NCBI GenBank assembly: GCA_021463905.1
Contig: JAJTZA010000014.1
Span: 1 to 57,905, forward strand
Direction: 5' to 3'
Length of the DNA: 57,905 nt
Source of the DNA: Terrimicrobiaceae bacterium
Lineage (GTDB): Bacteria > Verrucomicrobiota > Verrucomicrobiia > Chthoniobacterales > Terrimicrobiaceae
Shown here: positions 1 to 57,905 of the stretch, one piece after another
How the letters are laid out: every line of letters begins with the position of its first letter
How positions within the stretch are numbered: the first letter of the stretch is position 1
Translations under genes and position numbers: made by a program
The notes under the pieces: generated by a model
What the model saw: only the letters and a program-made list of their open reading frames with translations
Databases searched by the model: none
What the model was told of the DNA's origin: nothing

Positions 1-453
1 CAGTGGGCCACCGCCCAGTTGGAAGAGTATCTGCGCAAGGGATTCGTCATGGACGACGAACGCCTCAAGAACCCGCCGGGACCGGACGTACCAGATTACT
101 TCGACGAGTTGCTGGAGCGCATCCGCGACATCCGCGCGAGCAAACGCCGGGTGTATTTGCGGGTCCGGGAGATTCTGGCCCTCGCAGCGGATTACGCGCC
201 CGAGGAGAAGGAGACGCAGGCGGTCTTTCAGGTCGTGCAAAACAAGCTGCACTTTGCCGCGACCGGCAAGACGGCCCCGGAACTGATCGCCGGTCGCGCC
301 GACGCCGGGAAAGCCAACATGGGGCTGACGGCATGGAAGGGTGGCGTCGACCGCAAAGGGGCCAACACCCATGAGCACCACATTCGACAGCACCCAGCGA
401 TCTTTGCAGGAGTTCCTGCGCGATGTTCACTCCGGCAAGCTGAAAGAGGCTGA
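1..453 (+). pseudogene. RhuM-family protein remnant (5' end outside window, C-terminus lost)
   Basis: Frame 1 reads QWATAQLEEYLRKGFVMDDERLKNPPGPDVPDYFDELLERIRDIRASKRRVYLRVREI...VFQVVQNKLHFAATGKTAPELIAGRADAGKANMGLTAWKG, RhuM-like; similarity stops near 357 and is followed by unrelated residues to the stop. Confidence 0.7.
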
Positions 454-532
454 ACCAATGGCAATGAGAGAGAAGAAATGGATTGCTGGTTTTCGCTGCG
501 CAGGAAGCCGACAGGCAACTGGCTCGTTTTAA
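371..532 (+). pseudogene. DUF262-family (GmrSD-like) protein, N-terminal remnant only
   Basis: ATG at 371 reads MSTTFDSTQRSLQEFLRDVHSGKL, resembling the start of DUF262 proteins; similarity is lost after GKL (~442) and the frame stops at 532. Confidence 0.5.
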
Positions 533-1377
533 GCGTGGCTGTTGGTATCCGTGGTGTGCTGAGGTTCGGCGCGTGTGGCGGCGCGATGGTCTGCCGGGTC
601 GTCGTTGGGTGTGGATGGGCGGACGATCTCATAGGCCCGCAGGATTGCAGCGTGGCGATTGCCCACTCCGAATTTGTCAAAAATCGCGGCCACATGTCCT
701 TTGACGGTGGTCAGCGAAATCCCCAAAATGATGGAAATTTCGGAGTTGGATTTTCCGAGGAGGAGTAAGGCCAGGACGTCGGCCTGGCGGTGGGAGAATC
801 CGGCCCGCTCAAAAATTTCCGTTTCCACAGGGGTTTCACCAAGAGGGGGTGAGGCCAGCAGGCTTGCCAAACGATGCGCATTGTCGAAGAGCGGCTGGAG
901 CACCTCCATCCGACAGCGGAATGAGCGATCAAACGTCTTGCCGTCACGCTTTTCCATTCCAAGAAAAAACACCATTTCGTCATCGGAGGGCAGCAACATG
1001 GCCGCGTGATCCGATATCCCCGCCACCCGGAACCCTTCCTGGTAGATGGCCGACTGATAAAATTCCTCATCGCTGAGGAAATCGGATCGAAAAAACGGTT
1101 TGCCATTATTGACGGTCGGGTCGCAATTGAAACAGGGAAAGTCGGCCATGTGTTTCCCAAATCCCTCCAGCCCGGGAGCCATCTCCGGCAGGAACGGTTC
1201 AAACACGACTTCAAGCTGCCGCGTGGCCGGTGTGAAAGAAACGAAAGAGACCTGTTGGCAATCCAGTGTTGCACAGAGAATGTCCGCCACACGCCTTCGG
1301 AAGCTCGCCGGAGCCAAACCCGGAGCAAAAAGCGCCCGCATGTGAAGCGCAAGTGAGGACATCGCAAGACAGGACAT
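529..1377 (-). CDS. LuxR-family transcriptional regulator
   Basis: C-terminal LuxR HTH: FSHRQADVLALLLLGKSNSEISIILGISLTTVKGHVAAIFDKFGVGNRHAAI. Confidence 0.85.
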   Translation of the reverse strand: MSCLAMSSLALHMRALFAPGLAPASFRRRVADILCATLDCQQVSFVSFTPATRQLEVVFEPFLPEMAPGLEGFGKHMADFPCFNCDPTVNNGKPFFRSDFLSDEEFYQSAIYQEGFRVAGISDHAAMLLPSDDEMVFFLGMEKRDGKTFDRSFRCRMEVLQPLFDNAHRLASLLASPPLGETPVETEIFERAGFSHRQADVLALLLLGKSNSEISIILGISLTTVKGHVAAIFDKFGVGNRHAAILRAYEIVRPSTPNDDPADHRAATRAEPQHTTDTNSHA

Positions 1378-1446
1378 GAACCAAAAAGTCCTGATTTTTA
1401 TCAGCCTGTCAAGCCGGCAGCTCCAAAGCGCGATTTTACGGATGGT

Positions 1447-2397
1447 TCAGCCCGCCAGGGCTTTGACATGGGCCACGGCCGCCGAGGCGAGCGCGGCGGG
1501 ATTGTAGCCGCCCTCGAGGACCGAGACGATGCGTCCGGCACACCACGTTTCCGCAAGAGCAACGCTGCGACGGGTCAATTCGGCGTAAGTCTTATCCGTC
1601 CACTGCAGCCCGCCGATCGGATCGTTCTGATGAGCGTCAAAACCGGCGGAAATGAGAAAAAACTCCGGCTGAAAATCCGCCACAGCGGGCGCGATTTTTT
1701 TATCCCACGCGAGAAGGGCCTCCCTGCCTCCCGAGTTTTGCGGGAGCGGGAGGTTGAGAGTTGCTCCGGCTCCTGCGCCTTGCCCCTGTTCCCCGGCGGC
1801 ACCGGTGAACGGATAAATGCCGTGTTCATGCAATGAGATATAAAAGACATCCGGATCTTCCCGGAAAATGGCTTCGGTGCCATTGCCGTGGTGGACGTCC
1901 CAATCCACGATGACCACGCGCTGGCGGCCGTGGTGGATTTGCAGGTATCGGGCTGCGACGGCCACATGGTTAAAAATGCAAAATCCCATACCGAGGTCGG
2001 ATGTGGCGTGGTGCCCGGGCGGACGGACGGCACAAAAGGCCGAGGCCACCTCCCCCCGCATGACAAAATCTGTGGCGCTCAACACTGCTCCGCAGGCTTC
2101 GAGGGCGACGTCGTAACTCTCCGGGCAGAGGGGCGTATCGCCAGTACGAAGCTGATCGGCAAAGTTTTCGGCATCCTGACGCACGACATCCAAGTACCAG
2201 GAGGCGTGCGCCAGCAGGACTTCCTCGGTCGTGGCGATGCGTCCCGGGATTTTGACAAATGACGGCGGTAAATCCTCCAGTGCAGCACACAGCGCGCGGT
2301 AACGCGTGGCAGATTCCGGGTGGAACGGCCCGGTGTCGTGCCGCTCATAGCGGGCGTCAAAGTGGATGCCGGGCTGACGGTTTTTTTTGGTGCTCAT
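1447..2397 (-). CDS. Histone deacetylase family protein (AcuC/class II HDAC-like)
   Basis: Motifs CAVRPPGHHA, GFCIFNHVAVAARYL, VVIVDWDVHHGNGTEAIF, LISAGFDAHQNDPIGGL, LEGGYNPAAL. Confidence 0.93.
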   Translation of the reverse strand: MSTKKNRQPGIHFDARYERHDTGPFHPESATRYRALCAALEDLPPSFVKIPGRIATTEEVLLAHASWYLDVVRQDAENFADQLRTGDTPLCPESYDVALEACGAVLSATDFVMRGEVASAFCAVRPPGHHATSDLGMGFCIFNHVAVAARYLQIHHGRQRVVIVDWDVHHGNGTEAIFREDPDVFYISLHEHGIYPFTGAAGEQGQGAGAGATLNLPLPQNSGGREALLAWDKKIAPAVADFQPEFFLISAGFDAHQNDPIGGLQWTDKTYAELTRRSVALAETWCAGRIVSVLEGGYNPAALASAAVAHVKALAG

Positions 2398-4274
2398 TCC
2401 GGACAGAGGATCCGTTTCTTTTTCAAAAATTGTCTGCGGGATTGCAGGATGCCGACCAGCGGGATGCGGAACTCCTCCTCTCCATCCTCAGCGGTCGCGC
2501 TCCGCCCGCCCACCGCACGGAAGAGTTTTTTCATCGCATAATTTTCGGAAAGCACATTAGCCCAGAAGGTCTTCACCTGGCGTTTGTGGGCGACCTGCGC
2601 GAGTTTCCCCAGGAGGAACCCCCCCATGCCGAGATGTCGGAACTCCTCGTGGACAACAAAGGCGACCTCGGCGGATTGTCCGTCGGGGTCGAGGTAATAG
2701 CGTCCGATGGCCCGGAGTTCCTGACGTCCATGCGCTTCCTCAAACAGTCCGAAGGCCAAATCCTTTCGTTGGTCCACAGCCACCAGTTTGTAAGCCGATT
2801 CGCCGGTCATGCGGTTGCGGCGGTAGCCGTAGCGCAGCCGGACGGTTTCCTCATCATGCGAATAAAAGAACTCCTGAATCGAGCGCATGTCGCTCGGTGA
2901 CAAGGGTCGGAGCAAAAACCGCTGTTTGTGGAATTGAATCCATGCGCTCTCGATTCCATCGTCCGAGACCAGGGGGGCAGGCGGCGGTGTGGTAAAGTAT
3001 TTGGGCAACCAGCCCTTCTCTCGTGCGCCGGCCAGCAGGCCCTCGCGGTGATCCGGGTGGGCGATTTCCACCAATCGCGCCACGCGCTCACGGATGCTCC
3101 GTCCGTGCAGGCTGGCCACTCCATACTCGGTGACCACATAGTGAACGTCGCCGCGTCCGGTGCAGACCCCGCTGCCAACCTCGAGATCCGCGACAATACG
3201 CGAATGACCGCCTTCATCGGATGTCGAAGTGAGTGCGATGATTGGACGCCCCTCTTTGCTGCGCCCTGCTCCACGCACAAAATCCTGCAAGGCGCCGATG
3301 CCTCCATAAAAGCGATGCCCGCTTGAATCCCGCACCACCTGTCCGGTGAGGTCAATCTCGCGCGCTCCATTGATCGAAACCATCCGGTCATTCCGGGCAA
3401 TGCGGCCCGGGTGGTAAACCCACTCGCTGGAGTGCATCTCGAAGTCAGCATTCTCATGGACAAACCGGTAGAGCCTGCGACTGCCCATCACATGGCTGGC
3501 AATGATTTTTCCAGGGCGAAAGGATTTTCTCGTTCCATCGGCGGCTCCGCATTGCACCAGCTCCATCAGCGCATCGTTAAACAATCCGGTGTGGATGCCC
3601 AGGTGATGGTGATTTTTGAGGGCACGGGCCACGGCGTGGGGTGTGTTGCCCAGCCCAAGCTGAAGGGTGGCACCGTCTTCGATCAACTGCGCGGCATAAC
3701 GTCCGATCCGGGTGTGGCGGTCATCGGTCTCCGGCTTCTTGGCCTCGGGAAGGTCGGCCACGCACTCAATCGCAAACGCGATCTTGCGCACAGATATTCT
3801 GGAATCGCCGTGGGTTCTCGGCATCTTCGGATTCATCTGCGCCACCACCACCCGCGCACAATCCACCGCAGAGCGCACCACATCCACGCTAACCCCCAGC
3901 GAACAGTAGCCATCCGCATCCGGCGGACTCACCTGGATCAGGGCCACATCCAAAGGCAGGGGGCCGCAGCGAAACAGCGAGGCCACCTCGGAAAGCGGGC
4001 AGGGCGTGTAATCGGCCTGACCGCGCTCAACGGCTTCGCGCAAGGGACGGGTGAGAAAGAACGAGTTGGTGCGGAGTACACCATCATACCGGACATCAAT
4101 CCAGGGTGATTCCCCCAGTCCATAAATGTGGACGATCTCCACGTCCTTGAACTGCTCCGCAGAAGCAAGAAACGAATCCACCAGCGCAAAGGGCACAGAA
4201 GCACCCCCGCCGATAAACACCCGCCCTCCAGGCGGGACAATGCGTGACCAGTCTTCGGGTGAAAGCATTTTCAT
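2394..4274 (-). CDS. Acetyl-CoA hydrolase/transferase (4-hydroxybutyrate CoA-transferase-like) fused to C-terminal GNAT acetyltransferase
   Basis: N-terminal CoA-transferase region (LQLGLGNTPHAVARAL, GGIGALQDFVRGAGRSKEGRPIIAL, VVTEYGVASLHGRSIRERVARLVEIAHPDHREGLL) followed by GNAT region (LRPLSPSDMRSIQEFFY...VAFVVHEEFRHLGMGGFLLGKLAQVA). 4-nt ATGA overlap with the HDAC gene. Confidence 0.88.
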   Translation of the reverse strand: MKMLSPEDWSRIVPPGGRVFIGGGASVPFALVDSFLASAEQFKDVEIVHIYGLGESPWIDVRYDGVLRTNSFFLTRPLREAVERGQADYTPCPLSEVASLFRCGPLPLDVALIQVSPPDADGYCSLGVSVDVVRSAVDCARVVVAQMNPKMPRTHGDSRISVRKIAFAIECVADLPEAKKPETDDRHTRIGRYAAQLIEDGATLQLGLGNTPHAVARALKNHHHLGIHTGLFNDALMELVQCGAADGTRKSFRPGKIIASHVMGSRRLYRFVHENADFEMHSSEWVYHPGRIARNDRMVSINGAREIDLTGQVVRDSSGHRFYGGIGALQDFVRGAGRSKEGRPIIALTSTSDEGGHSRIVADLEVGSGVCTGRGDVHYVVTEYGVASLHGRSIRERVARLVEIAHPDHREGLLAGAREKGWLPKYFTTPPPAPLVSDDGIESAWIQFHKQRFLLRPLSPSDMRSIQEFFYSHDEETVRLRYGYRRNRMTGESAYKLVAVDQRKDLAFGLFEEAHGRQELRAIGRYYLDPDGQSAEVAFVVHEEFRHLGMGGFLLGKLAQVAHKRQVKTFWANVLSENYAMKKLFRAVGGRSATAEDGEEEFRIPLVGILQSRRQFLKKKRILCPE

Positions 4275-4340
4275 CGCGGCGAAAAAATCCCGATCAAGTG
4301 TGGCCGGTTCCCTCCGTTTTGGAAAGGAAAGTACGGTGGT

Positions 4341-7300
4341 TCACGTGCGCGCGGGGGCGGCGCATTCCTCATCCAGGCGCGCATAGTGAAACCAATGCGA
4401 AGGCGCGGCTGCGAAGGCCGGCACCAGAGCGGAGGCAATTTCCCGTGTGAAGTGTTCGAGAGTCGCGCGTTTTCCGGACTCCAGCCATCGCGGCTCGATC
4501 CAGGCCAACGCCTCCATCCGAAACTTTCCGTCGGGCTGTCTCGAAGCCGCCACAGGAATGATCGGACATTTCCCCAAAAGAGCCAGCAGAACCGGGCCGG
4601 TGGAAAAAGGCATCTCCCCGTGCGGCAATGGAACAACCACGGCATTTTCATCATGGGGACGATCAGCCACCGAGGCGACAAATGCCCCTTCATTCAATCG
4701 CCGAACGATTTCCACGGCAGAGAATGAGCTGTTGCCCACCACGAGCGTTTCCACCCCCCAACGGGCGCGAAACGCGGCCCGCCACCCGGTCAGTTCCTCA
4801 GTAGGCTCGGGCAGGGTCAGCGCCACCACAGGAAAACCCATCTGTGCCATCATCAGACCGCCAATTTCAAAAAACCCAAAATGGCCGCTGACCAAAATGC
4901 ACCCTCTTCCTTCACTGCGTGCACGATCCAGGAGATCCAATCCGCAACGCTGACCGATCAGCGCGGTTACATCAGAGGGTTTCTCGAGCTGAGCCAGTCT
5001 CCCGTAGAGAGAAAAGCATTCCGCCTGGTTGATGAAGAGCTGGCATGCGGTTCTGAAGGTGGCGGATTGGGGGTCGAGCAAGGCCAGGTTGTGCCGCACC
5101 GCTTTGAGGGTTGCGGGGTGGGTGAGAGCATAAAACAAGCCGAGAGTGCGGGAGACCACCCATGCGCCCGGAGCCCCAAAAACCTTCCAACAAAAAAGGA
5201 TCCACTCGAAGCTTCCGCGCTGATACAGCCGCCGGTAGAACGCTCTCTCGCGGTAGTCCGCCGTCCGACCCAGCAGGTAAAGCGGCGGCAGGAGAATCAG
5301 ACACGCGAAGACGGCGGCAATCACCCCCAAGTCCATCACCAACCCAAAGTTTTGCAGCGCGGGCTGGCCGGTCAACATGGGCGCTCCAAAACCGATGCAG
5401 GCACTCAGGCCGGTGAGGAGCACTGGTGCCGCCAGATGATCGTATGTGGTCCGCAGGTCGCCATGCTGGTGCTCGAGCGCGAGAAGAATATGCAGGCTGT
5501 AATCCACCACCAGCCCGAAGAGCAGGGGCATGCTAATCAGGGAAATCGGCGTCAACCGCGCACCCGTCACCCGAAGCAGACCGATAAACAGCGAGAGGGA
5601 GAGAGCCAGGGCGAGGAGATTGAGAGCCACCAGTCGGGCGGAGCGGTGGACGAGGAAGCAGAGCACGACAATCCCCCCGAGGATGGCAAGGCCCAATGTC
5701 CCAAAGTCCTGTTGAGCGATTGAGGTGACTTCGCTGGTGAGCGAGACCCAGCTTACCGGAAGGACCTCGACATTGCGGATGCTGGTTTCGAGTCCATCCG
5801 GAGGCACCGGCCGCTGAGCCGCACCGGAGACCCTGACCACAGCAAACACTCCACGCGCGTCACGGCCCGCCATCGTGGAGGTCACATCAGCAATGGCGGC
5901 AAAGGGGTCTTTCTCGCCGCGTTTGAGAGCATCGAGGGTGGCGGCCAGTTGGAGGGTCGGGCCGGACCATTCCTCGCCCAGGTTTGCGGCGGTGAAGGCA
6001 CCCTGCAGGGTGCGGACGCTCTCCGGTGGCCAGAGGGCGATGTTTTGGGTGGCGTTGGTTTCGCTGGGCACCCGCCATGCCGGATTGGCCGCAGCAGGGT
6101 TCACCTTGTGAGCCAGCACCGTGGCCGCCTCGCGAAGCGCATCAAAGGAAGGCCCGCGCAGCAGATACACAGCGTCCCCCTCCGACGGGTCCACGGTTGA
6201 GAGCCACTGCTGGCCGGTAAAGGCGTCACTGCCCACCGGTCGGAGCGCGGAAAGATCGGGATTGTAGAGCCGGTCGTGTCGCGCCCACGGACGCGTCGCC
6301 ACTCCGGCCAACAACGCGACCAGCGCAAACACGACCAACCCGGCACGGTGACGCATGATCCAACGCGAGGCGCGTCCACTCGCCCGAAAAATCACGGGGG
6401 GGGCGTTGGGAGGATTGGCTCGCAACACATCCCGCAGGAGCCATGTGGCAAAAAGCGCGGATGTGAGCAATCCGACGCCGACCAATACGGCGAGCTGGCG
6501 GAGAGCGGGGAAGGAGGAAAATGCCAGCAGGAGGAACGAGAAGGCGGTGACGATGGCGCTGAACCAGATGCTGCGTCGCAGCGTGCGCCAGACGCCCCTG
6601 TCCCCGCGGTGCGGCGCCGCGAAGTGGTGATAAACGAGGATGCTGTAGTCCATGCTCACGCCGAGGAGGATCGAGGCAAAACCGATGCTGATGACATTGA
6701 GTCCGCCATAAAGGACGAGCGCCACCGCGATGCCACTGAGCATGGCCAGCACTTGAAAAAACATGATCCACCCGAGGGGGCGCAGGGTTCGGTAAAACGC
6801 ATAGAATGTGCCCGCCAGCAATATCATGGCCGTAGCCACCATCAGAAGCATGTCGCCGCGCATCCGGCGGGAAATCTCCGCATGAAACACCGGAGCACCG
6901 GTCAGCAACACCTTCCCTCGATCCGATTTCTCCAATGCCGCATCCAGGGAGGACTGCAGTCCACCCACGAACGCGTTCGCTTGGGATGTGGTCGCCAGCG
7001 GGTGATCGGGGCTGATGCGCAGGAAGCCGGCGGATTCCGGCATCCCGCTGGTGGTTTCGGTGTCATCGGTTTCCGGGAGCAGGCCGAGCGGGTCAAACTG
7101 CATCTGGAGGATTTCCGCAGGGTCCACGGCTCCGGACAGCCGCGAGGGGATGCTCGAAAGCCGTTCGTACGCCTGCCCGGGACTCACGGCCTCCGCAACC
7201 GGCGAAAAAATCTCCGGGGGCGCATTGATCAAAACCCATGCGGCAAACGCGCCAAGGTTTTGCATAAAGGTCTCCTGGGGTGCAACCACCTTCCGGACAC

Positions 7301-7565
7301 CCTGGGTGGACGCAAGCGCGGTGCGCGCTGTTTCCAGGAGCTGTGCCCGCTCCGTGACAGGCAGCGAGGGATCCGCCACCGCAAAAACATCATCTTCACC
7401 AATCGCCAGCCCGGTGAATTCGATGATGCCCCGCACGCTGGGTAGGGAGGGAGGCAGCGTGGGAAGCAGCTCGGTTTGCAATTTCGCCGTGGTCGCCCCC
7501 CAAATGCCCACGACAATCACAACGGCCAAAAAGGCGGCGGTCAGAGGCGTGCGGAGCAGGATCAT
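4341..7565 (-). CDS. MMPL/RND-type exporter fused to a C-terminal LpxL/HtrB-like acyltransferase domain
   Basis: Multi-TM region with RND/MMPL features (GVSMDYSILVYHHF, FGLVVDYSLHILLALEH), then an acyltransferase-like domain (GCILVSGHFGFFEIGGLMMAQMGFPVVALTL...VASVADRPHDENAVVVPLPHGEMPFSTGPVLLAL). Confidence 0.85.
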   Translation of the reverse strand: MILLRTPLTAAFLAVVIVVGIWGATTAKLQTELLPTLPPSLPSVRGIIEFTGLAIGEDDVFAVADPSLPVTERAQLLETARTALASTQGVRKVVAPQETFMQNLGAFAAWVLINAPPEIFSPVAEAVSPGQAYERLSSIPSRLSGAVDPAEILQMQFDPLGLLPETDDTETTSGMPESAGFLRISPDHPLATTSQANAFVGGLQSSLDAALEKSDRGKVLLTGAPVFHAEISRRMRGDMLLMVATAMILLAGTFYAFYRTLRPLGWIMFFQVLAMLSGIAVALVLYGGLNVISIGFASILLGVSMDYSILVYHHFAAPHRGDRGVWRTLRRSIWFSAIVTAFSFLLLAFSSFPALRQLAVLVGVGLLTSALFATWLLRDVLRANPPNAPPVIFRASGRASRWIMRHRAGLVVFALVALLAGVATRPWARHDRLYNPDLSALRPVGSDAFTGQQWLSTVDPSEGDAVYLLRGPSFDALREAATVLAHKVNPAAANPAWRVPSETNATQNIALWPPESVRTLQGAFTAANLGEEWSGPTLQLAATLDALKRGEKDPFAAIADVTSTMAGRDARGVFAVVRVSGAAQRPVPPDGLETSIRNVEVLPVSWVSLTSEVTSIAQQDFGTLGLAILGGIVVLCFLVHRSARLVALNLLALALSLSLFIGLLRVTGARLTPISLISMPLLFGLVVDYSLHILLALEHQHGDLRTTYDHLAAPVLLTGLSACIGFGAPMLTGQPALQNFGLVMDLGVIAAVFACLILLPPLYLLGRTADYRERAFYRRLYQRGSFEWILFCWKVFGAPGAWVVSRTLGLFYALTHPATLKAVRHNLALLDPQSATFRTACQLFINQAECFSLYGRLAQLEKPSDVTALIGQRCGLDLLDRARSEGRGCILVSGHFGFFEIGGLMMAQMGFPVVALTLPEPTEELTGWRAAFRARWGVETLVVGNSSFSAVEIVRRLNEGAFVASVADRPHDENAVVVPLPHGEMPFSTGPVLLALLGKCPIIPVAASRQPDGKFRMEALAWIEPRWLESGKRATLEHFTREIASALVPAFAAAPSHWFHYARLDEECAAPART

Positions 7566-7590
7566 GCCGGCGTATTCAGGGGGTCGCCAT

Positions 7591-8877
7591 TTAACGCAGT
7601 GACCGGATCACCGGGACGATGCGGATCATTTCTTGCAGTCGGCAGAGGCAGCGGAAGACCCACAGGCGGAGGCGGTCGGCGATGCCCAGCGTTGTTTCTC
7701 CGCCGACCAGTCGCCCGATGCTTTTCGGGATACCCAGAAGCGGTGCCGGACTCATAAAGACCTCGAACCCTCCTGTGGTGTAAAAGAGGCGGATGATTTT
7801 TGAATAGTGGCGCATCCAACAGGCCATCTCCCGTGTGTAGCCGGCTTGCTCGGAGGGACTCAACGCCCGGCCACCTGCCTCGGCCTTGAGGAGTGCCCCG
7901 GCAGCGCGCAGTCCCGACTTGAACGCCAACGTCACCCCGGAAGAAAAAACCGGATCCAGAAATCCCGCCGCGTCTCCCGTTAAAAGAATCCTCGAAGCCG
8001 CAAATGAGGAAAACCTCCAACTGTAATCGCCGGTGGCCACCAGCGGCGCGACCGCGCGCGCCCGCGCCAGCCTCCGTTGCGCCTCCGATGACTCCTCCAC
8101 CACCTTGCGAAAAACCACCTCCAGTTTCTGCCTGGAGCCAGAGGCCGCTTGCGCGTTGACCATGGCAGTGGGGACAACCACCCCAACCGAGGTCCTGCCA
8201 TCCGCCAGCGGAATAAACCAGAACCAGGCCTCCCGGAGGCGGACGATGGCAATGTGACCCGCCGCTTTGCCCGTATTGCGTTCGACGCCCTCAAAGTGGC
8301 CGTAGATGGCCACCCGGCGGCTCGGCAGGGTTTGCGAGCGACGAAACCCAATGCGCGCGCCCGCGAAGGCAGAGCGACCACTCGCATCAATGACCCACCG
8401 CGCTCCGATACTCCCCTCACCCTCCAGCCCGGAATAGGTGAGCCGCATGTCCTCCGTATTGGGGTCTTTCAGCCCGGTCACCCGCGTCTGTTCGAGCACT
8501 TCACAACCCTGCTCAGCGGCGTGATCCAGCAGCAGACGGTCGAAACTGGCCCGATCCACTTGAAAGGAATACTCGCGCTCCCTGCCGAGGCTCTGCTTGA
8601 ACCAGAAGCGGTGGGTGCGCGAACCGTCCCCCGAGCAAAAATCCGCTCCATACTTGCGCAAGTAGCCGGCATTTTCGAGTTTGTCCCATACCCCCAACTC
8701 CCGGAGTGCATCATTGCCATGCGGCAGAAGGGACTCGCCAATACAAAATCGCGGGAATTTGTCTTTCTCGAAAATCGTGACCCGCAACCCCGCGCGCGCC
8801 AGCGGAATGCCCGCCGCCACCCCGGACGGACCGCCACCAATGATGGCCACATCGGTTGTTCGATGACCAGTGCCCAT
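7591..8877 (-). CDS. NAD(P)/FAD-dependent oxidoreductase, tryptophan-halogenase/geranylgeranyl-reductase-like
   Basis: VAIIGGGPSGVAAGIPLARAGLRVTIFEKDKFPRFCIGESLLP; FWFIPLADGRTSVGVVV; LLTGDAAGFLDPVFSSGV. Start placed at the ATG at 8877. Confidence 0.88.
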   Translation of the reverse strand: MGTGHRTTDVAIIGGGPSGVAAGIPLARAGLRVTIFEKDKFPRFCIGESLLPHGNDALRELGVWDKLENAGYLRKYGADFCSGDGSRTHRFWFKQSLGREREYSFQVDRASFDRLLLDHAAEQGCEVLEQTRVTGLKDPNTEDMRLTYSGLEGEGSIGARWVIDASGRSAFAGARIGFRRSQTLPSRRVAIYGHFEGVERNTGKAAGHIAIVRLREAWFWFIPLADGRTSVGVVVPTAMVNAQAASGSRQKLEVVFRKVVEESSEAQRRLARARAVAPLVATGDYSWRFSSFAASRILLTGDAAGFLDPVFSSGVTLAFKSGLRAAGALLKAEAGGRALSPSEQAGYTREMACWMRHYSKIIRLFYTTGGFEVFMSPAPLLGIPKSIGRLVGGETTLGIADRLRLWVFRCLCRLQEMIRIVPVIRSLR

Positions 8878-8881
8878 GCGG

Positions 8882-9157
8882 TTACGAGAGTTCGGGTGTT
8901 GTGCGCTGACGCAAAATATGATCGCGCAGCGTGCTAAGGCTTTGGAGGGCCTCCCGCGCCGTTGTTGCGTTGGAAATGGCCACCCCGTATTCCTTTTCCA
9001 CGGCAACGGTCATTTGGAGCGCGTCAATGGAATCCAACCCCAAGCCCTCCGGCCCAAAAAGCGGGGTCTCTTCCTCGATCTCTTCCGGGGAAACCTGCAG
9101 CATACAATTGGTCATCAGCATTTCCCTGAGACGCTCAAACGTCACGCCTTCCATCAT
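8882..9157 (-). CDS. Acyl carrier protein
   Basis: Phosphopantetheine attachment motif EGLGLDSIDALQMTVAVEKEYGV in a ~90-aa acidic protein; start MMEGVTFERLREML at ~9157. Confidence 0.85.
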   Translation of the reverse strand: MMEGVTFERLREMLMTNCMLQVSPEEIEEETPLFGPEGLGLDSIDALQMTVAVEKEYGVAISNATTAREALQSLSTLRDHILRQRTTPELS

Positions 9158-9294
9158 ACGTGCGGCATTTCTAGCGGAGAGAGGCTTTCGAGTAAAGTGC
9201 CTTTGCGCAGACCCACAGAAACCGGACGTGCTGAGTTCCCCTGCGGATCGGTCGCGGGAGTGGGGCATTTGTGAACTGCGGATGCGCGGAGGGG

Positions 9295-9885
9295 TCAGAC
9301 GGTGGCCCGCCGCCAGTTCAGGCGGTGGATGGGCTTCTGCTGCTCAAGGAATGTTTGCTCGAAGGTGCTGGGCGGGAAATCACCTCCGGGCGAATCGTCA
9401 GGAATGAGCGCGGGAAGTTTGGCGGCGCGACGACGAACCGCATCGGCGTAAGGCGCATCGTCGGTGACAAACCGCAGGAAACCCCCGGGAGCAAGCACCC
9501 CAATAACGGCTTCGAGAAACTCGGTGTCCACCATCCGGCGGGTGGCGTGTTTTCGCTTCGGCCAGGGATCGGGGAAGAGGATGTGGACGGCTTGCACCGA
9601 ACCCCGGGGGAGCGCACGAAGGGTTTCGAGGCCGCGCGACTGCAAGGCCCACGCATTGGTCAGACCGAGCCGCCTGACTTTCCCGCGCGCCCTCTGAACT
9701 CGTTCCGCCTGTTTTTCGATGCCCAGGATGTTGGCCTCCGGACGCAGTGCCGCCAGGTCCACCAGGAAGCTCCCCCGGTGGCAACCAATGTCAAGGATCA
9801 GCGGAGGCGCCCCGGGTTCGAGCCATCCGGGAGGGATTTCCTCATCCGGGGCAGCGGGTGCTGGATCATCTTGCCAAGGCTCCAT
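9295..9885 (-). CDS. trmB: tRNA (guanine-N7)-methyltransferase
   Basis: LILDIGCHRGSFLVDLAALRPEANILGIEKQ and VHILFPDPWPKRKHATRRMV. Confidence 0.9.
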   Translation of the reverse strand: MEPWQDDPAPAAPDEEIPPGWLEPGAPPLILDIGCHRGSFLVDLAALRPEANILGIEKQAERVQRARGKVRRLGLTNAWALQSRGLETLRALPRGSVQAVHILFPDPWPKRKHATRRMVDTEFLEAVIGVLAPGGFLRFVTDDAPYADAVRRRAAKLPALIPDDSPGGDFPPSTFEQTFLEQQKPIHRLNWRRATV

Positions 9886-11041
9886 GTTCTCGAAATACGC
9901 GAATGAGTGCGGGTGCTGTCTGGGAAATATCGAAGTGTTGCAGACAGGCTTTCCGTCCTGCCGCACCATGTTGCCTCGCCAGCGCGGGGTCGTCAAGATA
10001 AGCCGTCAATGCCTCGGCAAGCCGGACGGGGTCACGCTCGGGAACAAGCCGCCCCGTGACACCATCCTGAACCATCTCGGGAATGCCCGCCAGCGGCGTC
10101 GAAATCACCGGCAACCCGCCGGCCATCGCTTCCATGATCACCGTGGGAAGATTGTCCATGGCCCCATCCTGAGCCGTGACACACGGCAGAACGAAAACCC
10201 GTGCGCGACGCAAATACTTACGGATTTCCTCCTGGGAAAGCGCACCGAGGATGCGGACTTTGCCACCCAGGTCAGCGCAGGAATCCCGCAAAGCAGCCTC
10301 CATCGGGCCACCACCCAATATGACGCACTCGTATCCCCTCGCCCCCAACCCCCGGCAGGCGGCAATCAAATCCGGAAAGCCTTTTTTCTCGATGGCCCGC
10401 CCAATACTCACGATGAGCGGCGGGCCTTCGGGAAATTCGGCAGGCGGAAAGGAATCGGAGGCGATGCCATTATAGACCCGGTACAGGCGGCCTTCGATGT
10501 CGGGGAATTGTCTGGCGAGGAGGCGTCGGCTGAAATCGCTCACGGTGACGACGCACGCTGCCGCGCGGAGGATTTGTCCGAGGCGTTCGGGCGGTTCGTC
10601 GCGAAAGATGTCGTTGGCGTGCGCGGTGACGCTGTAAGCGACTCCACCGAGCCGGTGGAGCCAGAAGGCCGCGCGTGCCCCCACGCCGACAAAATGAGTA
10701 TGCACGTGGTGGATGCCGCGCTGACGGCACACCCGGCGCATCCACAGGGCTTCGTAGATGCGGTATTTTTCTGTTTCTGCTCCCCATAGGGTTTTCATGT
10801 CCCTGCGGGCAGAGAGGGCCGCCCGCCGAAACGCCCAATTCCAGAACAGTCGGCTCTTGAAGCTTTGAGGGAGATAGGTGGTGGGCCCCAGCCCGGGAAA
10901 GTTCTGGTGGATCGGCTCGGGGCCTGTCCGCGAAATGGAGAAGACGGGCGCGTGCACGCCCTCTGCGCGCAACGCCGCCACTTCGCGCGCACAAAATGTC
11001 TGCGTGAAGCTCGGAAACTTCGCGAAAAGGTACGCCAACAT
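9866..11041 (-). CDS. Glycosyltransferase family 4 (GT1/GT4 fold)
   Basis: YNGIASDSFPPAEFPEGPPLIVSIGRAIEKKGFPDLIAAC and PTVIMEAMAGGLPVISTPLAGIPEMVQDGVTGRLVPERD. Confidence 0.9.
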   Translation of the reverse strand: MLAYLFAKFPSFTQTFCAREVAALRAEGVHAPVFSISRTGPEPIHQNFPGLGPTTYLPQSFKSRLFWNWAFRRAALSARRDMKTLWGAETEKYRIYEALWMRRVCRQRGIHHVHTHFVGVGARAAFWLHRLGGVAYSVTAHANDIFRDEPPERLGQILRAAACVVTVSDFSRRLLARQFPDIEGRLYRVYNGIASDSFPPAEFPEGPPLIVSIGRAIEKKGFPDLIAACRGLGARGYECVILGGGPMEAALRDSCADLGGKVRILGALSQEEIRKYLRRARVFVLPCVTAQDGAMDNLPTVIMEAMAGGLPVISTPLAGIPEMVQDGVTGRLVPERDPVRLAEALTAYLDDPALARQHGAAGRKACLQHFDISQTAPALIRVFREHGALAR

Positions 11042-12183
11042 CAGCGGGACCAGCTCGGCTCGGTCACCTTGCCCAAGCCGGTGATCAGCGGCGTGGACTT
11101 TCCGGTCTGCGTGTCGAGGAGCATGATGGCCGAACCGGAGGAATAAATCAGATGCCGCGAATCCGCCCCCCACGCCGGATCTTCCCCGCTGGCCACCGTC
11201 TGCGTCGCTCCGGTCTCAAGGTTTTTCACCACAATGGAAAATCCGCCCGAGCGCGCCGTAAAGGCCACCTTTTTTCCGTCAGGCGACCAATTCGGCTCAG
11301 TGGAATAGGCAAATCCCGTCGGGACGAGCTGGCCGGTTCCTCCTCCCGCCGGGATGCGGTAGAGCTGCGGGCCTCCCCGGTCGTCGGACGAGTAAATGAT
11401 CTCACGCCCATTGGGGGACCATGTGGGCGAAGACTCGACACCGCGGGTGCGGGTCAGGCGGTGCGCCCCTCCCCCGCCCGCCGAGAGCGTGTAAAGCTCC
11501 GGGTTCCCGTCGCGACTGACCGTACATGCGATGCGTCCGCCATCGGGTGAAAAGGAGGCTCCGGAATTGGTGCCGGGGAATTTAATGATGCGGTTGCGCG
11601 CTCCGGTGGCGAGGTCAATGAGGTAGATGTCGGCGTAGCCGCTCTGGTAGCCGGTGTAGGCGAGCTTTTGGCCGTCCGCCGAGATCGAAGGCGCCACGCT
11701 GATCGCCCCATCCTTGGTAATCTGCTGGATATTCGACCCGTCGGCATCAGCGGTGTAGATTTCCTTTTTGCCCGTGCGCGTCGAAACAAAGGCAATCTTC
11801 GAGGAGGCAAAGCCCCGCTGCCCCGTGAGCGTGCCAACAATATCATCGGCAAACTGGTGGGCGGCGCGGCGCGCGTCGCCGGAGTAGGTCTTTTGCAAAA
11901 CAACGCTTCCACGACCGTCCACCACCGTGCCACTCAGAGAGCCTCCTCCCGCCGTACCGGAAATTTTATAGCTGGCGCGCTCGGGACTGGTGATTCCAAA
12001 CAACCCGGACGTTTGCAGGTCGCTTTGAAGCGTCCGCGTGGCGAGTCCTCCCTCGGGTCCGCCCAAACTCTGAATCGCGACATTGGTGGCCTCCCCCTTG
12101 CGGATCGTAATGGTCGCAGGCTCTTGCGCAGCTGCCCGCAAAACCGCCACGCCAACAATCAGGGCTAAAACAAGATGTCTCAT
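11041..12183 (-). CDS. tolB: TolB-like periplasmic beta-propeller protein
   Basis: N-terminal secretion signal; TolB-type repeats KIAFVSTRTGKKEIYTADADGSNIQQIT, SPSWSPDG/TWSPNGREIIYSSDDRGGPQLYRI. Confidence 0.88.
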   Translation of the reverse strand: MRHLVLALIVGVAVLRAAAQEPATITIRKGEATNVAIQSLGGPEGGLATRTLQSDLQTSGLFGITSPERASYKISGTAGGGSLSGTVVDGRGSVVLQKTYSGDARRAAHQFADDIVGTLTGQRGFASSKIAFVSTRTGKKEIYTADADGSNIQQITKDGAISVAPSISADGQKLAYTGYQSGYADIYLIDLATGARNRIIKFPGTNSGASFSPDGGRIACTVSRDGNPELYTLSAGGGGAHRLTRTRGVESSPTWSPNGREIIYSSDDRGGPQLYRIPAGGGTGQLVPTGFAYSTEPNWSPDGKKVAFTARSGGFSIVVKNLETGATQTVASGEDPAWGADSRHLIYSSGSAIMLLDTQTGKSTPLITGLGKVTEPSWSR

Positions 12184-12223
12184 CACACCCGCTATCAATG
12201 CCAGAACTCCGGCCATTGGCAAA

Positions 12224-13057
12224 CTACGATTTGAACCGGCGCCCATACGGAAATGCCCCCAGCGAAGTCAGCGACACCGCCTTGCGCCGGGCAGAAGCCA
12301 GCGCAGCCACCACGTGCGCGTCCGCAGGATCGCCCTCGATCTCGACAAAAAACACGTACGTTTGCGGCTGACCAGGAACCGGCCTCGAAACAATGCGCGA
12401 GAGACTGATCCCATGCCGCGCAAACGGCCCCAGAAATGCGTGCAGGCTGCCGCAGGCATTGGGCAACGCAGCCACCAGAACCATCCGGGACAACCTGCGC
12501 GGCCCAGCCGCCGGGAACCCACCGGAACGAATGACGTAAAAATGGGTCACATTTTGGAGATGGTCGGTTTTGGGTGTGTCCACAATGCGCAGCCCGTAGA
12601 TGTCTGCGGAGCCCGGTGCGGCCAGGGCCGCTCCTCCCGCTGTGGATGCTGCCAGCGTGGCTGCCACTCCCGTGCTGGCCACGGCCTGAAGCCGGGCTTT
12701 GGGATACAACGCACGCAACCAGTCCGCATGGTGCTTGATCTGGGTAAAGTGCGAAAACACCCCCCGCACCGCCCCCCGGGCACGAGCCAGCAGCGCAATG
12801 CGAACGTCCAATGACAATTCCTCAATCACCGCAATACGCCCACCCAAACGAATCAACAGATCAATGCTGTCATGGATCGTCCCCCCACTGGAGTTTTCCA
12901 CCGGCACCAGCCCACGCGCCCCCTCCGTGGCCGCTGTCCGCTCGATCACTTCCTCAATCGTCGCACACTGACGCAACTCCACCCGCTTCCCAAATCGCTT
13001 CCGCGCCAGAATATGCGAAAAAGTCCCCTCCGGCCCCAAATAATAAATCGCCTTCAT
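12224..13057 (-). CDS. pheA: Prephenate dehydratase with ACT domain
   Basis: YYLGPEGTFSH, GLVPVENSSGGTIHDSIDLL, FSHFTQIKHHADWL; C-terminal region with ACT-like GSLHAFLGPFARHGISLSRIVSRPVPGQPQTYVFFVEIEG. Confidence 0.9.
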   Translation of the reverse strand: MKAIYYLGPEGTFSHILARKRFGKRVELRQCATIEEVIERTAATEGARGLVPVENSSGGTIHDSIDLLIRLGGRIAVIEELSLDVRIALLARARGAVRGVFSHFTQIKHHADWLRALYPKARLQAVASTGVAATLAASTAGGAALAAPGSADIYGLRIVDTPKTDHLQNVTHFYVIRSGGFPAAGPRRLSRMVLVAALPNACGSLHAFLGPFARHGISLSRIVSRPVPGQPQTYVFFVEIEGDPADAHVVAALASARRKAVSLTSLGAFPYGRRFKS

Positions 13058-13209
13058 CCCAAGCCCTCTACCATGCCCGCCCCGCAAAAAAAACCATTTT
13101 TGCGTCGGTTGTTTGAGTGCCCGAATCCTGACGATCTCCCAAAGGGGGCGTGGTCATGGGCCAAAAATCCACGCATCGCGGCATTTCAGACCGCCAGCGG
13201 TGGGACGAC

Positions 13210-13240
13210 CCATAGCCAAGTCCGTTGGGCTGAGCTATGG
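13210..13240. repeat. Inverted repeat/hairpin in pheA-Verru_Chthon intergenic region
   Basis: CCATAGC (13210-13216) ... GCTATGG (13234-13240), 7-bp perfect arms, 17-nt loop. Confidence 0.6.
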
Positions 13241-13272
13241 AATGACCGTGCCTTCAACATTTTTCCGGGTGG

Positions 13273-13923
13273 GTGCTTCGTGATACTTCGCTGCGGCAAA
13301 CACTTGGGAACTGGCCATCCCTGCCTCACCCACTTTTGATAGAGGTTTATATTGATGGACAGATCGAGGTTCCCCGCGTCCGGGCCTTTTTCGCGCGCAG
13401 CGATGCACGCTCCGACCGCTTTGGGCCATTTGCCGGATATCCCGGCGTGGGCGGCACACCTACCGCAGGGAAAACCATCCGTGAAGGTGCAGGGGCTGGC
13501 TGGGAGTCAGCTTCCGGCGCCTACATTGGCCTGTACTCGGATAACACAGCGATCACCGCCAATGGGGCACTGCTTTCGGATGCGGATGCGGAGACCCTCC
13601 GCCTTGCGCTCACCACGAACGCCCCCTTTCTCAACCGCTCGGAGATGGTGACGCGATTGATGCCGGCACTTTCGTCATCGGGTGACAATTGGGTCATCAA
13701 ACGACGGCGGGAGACCGTCGTCCGCGCACTGGCCGACGTCGGGGATACGCGCACGTGGAACCTGCTCATTGACCTCATCGCCCAGAGCGGACGCTTTCCC
13801 CGCACCGCGTCCAGCCTTGACAGCTTCCAGGTCGAGGGCGAGCGCCACTACTGGCTGCATGTCGCCATTGACCGTTTTACCGGCAAGGTCATCGTGCGCA
13901 AACTCGAAGCCGTCAGCGAGTAG
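13273..13923 (+). pseudogene. C-terminal fragment resembling Verru_Chthon cassette protein A
   Basis: SGAYIGLYSDNTAITANGALLSDADAETLRLALTTNAPFLNRSEMVTRLM...RRRETVVRALADVGDTRTWNLLIDLIAQSGRFP...VEGERHYWLHVAIDRFTGKVIVRKLEAVSE matches the expected C-terminal region as I recall it; no N-terminal portion upstream. Confidence 0.5.
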
Positions 13924-13941
13924 CGCACCGGACGGGCTCTC

Positions 13942-15075
13942 TCACGCGGAGAGACTTCCCAGCCACTGAGCCGCGCGCAGAATGGAAACCGGCGGACGCG
14001 ACTCCTCATGTCGCAAATTTTTGACGAGATGGATGGCCGTCACGTCGGGGAACTTCTCCGCAAAATTCACCAAAGCCCGCGAGCGGGTGGTATCGGTAAG
14101 CTTACACTCGATCAAATGGGTCAGACGCTTTTCATGGGAAAGACAAAAGTCAACTTCCGCTCCGTCTTTGGTGCGCAGGTAGCTCATCTCGATGTCCTGT
14201 CCCTTGGCGTCCTGAAGAAAATGAACATGCTTGAGCAACATCGCAGCCACCGCATTTTCGAAGCGACATCCCTCACTGCCTTTCACCAACCCCGTGTCAT
14301 AAAAGTACACCTTGGGAGTTTGTCGGACAGCTCGGGCGATATTTTTGTGCCAAGGGCGGACGAGGAAGACGATGAAAAGAGCCTGCAAGATATCCAAATA
14401 ATGCTTCAAGGTGTTGGAAGAAACTCCCAAGTCCTGAGACAACGAAGCCAGAGAGAGAGGAGAACCCACCCGTTCACGCAAACTTTCCAAAAATAATCGC
14501 ATCGCATTGATTTCATGGATCCGCGAAAATTCGAGAACATCCTCGCGGAGCAAATCCGTAAAATATTGTCTCCTCCACCGCTGAGCCTCGTCCTCGTCTT
14601 CCGCCAAACACGGCTCAGGAAATCCCCCCCGCCTCATCAGCCGATCCAGCGCCTCCTCATCGGAACCGCCGCGCTGATCCAGCCACTCTTTGACCGAAAA
14701 CGGATGCAGGCGATAGGAAAAATAACGCCCTGCCAACGAATCCCCGCTTTGTCGCCATGTCTCCATCCGCGCACTCCCCGTCACCAGAAGTGCTTGCCCC
14801 TCTGGACGCGCATCCACCACGCCCTTGAGCCAGCTTTTCCAACGCGCCTTTTTGTGGATTTCGTCAAACACCAAGGCCTGGGCCATCGGATTCCAGCTCC
14901 CACGCTGTACAATCGCCCGATCCGACGGCACATCCCAATTGAAATGCTGACTCGAAAAAAATCCTTCCACAATCTGCCGACACATCGTCGTCTTCCCCAC
15001 CTGTCTCGGCCCAGTGATCATCACCATTTTTTTGCGAAGATCTTTCTCAACGCAAATTTTCAAATACCTATTCAC
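13942..15075 (-). CDS. AAA ATPase with DUF4143-like C-terminus
   Basis: Walker A ITGPRQVGKTTM; ALVFDEIHKKARWKSWLKGVVD; LLVTGSARME; C-terminal DGAEVDFCLSHEKRLTHLIECKLT. Confidence 0.88.
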   Translation of the reverse strand: MNRYLKICVEKDLRKKMVMITGPRQVGKTTMCRQIVEGFFSSQHFNWDVPSDRAIVQRGSWNPMAQALVFDEIHKKARWKSWLKGVVDARPEGQALLVTGSARMETWRQSGDSLAGRYFSYRLHPFSVKEWLDQRGGSDEEALDRLMRRGGFPEPCLAEDEDEAQRWRRQYFTDLLREDVLEFSRIHEINAMRLFLESLRERVGSPLSLASLSQDLGVSSNTLKHYLDILQALFIVFLVRPWHKNIARAVRQTPKVYFYDTGLVKGSEGCRFENAVAAMLLKHVHFLQDAKGQDIEMSYLRTKDGAEVDFCLSHEKRLTHLIECKLTDTTRSRALVNFAEKFPDVTAIHLVKNLRHEESRPPVSILRAAQWLGSLSA

Positions 15076-15226
15076 ACGACCATATTGAAGCGCTTTGCAA
15101 AAAAGTCGCGACTATTCTGCAAATATCATCAAACCGACCAGGGCGTCAGGGAGTCTTGCCAGTTTGCTTGCGCCACCTCACTAACCTCAGAGAGAAATTT
15201 CAAGGTGCCTCGCGGAGACAGTTCCG

Positions 15227-15829
15227 TCAAGGTCGGCGGACGGGCTCTTTATAGACGCCGATATAGGGGAGGTTGCGGAAATGCTCTTTGTAATCGAGGC
15301 CGTAACCGACAACAAATTCGTTGGGGATGTCGAAGCCCACGTAGTCCGCTGTGATCTGGTGCCGGCGGGGGACATCCTTGCGGAGGAGGACGCAGGTTTT
15401 GATGCTCAGCGGGTGGGTTTTCTGGCGTAATGTGTGGAGGATTGCGTGGAGGCTGCAGCCGCTATCGAGGATGTCGTCGAGGAGGAGAACGTGGCGTCCG
15501 TTCACATGGGGCAGGCGGGTGTGGTGGAAGAGTACATCCCCGGTACTGGAGGTTCCCTGGTAACTGGAGACACTCAGAAAATCGAGATGTACTGGCATGT
15601 CGAGTCGCCGCAGCAGGTCTGCGGCAAACATGAGCCCGCCCTTGAGGATGGTCACGACCGTCAAATCCAGGCCGGCATAATCGGAACAGATTTGTCCGGC
15701 CAGTCCATCGAGGCGCGTGTGAATGATGGACTCGTCCAGGAGAATCCGTCCGACTCCGCCGCATCTCCCGCCCGCCGATGAAAGGGGGTGCCGCGTCTTT
15801 CCGGATTCTGCAATCCTCTCCATCTCCAT
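15227..15829 (-). CDS. hpt: Hypoxanthine phosphoribosyltransferase
   Basis: VVTILKGGLMFAADLLRRLDMPVHLDFLSVSSYQGTSSTGDVLF; PRTase loop VLLLDDILDSGCSLHAIL; ADYVGFDIPNEFVVGYGLDYKEHFRNLPYIGV. Confidence 0.93.
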   Translation of the reverse strand: MEMERIAESGKTRHPLSSAGGRCGGVGRILLDESIIHTRLDGLAGQICSDYAGLDLTVVTILKGGLMFAADLLRRLDMPVHLDFLSVSSYQGTSSTGDVLFHHTRLPHVNGRHVLLLDDILDSGCSLHAILHTLRQKTHPLSIKTCVLLRKDVPRRHQITADYVGFDIPNEFVVGYGLDYKEHFRNLPYIGVYKEPVRRP

Positions 15830-15837
15830 GCAGGGCG

Positions 15838-16799
15838 TCAGACGCCGGGAAGCGTGGTGAGAAGAAGGGCGGCACCCTCGCTTCCTTCGGGGAATACGAC
15901 CGCAGGCGACGGAACCGCAGGCAGCAAAAAAATGCCCCCTTCGAGAAGACCTCCTGGCCGACGCGGAGCTTTCCCTGAAGAACCGTCACCATCGCAAATT
16001 GCCCCGGCCTGCACAGAGGGAGGGGCGCGGAAACCGGGATTTTTTCCACCCGGAAGAAATCGCAATCGGCCAGGACTCCCCGTTCGAGGTGAGCGACGGC
16101 AGGTTCGTGGTCATCGAAGTCAATGCAGGCGAGGGACTCCGCGATGTGGAGTGTCCGGGGTTTTCCATCGAGACCGGTGCGGTTCCAATCATAGACGCGG
16201 TAGGTGGTATCGCTGTTCTGCTGGATTTCGACAATGACGTTCCCCTCGCCGATGGCATGCAATCTTCCGCTGGGAATGAAAAAACTGTCGCCGGTTTTCG
16301 TGGGCAGCTCGTGGACGGCTCTCTCCAGGGTGCCCGCAGCGAGCATTTCCTCGAAATGTGCCCGGTCGCATCCCTGGGGCACCCCGGCATAGATGCGCGC
16401 ACCGGGCGAGCAGCGCGCGAAATACCAGACCTCGGTTTTGGGTTCGCCCCGCAGTGCGGCGGCCAGGCGCGCCGGTGGGTGCACTTGCAGGGAAAGTCGC
16501 TGACGGGCATCGAGCAATTTGATGAGGACAGGGAAGCGCGGAGCGGGATGGCGCAGAGCCGCCTGACCGAAAATTTCCTTGCGGTGGTTTGTCCAAAGTT
16601 CGTGGAGGGTTTTTCCCTGATGCGGCCCACGGTGAATGACACTTTGCGCCTCCTCCCGATCCACCAGCTCCCAGATTTCGCCGATTGGGGCGCCGGGAGG
16701 CAGACGCTTTCCGTAGAGCGTCTCCAGGCGACGCCCACCCCAGACCCGCTCCATCGGGATCGGCTCGAAGACCAATGGCGCAGGCTCTTCCCCGGTCAT
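15838..16799 (-). CDS. manA: Mannose-6-phosphate isomerase type I, with an apparent frameshift at ~15926-15932
   Basis: FEPIPMERVWGGRRLETLYGKRLP, GEIWELVDREEAQSVI, LIKLLDARQRLSLQVHPP, EVWYFA, GDSFFIPSGRLHAIGEGNVIVEIQQNSDTTYRVYDWNR. Frame changes at an A7 (minus-strand T7) tract; the other frame supplies GIFLLPAVPSPAVVFPEGSEGAALLLTTLPGV*. Confidence 0.85.
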
Positions 16800-17470
16800 G
16801 GCAACAGCAGTATGGTCAATTCCTTGGGCCCATGCGCACCCAGCACCAGAATACGCTCGATGTCCCCGGTGCGGCTCGGACCGGTAATGAAAGAAAGCAT
16901 GCTGGGAAAGTTTGACCCAAACCGCGCGTGGGTCAACTCGAAAACGGCGGTCAGGTCAGGCAGGAGCTGTTCGCGACGGGCCAGGACGACATGGTGTGGC
17001 GGCAGCACGGAGAGTGCCCGGCCACCGCTTGAGGCGGAAGTGACCAGAACACTGCCGGTTTGCGCCACGAGGCATTCGCAGGTGGTCACGCCCGCATCCG
17101 TCGCCTCGAGGTCGTCCATCGCATAACCGCCATCCGTGTACAGAATCCGAACCCCCGCATCCTGCAATCGCGTGGCAAATGGCTCAAGCAGGGACGCACG
17201 GTGCATCCCCACCGATTTCCAACCCGCCGCCAAACCCGCCAGACAATCCAAGGCCTCCGACAAGGAGGCACACGAAATAAAACGGGCCTTCAGTGCTTCC
17301 GCGTTTTTTTGGAAAAGCTCGAGTTGCGCGGCAAAGGTGTCGCCAACGGCGGGCAGCCACTCGCGCGCTTCATGCGGCTTGTGAGCGGCAGAGCTTGGAG
17401 CGGGCTTGCGGACGGCAGGCATCCGCAGCGCCTCGCGCACCCGGCCCAGTATGGTCTCCTTCCCGGTCAT
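16796..17470 (-). CDS. lutC: LutC/YkgG-type lactate utilization protein
   Basis: LUD-domain features CECLVAQTGSVLVTSASSGGRALSVLPPHHVVLARREQLLPDL and TGPSRTGDIERILVLGAHGPKELTILLLP. Confidence 0.9.
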   Translation of the reverse strand: MTGKETILGRVREALRMPAVRKPAPSSAAHKPHEAREWLPAVGDTFAAQLELFQKNAEALKARFISCASLSEALDCLAGLAAGWKSVGMHRASLLEPFATRLQDAGVRILYTDGGYAMDDLEATDAGVTTCECLVAQTGSVLVTSASSGGRALSVLPPHHVVLARREQLLPDLTAVFELTHARFGSNFPSMLSFITGPSRTGDIERILVLGAHGPKELTILLLP

Positions 17471-18864
17471 CTGCGGCGGGCCTTCCATTGCTCACGAAAG
17501 CTGGTTTTGGCAAGGGGAGGAAGCGCGCGTGTCGCGGTCCACGCGCGGAGCGGGTCGAGGCGCGTTCCCTCGACCAGCGGGTGAAATTTCTGGCCGATGC
17601 GTCCGAGGCGCAGGCCGAGGCGATAGAGGCGCGGCGAGCGCATGAGGACGATGTAGCCTGCGAAAAGAATCCGTTCCCACCAGACAGGTTTTTTCCGGGC
17701 GGCATTTCGGCGATTGCGCAGGAGGTGGTGGTGGATGTCAATTTTCACCGGGCAGGCATCGGTGCAGGCGCCGCAGAGCGAGCTGGCTGCCGAGAGGTGC
17801 TTCCAGCTTTGCAGTCCGCGCAGGTGCGGGGTGATCACCGACCCAATGGGTCCCGGATAGGTCGTCCCATAGGTGTGACCGCCCACGTTTTTGAAAACCG
17901 GGCAGACATTGAGGCAGGCTCCACAGCGGATGCAGTGCAACGCATCGCGCTGCTCGGGATCGGCGAGGATCACCGTGCGCCGGTTGTCGAGGAGGACGAT
18001 ATGAAACTGCCCGGGACCATCCGCTTCGTCCGACTGGCGAGGCCCGCCAATGAGCGTATTGTAACCGGTCAGCGCCTGCCCTGCCCCCGACGTGGCCAGC
18101 ATCGGAAGAAACAACGCCAGGTCCTCCATCCGTGGCAGAACCTTCTCAATGCCCAATACCGCCACATGAATGCGCGGCAACGAAGTCGTCAAACGCGCGT
18201 TCCCCTCGTTCTCGGTAATCGAAATCATCCCCGTCTCGGAGACCGCAAAGTTGGCTCCGCTGATCCCCATGTCGGCTTCACAGAACTTTTTGCGCATCAC
18301 ACGCCGCGCAATCATGGTCAGCTCTTCCGGGTCATTGGTGGGAGCACTGCCCAGCTCGCTTTGGAAAAGATCGCTGATCTGCCCGCGCGTGAGGTGCATG
18401 GCGGGAAAAACAATGTGGTAGGGCGGCTCGTGGCGGAGCTGGACGATGTATTCGCCGAGGTCGGACTCGAAGACCCCAAACCCACGGGCCTCGAGGGCGT
18501 CGTTGAGGTGAATTTCTTCGGTCGTCATGCTCTTGGATTTGATAATCGAGCGGACGTTGTTCTGCCGGGCGATCTCGAGGATGGTCTGCGTGGCAGCGCC
18601 TCCATCGGGGCACCAGTGAACCCGGGTGCCCCTCGCCTCGGCCTTACGCGCGAACTCCTCAAGGTGGTGATCCAGATGGTTGATCGCGTCAAACTTAATC
18701 TCGAAGGCCAGGTCGCGGGCACCCTGCCAGCTCCGGAAGCGCGCACTGTATTCGTCGCGTTTGCGGTAGTAGCCGTCGAGCGCCTTTTGAACAAACGACC
18801 GGTGGTTCAAGTCCCGCGTGACCTGACGGGCCTGACGGTGGAACTCGCGGGATGGCGCACTCAT
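17467..18864 (-). CDS. lutB: LutB-type iron-sulfur protein of lactate utilization
   Basis: GVFESDLGEYIVQLRHEPPYHIVFPAMHLTRGQISDLF; 4Fe-4S motifs CIRCGACLNVCPVFKNVGG and CGACTDACPVKIDIHHHLLRNR. Confidence 0.93.
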   Translation of the reverse strand: MSAPSREFHRQARQVTRDLNHRSFVQKALDGYYRKRDEYSARFRSWQGARDLAFEIKFDAINHLDHHLEEFARKAEARGTRVHWCPDGGAATQTILEIARQNNVRSIIKSKSMTTEEIHLNDALEARGFGVFESDLGEYIVQLRHEPPYHIVFPAMHLTRGQISDLFQSELGSAPTNDPEELTMIARRVMRKKFCEADMGISGANFAVSETGMISITENEGNARLTTSLPRIHVAVLGIEKVLPRMEDLALFLPMLATSGAGQALTGYNTLIGGPRQSDEADGPGQFHIVLLDNRRTVILADPEQRDALHCIRCGACLNVCPVFKNVGGHTYGTTYPGPIGSVITPHLRGLQSWKHLSAASSLCGACTDACPVKIDIHHHLLRNRRNAARKKPVWWERILFAGYIVLMRSPRLYRLGLRLGRIGQKFHPLVEGTRLDPLRAWTATRALPPLAKTSFREQWKARRR

Positions 18865-19592
18865 CCCGGCAGACTCCCCCTCGAAGCCAGCACCTCGGCC
18901 AAATGCAGGCAGCGGCGCGGACGACCACTCCGACGAAAAATCCCCTCGATCTGCATCAGGCAACTGGAATCGCTGGAAATCACAAACTCCGCACCCGTCG
19001 CCTCAATCGAATCACATTTGACCTCCCCCATGGCCGAGGAAATCATGGGGAACTTCACAGAAAACATCCCACCAAACCCGCAGCAGGTCTCGGCCTCGTC
19101 CATTTCCACAAGTTCGAGACCCCGCACGTTCTCAAGGAGCGTCCGGGGCGGACGTTTCAGACGCAACTCACGCAGGCTGTGGCAGCCGTCATGGTAAGTG
19201 GCGCGCCCCGGGAAGGAAGCCCCCACATCCGTGACCTGCAGGACATTGACCAAAAAATCCGAAAACTCCCGCGTTTTTGAAGAAATCTCCCTGGCCAGCG
19301 GCTCGTCCGCATCCCCCGAAAAAAGCTCCGGATAAAACACCTTCATCATCGCCCCACAGGAACCGGAAAGCGCCACAATCGCTTCCGCATCCTCGAAGAC
19401 GCGCATATGCCGCCGCGCAACCACCCGCGCCTCATTCCACATCCCGGTGTTGAAAGGCGGCTGGCCGCAACAGGTCTGGGCTTCCGGAAACTCCACGGTG
19501 TGGCCCAGTCTCTCCAGCACTTCCACGGCAGCCATGGCCACCTGCGGGTAGCAGGCATCCACGAAACACGGTACAAAAAGACTGATCCTCAT
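18861..19592 (-). CDS. lutA: LutA-type (Fe-S)-binding protein of lactate utilization
   Basis: MRISLFVPCFVDACYPQVAMAAVEVLERLGHTVEFPEAQTCCGQPPFNTGM; second cysteine motif ETCCGFGGMFSVKFPMISSAMGEVKCDSIEATGAEFVISSDSSCLMQIEG. Confidence 0.93.
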   Translation of the reverse strand: MRISLFVPCFVDACYPQVAMAAVEVLERLGHTVEFPEAQTCCGQPPFNTGMWNEARVVARRHMRVFEDAEAIVALSGSCGAMMKVFYPELFSGDADEPLAREISSKTREFSDFLVNVLQVTDVGASFPGRATYHDGCHSLRELRLKRPPRTLLENVRGLELVEMDEAETCCGFGGMFSVKFPMISSAMGEVKCDSIEATGAEFVISSDSSCLMQIEGIFRRSGRPRRCLHLAEVLASRGSLPG

Positions 19593-21070
19593 GCGATGGG
19601 CAACGTGGCAAAACGCACACCAGCTTCCTCCCACCGGCCCGCATCCGTAGGTGCAGGTGCGAACACTTGCGGATCAAAGGAGTCCCGAACCACCTGGCGC
19701 AGGGCCTCCAGGGATTTCAAGTGGCCAAGCGCAATGGCTTGAATGAGAACATTGCCCAACGCTGTCGCCTCGACGGGGCCGGCCCGAACCGTCAAGCCCG
19801 TGGCGTCCGCCGCCAGTTGATTCAGGAGCGCATTGCGGCTGCCTCCGCCCACAATATGCAATCGCTGAATCTCCCGCCCGGTCACCATCCGCAACTCGCG
19901 AAGAGTCTGACCATACAACAAGGCAAGGCTCTCGAGGGCGCAGCGCACAAATTCGCCCGGCGTTTCAGGAACTGGCTGCGCGGTCTCGCGGCAGTAGGAC
20001 GCGATTTTTTCCGGCATGTTTCCCGGTTTGGAAAAGCGCGCCGCAGCCGGTTGGATCAGGCTCCGCAAGGGTTGCGCGTCCCCCGCCAGGTCAGTCAGCT
20101 CCCCGTAATCAAACTCCCGGCCGCCCGCCGCCCATGCCCGACGACATTCCTGCACAACCCAGAGACCAACAATGTTTTTCAAAAATCGAATCCTTCCCCC
20201 ATAGCCGACTTCATTGGTAAAATTCAGCCGCTCCGATTCCCCGGTCATCAGCGGTTCCGGCAGCTCAACACCCAGGAGCGACCATGTGCCGGAACTCAGA
20301 TACGCCCAGCCCTCACCCTCCGCAGGAACGGCCGCCACAGCCGCCGCCGTATCGTGCGAACAGGTCGCAACCACCCGCGCAGCCGGCAAACCCACCTCCT
20401 CCACCACCCCCGGACTCAGTGGACCGAGAACTGTCCCCGAAGACACCAACTCCGGAAATAATTCACACTCAAACCCAACCGCCCTGGCAATGTCCCCCGC
20501 CCACTGCCGGGCCAGCGGATCATACATCTGCGTCGTGCTCGCCAAAGAAACCTCCGCCCTCGGAACTCCACTCAACAAATAATTAAAATAATCCGCCATG
20601 TTGAGAAACCCATCCGCCACGGCCAACAGCTCAGGACGCTTCTCCACATCGTCGTTGAGCTGATACAGGGTGTTCAGCGTCATGAATTGAATCCCTGTCC
20701 TGGCAAAGATGTCCCCCCGGGGAATCTTGCGAAAAACCCGCTCGAAACCATCGTCCGTCCGCGCATCCCGATAATGGAAGGGAACACCCAAAAACGGCTC
20801 ACCCGACTTCAGCAAAACATAATCCACACCCCAGGAATCCGCACTCACCCCCACCACCGGAATCCCCTCCGAACCCGCCACTCGCAAACCCCGCAGAATC
20901 TCCTGATAGATCGCCAACACATCCCAACGCAACGTCCCACTCACCCGAACCACCGCACTCGGAAACCGATGCAGCTCCCGCAGGGAAACCCGACCCGCCT
21001 CCAGCGTCCCCAACATCACCCGCCCGCTTTCCGCACCGAGGTCACACGCAAGATAGTGTGTTGCTGTCAT
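19589..21070 (-). CDS. rhaB: Rhamnulokinase
   Basis: FGGY kinase features YLACDLGAESGRVMLG, LRWDVLAIYQEILRGL, VGVSADSWGVDYVLL, TGIQFMTLNTLYQLN, CSHDTAAAVAAVPAEG, IVGGGSRNALLNQLAADATGLTVRAGPVEATALGNVLIQAIALG. Start placed at the ATG at 21070; the ORF-track extension upstream is not coding-like. Confidence 0.93.
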   Translation of the reverse strand: MTATHYLACDLGAESGRVMLGTLEAGRVSLRELHRFPSAVVRVSGTLRWDVLAIYQEILRGLRVAGSEGIPVVGVSADSWGVDYVLLKSGEPFLGVPFHYRDARTDDGFERVFRKIPRGDIFARTGIQFMTLNTLYQLNDDVEKRPELLAVADGFLNMADYFNYLLSGVPRAEVSLASTTQMYDPLARQWAGDIARAVGFECELFPELVSSGTVLGPLSPGVVEEVGLPAARVVATCSHDTAAAVAAVPAEGEGWAYLSSGTWSLLGVELPEPLMTGESERLNFTNEVGYGGRIRFLKNIVGLWVVQECRRAWAAGGREFDYGELTDLAGDAQPLRSLIQPAAARFSKPGNMPEKIASYCRETAQPVPETPGEFVRCALESLALLYGQTLRELRMVTGREIQRLHIVGGGSRNALLNQLAADATGLTVRAGPVEATALGNVLIQAIALGHLKSLEALRQVVRDSFDPQVFAPAPTDAGRWEEAGVRFATLPIA

Positions 21071-21092
21071 CTTATCACCCTGATACAACACA
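21057..21092. promoter_or_regulatory. Candidate regulator-binding dyads between rhaB and the DeoR-family gene
   Basis: Perfect inverted repeats TGTGTTG (21057-21063)/CAACACA (21086-21092) and TATCA-CCC-TGATA (21073-21085). Confidence 0.35.
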
Positions 21093-21164
21093 TGACCCAA
21101 AGGCGCGACAAGCTCAAAATCTAATAAATTGATTCCAATCATATAACCCCAAACCCACACCACC

Positions 21165-21998
21165 ATGAAAGTCCCCCGCCACGTCATCGAAAACCGCAGA
21201 AATAAACTCGAACTCCTGCTGGCCACCCGCCGATACCTCCCCCTCCAGGAAGTCTGCGCCCAACTCAAAATCTCCGAAGCCACCGCTCGCCGGGACCTCA
21301 TCGCACTCCAAAAAACCGGTCGCATCACCCGAACCCATGGAGGAGCACTCTCCGAATTTAATGATCGGTTTCCTTCATTTACCGACAGGCATCGTCGCGG
21401 AGCGCGGTCAAAGTTGGTGATTGCGCGCGCGGTCAGCGCGGTTTTTCGTGAGGGGGGCACCTATTTTCTGGATTCGGGAACCACGCTGCATTTTTTGGCG
21501 GAGGCATTGCGGGAGAGTGGTCGGGGAGGGTTTCGGGTTCTGACGGGCAATCTCTCAGCGGCGGCGATTCTTTCGAGGATGCGGGATGTCGAGGTGTATT
21601 TGACGGGGGGTCGGATGCTGCCCCGTCAATCGGTTCTGTTGGGGGAAGGTGCGGTGCGGGCGATTGAGGGATGGAAGTTTGATGCGGCATTTTTGTCTGC
21701 GGAGGGGATGAACGGAGAAGGTCTGTGGAACTCGCTGCTGCCAGTCATTGCGCATCAACATGCGGTCATTCGTCGCTCCACCAAAAACTATTTCCTGCTG
21801 GATCGGGCCAAGCTGGGTCGGAGGGCCGCGCATTTCCTGCTGTCATGGCCGGCGGTTGACACGCTGGTGTGTGATGCGCCGAAGGCCGCAGTCCTGGCTT
21901 TGTGCGCGGACATTCCGCACTGGCACCCTGATGATCCAGCGCCGGAGGTGGAAATCCAGCCGTCGGCATCCGAGGGTCTGCCTGTCCATTTTTTGTAG
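21165..21998 (+). CDS. DeoR/GlpR-family transcriptional regulator
   Basis: N-terminal HTH LQEVCAQLKISEATARRDLIALQKTGRITRTHGGAL; sensor domain GGTYFLDSGTTLHFLAEALR, DAAFLSAEGMNGEGLWNS. Confidence 0.93.
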   Translation: MKVPRHVIENRRNKLELLLATRRYLPLQEVCAQLKISEATARRDLIALQKTGRITRTHGGALSEFNDRFPSFTDRHRRGARSKLVIARAVSAVFREGGTYFLDSGTTLHFLAEALRESGRGGFRVLTGNLSAAAILSRMRDVEVYLTGGRMLPRQSVLLGEGAVRAIEGWKFDAAFLSAEGMNGEGLWNSLLPVIAHQHAVIRRSTKNYFLLDRAKLGRRAAHFLLSWPAVDTLVCDAPKAAVLALCADIPHWHPDDPAPEVEIQPSASEGLPVHFL

Positions 21999-22150
21999 GT
22001 GGGAGAGAATGTCGCGCATTCCGCACGTTCCTGCATTTTTCTTCCAGGAAGGGTGTGCATTTCCGCTCGTCAATTTTTGTCGAACAATAATTTATCGCAT
22101 TTATCGCTGGATAATTTTCCCGGACTGTGCTCTCTTGTCTGCGAATCCTT

Positions 22151-23323
22151 ATGAAAAAATCGCGTTATTTCTTGTGTGCGGCGCTTTGCGGCGCAGTTGG
22201 GCTCTCTCTGACCGGGTGTGAAAAACCGGCACCGGCACCCAGCCACGAATCCCACGAGCCCCAGAAGGCTCCCGCTCAGACTTCGGCCACGGCGACGCCG
22301 GCGGCAGCTCCCAGCGCGGAAAAAGCGTCAACCGCAGAGCCAACCGCGCCAGCGACGGATTCCGCTGTTGCCCTGCAAGACCCGGTGGCAGTGGTCAATG
22401 GGGAGCCGATTGCCAAGGCCGAGTTGGAGACTGCCTTGCAGGATGCCGTCAAAGGCTCTGGCATGGATCCTGCCACTCTGACTTCCGAACAAAAAATGGA
22501 CGCCTATCGGCAGATTTTGGATGATCTCATTATTGACAAGCTGATCACCAAGGCTGCTGCCGACGTGCAGGTTGATCAGGAGGAGGTCAATGCCGAACTG
22601 GCGAAAATCAAGACGCAGTTTCCCTCGGAAGAGGAATTCGCCGCGCAGTTGGCAACCACCGGGCAGACCCCGGAGAAGCTGAGCGAAATGATGACCAAAT
22701 TGATGCGCCAGCGTCAGTGGATCAAGCAGCAGATCGGCAAGGATGTGGAAGTCACGGAAGCCGATGCGCAGAAATTTTACGATGAAAACAAGTCGGAGTT
22801 CGAGCACCCCGAGCAGGTGAAGGCCAGCCACATCCTCTTCCTCGTGAAAGCCAATGACTCCGAAGAAGTCGCCAAATCCCAGCACGAAAAAGCCAAGGCG
22901 GCACTCGCCAAGGCCAAGGCCAAAGGCGCGGATTTCTCCGCTGTGGCCAAGGAACTGAGCGAGGAACCCGGTGCCAAGCAGTCGGGCGGCGAACTGGGCT
23001 ACTTCTCAAAAGAACGCATGGTACCGGAGTTTTCCGAGGCCGCCTTCGCGCTCAAGACCGGGCAGATCAGCGAGCCGGTGAAGACCCAATTCGGGTGGCA
23101 CGTAATCAAACTGGAGGATCGCAAGGCAGCGGGCGTGACCCCGTTTGAGGAAGTCAAGGAGCAGGTCAAGGCTTATCTCGAGGGGGGCAAACAGCGCAAG
23201 GCCATCGAGGGGCTGATTGCCAAACTGCGCGGCTCTGCCAAAATTGAGTCCACCCTGCCGCCCGCGCCTGCGGAACCGGATAGTGCCTCGGGATCGGAAG
23301 ACTCGGGTGCTCAGGAACCCTGA
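22151..23323 (+). CDS. Peptidylprolyl isomerase (parvulin/SurA-PrsA-like) lipoprotein
   Basis: Lipobox MKKSRYFLCAALCGAVGLSLTGC; SurA_N-like VAVVNGEPIAKAELE; parvulin domain KASHILFLVKANDSEEVAKSQHEKAKAALAKAKAKGADFSAVAKELSEEPGAKQSGGELGYFSKERMVPEFSEAAFALKTGQISEPVKTQFGWHVIKL. Confidence 0.93.
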   Translation: MKKSRYFLCAALCGAVGLSLTGCEKPAPAPSHESHEPQKAPAQTSATATPAAAPSAEKASTAEPTAPATDSAVALQDPVAVVNGEPIAKAELETALQDAVKGSGMDPATLTSEQKMDAYRQILDDLIIDKLITKAAADVQVDQEEVNAELAKIKTQFPSEEEFAAQLATTGQTPEKLSEMMTKLMRQRQWIKQQIGKDVEVTEADAQKFYDENKSEFEHPEQVKASHILFLVKANDSEEVAKSQHEKAKAALAKAKAKGADFSAVAKELSEEPGAKQSGGELGYFSKERMVPEFSEAAFALKTGQISEPVKTQFGWHVIKLEDRKAAGVTPFEEVKEQVKAYLEGGKQRKAIEGLIAKLRGSAKIESTLPPAPAEPDSASGSEDSGAQEP

Positions 23324-23378
23324 CGTCCGGCTCGTACCGGCTCATAAAAAATCTGAAAAATTCGTTTTAAAAATTATC

Positions 23379-23855
23379 ATGGCTATTGCATCTGGAAATC
23401 CCGCACCAAAATTCACCCTGAAATCCCTCACTCCCGAAGGACTCGTGGACGTGAGCCTCGAGTCCAATTTCGGAAAAACCGCCACGGTTCTCCTCTTTTT
23501 TCCGCTGGCCTTTACCGGAGTCTGCACTCAGGAACTCTGCGAAGTGACGTCTTCGCTCAACGCTTACACCCGGGTCAACGCGGATGTCCTGGCCATCAGC
23601 GTGGACAGCCCGTTCGCACAAGCGGCCTGGGCCAAGCAGGAAAAAATCACGCTGCGGATTTTGAGCGATCTCAACAAGGAAACCGCTCGCGCGTATGGAG
23701 TTCTGCTCCCCAACCTGCTGGGCATCGGCGACGCGGCAGCGCGCGCTGTCTTTGTCGTGGACAAGGCGGGGGTGATCCGTCATGCGGAGCAGACCCCCAC
23801 GCCGCACGATCTCCCGGATCTGGCCAAAGTACAGGAAGTCCTCGCGACGCTCTAA
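23379..23855 (+). CDS. Peroxiredoxin (AhpC/TSA family)
   Basis: TVLLFFPLAFTGVCTQELCEV with peroxidatic Cys, VLAISVDSPFAQAAWA, RAVFVVDKAGVIRHAE. Confidence 0.92.
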   Translation: MAIASGNPAPKFTLKSLTPEGLVDVSLESNFGKTATVLLFFPLAFTGVCTQELCEVTSSLNAYTRVNADVLAISVDSPFAQAAWAKQEKITLRILSDLNKETARAYGVLLPNLLGIGDAAARAVFVVDKAGVIRHAEQTPTPHDLPDLAKVQEVLATL

Positions 23856-23904
23856 GCGACACGTAAGGGACACGTAAGGGGCGGGGCTCCTGCAAGGAAC
23901 CCGC

Positions 23905-25050
23905 TTACGCTGGTTCCAGAATCCTGCGCAGGTTTTTGACCGCATCGAAACATTCGACAGCGGTTGCGCGGGCTTGCTGCGACCAGGCCTCCCAGTGCGC
24001 GAGGATGTCCTGAGCTGCCGCGACGGCTTCTTCGATGGAGCCGACGAAGGCGATTCCTGAGTGCGCGGGCAGGTAAGGTTCCGCGCCGGTGGACTCGGTG
24101 ATCACCGGGCGGCCGAGGGCCAGATAAACGCCCGAGCGGTCGCTCAGCCATCCTGAGCGCGCAAAGGATTCGAGTTTGACTGCGGAGAATTCCGCGCTCG
24201 ATTGGCGGATAAACCGGTAATACGAGTTGGGCGTGCGCGTGAGTTGATGCGGATGGCGAAATGTCCAGCCCAGGGATCGAATCCTCGCAATTTCCGCGTC
24301 GTCCGCGTTGAGGTTCATCCCGAGAATCCACTCTGCTTGGGAGACTCGATTGGGAAGCTCCATGAACTTGGCAAACGCCGCCTGCTTGGAGAAATCGCGC
24401 CACTCGCCCTCCCACTGGACGCATCCGTCCCAATACCACTGGCCAATCGTCGAGAACACGTCACGGTGCGGGCGCGGCGCGGCTTGCAGAAGTTCGGTGT
24501 CCACCAGCGGGAAGTAGGTCTTCCAACGCAGCGGCGTCCTGGGAACCAGCGAGTCGCTTCCGTGAGTGTTCAACCCGATGCTGGCGAATTCACCATGATG
24601 GCTCTGACCCATTTCCATGCGCTGCATCCAAAAGCACACCTCGGTTGGATCGAGGCTGCACAGGATGCGCCGCTCGAAGGCCCCCACCAGCGGCGGGTGA
24701 ATCGAGTAACTCAAGTTCAGCAGCGTCGAGCCGCGACCAAGCCTGGCTGCAAGCTGCTTTCGCGTCATTCCAAAAACCCGGCATTGGCCCAGCTCGAGCG
24801 TCGCCTCCCCTGGCTCATGCACCAACACACAAAAATCGTTTTGCAATCCGAATGCGGTCAGCCGTCGTCGAAATGCAGCCACGTTGCGGGCATCGGTGGC
24901 GGGGTTTCCGGTCGTTGTCATGGCCTCGAGCCAAACCGCCTGTCGGCCCATCCGTCGCAATCCCAGCAGGTATTGAAGGACCACCGAAAAGTTTCCGCCG
25001 CCTTCCGGATATTTGGCGACGAAGTTCGATCCGACAAAAATGGTGTCCAT
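23905..25050 (-). CDS. Glycosyltransferase-like protein (paralogue of 25093-26262)
   Basis: GGNFSVVLQYLLGLRRMGRQAVWLEAM; C-terminal GWLSDRSGVYLALGRPVITESTGAEPYLPAHSGIAFVGSIEEAVAAAQDI. Start at the ATG at 25050. Confidence 0.7.
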   Translation of the reverse strand: MDTIFVGSNFVAKYPEGGGNFSVVLQYLLGLRRMGRQAVWLEAMTTTGNPATDARNVAAFRRRLTAFGLQNDFCVLVHEPGEATLELGQCRVFGMTRKQLAARLGRGSTLLNLSYSIHPPLVGAFERRILCSLDPTEVCFWMQRMEMGQSHHGEFASIGLNTHGSDSLVPRTPLRWKTYFPLVDTELLQAAPRPHRDVFSTIGQWYWDGCVQWEGEWRDFSKQAAFAKFMELPNRVSQAEWILGMNLNADDAEIARIRSLGWTFRHPHQLTRTPNSYYRFIRQSSAEFSAVKLESFARSGWLSDRSGVYLALGRPVITESTGAEPYLPAHSGIAFVGSIEEAVAAAQDILAHWEAWSQQARATAVECFDAVKNLRRILEPA

Positions 25051-25092
25051 TGAGATTGCCGCATCTTTACCACAGAGGCTACGCTTGGGGCG

Positions 25093-26262
25093 ATGAGGAT
25101 TATTGTCACCGGACTGATTGGAAACTACGCCTTCGGAGGAGTCACATGGGATTACATCCAATACCTCCTCGGACTGCGCGCGCTCGGCCATGAAGTCTGG
25201 TACCTCGAGGACACCAGCGCATGGACCTATGATCCTGTGGCGCAGCAGCCCAGCGCCGACTGCTCGCACAACACGGCTTATCTTCAAAAAGTCATGGAGG
25301 CATTTGGATTTGGAGACCGTTGGATTTACCGGAATGGAGCCGATGGCACCTATCATGGGGTGAAGGATCCAGCCCTCGCAGAGGGACTGCTGTCCGCTGC
25401 GGACGCACTTGTCAATGTCTCCGGTGCCTGCTGGCTGCGCGAGCCAACCGCCGCCATCCCCCTCAAACTTTTTATGGATGGTGACCCGATGTTCACGCAG
25501 ATCGGCCAGGCCCAGGATGCGGAAACAGACGCGCGCATCCGCGCCCATGAAACCCACTTTTCCTTTGGATTGAACATTGGCAAGCCCGGGTGCCGGGTTC
25601 CTCGCAACGGCCTGACGTGGCACCCCACCGTGCAGCCCGTCGCACTCGAATGCTGGAGCGGGAAACCTGCCGCCACCGCCCCACCCCTCGCCGACGCCTG
25701 GACGACCGTCATGAGCTGGGCCAGCTACCCCCCCAAGGAATTCGACGGGGAAACCTACGGCCAAAAGGACATCGAATTTTCCCGTTTTGTCGGCTTGCCC
25801 GGCCTCCTCCACGAGAAATTTGTTTTGGCCATGGGACAGGGGATCGGCCAGCGCCGACCCACTGCCGACCTCGAAGCGCGCGGCTGGACGATTATCGAGC
25901 CGGATGAGGCACTGCCAGACTTTCATACTTACCATGACTTTTTGCAGGCCTCAAAAGCCGAGTGGAGCATTGCAAAAAATGGCTACGTGAAATCCTGGAG
26001 CGGGTGGTTCAGTTGTCGCAGCGCATGTTACCTCGCGGCGGGCCGTCCGGTGGTCGTGCAGGATACCGGCTGGAGCGAGGTTCTTCCCTCCGGCGCGGGT
26101 GCGCTGGCCTTTCGGGACATGGAAGAGGCCGTGACGGCCATCCAAACCGTGGCAAACAACTATGAATTTCACTCGCAGGCAGCCCGCGCTTACGCCCAAA
26201 CGCATTTTGAGGCGACCGCCGTTTGCCATGAATTTCTTGAAACCGCGCTGCGCGAAAAATGA
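25093..26262 (+). CDS. Glycosyltransferase-like protein (paralogue of 23905-25050)
   Basis: GVTWDYIQYLLGLRALGHEVWYLEDT; C-terminal SGWFSCRSACYLAAGRPVVVQDTGWSEVLPSGAGALAFRDMEEAVTAIQTV. Confidence 0.7.
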   Translation: MRIIVTGLIGNYAFGGVTWDYIQYLLGLRALGHEVWYLEDTSAWTYDPVAQQPSADCSHNTAYLQKVMEAFGFGDRWIYRNGADGTYHGVKDPALAEGLLSAADALVNVSGACWLREPTAAIPLKLFMDGDPMFTQIGQAQDAETDARIRAHETHFSFGLNIGKPGCRVPRNGLTWHPTVQPVALECWSGKPAATAPPLADAWTTVMSWASYPPKEFDGETYGQKDIEFSRFVGLPGLLHEKFVLAMGQGIGQRRPTADLEARGWTIIEPDEALPDFHTYHDFLQASKAEWSIAKNGYVKSWSGWFSCRSACYLAAGRPVVVQDTGWSEVLPSGAGALAFRDMEEAVTAIQTVANNYEFHSQAARAYAQTHFEATAVCHEFLETALREK

Positions 26263-27041
26263 ATCCTCCCGATTTTTCTTCCTGTGCCTTGGTGTTGCTT
26301 GGTCACGGCTCGACCAAGAACCCGGACTCGGGCGCGCCCACCCGCAGGCATGCGGAAACCATCCGTCAGCGCGGGGTTTTTTCCGAAGTCACCTGCGGGT
26401 TCTGGAAGGAAACCCCCTCACTCCGGGATGCGCTCGAAGCCACACGAAGCAGGCGCGTTTTTGTCGTTCCCAATTTTATCAGCGACGGCTACTTCACGCG
26501 CGATGTCATCCCCCGGGTGTTGGAGTTGGACGGCCCGTTGACGCGGTGGCACGACGGACGGATGATCCACTATTGCCATCCGACAGGCAGTCACCCATTG
26601 ATGACAGACCTGCTCATCCAACGGGCCTCCGAGGCCGCAGCCGACTTCCCCCTCCCTGAGACAACGCTGCTCATTGCCGGACACGGAACGCCGCGCAGCA
26701 AACATTCGGCTGTGGCGATCCGGGAACAGGCCGAAAAAATCGGTGCACGCGGGATTTATGGACAGGTCGAGGCTGTCTTTATGGAAGAACCTCCCCTGAT
26801 CGGAGACTGGGAACGCATCGCCCATTGGCCGCATGTGGCCGTCGTCCCCTTCTTCATCGCCGATGGCTTCCACAGCGCATGGGAAATCCCGCCACTGCTC
26901 GGTATCCCCGCCGAAAAACGCGCCACCACACATCATATTCGGGGAAAATGGATTCGCTACGCCGGGTCACTTGGCTCGGAACCCTGCTTCGCCGATATCA
27001 TCATCGAATTGGCGGCTCAGTCCGCCAGCCAGTCACTTTGA
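26259..27041 (+). CDS. CbiX/SirB-like sirohydrochlorin chelatase family protein (two-domain)
   Basis: CALVLLGHGSTKNPDSGAPTRRHAETIRQ; second domain TTLLIAGHGTPRSKHSAVAIREQAEKI, VAVVPFFIADGFHS. 4-nt overlap with the upstream gene. Confidence 0.82.
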   Translation: MNPPDFSSCALVLLGHGSTKNPDSGAPTRRHAETIRQRGVFSEVTCGFWKETPSLRDALEATRSRRVFVVPNFISDGYFTRDVIPRVLELDGPLTRWHDGRMIHYCHPTGSHPLMTDLLIQRASEAAADFPLPETTLLIAGHGTPRSKHSAVAIREQAEKIGARGIYGQVEAVFMEEPPLIGDWERIAHWPHVAVVPFFIADGFHSAWEIPPLLGIPAEKRATTHHIRGKWIRYAGSLGSEPCFADIIIELAAQSASQSL

Positions 27042-27107
27042 CCCACTCGGATCATACACCAAAATCCCGAACCGGGCCGGTGAGTGTGATGAAACTCGGA
27101 AAAACCG

Positions 27108-28640
27108 TCAGCGGTTGTTCACGCTGACTTTGTTCAATTCCAGAGTGGTGCCGATGCTGCGGGCGTATTCTGCGCGGGCGATGATGTGATCGGCCCGGGC
27201 GCGCAGTTCGTTGGCTTCGGCGGTGGCGAGGTCGCGCTGGAATTGCAGGACCTCGAAGGTCGTGCTCGTGCCACTGGCCAGCCGCGCCTGCGCCGCATCC
27301 AGCGTGGCTGCCGCAAACTCCCGCGCCGAGCGGCTGGCCTCGATGCGCTTGGCCGTGGTGACGATCTGACCGGCAGCATTGTCGGCCTCAACAAGAATCT
27401 GTTGCTCGAGACGCTTGAGTCCCACCAACGCCTGCGCGGTCTCCAGTTTGGAGGCTTCGAGCGTCCCTGTCCCCTCGCGATTGGGAATGGGCACATTGAA
27501 AACCGCTCCCACGCTCCAGGAGTAATTGACATCATCCTGCCCGACCACGCGGCTCATGGCCTCGGAGAGTCCTTTATCAATGCCATTCAGTCCAAAGCTG
27601 GCGAGAAGGTCCAGCCTAGGCAGAGCCTGATTCCGGGTGAAGACCACATTGATTTGCCGCTTTTGAAGATCGAGGAGGCTCTGCCGGTAATCCGGCCTCA
27701 ACTCGAACGCGCGGGCAAATTCCTTTTTGCGGTCCGGTGTCGGTGCGGGCGGCAGCCGGGGCGGAGCCGGAACCACCCGGATGTCGAAAAGTCCGGTGAT
27801 TTCATTGGTGATCAACTGCTTCAAAAAGTTTTCGTTGTCGGCCACCGAGCGTTCGGCGACGAGGACACGTTCCTCACGCGAGGCCAGATCCGCGCGCGCC
27901 TGCAGGACATCAAGGGGCGCCATGACGCCAATTTCCGCGCGCTTGGAATTGTCTTTCACCAGTTGGGCGGCCAGATCGCGCGACCGAACTTCCACGGCCA
28001 GATTTTCGATGGCAAAACACAGCTCGCTGTAAGTACGGATGCAATCGGTGACGACATCAATGGCCACGCCCTGCAATTGCCAGACAGAAATCGCGCGATC
28101 CGCGCGGGCAATCCGGATCGAGGCCAGGTTGGTGTCAGTACCGAAGTTTTTCAAAAGGGGCTGGACGATACCCGCGCCAAAAAACGATTCGTAGCGGGTG
28201 TAGTCCGGTGTGCGCTGGTTGGAATCGTCCCACCGGAGCGAATAGCCAAGATCATAGGTCAGCCCCCAGGGAGTCAGCCCGGTGATGGAGGAATCCGCGA
28301 GGTTGCCCTGAGTGCGCGCAAACAGGTCCTGGGTCGCGGAACCGAGGCCCGGCGTCACCACTTCCAGGTTGGGGTTCAGAGTGCGCAGCTCCTGGTTGTT
28401 TTCATCATGAGTCAGCGAAAGTTCGAGCACCGGATCAAACTTCCCCGAAGCGGCCTTCTGACGCGCCTTCGCAATCTTCGGACCAAAGGTCTCCCCCTCA
28501 ATCCGAAAATTCTTTTGGAGCGCCATTCGTACTGCTGAGTGCAAATCCACGTTGAGAATCTCGACCTCCTGCGCCGCCACCGGCCAGACCCAGCCCGCTA
28601 AAAATACCGCCACACAAATCGTTCGCCAGTGCCCCATCAT
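27108..28640 (-). CDS. TolC-family outer-membrane efflux protein
   Basis: Signal peptide; VEILNVDLHSAVRMALQKNFRIEGE; paired coiled-coil repeats with LLDLQKRQINVVFTRNQALPRLDLLASFGLNG. Confidence 0.88.
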   Translation of the reverse strand: MMGHWRTICVAVFLAGWVWPVAAQEVEILNVDLHSAVRMALQKNFRIEGETFGPKIAKARQKAASGKFDPVLELSLTHDENNQELRTLNPNLEVVTPGLGSATQDLFARTQGNLADSSITGLTPWGLTYDLGYSLRWDDSNQRTPDYTRYESFFGAGIVQPLLKNFGTDTNLASIRIARADRAISVWQLQGVAIDVVTDCIRTYSELCFAIENLAVEVRSRDLAAQLVKDNSKRAEIGVMAPLDVLQARADLASREERVLVAERSVADNENFLKQLITNEITGLFDIRVVPAPPRLPPAPTPDRKKEFARAFELRPDYRQSLLDLQKRQINVVFTRNQALPRLDLLASFGLNGIDKGLSEAMSRVVGQDDVNYSWSVGAVFNVPIPNREGTGTLEASKLETAQALVGLKRLEQQILVEADNAAGQIVTTAKRIEASRSAREFAAATLDAAQARLASGTSTTFEVLQFQRDLATAEANELRARADHIIARAEYARSIGTTLELNKVSVNNR

Positions 28641-28740
28641 GCAATGAACATAAAATGCCCCATTCCCACGCCCCGCGCAAAGTCATTTTCCCTCCTCCCG
28701 GATGGAAATCCTCTCGTCATGCGCGGTGGTTTCGGTTCCC

Positions 28741-29496
28741 ATGGACAGGGTGGCTGATTTTTCCATTGTCATTCCTTGTCGCAATGAACGCTCGCGCCTG
28801 CCCGCCACGCTGGTGTCGCTGCGAAATTTTTTTGATGCCTTCTCCCTCGTTGGGGAGGCAATCGTGGTTGTTGAGAAAGGCGATGATGGCACCGAGGTGC
28901 TGGCGGCGGAGGCGGCGGAGGCGGACCCGCGCATCCGCGTCGTGGCCAATCCGGTTGCCCGAGGCAAGGGATATGCGGTAAAAACCGGGATGCAGGCCGC
29001 ACAAGGCGGGGTTCAATTTTTTATGGATGTGGATTTGAGCGTTCCCCTCGATTTTGTGCCCCGTTTTCTCGCAGAGACATCTCGCGGCGCGGAGGTCGTC
29101 ATTGGGAGCCGCCGCCATCCGCAGAGTGTCATTGTTCGGAGCCAGCCCCTCCGCCGGGTTTTGGCCGGTCGCGCATTCAATTGGTGCCTGCGACTTTGCC
29201 GGGCCACGCCCTTCAAGGACACGCAATGCGGGTTCAAGGCCTTCACCCAGACAGCAGCCCAGGCGGTTTTTTCGCACCTCTCCGTGGATGGGTTTGGCTT
29301 CGATGTGGAAGCTCTGGCGCTCGCCGGGCGGTACGGGTTCCGGATTGTCGAGCTTCCCGTGGAATGGACGGACGGTGCCGGATCCAAAGTCCAACCGCTC
29401 AGCGACGGATTGCGCGCATTCTTTGACGCGACCCGCGCCGCCCGGCGCATCCGACGATTGCCCGCCAGGGATTTTCAACTCTCCAACCCATCATGA
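28741..29496 (+). CDS. Glycosyltransferase family 2 (dolichyl-phosphate glucosyltransferase-like)
   Basis: FSIVIPCRNERSRLPATLVSL, RGKGYAVKTGMQAAQGGVQFFMDVDLSVPLDFVPRFL, TPFKDTQCGFKAFT, DGFGFDVEALALAGRYGFRIVELPVEW. Confidence 0.92.
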   Translation: MDRVADFSIVIPCRNERSRLPATLVSLRNFFDAFSLVGEAIVVVEKGDDGTEVLAAEAAEADPRIRVVANPVARGKGYAVKTGMQAAQGGVQFFMDVDLSVPLDFVPRFLAETSRGAEVVIGSRRHPQSVIVRSQPLRRVLAGRAFNWCLRLCRATPFKDTQCGFKAFTQTAAQAVFSHLSVDGFGFDVEALALAGRYGFRIVELPVEWTDGAGSKVQPLSDGLRAFFDATRAARRIRRLPARDFQLSNPS

Positions 29497-29996
29497 AAAA
29501 ATTGGTGCATCACTGGATGGGACTCTCGAAGCGCATCCTCGACATTCGCGATACCCCTCATGCGATTGCCGGAGGGGTGGCGGTCGGGATTTTTATGGGC
29601 TTCACCCCGCTCTTTGGCCTCAAAACCCTGCTCTGCCTGGGAATCGCATGGGTGCTGCGCTTCAACGTTCTGGCAGCCGTGATCGCCGTGTGCCTCCACG
29701 ATATTGTCACTCCGTTCTGGCCGCTGCTGCTGCGATGGCAATACCAAATCGGATTCTGGATTTTAAGCCACCCGCACCGCCTCCCACCCACATTGTCATT
29801 CCACCATTTACACCCCAGCCAGTGGATGCAATGGACAACATTTTTGAGTGTGGGTCTGCCGCTGCTGCTCGGCTCGGTCGTCCTGGCGCTGCCCTCCGGC
29901 CTTGTCGCCTATGCCCTCACCCGCTGGATCGTCGCGCGCAGGCTCATATCCCGCTCTCGTCGAGAGCTTCCCGAGCCACCCGAAGGGTCTCCGTGA
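29493..29996 (+). CDS. DUF2062-domain membrane protein
   Basis: TPHAIAGGVAVGIFMGFTPLFGLKTLLCLGIAWVLRFNVLAAVIAVCLHDIVTPFWPLLLRWQYQIGFWIL. Confidence 0.85.
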   Translation: MKKLVHHWMGLSKRILDIRDTPHAIAGGVAVGIFMGFTPLFGLKTLLCLGIAWVLRFNVLAAVIAVCLHDIVTPFWPLLLRWQYQIGFWILSHPHRLPPTLSFHHLHPSQWMQWTTFLSVGLPLLLGSVVLALPSGLVAYALTRWIVARRLISRSRRELPEPPEGSP

Positions 29997-29998
29997 TG
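29937..29998. repeat. Left copy of 62-bp direct repeat flanking the TA cassette
   Basis: Identical to 30707-30768 except 29947 (t) vs 30717 (a); contains perfect dyad GCTCTCG-T-CGAGAGC (29953-29967). Confidence 0.95.
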
Positions 29999-30016
29999 CC
30001 TTGAAGAAAAATTCGC

Positions 30017-30424
30017 TTAGGATGGTTTCACTCGAAAACCTGCTGCGGAGAAATGTTGGTCAAAGGCAAAAACTTCCCGAATGTTTTCTCGTTTCATAAG
30101 AGTGAAGGACACGCAGTCGGTATAGGAAACGCCTTGATCCGCAAATTTCCGCATCAACTTGAACGCTTCTTGATAATCGTCCGGCAAGGCGGACAACCAT
30201 TCAATGCCAGCCGCGAGAACATCCCCTCCCCAATCCGCCGCCCATGCGTAATGAACCCGGCGACCCAAAAGCGTTGCTGTTTCATCCAACACATGCTCCG
30301 TTGAATAAAGTCGGAATCCCCCGTCGGCAATTTGTGTCCAAAACATCACCGCATCCCGGTGATGTTGATCCGCAACAATCTCCTTGGCAAGAAAGGCACC
30401 CGTATCCACGAAGAGCTTTTTCAT
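30017..30424 (-). CDS. PIN-domain protein (VapC-like toxin)
   Basis: MKKLFVDTGAFLAKEIVADQHHRDAV...YSTEHVLDETATLLGRRV...GVSYTDCVSFTLMKRENIREVFAFDQHFSAAGF: PIN acidic residues D7, E, D, D. Confidence 0.88.
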   Translation of the reverse strand: MKKLFVDTGAFLAKEIVADQHHRDAVMFWTQIADGGFRLYSTEHVLDETATLLGRRVHYAWAADWGGDVLAAGIEWLSALPDDYQEAFKLMRKFADQGVSYTDCVSFTLMKRENIREVFAFDQHFSAAGFRVKPS

Positions 30425-30639
30425 GCTCCGTAGAGCTCTCGATCATGATTAACGGAAAGGTCGTCGGGCACGTCTCCCTTCCAAGGCTTACGGGTAAAAA
30501 ATGCCGGCTTGTGGGATTGAGGGACAACGGGCTGAAGACGACGACGTATGAGCTCGCCAAGAGAAAGCCCCTGAGAACGTGCCTCAAGAATTGCCGCCCG
30601 GCGCAAATCTTCTGGTAATAGAATTGTTGTCCTATGCAT
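30421..30639 (-). CDS. RHH/CopG-like antitoxin
   Basis: MHRTTILLPEDLRRAAILEARSQGLSLGELIRRRL at the N-terminus; 4-nt overlap with the PIN gene. Confidence 0.78.
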   Translation of the reverse strand: MHRTTILLPEDLRRAAILEARSQGLSLGELIRRRLQPVVPQSHKPAFFTRKPWKGDVPDDLSVNHDRELYGA

Positions 30640-30706
30640 GCGCATAAATAACCATATGGCTCCATTGCCGTCAAGAAGAGATTGATGAACCCTCAATCCT
30701 GCGCAA

Positions 30707-30768
30707 CGCAGGCTCAAATCCCGCTCTCGTCGAGAGCTTCCCGAGCCACCCGAAGGGTCTCCGTGATG
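30707..30768. repeat. Right copy of 62-bp direct repeat (covers hemL 3' end)
   Basis: See 29937-29998; dyad at 30723-30737. Confidence 0.95.
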
Positions 30769-31988
30769 TCCTCCGGGGAGTGTGCCAGTGAAAGGAAGGC
30801 CGTCTCAAACTGCGAGGGGGGCAGGTACACGCCGCGTCGCAGGCAGCCATGAAAAAACCGAGCGAAGGCGGCGGTATCATTTGCCCGTGCTTCCGTGAGG
30901 TTGCGGATCGGCCCGTTCTGGAAGTGTAGGCAGAACATCGAACCGAGCCGGTGCAGGGTGAGCGGTTTCCCGGCGATGGCCTCCTGCAGGCCCGTCTCCA
31001 GCAACTGTCCGGTGCTTTCGAGGCGTGCCCATGCGTCCTGTCGCTGCAGGCTCCGCAGTTGTGCCAAGCCGGCTGCCATTGCCAGGGGGTTTCCGGAAAG
31101 CGTTCCCGCCTGATACACCGGGCCGTCCGGCGAGAGACTGTCCATGATCTCCGCGCGCCCGCCAAATGCCCCCACCGGCAACCCTCCACCAAGGATTTTG
31201 CCTAGGGCCGTCAAATCCGGCATAACTCCAAACACTTCCTGCGCCCCGCCAGCCGCCACGCGAAACCCGGTCATCACCTCGTCAAAAATAAGCAACGCGC
31301 CTTCTTCCAAGCAGATGCGACGGAGTGCTTCAAGGAATCCCGGTTCGGGCAAATAGAGGCCTGCATTGGCGGGCACCGGCTCGGTAATAATCGCGGCAAT
31401 CTCGCCGGGATGCTCACGAAATGCCCGCCGCACCGCTTCCTCATCGTTGAATGGCAGGGAAAGGGTCAGCCTCGCCAGCGCCTCGGGAATCCCCGCACTA
31501 TCCGGCTGCCCATGCGTGAGCGCCCCGCTTCCGGCCCGAACCAATAACGAATCCACATGGCCGTGATAGCAGCCTTCGAATTTGATGATTTTGTCCCGCC
31601 CGGTGAATCCGCGGGCCAGCCTCACGCAGGACATCGTGGCCTCGGTTCCGCTGTTGACCATGCGGACTTTTTCCACGGAGGGCACCCATGCGCAGACCAC
31701 CTCTGCCATTTCGACTTCGAGCGGATGGGGGGTTCCAAAACTCATCCCTGCGGCTGCCGCGTCCTGAACCACCGCCACGACTTCTGCGGGCGCATGGCCC
31801 AAAATCGCGGGGCCCCACGTTCCCACATAGTCAAGGAGTTCCCTCCCCTCGACGGTCTCGAGCCGGCTCCCCCGGGCGGCTCTGACAAAAAACGGTTCGC
31901 CACCCACTCCGCGGAAGGCCCGTGCAGGCGAGTTGACCCCTCCCGGTATCCGGCGCAGTGCCGCTTGAAACCACCCGGCAGAGGTCAT
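30714..31988 (-). CDS. hemL: Glutamate-1-semialdehyde 2,1-aminomutase
   Basis: RIPGGVNSPARAFRGVGGEPFF, MVNSGTEATMSCVRLARGFTGRDKIIKFEGCYHGHVDSLLVRAGSG, LIFDEVMTGFRVA, LGKILGGGLPVGAFGG, YQAGTLSGNPLAMAAG. Confidence 0.96.
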   Translation of the reverse strand: MTSAGWFQAALRRIPGGVNSPARAFRGVGGEPFFVRAARGSRLETVEGRELLDYVGTWGPAILGHAPAEVVAVVQDAAAAGMSFGTPHPLEVEMAEVVCAWVPSVEKVRMVNSGTEATMSCVRLARGFTGRDKIIKFEGCYHGHVDSLLVRAGSGALTHGQPDSAGIPEALARLTLSLPFNDEEAVRRAFREHPGEIAAIITEPVPANAGLYLPEPGFLEALRRICLEEGALLIFDEVMTGFRVAAGGAQEVFGVMPDLTALGKILGGGLPVGAFGGRAEIMDSLSPDGPVYQAGTLSGNPLAMAAGLAQLRSLQRQDAWARLESTGQLLETGLQEAIAGKPLTLHRLGSMFCLHFQNGPIRNLTEARANDTAAFARFFHGCLRRGVYLPPSQFETAFLSLAHSPEDITETLRVAREALDESGI

Positions 31989-32036
31989 TCTCCAGGTCGG
32001 CAGGGAGAAAACGCCATGAGGCGACCCGTCACCGAT

Positions 32037-32645
32037 TCACTTGCCACCGCGCCGCTCGGCCTCTTTTTTGATCGCGGTGACGGTCTGCTTGGCCTCACCC
32101 AATGCGGCAAATTTGACCAGTACGGCCAGCGAGGACTTGGGTTTCACAAAGTTGGTGTAGCGCAGCAGCGAGCCGCCGCGATAGGGCTCGACACGAAACT
32201 CCCCGGTCGAGACTTCCGCCAGCTCGGACTCGATAAGATTCCAGCGTACGAGCAATACCTCGTCTTCACGCGAATAGATGTTGCGGACTGTACTGCTGGA
32301 TTTTCCAACCATGGGCATCGAGGATGTGTAGCGCACGTGGTAGGTGTTTTTATCCGGCTGCTCGAGGATATCGGCAGCGACCAGGTTGGGAATATACGAG
32401 GAGGCTCCTGGATAATCGCGAAAAACGGCCTCCACGTCCCTGACGGGTGCATTAATGATCGAATACACTTGCAGGCGCGGCCACGGGCCGCCGGGGACTT
32501 CGGTGGGGATGGCCACGAGTTTACCTGCATTGAGTGTGGCCACCTGTTTGGCATCCAGGTCTTCGAGGATGCCTCCCGCTTGCGCGGTCCATGGCCAGAC
32601 CAGTCCTGTCACCAACAAAGCCAGAAGGAAGCTTTTCATGTCCAA
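32037..32645 (-). CDS. Secreted SRPBCC/START-like protein
   Basis: Signal peptide MKSFLLALLVTGLVWPWTAQA; VYSIINAPVRDVEAVFRDYPGASSYIPNLVAADILEQPDKNTYHVRYTSSMPM. Confidence 0.65.
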   Translation of the reverse strand: MDMKSFLLALLVTGLVWPWTAQAGGILEDLDAKQVATLNAGKLVAIPTEVPGGPWPRLQVYSIINAPVRDVEAVFRDYPGASSYIPNLVAADILEQPDKNTYHVRYTSSMPMVGKSSSTVRNIYSREDEVLLVRWNLIESELAEVSTGEFRVEPYRGGSLLRYTNFVKPKSSLAVLVKFAALGEAKQTVTAIKKEAERRGGK

Positions 32646-32669
32646 TGCTCAGATGGGTCTGCTGCGGTG

Positions 32670-34670
32670 TCAAGCCGACTCGAGGTCCAGCCATGCGATT
32701 TCTTCGGGGGTCAGGGAGACTCCGAGTGCCGGAAGGGAACCCCGTAGCTCGGAAATGCTGCGCGGCCCAATCAGCGGAATCACCGGAAAATCCTGCGCCA
32801 GAACATAGGCCAGTGCGATATTGATCGCTGTGACCCCCTTCTTCTCAGCCAGCTCACGGGCGCGCTCCCGGCGCAGGCGGTTCTCCTCGGAATCCCAACA
32901 CCGAAGGATTTCCCCGGCTGCCACTCCGGTGGCCGGGGCATCCAAAAAATACCCCCGCGCCTGGCTCGACCAGGCCAGAAGCGGGCACTGTGACGCGCGC
33001 AGCCAATCCCGCCACCCGGGGGCACTCGCCGCCTCGCATCCGGCCCAGACCGGCTGCACCATGCGGGCCAGGCTGAAGTTGTTGCTGACTACCGCCAGCG
33101 GGGATTTTCCATGAGCTGCCGCGTAGTCATTGGCTTCACGAACGCGAGCCAGCGTCCAATTCGAGACACCAGCCCGCCCCGCCCGTCCGTCACGGGTCAG
33201 CGCATCCAACGCATCCACAAACTCCCCGACCGGAATGTCGGGATTGTCACGGTGCATCAGATAAAAATCCGCTCCGTGGATTTTGAGTCGTTCGAGGCTT
33301 GTCGCGAGCTGGCGATCGAGGTTCTCCGGATCGCAATACGGCGTGTGCGCGCCCTTGACAATCACCACCGCCTCATCCCGCACACCCCGGTTCTCCAGCC
33401 ACTGACCAAAAAGCTTTTCCATCAGCCCGCCGCCGTAAATGTACGCGGTATCAAACACATTGCCGCCCCGCTCGAAAAAATCATCCGCCATGGCGGCCAT
33501 TTGCGGGAAGGAAGTCTGATTGTCCACGCCCAGTGCCAGCCGCGAGAGTGGCTTCTCAAATCCCGGAATCCTCAGTGTGGGAATCTCCGGGAAACGTCCG
33601 TGCTGGAGCGCCCGTCCGGAAAGCGGTTGCCGACGTGAGGCATGCCCGCCGGTTTCAGGCGGAAACGCAATTTTCGCCGATTCCCGCCAGCGATCCAGCA
33701 CACTCATATTGCCCAGCGTGTCCTCGATGGTCACGGGTGCTTTTGAGGGATCTCCAATCGCCCCGGCAAAGGCGTCCGCCTGCAACGCATACTTGTAAGG
33801 ATTCGGGTCCGTCTCGATGGTCTCCCGCAGCGAACCATCCAAATCAAAAATCTGAATTGGCCCCGGCGGATTCCAAAACTCACGAACCAGGAGCGTCCCC
33901 GTCTCCCCGGAAACCCGCAGGTCGTTTTCCTGCTGGCATGCTGTCCCACACGTCACCTGCGCGATCAGGCCATCCGGAAATTGCAGCAGCGCGCACGCCG
34001 CCGCGTCCACCCCGGTCGGCGCAGGAACCGCCACCCCCGCCACCGTGACCGGCTCCGCCACCGGCTTTCCCGCAGCCGCGCCTGCCACCAAACGGGCCAC
34101 CGAGGTCGTGTAGCAGCCCACATCCAGGATGCCCCCGCCACCGTACTCCGGATCAAACAGACGGCTGTCCGGGTCAAACCCACACCGGCAACTGAAGGTC
34201 GCCTGGATAAAGTGCACCTTCCCGATAACACCCCCGGCAATCAGCTCCGCAATGCGCGCCGTGCGCGGATGGCATCGGTACATGAAAGCCTCCATGAATA
34301 GAACCCCATTGCGTTGTGCCGCCTCGATCGCCACCATCGCGTCGGCGCGGTTTAGCGCGGCCGGCTTTTCGCAGAGCACATGCTTGCCCGCCTCCGCCGC
34401 AAGAATGGCCCAGCGTGCATGTTCCTGGTGCGGCGTGGAAATATAAACAGCCCCGACTTCCGGATCCGCCAACAGATCCTCGTACCGGCCGTGTGCGCGT
34501 ATCCCTCCAAATTTCTCAGAAAATTGCCGTGCAGATTCGGGACTCCGGCTGCCCACCGCCACCAGCCGCCCCCGGTGCGCATGAGGCAGCTCCGAAGCGA
34601 ATTTCCTTGCGATTCTTCCGGTTCCAAGAATCCCCCACAAAAGTTGATGCGAACTCACAATGTCTTCCAT
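32670..34670 (-). CDS. Gfo/Idh/MocA oxidoreductase fused to aldo/keto reductase
   Basis: N-terminal LLWGILGTGRIARKFASEL...STPHQEHARWAILAAEAGKHVLCEKPAALNRADA...GILDVGCYTTSVARL; C-terminal AKR LSRLALGVDNQTSFPQMAAMADDFFERGGNVFDTAYIYGGGLMEKLFGQWL...DFYLMHRDNPDIPVGEFVDAL...GVSNW...ALAYVLAQDFPVIPLIGPRSISEL. Start placed at the ATG at 34670. Confidence 0.9.
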   Translation of the reverse strand: MEDIVSSHQLLWGILGTGRIARKFASELPHAHRGRLVAVGSRSPESARQFSEKFGGIRAHGRYEDLLADPEVGAVYISTPHQEHARWAILAAEAGKHVLCEKPAALNRADAMVAIEAAQRNGVLFMEAFMYRCHPRTARIAELIAGGVIGKVHFIQATFSCRCGFDPDSRLFDPEYGGGGILDVGCYTTSVARLVAGAAAGKPVAEPVTVAGVAVPAPTGVDAAACALLQFPDGLIAQVTCGTACQQENDLRVSGETGTLLVREFWNPPGPIQIFDLDGSLRETIETDPNPYKYALQADAFAGAIGDPSKAPVTIEDTLGNMSVLDRWRESAKIAFPPETGGHASRRQPLSGRALQHGRFPEIPTLRIPGFEKPLSRLALGVDNQTSFPQMAAMADDFFERGGNVFDTAYIYGGGLMEKLFGQWLENRGVRDEAVVIVKGAHTPYCDPENLDRQLATSLERLKIHGADFYLMHRDNPDIPVGEFVDALDALTRDGRAGRAGVSNWTLARVREANDYAAAHGKSPLAVVSNNFSLARMVQPVWAGCEAASAPGWRDWLRASQCPLLAWSSQARGYFLDAPATGVAAGEILRCWDSEENRLRRERARELAEKKGVTAINIALAYVLAQDFPVIPLIGPRSISELRGSLPALGVSLTPEEIAWLDLESA

Positions 34671-34734
34671 CAACAATTTGATGATTGAAATCAAGGGGAA
34701 TCTGATGCGTCCGACAAATGGGCGGTCGGGAACA

Positions 34735-37635
34735 TCATTCGAACGAGCCGTGAAGAGTCGCAAAAGCCTTGCGAACATAGCTGCGGTGATCGTGCTGGTA
34801 TGCGGTGATCCAGTCCGGTGTGGTATCATCCATCAAGTGCGCGATTCGCGTCAGAACGAGGCGCAACTGCCACAGGTGGTCCTGCCGAGTATCCACTCCC
34901 CACGAAACATTCTTTTTATTTTCCCGAATCCCCTCCAATTCCAGACGGAGCGATCGGGAGGGTGGGAGAAAGCCCGAACATTGGTCTCGATCCATGGCAA
35001 GAATCCTCCAGAGAGAACGCGCTGCCTCCCGGTCTAATCCACGGCGAACCAGGCGCTCGAGAGTGAGAGCGATCATCGTCAGCACATTGAAAGGAGGATT
35101 CGATGCCGCCAAATCCCACAGGGCAGGCAGGGCGGCTTGCGACCCACACAGGCGCAGCAATACCACCGCCTGAAGCCAAAAGGGAAGCGACACCTTCTGC
35201 CCAAACGCCCCTGTTCCCTCCAAACCCTCCCCGCTTTCTCCCGGCTCACGCTGCTCCAAGGCTGACAATAATCGGGACTCCGCGCGCGCATCGCCCTGAA
35301 AAGCCAGCACGGCAGCGGCATAAAACGACGCGTCTCCGTTGGCAACGGCGGCAGCGGCTCCCAAACGTCCGGCCACCTGCCCGCGCAGCGAGGGGTTCTG
35401 TGCAAGAAACCAGAGATGCAAGCCCGCTCGTCCGGTATCCAGAGCGGAAAGCAGAACCTCGAGGGTTGGAGGAGAATCAGATCCCCTGCTCTCTGCGGAA
35501 AGTGCACCCGTCTTGCGCAGAAGTGTGCGCAGAGTCTCAAGATTGACCGCATGGTTGTCGCAATGGTTTTCCACGGCGAGTGCTGCAGCGATTCCTGCCG
35601 CCTCCCCCAGGCGTTGCATGTCACGTTGCATGCGCACGCAATACGACGCATCCGGCGAAATCCCCGAAGCCCGGCAGGCCACCCAGACATTGCTCAGCCC
35701 CTGCGGCAACAACATCCGGTAAGGAAGTTCGACATGCAACAATTGATGAAATCCCCTGCAAACCCAAAAATAAAAAAATGCCTCATCGGACTCGAACTCA
35801 AAATCCACGGAATGATTGTCCAACACGGCGGACGCCTCGCCGATCGCATCGGAAAAGCGCGCGGACGCGATCAAATCCGCCAACTCCAGCCGGGCCACAG
35901 TGGCGATCTGACGCGACTGCCGAACACCCAGCAGTGGTGCCAGAGCAAAGGGTTTGTCGTCCGGTGCCCAATCGTCGTGCAGTTGAAATGCCAACCCTTC
36001 GAGGCGCGCACGGGTCAGGTCTTCCAGATCGGTCGGTTCGACCCAGCCTGCGTCAAAATTGATTATGCCGATCTCGAGACTGTCGGAGGCGTTCTTGAGA
36101 TAATAAGCGGCCTGGCTGTAAGCCAAAGTACGCCCATCTCCAGGGCGTCCCATGCTGAAAGGAACTCCCGCCAGCGCACAGAGATCGCCATCGCCGCTGC
36201 TATCAATAAAGGCTTTGGCCCGATACCGCAGGAGACGCCCTTCTTTTGCCACGAGAGCGGAGGCAAGTCTGCCGTTCTCCTCTCGTTCCACGGCACACAA
36301 GATCGTGTCTCCCTCGAAATGCACCCCGCTCGTGCGAAAAAAATCAAATAGTGCGATTTTACGCGCTTCATGGTGCCAGCTCAACTCACTGGCGGTTCCT
36401 CCAAACAAAGTGGAAAGCTCGCGTGCGCGTGCGTGGATTTCTTCCTGGAGTCCCCCTTCCTGTCCATGAAAATAAGAACTGATGCCTCCGCCCGCTCCGA
36501 TCCCACCGGCAAACGACGCCTGCTCGATTACGGTCGTTGACTCCCCTCGCCGCGCGGCAGCAATGGCCACGACAGCGCCCGCAGTGCCTGCGCCGGCCAC
36601 CAGAATGTCTGTCTCGCGCACAACCGCCGGATTCGGAAACGAAGCCGGCACTCCGGCAACCGGCTTCCCAGACCATTCCGGGCTGCGTCCCGCTCTCGCA
36701 GCCAAATCATTTCCCGCCTCGAAGCGGTCGGCCAAAGTCACCACCGGCGAAACATTCCATGCGGGACTCCCCACCACCAGGTTCTCGGGGAGCACCAGGG
36801 CGTTTTCCGCTCTCACGGGAGAATAGACCGGGTAGAACCGGCTCGAACAATGACTCAGCAAAAAATCCGCACGAGGTGTCATCTCCCGGAATTTTTGTAC
36901 CATCTCCGGAACCCAAAGGTAAAACTCCGCGAGGGATTCCCAATCTCGCGAAACCAGGATTCGCCGCTCGCCCGTCCGCGCCGCCCTGGTCATTTGACAC
37001 TCCGGATACGCGCGAAAAAACTCCGCAATGTCCGCCTCCCGCGCCTCCCAGTCCTCCGGTGCCCGCGAGTGAAAAACCAGACGGGCTACGCGCTGAACGG
37101 GAGGAAATGAGGTCGCCTCCGTCTGGCACAGGGACACCAGCACCCCCGACTCGGTGGCATCCACCCAGCGACGCCCGCGCACCCGACGTGCCCCGAATTT
37201 GCTGGCGACAATCAGCGAGGTCAGCAAGCCTCCCTGTCTTTCCACCTGCACCGGAGCCGCGCCCAGCAGGACAGAAACCCGAGCCTTCCATGTCAAAATC
37301 TCCTGTGCCGCCGCAGCCTCCGTCACCGCACCCTCAAGCCAGTGCGCTCGTATTGCGTCCCGAGGGCGCAATTGGGCATCCAGCCACCCCTCCCATGCGG
37401 GCGATGGCCCCGTGCCTCTCGTGTCGTTTTCTAGCGCACGAGAAATTTCCCATAGAATATCGCCACAGGAATGCAGCCACGCCACGGAACATCCCACTGC
37501 GCACAGCGCCCGTACTGCGGCAAAACCGACCAACCCGGTTCCCACGACAACAACATCATGACACCGCTCAAACAGGGAAACAAATCCCAGGCCGGTATCA
37601 CAGCGCATTCCGGGCATCGGCAATTCAGCACTCAT
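34735..37635 (-). CDS. FAD-dependent oxidoreductase with two FAD-binding modules
   Basis: N-terminal HDVVVVGTGLVGFAAVRAL and internal TDILVAGAGTAGAVVAIAAARRGESTTVIEQASFAGGIGAGGGI; FIDSSGDGDLCALAGVPFSMGRPGDG; LPQGLSNVWVACRASGISPDASYCVRMQRDMQRLGEAAGIAA. Confidence 0.82.
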   Translation of the reverse strand: MSAELPMPGMRCDTGLGFVSLFERCHDVVVVGTGLVGFAAVRALCAVGCSVAWLHSCGDILWEISRALENDTRGTGPSPAWEGWLDAQLRPRDAIRAHWLEGAVTEAAAAQEILTWKARVSVLLGAAPVQVERQGGLLTSLIVASKFGARRVRGRRWVDATESGVLVSLCQTEATSFPPVQRVARLVFHSRAPEDWEAREADIAEFFRAYPECQMTRAARTGERRILVSRDWESLAEFYLWVPEMVQKFREMTPRADFLLSHCSSRFYPVYSPVRAENALVLPENLVVGSPAWNVSPVVTLADRFEAGNDLAARAGRSPEWSGKPVAGVPASFPNPAVVRETDILVAGAGTAGAVVAIAAARRGESTTVIEQASFAGGIGAGGGISSYFHGQEGGLQEEIHARARELSTLFGGTASELSWHHEARKIALFDFFRTSGVHFEGDTILCAVEREENGRLASALVAKEGRLLRYRAKAFIDSSGDGDLCALAGVPFSMGRPGDGRTLAYSQAAYYLKNASDSLEIGIINFDAGWVEPTDLEDLTRARLEGLAFQLHDDWAPDDKPFALAPLLGVRQSRQIATVARLELADLIASARFSDAIGEASAVLDNHSVDFEFESDEAFFYFWVCRGFHQLLHVELPYRMLLPQGLSNVWVACRASGISPDASYCVRMQRDMQRLGEAAGIAAALAVENHCDNHAVNLETLRTLLRKTGALSAESRGSDSPPTLEVLLSALDTGRAGLHLWFLAQNPSLRGQVAGRLGAAAAVANGDASFYAAAVLAFQGDARAESRLLSALEQREPGESGEGLEGTGAFGQKVSLPFWLQAVVLLRLCGSQAALPALWDLAASNPPFNVLTMIALTLERLVRRGLDREAARSLWRILAMDRDQCSGFLPPSRSLRLELEGIRENKKNVSWGVDTRQDHLWQLRLVLTRIAHLMDDTTPDWITAYQHDHRSYVRKAFATLHGSFE

Positions 37636-37648
37636 GGCCCGTCCGCTC

Positions 37649-40600
37649 TTAAAACAGAAGAATGCTCTTGAGTCGAATCTTCAAATTTTCCACCGGCATG
37701 GTTTCCACGCCGTGAATGGTCTTGCGGGGCATCGTGATAAACAGCCCTTCCACGGTGTTTTTCGTCTCGAGATCCGAGCCTCCCTCACGCGCCCAGTCAT
37801 AGTACGGGAATGTGATGAAGTTCCATCCGTCAAAATTCAGCTTGCCGATGGAGGGCCAGTTAAAGTGAAGATTTCCATTGTCGGCCCACGGCCCCCAGGG
37901 GCGGCTTTTCTCAATATCAATTTTTCCCCAGCTTCCGTTGCCCTTGACCCAAACCCCGGCGTTCTTGGCGTGCGTCGGAACGGGATTTTTCAGTTTGAGA
38001 AAAACGTATTCCTCCTCCATGTCCCACTTGAGCGGCGCATGGGGTTTGAGTTCCAACTCGAGGCAGCGGCCCATTTCCGGGTCCTCCACCTCACGCAGCT
38101 CAAACTCGCCCTCCCGCAAGAAATACTTTTTGGTTTTTCCAGGATTCGACACGATGGCGACCTCGGACAGATTCTCGAGCGGAATGGTCGTTTCGACCTT
38201 CTCCGGCGGGCGAGGATCCTCGGGGAAGGCTGAGGTGCCGGCGCTGGCGCTCTGAATCTGATCCGGTGAAGTCAGATATTGGACGGCACCGCTGGCAAGC
38301 AGTGAAATCGTGGCTTGGTTTTTAGGGGTTTCCTTCCCAAAGAGCGACGTGAGGGTGCGCTCCGCAGCTTTGGCAAATTTGAGGGTGACTTCCCGTGTTC
38401 CTCGCGGCGTCCAAATGGCATAGACCCACTGATCGCCCTTCCGAAATTCCTGGACATAGAGAACCGTTGAGCCGGTGGGGACGAAGCGTTGATATTTCGC
38501 CTGATCCAGCACCTGGGTAAGAATGGCGACGGCGAGATAAGCCGGCTTGGGAGCCATGGTGGGATAGCGGAAACACAAGCCGCCATTGGCCCAGACGGAT
38601 TGATAATATCCGCTGCTGGCGTCATTTAAGCCGCCAATGCTGATGGTATCCATGCCATAAGCCAGGGCGATCAACCCATCACGAACTTTCCATTCGGCCT
38701 GCTGCTCCACCCCCAGGCGCTCGGTCATGCGTCCGATCCATTCGGTCGTGGCCGTAACGGGGACGTCGCCATAGCCCATCTTTCGCGCCACCTCGCGCAG
38801 ATACCAAGCCGAGTGGATATTACCCATGACCGGACTTTCGGGGGTCATGGTCTGCCCCAAATCCTCGATGGCAATGGTGTCAATGAATTTGCGCGGGAAC
38901 TTCTGCCGGAAAATTTCGCCGACGATGAGCAGGCTGTTGCCATCGTTGCCGTATTGCAGCTTCAGTTGAGGAAATTTTTCCCGCACCATTTTTGCCATGG
39001 CTTCGAGGTATTGCATGCGCAGCGGCCAACTACGCTTCCACGCGCTTTGTGCGTCCTTGGACCAGTTCGCAGCGCCGGTCGGCTCGCCGGCCTCGCGTTT
39101 CATGAGGGCTTCCGGCGAGTTTTCATCCACAAACCCTTCCCCAACCGTTCGCGCCGATTCTCCCCAAATTTCCGTGGGAAACGGTGCCCCATTCCCGCCG
39201 CTTTCGTGAAAGACATTCATCCGGTCAATCGAAGGCCATTTTTTTAACTTTTCGCGGATTCCCTCCTCGAGCTGCGCGATTACCTCGGGCAGTTTTTTCT
39301 GGCCGCTGCCGAACAACTGCAGGGTTTCCTTGCCCCCATTTGGCATGCTCCACTCGATGGTGGACTCAGTCAGTCCATATTTCAGACTCTCGCTTTCCGG
39401 CATGTCATCTGCCAGGCCCGCACGGCGGATTCCCAATCGTTGCAGCAACGGCCCGGCCTCGGAGAGCTTAACATCGCTGGCCTGATTCTTTTGAAACCAC
39501 CACCCGTAATAGGGGGACTCCAGACCGGCTTTTCGTGTGTCGGGGGGCAGCATGACAAAAGTGGTTCGCGAATCCACCAGTTCGTCATCAGCATGTAACA
39601 GTCGAAACCGCGCGGCATACCAGCCCACTCCCTCCTTGATCGGAACATTCACCGTTTCATGACCACCCTCCGGAAGGCTGAGGGATTTCTTTCCCGTGGT
39701 GACAATTTTCCCATTCAGATCGGCAAAATCCCACACCAGAGTGTACTCGCCCTGCTGGTCGGCCCGGACTTCCACGAGCCACTCCGGCTGATCGCTTGCA
39801 TAAAACACCTGAAAGCCCGTGTTGGCTCGCACAACCAGCGAGGCCGGGCTTTTTTCCAAGAGCACCCCAAAGACCAAGACCGAGCTGCTCCGCGCGGGGA
39901 ACATCTGCTTGTAATAGTCCACCGCTTTGTAATCATACGGAGTCGGTTGCCACGACCTTTGCACGACTCCCATCGGAGGTGGAAAGGCATCCGCTTCGTC
40001 CACGCGAAGTAGAGGTTCCATCAGTTCGATATCAAGGTAGCGGTATTCGCCGTGGAAATTATTGGTTCCCATTTGATCATCTTCAAGCAGATCCTGAATC
40101 AGACCGTTCTTAATCGGCACGGTCACCAACCACAAGGGGACAGGCTCACCCCCGGTGGCTAGAGCGACGGTTCCCACTTGAACCGCATTGGGGTGTCCGG
40201 TGGCGTCATCGTTCCGGGGAACCCTCTCGATCGTATCCGCCATGGCGTTCCCCCGCGATTTGCCATAACGGGTCACCCGGAACGTGAACTCATTAGGTGC
40301 GTCGGAGTGAGGATCCACCGCGCAAAGCACCCGGGCGCGCCAATATGTGGCCAGCGGCACACTGAAAAGCTTTTCATTCTCCAGCCGATTCGAGACATGC
40401 CGCCGCCAGAAATAGCTTTGCAGATCGTCAAACATGATGCCACGCACCTGCCCCATCCCCGCCAGGGACAACCCGGACGCCTCCGTTTGGTTGAATGAGC
40501 GAAACTCCTTCGGAACCCGCTCCAGATCAGAAAAATCAATCCTTCCCTCCACTCGCTTCTCCGAGGACGTGAGAGCCTGCCAAGGCAGCAAAATAGACCG

Positions 40601-41257
40601 GCTTGGATTGTTGGCTTCGAATCGAAGGCTTTCCACTGCGGCACCTGGGCTGAGCTGTACTTGGAAGCGCACGGCCTCACCCGCCCAGTCAAAATGCCGC
40701 AGAAAGAGCCCGTCCATCCAGATCTCCATCTGCCCCCGGCCATCCGGTCGCATCTCGAGGGTGAAGGGATACTCGGAGGCATCCGGCATTTTTTTCCACT
40801 CCTCCCCACGCAGCTCCGCCATCTTCGGATGGAGCATAGCCGGATTTGGACGAACATAAAATGTGCTGCCGCCCGACATGCGGATGGCATGACGGGGAAA
40901 ATCCCTGCCTCCCGCCTGAACATCCTCCGGCTGGATCTGCATCGGGAGCTGACTGGTTCCCATGGGGATGAATTTTCCATCCGCATCCTCGAGCCGGATG
41001 ATCATTCCCTTGGAACCCAGGCGCCCTTTCAATACAAGGACAGGAATGGCCGAATCAATGGATCCGGTGAGAGTCGCCGAATAGGCCGCATCGGACGGCA
41101 GGGCCACCAGCCACCCCTCTTTTTCCTCGTAGGCACCTTTGATTTCCGTATCGGGCGGCAGAGTCACAGCCAACGCGCCGGTCAGGAGGCAAAATGTCAC
41201 AAGGAGAGACAGGGACGCGCGGGAGGGGAGCCCGCTGAAAGTCTGCGGATACATCAT
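37649..41257 (-). CDS. Large secreted protein with possible glycoside-hydrolase-like (TIM-barrel) region
   Basis: N-terminal signal; mid-protein region IDRMNVFHESGGNGAPFPTEIWGESA...LQYGNDGNSLLIVGEIF...TATTEWIGRMTERLG resembles the catalytic-domain organisation of clan-A-like hydrolases. Family not identified. Confidence 0.5.
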   Translation of the reverse strand: MMYPQTFSGLPSRASLSLLVTFCLLTGALAVTLPPDTEIKGAYEEKEGWLVALPSDAAYSATLTGSIDSAIPVLVLKGRLGSKGMIIRLEDADGKFIPMGTSQLPMQIQPEDVQAGGRDFPRHAIRMSGGSTFYVRPNPAMLHPKMAELRGEEWKKMPDASEYPFTLEMRPDGRGQMEIWMDGLFLRHFDWAGEAVRFQVQLSPGAAVESLRFEANNPSRSILLPWQALTSSEKRVEGRIDFSDLERVPKEFRSFNQTEASGLSLAGMGQVRGIMFDDLQSYFWRRHVSNRLENEKLFSVPLATYWRARVLCAVDPHSDAPNEFTFRVTRYGKSRGNAMADTIERVPRNDDATGHPNAVQVGTVALATGGEPVPLWLVTVPIKNGLIQDLLEDDQMGTNNFHGEYRYLDIELMEPLLRVDEADAFPPPMGVVQRSWQPTPYDYKAVDYYKQMFPARSSSVLVFGVLLEKSPASLVVRANTGFQVFYASDQPEWLVEVRADQQGEYTLVWDFADLNGKIVTTGKKSLSLPEGGHETVNVPIKEGVGWYAARFRLLHADDELVDSRTTFVMLPPDTRKAGLESPYYGWWFQKNQASDVKLSEAGPLLQRLGIRRAGLADDMPESESLKYGLTESTIEWSMPNGGKETLQLFGSGQKKLPEVIAQLEEGIREKLKKWPSIDRMNVFHESGGNGAPFPTEIWGESARTVGEGFVDENSPEALMKREAGEPTGAANWSKDAQSAWKRSWPLRMQYLEAMAKMVREKFPQLKLQYGNDGNSLLIVGEIFRQKFPRKFIDTIAIEDLGQTMTPESPVMGNIHSAWYLREVARKMGYGDVPVTATTEWIGRMTERLGVEQQAEWKVRDGLIALAYGMDTISIGGLNDASSGYYQSVWANGGLCFRYPTMAPKPAYLAVAILTQVLDQAKYQRFVPTGSTVLYVQEFRKGDQWVYAIWTPRGTREVTLKFAKAAERTLTSLFGKETPKNQATISLLASGAVQYLTSPDQIQSASAGTSAFPEDPRPPEKVETTIPLENLSEVAIVSNPGKTKKYFLREGEFELREVEDPEMGRCLELELKPHAPLKWDMEEEYVFLKLKNPVPTHAKNAGVWVKGNGSWGKIDIEKSRPWGPWADNGNLHFNWPSIGKLNFDGWNFITFPYYDWAREGGSDLETKNTVEGLFITMPRKTIHGVETMPVENLKIRLKSILLF

Positions 41258-41264
41258 GATAAAA

Positions 41265-42146
41265 TCAGGGTCTGGGCGGATAGTATCGGGGGTAGATCAT
41301 CTTAAACTCATAATCGCTCAACTGGCGGTGCTGCATGAGCAGCCCATGTTGATTGTACGCCTCAAACGCACCATCCGGGTTCTTGGGATAGTTCCAATCC
41401 ATTTTGTTCTCAGGCACATCCCGATTGTCGTTGCGGGCGATGGCTTCGATATGGCCGTCGAAAAACATATAATTGAGCACAGTGTGGTCTTTTCCACCAT
41501 GATTGCGGCCTTTCACATAAATCCCATCCAGGCCATGAAGCGCGTCATATTGGTGTTCGAATGACCAGGTGGTGCTGGCGTAGGGGGCCACTTCCAGAAG
41601 GAACGGCAGCCTCGCACCACCTCCCGTCGGGAAAGGAACCCAAAATGGCCAGGTGGGCCAGGGCATGGAGGCCACAGGGTATTGTAACAGAATGGCGTTG
41701 ATGCCATAACCACCCTGCAAGTTTTGCATGCGCTTTTTGAGGTCGGGGAAACTTTTGGTTCCCTGACTCGTCTGCCTCAACCCCGGACACACCGGCATGG
41801 CCGCAAGATACCCGGGAACCAAAAAAGGGCTGAATCGCATTTCGGACATGCCGGGTTGCGGTTCCATACCGGGTTGTACGTCGGCACCGGAGATTTTTGA
41901 GGGTGCGACGGGATAGCCGGGCGGGAACCAGCCATTATGCTCACCCCGCCATGCCATAAGTGCGGTTCCCAACTGCCGCATGTTATTGGCGCAAACGGCT
42001 CCTTGGGCGCGTTCCTGGAAGCCCTTTACTGCGGGCCAAACCAAGGCGGCCAGGATGAGCACAACAATACTGGCCACCAGCACCTCGAACAGGGTGAAGG
42101 CCGCCCGTCCGGAATACGCTCTGCTGACCCTGGAATACGCGACCAT
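41265..42146 (-). CDS. Type IV pilin-like/DUF1559-like pseudopilin
   Basis: N-terminal AFTLFEVLVASIVVLILAALVWPAVKGFQERAQGAVCANNMRQLGTALMAWRGEHNGWFPPG; C-terminal LNYMFFDGHIEAI. Confidence 0.85.
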   Translation of the reverse strand: MVAYSRVSRAYSGRAAFTLFEVLVASIVVLILAALVWPAVKGFQERAQGAVCANNMRQLGTALMAWRGEHNGWFPPGYPVAPSKISGADVQPGMEPQPGMSEMRFSPFLVPGYLAAMPVCPGLRQTSQGTKSFPDLKKRMQNLQGGYGINAILLQYPVASMPWPTWPFWVPFPTGGGARLPFLLEVAPYASTTWSFEHQYDALHGLDGIYVKGRNHGGKDHTVLNYMFFDGHIEAIARNDNRDVPENKMDWNYPKNPDGAFEAYNQHGLLMQHRQLSDYEFKMIYPRYYPPRP

Positions 42147-42908
42147 TCAGTGGGTGGTTGGTGTGATGGTGATGGACTCGACAAAGAACTCGGTGTTGGT
42201 AGGCATGCCCGAAGCCAGCCGGATTCCGTTCAAAAACTGATTGCCGACACTGGGACGCCCCGGAACCTCCATGGAAATTTTTTCTGACTGCGCTTGGATC
42301 GGCTGACCGTTTGCATCCGTGCCAGTTACGGCCAGCGTGTAGGTCTGCTCGTCCAAATCCATGGCGAGAACCAGCGTGAACCGCGCTCCTTCATAGGCAG
42401 CACTCCGCGGCAGTAAATTCACGCGCTTTTGCACAACCTGGTCATTTTCATCCAGTGATTTTTCCGTGTAAAAAAATCCTCCTGGTGCTGGGTCGGAAGC
42501 GTCTGCATTGTCAAATCCGAAGGGTGCCGCACCGATCCCGACGCCCACAATCGGCATAAAAGTGAAGGTGGACAACGTTCCCTTATCCGCCACAACACCA
42601 AACTGCACCACAGCAGTGAGGGTGATCTGACTCGCCATCCGCTCGGGCAGGAGTCTTTCAATGCCGTAACACCTCAAGAGCAGGCCAGGTTGGGAATCTC
42701 CGTGGCTCCGCACCGCAGCCTGCTCCGGCTTCCCCGAGGAAATCAATTTCCAGCCATCAATCCCAGCCACCGTTTCCTCTTCGGCAAAGGGCGGAATGGT
42801 GAAGGCCATGACCACAGAGCCATCGGCGGGGGATTCGGTTCGGGCGGATTCCGTGCCGCTGAAAACAAGCGCAGACAGCAGGGTGGAAAGGAAAACCATC
42901 AGTCTCAT
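42147..42908 (-). CDS. Secreted protein of unknown function
   Basis: Signal-like MRLMVFLSTLLSALVFSGTESA; beta-rich; directly upstream of and adjacent to the pseudopilin gene; start codon uncertain. Confidence 0.6.
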   Translation of the reverse strand: MRLMVFLSTLLSALVFSGTESARTESPADGSVVMAFTIPPFAEEETVAGIDGWKLISSGKPEQAAVRSHGDSQPGLLLRCYGIERLLPERMASQITLTAVVQFGVVADKGTLSTFTFMPIVGVGIGAAPFGFDNADASDPAPGGFFYTEKSLDENDQVVQKRVNLLPRSAAYEGARFTLVLAMDLDEQTYTLAVTGTDANGQPIQAQSEKISMEVPGRPSVGNQFLNGIRLASGMPTNTEFFVESITITPTTH

Positions 42909-44137
42909 AACGTCAGTGCAGTTTCTCTTCCGCACGATGTGCGGAGGATCAATTCGGAATCAAAAGTTTGAATCACCGCCGGGAGATGCGGATCATTGCG
43001 CCGCTCAAGGAAGCTTCGTACTGCTGTTGCACAGATGTTTTTCGTATCCTGCTCGGCTGTGGTGATCCCCAGAGCGGGAAATGCGCCCATTTGGTCATTG
43101 TCATAGCCGGTCACCGCAAAATCCTGCGGCACACTTAGTCCCAATTCCTGAGCCGCCATGATGGCCTGAACCGCGTGGGCATCATTGGAACAAACCACTG
43201 CGTCAGGCAGGGAGCCGGAAGCGCAAAGACGCTTGAGGAAATGATAGACCGGCCATTCCATCCTCTCGTAGGAGCGAGGGTTTTGAGACACCGTAATACC
43301 CACAACCTCCCCGCTCTCGAACACATCCATGGAAAATCCATCCTCAGAAATCTCCCTCCATTGGCCGACAGCAGAAATTCCCGCAGCAAATCCCCGCTTG
43401 CGATCTCCAAATGTCCGCAGGCTGCCACTGTTCACTCCCGGCCCCACCGCTGGCAGGATTTGAAGGATGCGCCGATGCCCCAGTGCCAGGAGGTGGGCTG
43501 TCAATTGGGAAAATGCCCCAGGGATATTGTCGCAGATGAGGGAGACATTTTTCCGGCGCTCTCCATTAACGAAGACCACGGGGATATCCCTGTGCTGCAA
43601 CTCTGCAACGTGCTTCTCTTCAAAATGCTCCTGAATGTGGGAAATCAGAACCCCTTCCACACGAGCCTGAATCAGCTCCCCCAAAGTGCGCTCAACACTC
43701 CCTCCATACCAGTTCATGTCCAGCGACAAATAGTCGAAACCCACCGTATGCGCTTCCTGCGCAAGTTGCTGGTTGACCTTGTGGGCGGCTTCAATGCCAG
43801 CCCCGAAATGCACGATCCCCAGGAGGTTGCTCCGCCGCCTCCGCATCATCTGAGCGGCACGGTTCGGACGATACCTGAGCATTTTGGCTGTCGCCAGAAC
43901 CCGCTTGCGCGTCTCCTCGCTGAAGCGGGTCGCCGCCATCCCCTCCGACAAGATCGCTCCCACCGTCGCCCGCGAAACCCCGCTGGCTTGGGCAATGGAT
44001 TTTTGTGTGGGAATGTTTCTCAATTTAACCAGATGGAAATTCTCCGGGAGCCTGGGTGTTTCACCTCTCCGGATGCCCCTCTTCGCGGTGACGTGCCGTC
44101 TATTTACGACGCCGGAAGGCGAGCACACCCGCTGCAA
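42905..44137 (-). CDS. LacI-family transcriptional regulator
   Basis: HTH TQKSIAQASGVSRATVGAILSEGMAATRFSEETRKRVLATAKMLRYRPNRAAQMMRRRRSNLLGIV; periplasmic-binding-like sensor DAVVCSNDAHAVQAIMAAQELGLSVPQDFAVTGYDND. Start uncertain. Confidence 0.92.
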   Translation of the reverse strand: MQRVCSPSGVVNRRHVTAKRGIRRGETPRLPENFHLVKLRNIPTQKSIAQASGVSRATVGAILSEGMAATRFSEETRKRVLATAKMLRYRPNRAAQMMRRRRSNLLGIVHFGAGIEAAHKVNQQLAQEAHTVGFDYLSLDMNWYGGSVERTLGELIQARVEGVLISHIQEHFEEKHVAELQHRDIPVVFVNGERRKNVSLICDNIPGAFSQLTAHLLALGHRRILQILPAVGPGVNSGSLRTFGDRKRGFAAGISAVGQWREISEDGFSMDVFESGEVVGITVSQNPRSYERMEWPVYHFLKRLCASGSLPDAVVCSNDAHAVQAIMAAQELGLSVPQDFAVTGYDNDQMGAFPALGITTAEQDTKNICATAVRSFLERRNDPHLPAVIQTFDSELILRTSCGRETALTL

Positions 44138-46739
44138 GGCCCGTCATCACGAGAAGGAAGCTTGAGGGCTCGGGGATCACGACGACCTTGAGGCTGCCTG
44201 CCTCGAAGTAGGCGCTCTTGCCTCCGCCGATCGAAGTCGCATTCCCCACGCCCCAGTTCGACACATTGCTGAAGTCGAACGTGGCCGACCCGCCTATCAA
44301 TGTATAGCTGCCCTCAGCCACGCTGCCATCCAGCCCGAGGATATTGGCAATGGAGAGGCCGCCGAAAGCGACTGTGGATCCATTGACGTCGAGCGTGTCG
44401 GTGAGGCTGAAGACAATGTTGGCTCCGGAAAGCAGAGACAGGCTTCCACCAACGCTGCCATTGCCGCCAATGGCCGCCCCACTCTGAACTGTCACCAGCC
44501 CGGTGCCGGTTGCGCTGCCAGCGGTGTTGCTTACAAGGAGCGAGCCCGCCTTGACGATTGTCCCGCCGGAGTAGGAGCTGTTTGCCGTCAGCTCGAGTGT
44601 TCCTGTGCCCAGCTTCGCCAGGCCGAGAGAACCCGAGCCTGTGCCGGTCGAGTTGGCAATGGCCGCTGTGTAGGTGACAACTCCGCCCGCGTTGGAAGTG
44701 TCCATCCCGAAGGTGGAACCTGCGCGGAGTCCGTTGTTGTTGATGGTCGTCGTCAGGTTTGTCAGCAGCGTGCCCACCTGCGTGATGGAGAATTCCCCTG
44801 AGCCACCCACATTCACAGCAAAGGTCGCCCCGCTGTTCACGATGATGTTGGTCTTTGTCCAACTCGCTTCCACCGAATTATACAGCGCATCCGTTTTGGC
44901 AAACTGCAGCGTACCGTTGATCGTTGTTGTTCCGGTATACGTATTCGTTCCACTGAGAACCCATGTGCCCGCACCATTCTTGGTGATGCTGACTTTGCCG
45001 GTTCCATTGTCCGCGATGGCCGCCGCGAGGCTGTTGTTTTCGGTGTTGGTGCCGGTCAAATTCAAAGTTCGAGCACTATTCGCAGTCCCATAGGCCAGAC
45101 TGCCTGTGTTCGTGAAGTGGATCGCGCCGGTACCCGAAGCGTCCAATGTGGACGATCCAAGGCCAGCAATGGCTGAGAAAAGCCGGTCGGTGCTGTCACC
45201 CGTGCCGACATAGCGCAGGGTACTGCTATTTAACACGAGGTTGGCTGCAGCATTCGAGGAAGCTCAGATGCTGCTATTGGCCCCTCCATTGGCCAGCTTG
45301 GTCACTTCCAAAACCGCCCCACTGGCACCCAACGAAGTCACTCCGGTGTAGGAGCTGCTGGCACTTGTGAGCGAGACGTTCCCGGCAGATGCGATGGTCA
45401 CGTTTCCTGCCGTCCCCGAGCCATTGTAGTTTGCGATGGCACCGCTCACCGTCAAATTCGAGCCCCCCAGGGTGAGCGTGCGTCCGGTTCCGGAAAGATC
45501 CGACAGGTAGATCGAGCCTGACAGAACCGTCGCACCGGTGTTGGTACTGGTGATTGAGAAACTTCCAAAAGTATGGGTAATGTCTCCGCTGAGAGTCAGG
45601 TTGTTGGCACCACCCAAGGTCAGGTGAGACTTTAATGTAATAGCATTCGCAACCGCATTGGCTCCACTCAGGTCGGTGGAGGCCGCCAGAGTTCCTGCTG
45701 CATTCACGGACAATATTCCTGTGCCCAGAGAAGCTTTATTCCCCAGCACGATCGTTCCGCTACTGAGGGTGCTGCCTCCCTGGAAATTGGAACCCGCCGC
45801 ACCTTGAATGTGCAGGGTTCCCGCTCCAGATTTTCCCAAAATCCCCGTCGTCGTCTCCGCATCAATCGAACCCACGGTAAGGGTTCCCCCTGTGACAGCG
45901 ATGTTTCTATTGACGGTGCCATTGATCATGACCTTTCCCGAACCAAGGCTCAGATCGTTCGATCCAAGAAATGTGGTATTATTTTTGAGAACCAAGTTGT
46001 TGTTATTGGCCAGGGTAATCGCCCCACCAGAAGTGTTGTCAAAAGTGTTCGTGGAGCTCTCGATGATCAGAGCCCCAGAACTCAGTGCATGGGTGCTGTT
46101 GATGTTCAAAACGACGTTGCCGCTGGTAATGGTCGTATTGCCGGAGTAGGAATTGCTACCGGAAAGCGTAAAATACGATGCATTGAGCGAGTTGCCAACG
46201 AAGGAGACTCCAGAAATGGCATTGGTACTTGAGATGTCGCCCGAAAGAACCAGCGTGGGTTTGGTGGATGCTGTCGCTCCGCTTTGGGTGAAGCTGGCTG
46301 TCGTGCCCGCCGCGCCGCCGAGGATGATGTCGGAGCTGATCGTATTGCTGCCCCCGTCGGTGTTGGCGGAGGAAATGGCACTCGATGCTCCGGTGCCTGT
46401 CGAGGTGAGAGTGAGCGAACTCCCGCTGACCGTATAGCCCGAAGCAGCCGTGCCGTTGAATCGGAGGCCCTGAATCGTGGCGGGTGCCGAAAGATTCGAG
46501 GCTCTGTTGCCCACATCTTCGTAATCAGCCCGGTCGCCTGTGCCTGGAACCACGCCACCAATCCAGTTGGCACCGTCATTAAAATCCGTTCCGTTGTTAC
46601 TCCATGTCACATTCGCCGCCTGCAAGGAGACCCCTGCCAAAAATAATACGGCAATGACAAGCAAACGCACGGAAACAAATCCTCCGTGACTGGGATGGAC
46701 AAGGAACCGAAAGAGACTGTGAGAGGACGTTTTTTTCAT
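44100..46739 (-). pseudogene. PEP-CTERM autotransporter-repeat protein interrupted by one in-frame TGA at 45264-45266
   Basis: ORFs 45264-46790 and 44100-45236 share a frame; joined they read ...EVTKLANGGANSSI*ASSNAAANLVLNSSTLRYVGTGDSTDRLF.... Repeats ITKNGAGTWVLSGTNTYTGTTTINGTLQ, LAKLGTGTLELTANSSYSGGTIVKAGSLLV; C-terminal PEP-CTERM VIPEPSSFLLVMTGLAAGVLAFRRRK. Confidence 0.9.
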
Positions 46740-46761
46740 GGTTTTTGGGTTGTGTGGGGCA

Positions 46762-46790
46762 TTCAACTGCAAGCACGTGCTAACTGTCAA
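46762..46790 (-). promoter_or_regulatory. Candidate promoter/operator of the PEP-CTERM gene
   Basis: Minus strand TTGACA (46785-46790) followed within the spacer by perfect palindrome AGCACGTGCT (46772-46781), a central-CG dyad typical of LacI-family operators; weak -10. Confidence 0.4.
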
Positions 46791-46853
46791 TATATTTTTT
46801 ATTTTTTTAATAGGTCATGGAGCTTTGCCAGCGGCCCCGGCGGTCCGCCATTC

Positions 46854-48065
46854 CTATTCCATAAACTCCACCTTTTGAAGACGGGGAACTTCGGCGGTTG
46901 GCTCGGGGTATTCAAAGACCTTGCCTTCAAAATTGCGAATGACCACTTTTTCCTGGTCGTGGTAGAGGACGTAGCCGGGGTTGATGGGAACTTTCCCGCC
47001 GCCGCCGGGGGCGTCAATGACGAGCTGCGGGACGGCGTAGCCGGAGGTGAAGCCGCGGAGAGCCTCGATGATTTCGATGCCCTTGGCCACGCTGGCGCGG
47101 AAGTGGGCTGAGCCTTTGATGAGGTCGCATTGGTAGAGGTAATAGGGGCGGACGCGGCACATGAGCAGCTTGTGAACCAGTTCCTTCATCACAGGGACGT
47201 TGTCGTTCACTCCCGAGAGGAGAACGCTTTGATTTCCCAGAGGGACGCCGGCGTTGGCCAGACGCCCGAGCGCGTCGCGAACTTCCACGGTCAGCTCGCG
47301 CGGGTGATTCACATGGATGCTCATCCACAGCGGATGAAATTTTGCCAGCATCGCGCACAATTCGGGTGTGATCCGCTGCGGCAGGAAAATGGGCACCCGG
47401 CTTCCAATGCGCAGGAACTGGATGTGGGGGATGGCACGCAGGCGGGTCAGAATGGTTTCGAGGCGGCGATCCGAAAGCAGGAGTGCGTCTCCGCCGGAGA
47501 TCAACACGTCGCGAATCTCCGTGTGAGCTTCCAGATAGCGGTAGGCCTCATCAAAGTCGGTGTGCAGTTCCTGCTCGCCCACCCCGCTTACCACGCGGCT
47601 GCGCGTGCAGTACCGGCAATACGAAGCGCAACGATCCGTCACCAAAAAGAGGACACGGTCCGGGTAGCGGTGCACGAGGCCCGGCGCCGGCATGTGCGAA
47701 TCCTCCCCACAGGGGTCCGCCATTTCCCAGGACGACACAACCCCCTCCTCCTCGCGCGGGATCACCTGACGCCGAATCGGACAGTCCGGATCCTCCGGAG
47801 CGATCAGATTAAAAAAATGCGGGGTGACGGAAAACGCCAGCTTGTTGCGCGCCAGGATGATCCCCGCCCGCTCCGCCGGAGAGAGCGCAATGCGCGACTC
47901 CACCTCCTCGAGCGTGCCCACCCGATGACGCAACTGCCACCGCCAGTCGTCCCACTCGACAGCAGGAACCCCAGGCCAAAAACCCGGTGCATGGGAAACA
48001 AACTCTATGCGCCCCGCCGGGGCCTCGCTCGTCACGGAATCAATCCGCTTGGGATATGCAGACAT
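46854..48065 (-). CDS. KamA-family radical SAM protein (lysine 2,3-aminomutase-like)
   Basis: CASYCRYCTRSRVV radical-SAM motif; DVLISGGDALLLSDRRLETILTRLRAIPHIQFLRIGSRVPIFLPQRI; NQSVLLSGVNDNVPVMKELVHKLLMCRVRPYYLYQCDLIKGSAHFRA. Confidence 0.92.
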   Translation of the reverse strand: MSAYPKRIDSVTSEAPAGRIEFVSHAPGFWPGVPAVEWDDWRWQLRHRVGTLEEVESRIALSPAERAGIILARNKLAFSVTPHFFNLIAPEDPDCPIRRQVIPREEEGVVSSWEMADPCGEDSHMPAPGLVHRYPDRVLFLVTDRCASYCRYCTRSRVVSGVGEQELHTDFDEAYRYLEAHTEIRDVLISGGDALLLSDRRLETILTRLRAIPHIQFLRIGSRVPIFLPQRITPELCAMLAKFHPLWMSIHVNHPRELTVEVRDALGRLANAGVPLGNQSVLLSGVNDNVPVMKELVHKLLMCRVRPYYLYQCDLIKGSAHFRASVAKGIEIIEALRGFTSGYAVPQLVIDAPGGGGKVPINPGYVLYHDQEKVVIRNFEGKVFEYPEPTAEVPRLQKVEFME

Positions 48066-48151
48066 GTGAAAACGAAAAATGTAAACCACGGGTGGGCTTT
48101 GTCAAATGGTGAGGGGAAAGGGGAAAAGCGGATCGTCATGGATGAGTCCCA

Positions 48152-50380
48152 TCAAAACAGGGAATCCTGCATCGGAAGAAAGGCGCGAAACTTTGCAGCG
48201 AGGTCCTGTAGCTTGGCGCGGTAGTAGGAGAGGTTCACGTCCGGACATCCAGGATCAAATTCCTCGAGTCGCCGGGCGTCCTCGTATGCGACGACTTTTT
48301 TGCTGGTGCCGGAAATATAGTAGCTGACCTGATCGCCTGCCACGTAGGGGCGGCCCGACGCGAGCGCAAGTTCAAATGCTGCGGAGCGGTTACGGGAGGA
48401 TTGGGAAATTTTTCGTTTATAGGATTCCGGGGAATCCTGCAGGGTCTCGGTCTTGGCCAATTTCTCAATGGGCAGGGTGCCCATGCGCTGCAACCACTCC
48501 TCTTCGAGAGCGGCAGCATCTTTCGCGCGGCCCTCCAGAAGGTTGCGGATGAGTGCCTCGAGGTATTCCCGAAGGTAGGGTTCCATGCCGCGCGATTTCA
48601 GGGCCGCGCCCTTGACGGCAATGCGTCCATCGGGGGGAAGGAGCGCATAATTTTTCGCCTTATAGGAAAACATGGCCACGTATCGCCTGCCAAATTCGAC
48701 CTCGATGCCGGCGGGAAGGCTCTCCGCCATGCGCGCGCCGAGCACCTCGGGAGACACACCCTCGGGTGGATGAAAATAGACACCATCCGTGTCAATTTCA
48801 ATCACCCGCGCACCCTGTCCTCGCAGCCAGTCCACCATGTCGGTCAATATCTGACGCCCACGCGCGGTGACATCCTCCGCTGCCGAAAGATCCGCAAAGT
48901 GTCCCTGCGAAAATCCCAAGTATCCGTAGAAGGAATTGATGAGTGTTTTGAAAGCCTGCTGGAGAGCGTCGAGGCCCGCTTTTTTGCGGGGGTCGGACTC
49001 CGTGCGCGCGTCGGCCTTTGCCTGGAGACGAAATTCGCGCAGATCCGCAAGCAGGGACGGGAAGGTTCCGAGCCGGTCCCTGGCTGGAGCAATGTCAAAC
49101 GCCAGAATGACGGAGGGATACAGAGAGGAAGCGTCGCAGTGCCAGACCTCGCGAATGACCCCCGTCTCAAAAATATCCGTCAACCCGCCAGGAAATGGTC
49201 GCATCTCTGGAGGAAGGGGGATCGAATGTCCACGCCGCAGGTATTCGCGCAAAAAGAGCATGTCAATTTTTGTCGCATTTCCGCGCAAGATCACGTCCTG
49301 GTAATTCAGGGGAAACATCTGGCTCTGGTAAAAGGAGCTGCCGGAGAGCGCGGCGGCCACCGAGCGCGTCTCCCGGACATCCTGCAGGGCATACATCCGG
49401 AAATCGGCTGACCCATCCCTCCACGTGCGGGCAATGTCTTTTCCGGGAATTTGAACGCGCTCCGGCTCGGCCACCTGGAGGTGACGGGCGAGTGCTTTGA
49501 GACCAAAGCTGTCCAGTTCCCGCGTGGCGACATCGTATAGTTGCGCCAAAATGTAGGTGTCCACGAAGTGGCGTCCGTAGGTGCTGAAGCGCGTGTATTG
49601 GATCGTCTTCTCGGCAATTTGCAGGCGGGATGCCCGGGAGGTCATGGCCTCGCCACCGCGCCCCCAGCCCAGGAGAACGCGGTGTTTCTTCGCCCGCGCC
49701 GCTAAAAACGGAAGATCGAAACGGAAGAGGTTATGACCTTCAATGACATCAGGGTTTCGTGCGCGAATCAGCCGCGAGCATTCTTCGAGGATGCTTTTCT
49801 CGGAATCTGCGTCGTCCGGTTTCGCGAGCAGGAACTCCTCCCAGCCCGTGTTGTCCGAAAGGGCAATCGCCGCGATCTGATCCCTCGCCGCATTTGAGAA
49901 CCCGTGACCGTCTGCCGTGTCCGTCTCAATATCAATCTGGAGCCGGCGAATGTCGTCGAACCCCATGCCCTTAAAAAGCGTCCTTCCCGTAACCGCCAGA
50001 AAATGCGTCGCGGGATCGCTCCACGTGAAATAGGTCGAGCCTGCCGACTTGAGTGTTCTTTGCAGAGCCAGCAGCTCCCCCCACCCGCCGCAACGCACCA
50101 GCCAATCCAGCCCGAGTCCACCCTCGAGCCGCTCGGCACCCGGCCCGCCCTGGGCTGACCACAAAACCGGCCTCAAAGGAAAATGCTCGGAACGCACCGC
50201 CTCCCCGTCGCGAAAAAACGCCTCGATCCCCGCATCACCCCGGGGCTCGACCGCCACCAGCCCGCACCCGGCATCCGCACCAAAAAGCGCCGTGTTGGAA
50301 TATGCCCCGTCTCTCATCCCGCCCTCCGGTGATCCACCCTCTGCGCTTATTCCCATCCTGCTCCCATCACTTGAAGACAT
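48152..50380 (-). CDS. Family B DNA polymerase with 3'-5' exonuclease domain
   Basis: Exo I LQIDIETDT; motif A CDASSLYPSVILAF; motif B AFKTLINSFYGYLGF; motif C VIEIDTDGVYF. Confidence 0.9.
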   Translation of the reverse strand: MSSSDGSRMGISAEGGSPEGGMRDGAYSNTALFGADAGCGLVAVEPRGDAGIEAFFRDGEAVRSEHFPLRPVLWSAQGGPGAERLEGGLGLDWLVRCGGWGELLALQRTLKSAGSTYFTWSDPATHFLAVTGRTLFKGMGFDDIRRLQIDIETDTADGHGFSNAARDQIAAIALSDNTGWEEFLLAKPDDADSEKSILEECSRLIRARNPDVIEGHNLFRFDLPFLAARAKKHRVLLGWGRGGEAMTSRASRLQIAEKTIQYTRFSTYGRHFVDTYILAQLYDVATRELDSFGLKALARHLQVAEPERVQIPGKDIARTWRDGSADFRMYALQDVRETRSVAAALSGSSFYQSQMFPLNYQDVILRGNATKIDMLFLREYLRRGHSIPLPPEMRPFPGGLTDIFETGVIREVWHCDASSLYPSVILAFDIAPARDRLGTFPSLLADLREFRLQAKADARTESDPRKKAGLDALQQAFKTLINSFYGYLGFSQGHFADLSAAEDVTARGRQILTDMVDWLRGQGARVIEIDTDGVYFHPPEGVSPEVLGARMAESLPAGIEVEFGRRYVAMFSYKAKNYALLPPDGRIAVKGAALKSRGMEPYLREYLEALIRNLLEGRAKDAAALEEEWLQRMGTLPIEKLAKTETLQDSPESYKRKISQSSRNRSAAFELALASGRPYVAGDQVSYYISGTSKKVVAYEDARRLEEFDPGCPDVNLSYYRAKLQDLAAKFRAFLPMQDSLF

Positions 50381-50457
50381 TCCATTCGATACGGTCGCTC
50401 AGGGTTGGCATGGGATCAAGGAATGAAAGAACGGGCTCCTGGATTTGGAAACTTCTC

Positions 50458-51342
50458 CTACGGCTTCCAGCGTTTGAGGGATTCCTCGTGGAAGTGGGAT
50501 TTGCGGAAGCGGCGGTTGAGAATCCCATAGCGGGGACTCAGCAAACAGGCGAGAAGAAAGACCACGCCGAGCGTCATCACGATGGCCGGCCCCGAGGGGA
50601 TGTCGGTCTGGTAGGAAACGAGCAGACCAACCGCAGCACCCGCCGCTCCCAAAACGCCCCCCATCCAGGGAAGCCGCCCGTAGTTGTCAGAGATCAGGTA
50701 CACGGTGGCGGCGGGCAACACCATGAGCCCGAGAGAAAGCAGCACGCCCACCGCCTGCAGGGAGGCCAGCATGGCGAGAACAACCAGCGCCACCAGCCCG
50801 GCCATGATCACCCCCACGGGAACCCCCTGGCTTCGCGCCACCGAGGCCTCAAAGAGCGCCAACTGGAGAGGCCGCGCAAAGAGCGTCAGGAGGAAGATGA
50901 CACATCCTCCGACTCCGTAACAAATCCAGAGGTCGGAGTCGGCCAGGCCGAGAATGTTTCCAAAGAGAAAGTGGTCGAGGCTTACGGGAACGCGCGCAAA
51001 TTTCATGAGGGCGATGCCCACGGCAAACGCGGTAATATAGAGGCAGGCGATGGTGGTGTCCTCCTTCAGCCGGGATGCGCCTGAAAGAAAGTGTCCGCCC
51101 AGCGCGACCATGAGCGTAGCTACCAGTCCGCCAATCAGCAGGCCCGCCGGATTGAGGCCGACGAAAATTGCGGCGACCGCCAGTCCGGGAAGGAGGGAGT
51201 GGGAGAGCGCATCGGCGATCAGAGCCATCCGCCGCAAAACCACATAGGCGCCCAGGAAGCCATTGGTAAAGCCAATCATCACACAGGCCAGGAGCGCCCG
51301 GCGCATGAATTCGTGATCAAAGGGCTCGACAAAAAAGCTCAT
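50458..51342 (-). CDS. Metal ABC transporter permease (ZnuB/MntB-like)
   Basis: Multi-TM ABC-3 family: FTNGFLGAYVVLRRMALIADALSHSLLPGLAVAAIF; AVGVLLSLGLMVLPAATVYLIS. Confidence 0.92.
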   Translation of the reverse strand: MSFFVEPFDHEFMRRALLACVMIGFTNGFLGAYVVLRRMALIADALSHSLLPGLAVAAIFVGLNPAGLLIGGLVATLMVALGGHFLSGASRLKEDTTIACLYITAFAVGIALMKFARVPVSLDHFLFGNILGLADSDLWICYGVGGCVIFLLTLFARPLQLALFEASVARSQGVPVGVIMAGLVALVVLAMLASLQAVGVLLSLGLMVLPAATVYLISDNYGRLPWMGGVLGAAGAAVGLLVSYQTDIPSGPAIVMTLGVVFLLACLLSPRYGILNRRFRKSHFHEESLKRWKP

Positions 51343-52067
51343 GTGGGTGTGGGTGCTCCTGAAAAGATGGTGGTGGAATACGCGCGGGAAATGGTTTCCG
51401 GCGTGAAGGCGTCGGCGACGGAGCCTGCTGCGACGAGTTCGCCATTCAGGAGGATGACCTGGTCAAAGAGTTCCGGCACCGAATTCAGGTCGTGGTGAGA
51501 GGCGATGACGAGCTTGCCCAGTGCCCGCAGATGGCGCAGGGCGTTCGAGAATGCCTTCCGTCCATTGGCATCGAGGCCGGTGAAGGGTTCGTCGAGCAGA
51601 TAGATGGTGGCCTGTTGTGCGAGAGCGCGGGCCAGAAATGCGCGTTGCTGCTGACCGCCGGACAGCGCGTTGATTTGTCGTTGAGCGAGGGGAGCGAGCG
51701 CAGTGATGGACATGGCCTCCTCGACAATTTCCGCATCATTCGCTCCAAAGGCCCGCCAGGGCCCAAGTGCCCCGTAGCGTCCCATCTCCACCAGTGCCCT
51801 GACCGTCAGCGGGAAGTCCCAATCCACGGCCTCGCGCTGCGGAACGTATGCCACGACGGAACGCCCCCCGGGAACAGAAATTTTCACATGTCCGGTTTCG
51901 AGGGGCAGGAGGCCTGCGATGGCCTTGAGCAGGGAAGTTTTCCCGGCGCCGTTGGGCCCGAGCAATCCGACCAGCGAGCCTCCCGGCAATTGGATGTTCA
52001 AGTGATGGACAGCCGGGATGCGGTGGTAGGAGACGGTCAGGTCTTCGATGCGCAGGATCGGCGTCAT
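51339..52067 (-). CDS. Metal ABC transporter ATP-binding protein (ZnuC/MntA-like)
   Basis: Walker A LLGPNGAGKTSLLKAIAGLLPLETG; signature LSGGQQQRAFLARALAQQATIYLLDEPFTGLD; DWDFPLTVRALVEMGRYG. Confidence 0.95.
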   Translation of the reverse strand: MTPILRIEDLTVSYHRIPAVHHLNIQLPGGSLVGLLGPNGAGKTSLLKAIAGLLPLETGHVKISVPGGRSVVAYVPQREAVDWDFPLTVRALVEMGRYGALGPWRAFGANDAEIVEEAMSITALAPLAQRQINALSGGQQQRAFLARALAQQATIYLLDEPFTGLDANGRKAFSNALRHLRALGKLVIASHHDLNSVPELFDQVILLNGELVAAGSVADAFTPETISRAYSTTIFSGAPTPT

Positions 52068-52501
52068 GGTGCTCCCTCCCCGTCCGTGGCCGCCGCCGGG
52101 ATGGTCAGGACACCCCGTACCGAGGCCTCTCCCCAGAATGTCTGCACGGCAAGCAATTCTCCATCCCTGCGAACTTCCACGCGCACCGCCAGACGCCCTT
52201 CCGGGATCGAGGCGGCAATGACCAAATCCGCTCCTTCCGCCGACAGCGGAACCTGTTTCTCAAAGGCTCCCTCACCCTCTGGAGAAACGGCCAGGATCGC
52301 GCCTGCCGAGGAGAGGGTGACATGGGCAGGCGGCAGGCTTTCGACGAGGAGCAGGGCGGGGCGGGGTGGTTGCGTGCTGGTCTGCGATGCGACGACACTG
52401 GGGGGAGGCGGTTTTCCGGAAGTCAGCCGGAGCACCGGAATGCCAAGAAGCAGGAAACCCACGACGACCAGAGCCGATTGCCAAAGCGGAGAGCCTTTCA
52501 T
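52064..52501 (-). CDS. Small membrane-anchored protein of unknown function inside metal ABC operon
   Basis: Single N-terminal TM segment SALVVVGFLLLGIPVLRL then a beta-rich domain; 4-nt overlaps with both neighbours. Confidence 0.7.
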   Translation of the reverse strand: MKGSPLWQSALVVVGFLLLGIPVLRLTSGKPPPPSVVASQTSTQPPRPALLLVESLPPAHVTLSSAGAILAVSPEGEGAFEKQVPLSAEGADLVIAASIPEGRLAVRVEVRRDGELLAVQTFWGEASVRGVLTIPAAATDGEGAP

Positions 52502-53442
52502 GGCGCCGGACGCAAAGCTTCGACAATCGTGGATATATTGTGCCGCATCATCTCCTCATAAGTCCGGACTCCCCCGGAACCGGGACCGTCCGCAATCAAT
52601 TCGCCACCCATGCGCGCACCCGTTTCCCGCATGATTTCCGACAGCGCCTTCGGATTTTCCCCCTGCTCGGCAAAGACCGCACGAACCCCTCTCGCCCGCA
52701 TTTTGGCGATGATCTCACTTACACGCTGGGGAGTGGGTTGATTGGTGGCCTTGATGTCCATGAGTGGGATCGTCACAAAACCAAAATCGCGCGCAAAATA
52801 CCCGAATCCATCATGGGGCGTGACCAACACCCGGACGGATTTTGGCAGGGAGGCAATTTCAAGCGCGGCCCATTCCTTCAGGCTCTCCAGCGAAGCCAGG
52901 AGCGCGGAGGCCCGCGCTTCGTAGCCGTCCCGGCCCTCCGGATCGGCCTCCCCAAACACATCACGGATTTTCCGTGCGGCAGCGCTCACGTTCGACAGGC
53001 TCTGCCACCAGTGCGGGTCGGCCATCTCCACCGAGCCCTGGGTTGCGGGAAAGCGCAGGGGCTTGACGGATTTTCCCAGCAGGACGTATTGCGGGCCGCC
53101 GGACGTGGCGGCCATCAGCTTGGGCAGGTAACTCTCCAGCCCCAGGCCCGCCGCCAGGACGATCCGGGCCTCGGCCACCGCACGAATTTCCGACGGGCCC
53201 GGCTCGAAGTGGTGCGGGTCGCCACCCGACCGGACAATCTCCACAACCTCGACACGATCACCACCGATCCGACGCGCCAGATCCGTCGCCACGGGATGCA
53301 ACGATGCCACCCGGAGCTTCTCCCCGTAGGCAGAACCCGCCACCACAACAACCCCGGCAGCAATGACTGTCAAAAAAATCCCCCGCATCTCCATCAGCGA
53401 TTTCTCTTCCATCCCATGGAGGTCTAGCAAGCGCAGAATCAC
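52498..53442 (-). CDS. Metal ABC transporter substrate-binding protein (ZnuA/MntC-like)
   Basis: KLRVASLHPVATDLARRIGGDRVEVVEIVRSGGDPHHFEPGPSEIRAVAEARIVLAAGLGLESYLPKL; DPHWWQSL; TPHDGFGYFARDFGF; FAEQGENPKALSEI. Start codon uncertain. Confidence 0.93.
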   Translation of the reverse strand: MILRLLDLHGMEEKSLMEMRGIFLTVIAAGVVVVAGSAYGEKLRVASLHPVATDLARRIGGDRVEVVEIVRSGGDPHHFEPGPSEIRAVAEARIVLAAGLGLESYLPKLMAATSGGPQYVLLGKSVKPLRFPATQGSVEMADPHWWQSLSNVSAAARKIRDVFGEADPEGRDGYEARASALLASLESLKEWAALEIASLPKSVRVLVTPHDGFGYFARDFGFVTIPLMDIKATNQPTPQRVSEIIAKMRARGVRAVFAEQGENPKALSEIMRETGARMGGELIADGPGSGGVRTYEEMMRHNISTIVEALRPAP

Positions 53443-53563
53443 TCGACACCCGTGCTTTTCTTAATTTTATGAAGTGCATTGACATCTCCGCTCTCCACGG
53501 GATGATCCCTTGCGGCCCGTGATATCCGGCGCAGGGTGCCCGCACCAGCACACACAACCAATC

Positions 53564-54385
53564 TTGAAAACCATCGCGATCAGCAACCAGAAAGGCGGCG
53601 TGGGCAAAACAACCACGGCGGTGAATCTTTGCGCCGCGCTGGCGGAACGCGGAACGCGGGTTCTGCTGGCGGACCTCGACCCCCAAGGGAATGCCACCAG
53701 CGCACTGGGCGGAAACGAGACGCCCGCGCTGAGTCTCTACCAGGCACTCATTGGAGAAGTCGCCGCTCAGGAGGTGATCATGGCCACCCGACTCCCCAAC
53801 CTGAGTCTCCTCCCGGCCAATCTCGACATGGCTGGCGCGGAAATCGAGGTCGCACGCATGGATGACCACATGCACAGGCTCCGCAAGGTGATCGAACCCC
53901 TTCAGACCTCCGGCCAGTTTGATTACCTCTTTTTGGACTGCCCGCCCTCGCTGGGTATCTGGATGACGAACGCGCTTGCCGCAGCCCATGAGATTCTCAT
54001 CCCGATCCAATGCGAATACTATTCGCTGGAGGGTCTCTCGACGCTGATGCGGGTGATGGACGACCTGCGGGAATCCGGCGCAAATCCCGGCCTGGCCATT
54101 GCGGGTTTGCTGATGACGATGTTTGACAACCGCACCAATTTGAATCCGGCGGTGGTTGCGGAAGTACGCGAGCATTTTGGCGAGGTGGTCTTTGCCACGC
54201 AAATCCCGCGCACCGTGCGCTTCGGGGAGGCGCCCAGTCACGGTCGCACGATTCTCGAGCATGACCCTCATGGAACAGGTGCGGCAGCCTACCGCGCCCT
54301 GGCCGCCGAATTCCTCGAGCGCCAGGCCGCAAAACTCGCCTTTGTCTCCCCCAAACAGGAACCCGCCGCGCATGAGCCCGCCTGA
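53564..54385 (+). CDS. parA: ParA/Soj-family ATPase
   Basis: KTIAISNQKGGVGKTTTAVNLCAALAERGTRVLLADLDPQGNATSALG; DYLFLDCPPSLGIWMTNALAAAHEILIPIQCEYYSLEGLSTL. Starts with TTG (53564, or 53510). Confidence 0.93.
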   Translation: MKTIAISNQKGGVGKTTTAVNLCAALAERGTRVLLADLDPQGNATSALGGNETPALSLYQALIGEVAAQEVIMATRLPNLSLLPANLDMAGAEIEVARMDDHMHRLRKVIEPLQTSGQFDYLFLDCPPSLGIWMTNALAAAHEILIPIQCEYYSLEGLSTLMRVMDDLRESGANPGLAIAGLLMTMFDNRTNLNPAVVAEVREHFGEVVFATQIPRTVRFGEAPSHGRTILEHDPHGTGAAAYRALAAEFLERQAAKLAFVSPKQEPAAHEPA

Positions 54386-54956
54386 CCCGCAATCCGAAGT
54401 TCTCGCAGCGTTCCGATCGAGCGGCGCTCTGCTCAGCGGTCATTTCATCCTCCGCTCAGGCCTGCACAGCCGCGAGTTTTTCCAGTGCGCGCTTCTGCTT
54501 CAAAATGCCGCGCTGGCGGCGAGGGTTTGTGGACTCCTGGCCGATGCGCTGCGCCCGTATGACGCGCCGACGGTCATTTCGCCGGCTGTGGGCGGGATCA
54601 TCGTCGGACAGGAAGTCGCGCGCCATCTGGAAAAACGCCACATTTTTGTGGAGAAGGATGGTGGGGGCGGGCTGGTTCTGCGGCGCGGGTTTGCCATCAC
54701 TCCCGGTGAGCGGTTTTTGGTGGCGGAGGATGTGGTGACCCGCGGAGGGCGGGTGATGGAAACCGTCGAGATCGTTCGGGGATATGGCGGCGTGGTGGTG
54801 GCGGTGGGTGCGCTTGTGGATCGCAGCGGCGGTGTGCTGCCCGATTTTGGATGTCCGTTTGTTGCGCTCGCAAGGATGACTCCGGAAACCTTTCCTGCCG
54901 ACCAGCTTCCTCCCGATCTGGCTTCGATCCCGGCCGTCAAACCAGGCAGCAAATAA
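54372..54956 (+). CDS. pyrE: Orotate phosphoribosyltransferase
   Basis: GHFILRSGLHSREFFQCALLLQ; VISPAVGGIIVGQEVARHL; FVEKDGGGGLVLRRGFAITPGERFLVAEDVVTRGGRVMETVEIVR. Confidence 0.9.
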   Translation: MSPPDPQSEVLAAFRSSGALLSGHFILRSGLHSREFFQCALLLQNAALAARVCGLLADALRPYDAPTVISPAVGGIIVGQEVARHLEKRHIFVEKDGGGGLVLRRGFAITPGERFLVAEDVVTRGGRVMETVEIVRGYGGVVVAVGALVDRSGGVLPDFGCPFVALARMTPETFPADQLPPDLASIPAVKPGSK

Positions 54957-55008
54957 GTCGTCCTTGCGGGATGGGCACGGGGAAGCTACAACAACCCTCA
55001 TGGATGGG

Positions 55009-55542
55009 ATGAATCGAGCCGCTCTGTCAACACTGTGTCTGGTCTTTCTCGCCCTCGGATCGCTCACGGCAACCGCCCCGGCTGCCAGCCAGAGCGCCCG
55101 CGAGGCCAAACGCGCCCTCCCCGGGCGCTTCCAGGATCATGTCGTGAAAATCAGTGCCGACGAGGGAACCCCCGATCCGCCCAAATGGTTTTTTGTCTGT
55201 CGTGCAGCTCATGGTGAGGATGGTATTCTTTCCCTGGTCGTGCAAAACGGGCGGCTCCTGAGTACGAAGCCCTCGCTGGATTTGCGGGTGGCTCTGGGCA
55301 ACTATTCCCGCATCAACTTTGACAGGGTTCTCGTGGATTCGCGCGGAACCTACGAAATCGCGCAGCGCTACATTAAGAACGCGAAGCCGGGAAAAACGCT
55401 GGGGGCCGTGAGTTACCTGCTCCAGCAGGCGGGGGAGGATGCCGATCCGATCTGGTCGCTGTGGTGCTATGACTCCTCGGGCCGCTACCTCGGCCTGTTG
55501 AAGGTACTGGCCTCGACGGGCGACGTTATTCTTTGGGAATAG
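55009..55542 (+). CDS. Secreted protein of unknown function
   Basis: Signal peptide MNRAALSTLCLVFLALGSLTATAPAASQ; no domain recognised. Confidence 0.6.
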   Translation: MNRAALSTLCLVFLALGSLTATAPAASQSAREAKRALPGRFQDHVVKISADEGTPDPPKWFFVCRAAHGEDGILSLVVQNGRLLSTKPSLDLRVALGNYSRINFDRVLVDSRGTYEIAQRYIKNAKPGKTLGAVSYLLQQAGEDADPIWSLWCYDSSGRYLGLLKVLASTGDVILWE

Positions 55543-57905
55543 CGGGTGGCTCCCCGGCAGGGAATGAGGCGGGATTCTGCTTCAGGAGGCTGGAAAATGG
55601 CGGTTTTTCAAGAGTGCCGGCAAAGACCGGGTCCTGGGCCAGAAGCTCCCGGACATTACGTCCGCCCCCACGCGCCGCCTGCGTCATGGCCTGGTAGGCC
55701 TCATTGGTCTGGGCATTCAGGAGGCGCGCCCGGGCGAGTATGTAATGGTGCATGGCCTCGCCAGGCGCGACTGCGGCCAACTGTTCGGCGGCTTTCAGAA
55801 AGAGCGCCCGCTGGCCCGTTGTTTCCAGGTAGCTGGAAATGGTGGTCAGCACTGAGGCATTGCTGCGAAAAGTTTCGAGAGCGGGTCCGATCAGGGCATT
55901 GGCATTGTTGGTGTCGCCAATCGAGGTGTAGAGCCTCAGCAGTTTGGAAAATGCCTCTCCATCCGCCGGAGCAGTCTCCAGTGCCTTGCGGAAATTCTCG
56001 ATCTCCCGATGCGATTCTTTCCGGCGCTGGATAATGACAGCAAGGGAGACGATCGCGAGGCTGTTGGGGTCTTTGCCGTAAGCCGCATCAAGCAGCTCCA
56101 TCGCCTCATCATAGTCACCCCGATCCATGAGGATTTCGGAAAGCTGGGAAAGCGCATTCACGTTCACCGGCGATAACTCGATCGCTTCGCGGAAGGTGCG
56201 CTCCGCCTCGGGGAGCATCTTCCGATGACGGTAGATATTCCCCATTGTCATCCGCAGACTGGAAAAGGACCTCTGCGCGTCCAGGTCCTTGTGGTAGGCG
56301 GGATCACCGAGCAGACGGGCCTTGTAGTCAGCCCAAAACGCAAAGTCCTTTGCCACCATCTCCGGGGTCAGCTCAGGGACTTTTTCACGATGGAGCTGAT
56401 ACACCAGGCCGTGAGGCGTTGCGTAGTCGTAAGTCCATCGAATCGGAAAGCTCTCCTCAATAAAGAAATCGTGCTCATCGCGGTTGTGCTCCCATATCCA
56501 GCGCAGGGTCTCAGAAAAAATGGCATAGGAATCGCTCGCGGCCTGACCACTCGGCGGCTCCCCCGCGCCCTGCTGTGCGCCTTCCTTGGCCAGCTCGCTC
56601 TCAATGATTTTTTTCACCTCCTCGGGAGAAGGAAGCGTGAGCGGCTGCTTCGGATACGTATTTTCACGCCCGAGCCAGCGCTCGAAGGCGTTCTTGGGCT
56701 GCGGGCGTCCGGGGCCGTAATGATCCCGCAGATACTGCATGTAAAAAGTTTCCGCGAGGGCGTTTTGAGTGATGATGTACAAATCGCGGCGGTCGAAATC
56801 CGGGTCGCGTTTCCGGTGTCCCGGCTGGCCGCTTTCTCCAAAAATCATGTAGGTGGGGACAAATCGTCCGGGGTCGGTTCCGCCGATGACGATGCTATTC
56901 CTGGGGAGGTCCTTGAGCATGTCGTGTCCGAACATCCACCCAAACCAGCGTCCACGCTGTGAGGCGGATGCTTCACTGCCCAGGAGCGTCCACACCGGAA
57001 AGACCAAAAGAACCGGCGCCAGCCAAAAGTACACGCGCCGACGCCGTGTCAAAAATTCGATGAGCAGGCCGGTGCCCAAGCCGGAGAGCAGCGCGTAAAT
57101 CAGATTGGTGTAGGTGTGATAGGGCATCTGAAGCCACCACCCCGCCAGATCAATCTCTGCACCATCCATCGCAGGCTGAAGGAAGGCCGCCAGGACAAAC
57201 GCGAAGTGCAGCGTGTAAATCCACGCCCGCTTGGGCAATGAGCAACGCAGGATGAACAAAATCGAGGCGAAATAGCCAATGACGGAAAATGGAGTGAGGG
57301 CGCGGGCGAGCTGCTGCCAAAAAAATCCCACCCAGAGCTGGAGGCCTTGCAGACGGGGGCGTCGGGGAAGGCCTGCCGGCTTTTCATGGTTTTCGGGCGT
57401 CGTTCCTGTGATGCGCCCCAGGGTTCGCAGGCTTTGATCGGCCAGATTCCCGGCATATTGAGAGCGGTTGATCGAATAAAAAAATCCCGCCGGGTCGCGC
57501 GCATAACTCCAGTTCATCGGGGGATTGGTCGAGGAAGCCAGGGGCATGTAGGCATAAGGCAGCAAGCCGACCGCCACCACAAAGGGCAGAAATGCCACCA
57601 GATGCCACCGAACGCGGAACCGCCGCCAAACCACAAAACCCAACCCTGCCACCAGAGCAATCCAAAAAAACCGGATGGCTGTTTTCAGAACCATCTCGTT
57701 GTTGGAAAGGATGGCAAACCCGAGGTAGCCGAGGAGTGCGGTCAGGACGCCCGCCAGAATCCAGTCGGCCAATGCCCGCCGCCGCAACAACAGGATGAGT
57801 AGATATGGCAGTGGCGCGAGGGTCAGCGTGAGATGGTGATTGCTGAAAGACAGGGCGAGCGCAAAAAACGCTGCCAGCATGAAGCCGTCGCGCGCAGGGT
57901 TTCTC
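55526..57905 (-). CDS. DUF2723-like membrane protein with C-terminal TPR repeats (N-terminus outside window)
   Basis: Multi-TM region with YAYMPLASSTNPPMNWSYARDPAGFFYSINRSQYAGNL; C-terminal TPR-like AERTFREAIELSPVNVNALSQLSEILMDRGDYDEAMELLDAAYGKDPNSLA. Open at the right edge. Confidence 0.82.
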   Translation of the reverse strand, partial: RNPARDGFMLAAFFALALSFSNHHLTLTLAPLPYLLILLLRRRALADWILAGVLTALLGYLGFAILSNNEMVLKTAIRFFWIALVAGLGFVVWRRFRVRWHLVAFLPFVVAVGLLPYAYMPLASSTNPPMNWSYARDPAGFFYSINRSQYAGNLADQSLRTLGRITGTTPENHEKPAGLPRRPRLQGLQLWVGFFWQQLARALTPFSVIGYFASILFILRCSLPKRAWIYTLHFAFVLAAFLQPAMDGAEIDLAGWWLQMPYHTYTNLIYALLSGLGTGLLIEFLTRRRRVYFWLAPVLLVFPVWTLLGSEASASQRGRWFGWMFGHDMLKDLPRNSIVIGGTDPGRFVPTYMIFGESGQPGHRKRDPDFDRRDLYIITQNALAETFYMQYLRDHYGPGRPQPKNAFERWLGRENTYPKQPLTLPSPEEVKKIIESELAKEGAQQGAGEPPSGQAASDSYAIFSETLRWIWEHNRDEHDFFIEESFPIRWTYDYATPHGLVYQLHREKVPELTPEMVAKDFAFWADYKARLLGDPAYHKDLDAQRSFSSLRMTMGNIYRHRKMLPEAERTFREAIELSPVNVNALSQLSEILMDRGDYDEAMELLDAAYGKDPNSLAIVSLAVIIQRRKESHREIENFRKALETAPADGEAFSKLLRLYTSIGDTNNANALIGPALETFRSNASVLTTISSYLETTGQRALFLKAAEQLAAVAPGEAMHHYILARARLLNAQTNEAYQAMTQAARGGGRNVRELLAQDPVFAGTLEKPPFSSLLKQNPASFPAGEPPAIPKE

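What the first reader, a model, noticed from the sequence alone, without database searches (positions are those of the whole stretch)
4341..9157. ACP / halogenase-like flavoprotein / MMPL-acyltransferase mini-cluster without ketosynthase
Aryl polyene, xanthomonadin and flexirubin clusters contain an ACP, a halogenase-like FAD protein, an MMPL exporter and an HtrB/LpxL-like acyltransferase, usually alongside ketosynthases and dehydratases. Here only these accessory parts are adjacent, with no KS, KR, DH or ligase in the window. It may be a degraded APE cluster, or a self-contained route that acylates and exports a lipid using ACP-bound acyl chains from elsewhere.
Basis: partly seen in the sequence, partly recalled or inferred. 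Interest (0 to 1): 0.6.

Follow-up and report, generated by a model that had tools for sequence, protein, structure and literature searches.

The report
Detached piece of pigment-lipid gene cluster
Three neighbouring genes that seemed to be a stand-alone lipid-making and export kit are a broken-off piece of a known type of bacterial cluster for membrane pigment-like lipids (aryl polyene type); the chain-building genes sit on another contig of the same draft genome.

Summary
On the minus strand lie an ACP (8882-9157), a flavin halogenase-like protein (7591-8877) and one 1074-residue ORF (4341-7565) that fuses an MMPL exporter to an LpxL-type acyltransferase. No ketosynthase or ligase lies on this contig. 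The reading 'self-contained route' is not supported. In 13 loci from related genomes the same ACP and acyltransferase (FAD protein in 11 of 13) sit inside a ca. 14-gene cluster: PlsC, GT2, polysaccharide deacetylase, ACP, FAD, acyltransferase (fused to MMPL or separate), LolA, dehydratase, KS, CLF-like protein, second FAD protein, membrane protein, AMP-ligase. This resembles the published arcuflavin/xanthomonadin aryl polyene set. The window's own genome carries LolA-KS-CLF-FAD2-membrane protein on contig C113. So the trio is one block of a split aryl-polyene-type cluster. The trio and genes left of it resemble a different family from the genes right of it (trmB onwards): horizontal transfer, or a chimeric contig join near 9.2 kb. 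Mildly new: the exporter-acyltransferase fusion, and no known aryl-starter enzyme found. The draft genome is 72% complete, so absences are weak.

The parts
8882..9157 (-). acyl carrier protein (91 aa), Ser in GLDS motif
   Evidence: Pfam PP-binding 6e-8; 51-64% identity to the ACP of 11 related clusters, D42/S43 invariant
7591..8877 (-). FAD protein of the carrier-dependent halogenase type (FAD1, 428 aa)
   Evidence: Trp_halogenase 3e-28; invariant GGGPxG, GESLLP, K75, W218-x-W220-x-I222-P223 in 10 orthologues; best solved relatives ChlB4, PltA, CmlS, 4e-77 to 4e-71
4341..7565 (-). fused MMPL exporter (residues 1 to about 765) + LpxL/HtrB-type acyltransferase (about 790-1059)
   Evidence: one ORF with both Pfam domains; same fusion in seven order-mates and in a Verrucomicrobiales MAG; H-x4-E motif GHFGFFE conserved in all 12 acyltransferases aligned
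2394..4274 (-). flanking gene, not part of the cluster: CoA-transferase + GNAT fusion; 79% identical in genomes of another family, where it follows an fmt-like gene
1447..2397 (-). flanking gene, not part of the cluster: HDAC-family (AcuC-like) deacetylase
9295..9885 (-). flanking gene trmB, resident backbone (GT1-trmB order shared with the window's own family)

Best explanation
The trio is a detached block of an aryl-polyene-type (xanthomonadin/arcuflavin-like) pigment-lipid cluster. Shown: homology, conserved gene order in relatives, motifs, and presence of the matching KS block in the same genome. Inferred mechanism: KS, CLF-like protein and dehydratase build an unsaturated chain on the ACP; the FAD protein modifies the ACP-bound substrate, most likely by halogenation or another flavin-dependent oxidation; the LpxL-type domain moves the chain from the ACP to a lipid acceptor at the inner leaflet; the fused MMPL domain exports the product, and the LolA-like protein carries it towards the outer membrane. 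The fusion would couple acylation to export. In this genome the block is separated from the KS block, possibly by an insertion (CoA-transferase, deacetylase, LuxR, RhuM-like gene) between MMPL/AT and LolA; the orientations of the left ends of C46 and C113 allow one interrupted locus, but the link is not shown.
For: ACP, FAD and acyltransferase orthologues lie in one cluster with KS, CLF, DH, LolA, GT2, PlsC, deacetylase and ligase in related loci; all 13 loci with the ACP have the acyltransferase and KS. C113 carries LolA-KS-CLF-FAD2-LPG-TM in the order and strand pattern of the relatives; LolA, CLF, FAD2 and LPG-TM are 64-73% identical to those of G068, the genome that is also closest for the trio. 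KS keeps the Cys-His-His triad, the CLF-like protein lacks the Cys. The published arc gene set matches: halogenase, PlsC-type acyltransferase, GT, PS-deacetylase, exporter, LolA, acyltransferase, dehydratase, AMP-ligase, ACP, KS, KS-N-like protein, Na/H antiporter (PMC3949708); in Azoarcus that set is also in two unlinked loci, both needed for pigment. FAD1 relatives in named Proteobacteria lie next to MipA, PlsC, GT2, ACP and deacetylase. Composition of C113 and the left end of the window is like the rest of the genome.
Against: No product is known. No aromatic ammonia-lyase and no XanB2-type chorismatase (no positive control) found, so an aryl head is unproven. No ketoreductase was seen among the cluster genes. 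Dehydratase and cluster ligase were not found in this genome, so the pathway may be incomplete. The left 9.2 kb could be a chimeric join.
Confidence: 0.82

Rival explanations
1. Self-contained three-gene route: ACP-bound acyl chains from primary fatty acid synthesis are modified by the FAD protein, transferred by the acyltransferase and exported, with no dedicated ketosynthase.
For: The trio stands alone on this contig, with intact ORFs and motifs.
Against: All 13 related loci with this ACP also have the KS in the locus; the KS/CLF block is in the same genome.
Confidence: 0.06
2. Chimeric contig or foreign fragment: the left 9.2 kb of C46 belongs to another organism of a different family of the same order, mis-joined next to trmB.
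For: Genes left of 9.2 kb are closest to family f12 (CoA-transferase 79%, deacetylase 74%, LuxR 69%, fusion 69%); genes right of it are closest to f1 (prephenate dehydratase 60% v 35-37%, trmB 49% v 34-41%). Both f12-like stretches, here and on C113, lie at contig ends.
Against: C113 shows the same pattern independently (cluster block closest to f12 genomes, a following gene closest to f1), and the composition fits this genome better than the f12 genomes sampled.
Confidence: 0.2
3. Decaying remnant of an aryl polyene cluster with no product.
For: Split locus; dehydratase and cluster ligase not found.
Against: All trio ORFs and the C113 KS and FAD2 ORFs are intact, and the trio and KS keep their catalytic motifs; the genome is only 72% complete.
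Confidence: 0.2

Closest known systems
Arcuflavin (arc) cluster of Azoarcus sp. BH72 (PMC3949708)
   Same: Halogenase, ACP, acyltransferase, exporter, LolA, dehydratase, AMP-ligase, KS plus KS-N-like protein, PlsC-type acyltransferase, GT, PS-deacetylase, Na/H antiporter; genes in two unlinked loci.
   Different: arc has the chorismatase arcB and ketoreductase arcH, not seen here; exporter and acyltransferase are separate genes there and fused here. The dialkylresorcinol genes were not searched for.
Xanthomonadin clusters of Xanthomonas / Lysobacter enzymogenes (PMC3691225)
   Same: KS next to an unusual CLF-like protein, ACP, DH, exporters, outer membrane carrier; halogenase gene in Xanthomonas.
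   Different: Ketoreductase and 3-hydroxybenzoate supply known there, not found here.
Carrier-dependent flavin halogenases PltA / ChlB4 / CmlS
   Same: Sequence family, catalytic-type Lys and WxWxIP motif.
   Different: Substrate unknown; halogenation untested.
Aryl polyene cluster reported in Verrucomicrobiota (Oceaniferula flavus, PMC9865893)
   Same: Predicted aryl polyene cluster in the same likely phylum.
   Different: Gene content there was not compared here.

Membership tests
Aryl polyene (xanthomonadin/arcuflavin-type) cluster | KS with adjacent CLF-like protein | tested here: met
   Not in the window, but KS in all 13 related loci and KS+CLF on C113 of the same genome; Cys-His-His triad in KS, Cys missing in CLF
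Aryl polyene (xanthomonadin/arcuflavin-type) cluster | dedicated ACP | tested here: met
   window 8882-9157
Aryl polyene (xanthomonadin/arcuflavin-type) cluster | FabA/ApeI-type dehydratase | tested here: inconclusive
   Present in relatives (PF07977 4e-16); in this genome only a FabZ-type hit on C155; genome 72% complete
Aryl polyene (xanthomonadin/arcuflavin-type) cluster | ketoreductase in the cluster | tested here: inconclusive
   None among the annotated cluster genes; a housekeeping reductase is not excluded
Aryl polyene (xanthomonadin/arcuflavin-type) cluster | acyltransferase + MMPL exporter + LolA carrier | tested here: met
   fusion in window, LolA on C113
Aryl polyene (xanthomonadin/arcuflavin-type) cluster | aryl starter supply: ammonia-lyase or XanB2-type chorismatase | tested here: inconclusive
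   PF00221: none in own genome, 2 of 13 genomes, neither on the cluster contig; PF21168: 0 of 15, but no positive control rang
Aryl polyene (xanthomonadin/arcuflavin-type) cluster | conjugated aryl polyene product | not testable with these tools
   needs chemistry
Carrier-dependent flavin halogenase | GxGxxG, catalytic Lys, WxWxIP | tested here: met
   invariant in 10 orthologues; K75 aligns with the Lys before (F/Y)GA of ChlB4/PltA
Carrier-dependent flavin halogenase | halogenation of an ACP-bound substrate | not testable with these tools
   needs assay
LpxL/HtrB acyltransferase | H-x4-D/E motif | tested here: met
   GHFGFFE in window, H-x4-E conserved in 12 aligned

The most novel reading that the evidence does not exclude
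A variant polyene-lipid pathway of this order in which exporter and acyltransferase are one protein and the chain starts from something other than the known ammonia-lyase or chorismatase products, with the cluster passed between families and then split.
Probability: 0.2. Interest if true: 0.5.

Novelty: new variant of a known kind. Interest (0 to 1): 0.3.

Why it matters
It places an aryl-polyene-type cluster across several families of a poorly cultured order (probably Verrucomicrobiota), and the natural MMPL-acyltransferase fusion suggests that the cluster's acyltransferase and exporter act on the same lipid in sequence. It also shows that a window-level 'cluster without ketosynthase' can be an assembly or relocation effect.

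Tried and rejected
Self-contained route: rejected after the KS block was found on C113. The first genome-contig scan, with the fusion protein, found no relative; the second, with the FAD alignment, found named but distant relatives, the best at 35-40% identity. C136 KS hit: weak, on a contig of 71% G+C, treated as misbinned. C17 KS: inside a 2636-aa frame with AMP-binding domains, a separate NRPS/PKS-like gene. C38 PlsC-GT2 (34% / 53%) and C27 deacetylase (about 45%) are related but about equally distant from all clusters, so orthology is unsure. No shared 20-mers join C113 to the window. Several paper searches found nothing on point.

Full report
What is there. On the minus strand of the window, an ACP (8882-9157), a FAD protein (7591-8877) and a 1074-residue fusion of an MMPL exporter and an LpxL-type acyltransferase (4341-7565) follow each other with short gaps. 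The fusion is one open frame. Downstream are a CoA-transferase/GNAT fusion, an HDAC-family deacetylase and a LuxR regulator; upstream are trmB, a glycosyltransferase, a PD40 protein and prephenate dehydratase.

Is the block conserved? The fusion was searched in 197 related genomes. Seven other genomes have both halves in one open frame (G068, G098, G084, G056, G074, G131 and, more distant, G028); many more have the acyltransferase as a separate gene, the nearest of them 47-54% identical to the window's. Reading the loci shows one conserved cluster: PlsC, GT2, polysaccharide deacetylase, ACP, FAD1, acyltransferase (with or without MMPL), LolA, dehydratase, KS, CLF-like protein, FAD2 on the other strand, LPG-synthase-like membrane protein, AMP-ligase. 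Of the 13 loci in which the ACP was called, all have the acyltransferase and KS in the same locus and 11 have FAD1 directly after the ACP. Gene calls were made by a simple script, so small genes may be missed. Where the MMPL is separate it is a different lineage: in the tree the fused MMPL halves group with two stand-alone MMPLs (G083, G030), apart from the clusters' separate MMPLs, while the acyltransferase halves mix with the separate ones (long branches, so tentative). This suggests that the exporter was exchanged when the fusion arose.

Where is the ketosynthase? A family search of the window's genome gives an adjacent KS and KS-like gene on C113. C113 begins with LolA, KS, CLF, FAD2, LPG-TM, in the order and strand pattern of the relatives, except that the dehydratase between LolA and KS is missing. 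A PlsC-GT2 pair lies on C38 and a deacetylase on C27. No cluster dehydratase was found, only a FabZ-type hit on C155. The genome is 72% complete, so absence is weak evidence.

One interrupted locus? In the relatives the order is ACP-FAD1-MMPL/AT-LolA-KS. In C46 the reading direction from trmB goes through ACP, FAD1 and MMPL/AT, then CoA-transferase, deacetylase, LuxR and a RhuM-like fragment to the contig end. C113 starts with LolA and reads on through KS and CLF. The orientations permit a single locus with an insertion, but the contigs share no 20-mer and the link is a hypothesis.

Mixed ancestry. Genes left of about 9.2 kb are most like family f12 (CoA-transferase 79%, deacetylase 74%, LuxR 69%), genes right of it most like the window's own family f1, and the GT1-trmB order is that of an f1 genome. 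On C113 the cluster block is closest to f12 and the gene after it closest to f1. Horizontal transfer explains both contigs; a chimeric join remains possible for each. Tetranucleotide make-up of both fits this genome, the left 9.2 kb being the most distant of the six window segments but only slightly.

What the proteins should do. FAD1 keeps the GGGPxG, GESLLP, Lys75 and WxWxIP features in all ten orthologues, and its profile finds the carrier-dependent halogenases ChlB4, PltA and CmlS among the first solved structures. That these act on carrier-bound substrates is established knowledge; halogenation by FAD1 itself is not shown. The acyltransferase keeps GHFGFFE (H-x4-E). The KS keeps Cys163, His296 and His331; the CLF-like protein lacks the Cys.

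Known counterparts. The gene list of the arcuflavin loci (PMC3949708) matches nearly item by item, including the antiporter and the deacetylase, and that pathway too lies in two unlinked loci that are both needed. The KS next to an unusual CLF-like protein, and the halogenase in Xanthomonas, match the xanthomonadin description (PMC3691225). Named relatives carry the same neighbours: Caballeronia (ACP, short-chain dehydrogenase, FAD1, PlsC, GT2, deacetylase), a Proteobacteria MAG (FAD1, MipA, PlsC, GT2), and a Verrucomicrobiales MAG with a 1150-aa MMPL-acyltransferase fusion. Differences: no ketoreductase seen among the cluster genes of the order, no ammonia-lyase in most genomes and no chorismatase (without positive control), so the starter is unknown and the word 'aryl' is by analogy.

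Taxon. Verrucomicrobiota, perhaps Chthoniobacterales, is my inference from the relatives' sizes and from named hits such as a Chthoniobacteraceae MAG; it was not tested directly.

Noticed in passing
window 1447-4274: A CoA-transferase fused to a GNAT domain sits next to an HDAC/AcuC-like deacetylase, also in G068 and G098: looks like a CoA-transferase with its own reversible acetylation pair.
   Followed up: partly
L015 1-7413 (own genome, contig C136): 70.9% G+C and a very different tetranucleotide make-up from the rest of the genome: probably a misbinned contig.
   Followed up: partly
window 1-453: Truncated RhuM-like protein (PADLOC candidate family PDC-S05) at the contig end.
   Followed up: partly
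window 13942-15075: ATPase matching PADLOC candidate family PDC-S01.
   Followed up: no
L022 527-8209 (own genome, contig C17): Frame of over 2500 aa with KS and AMP-binding domains: a separate NRPS/PKS-like gene.
   Followed up: no
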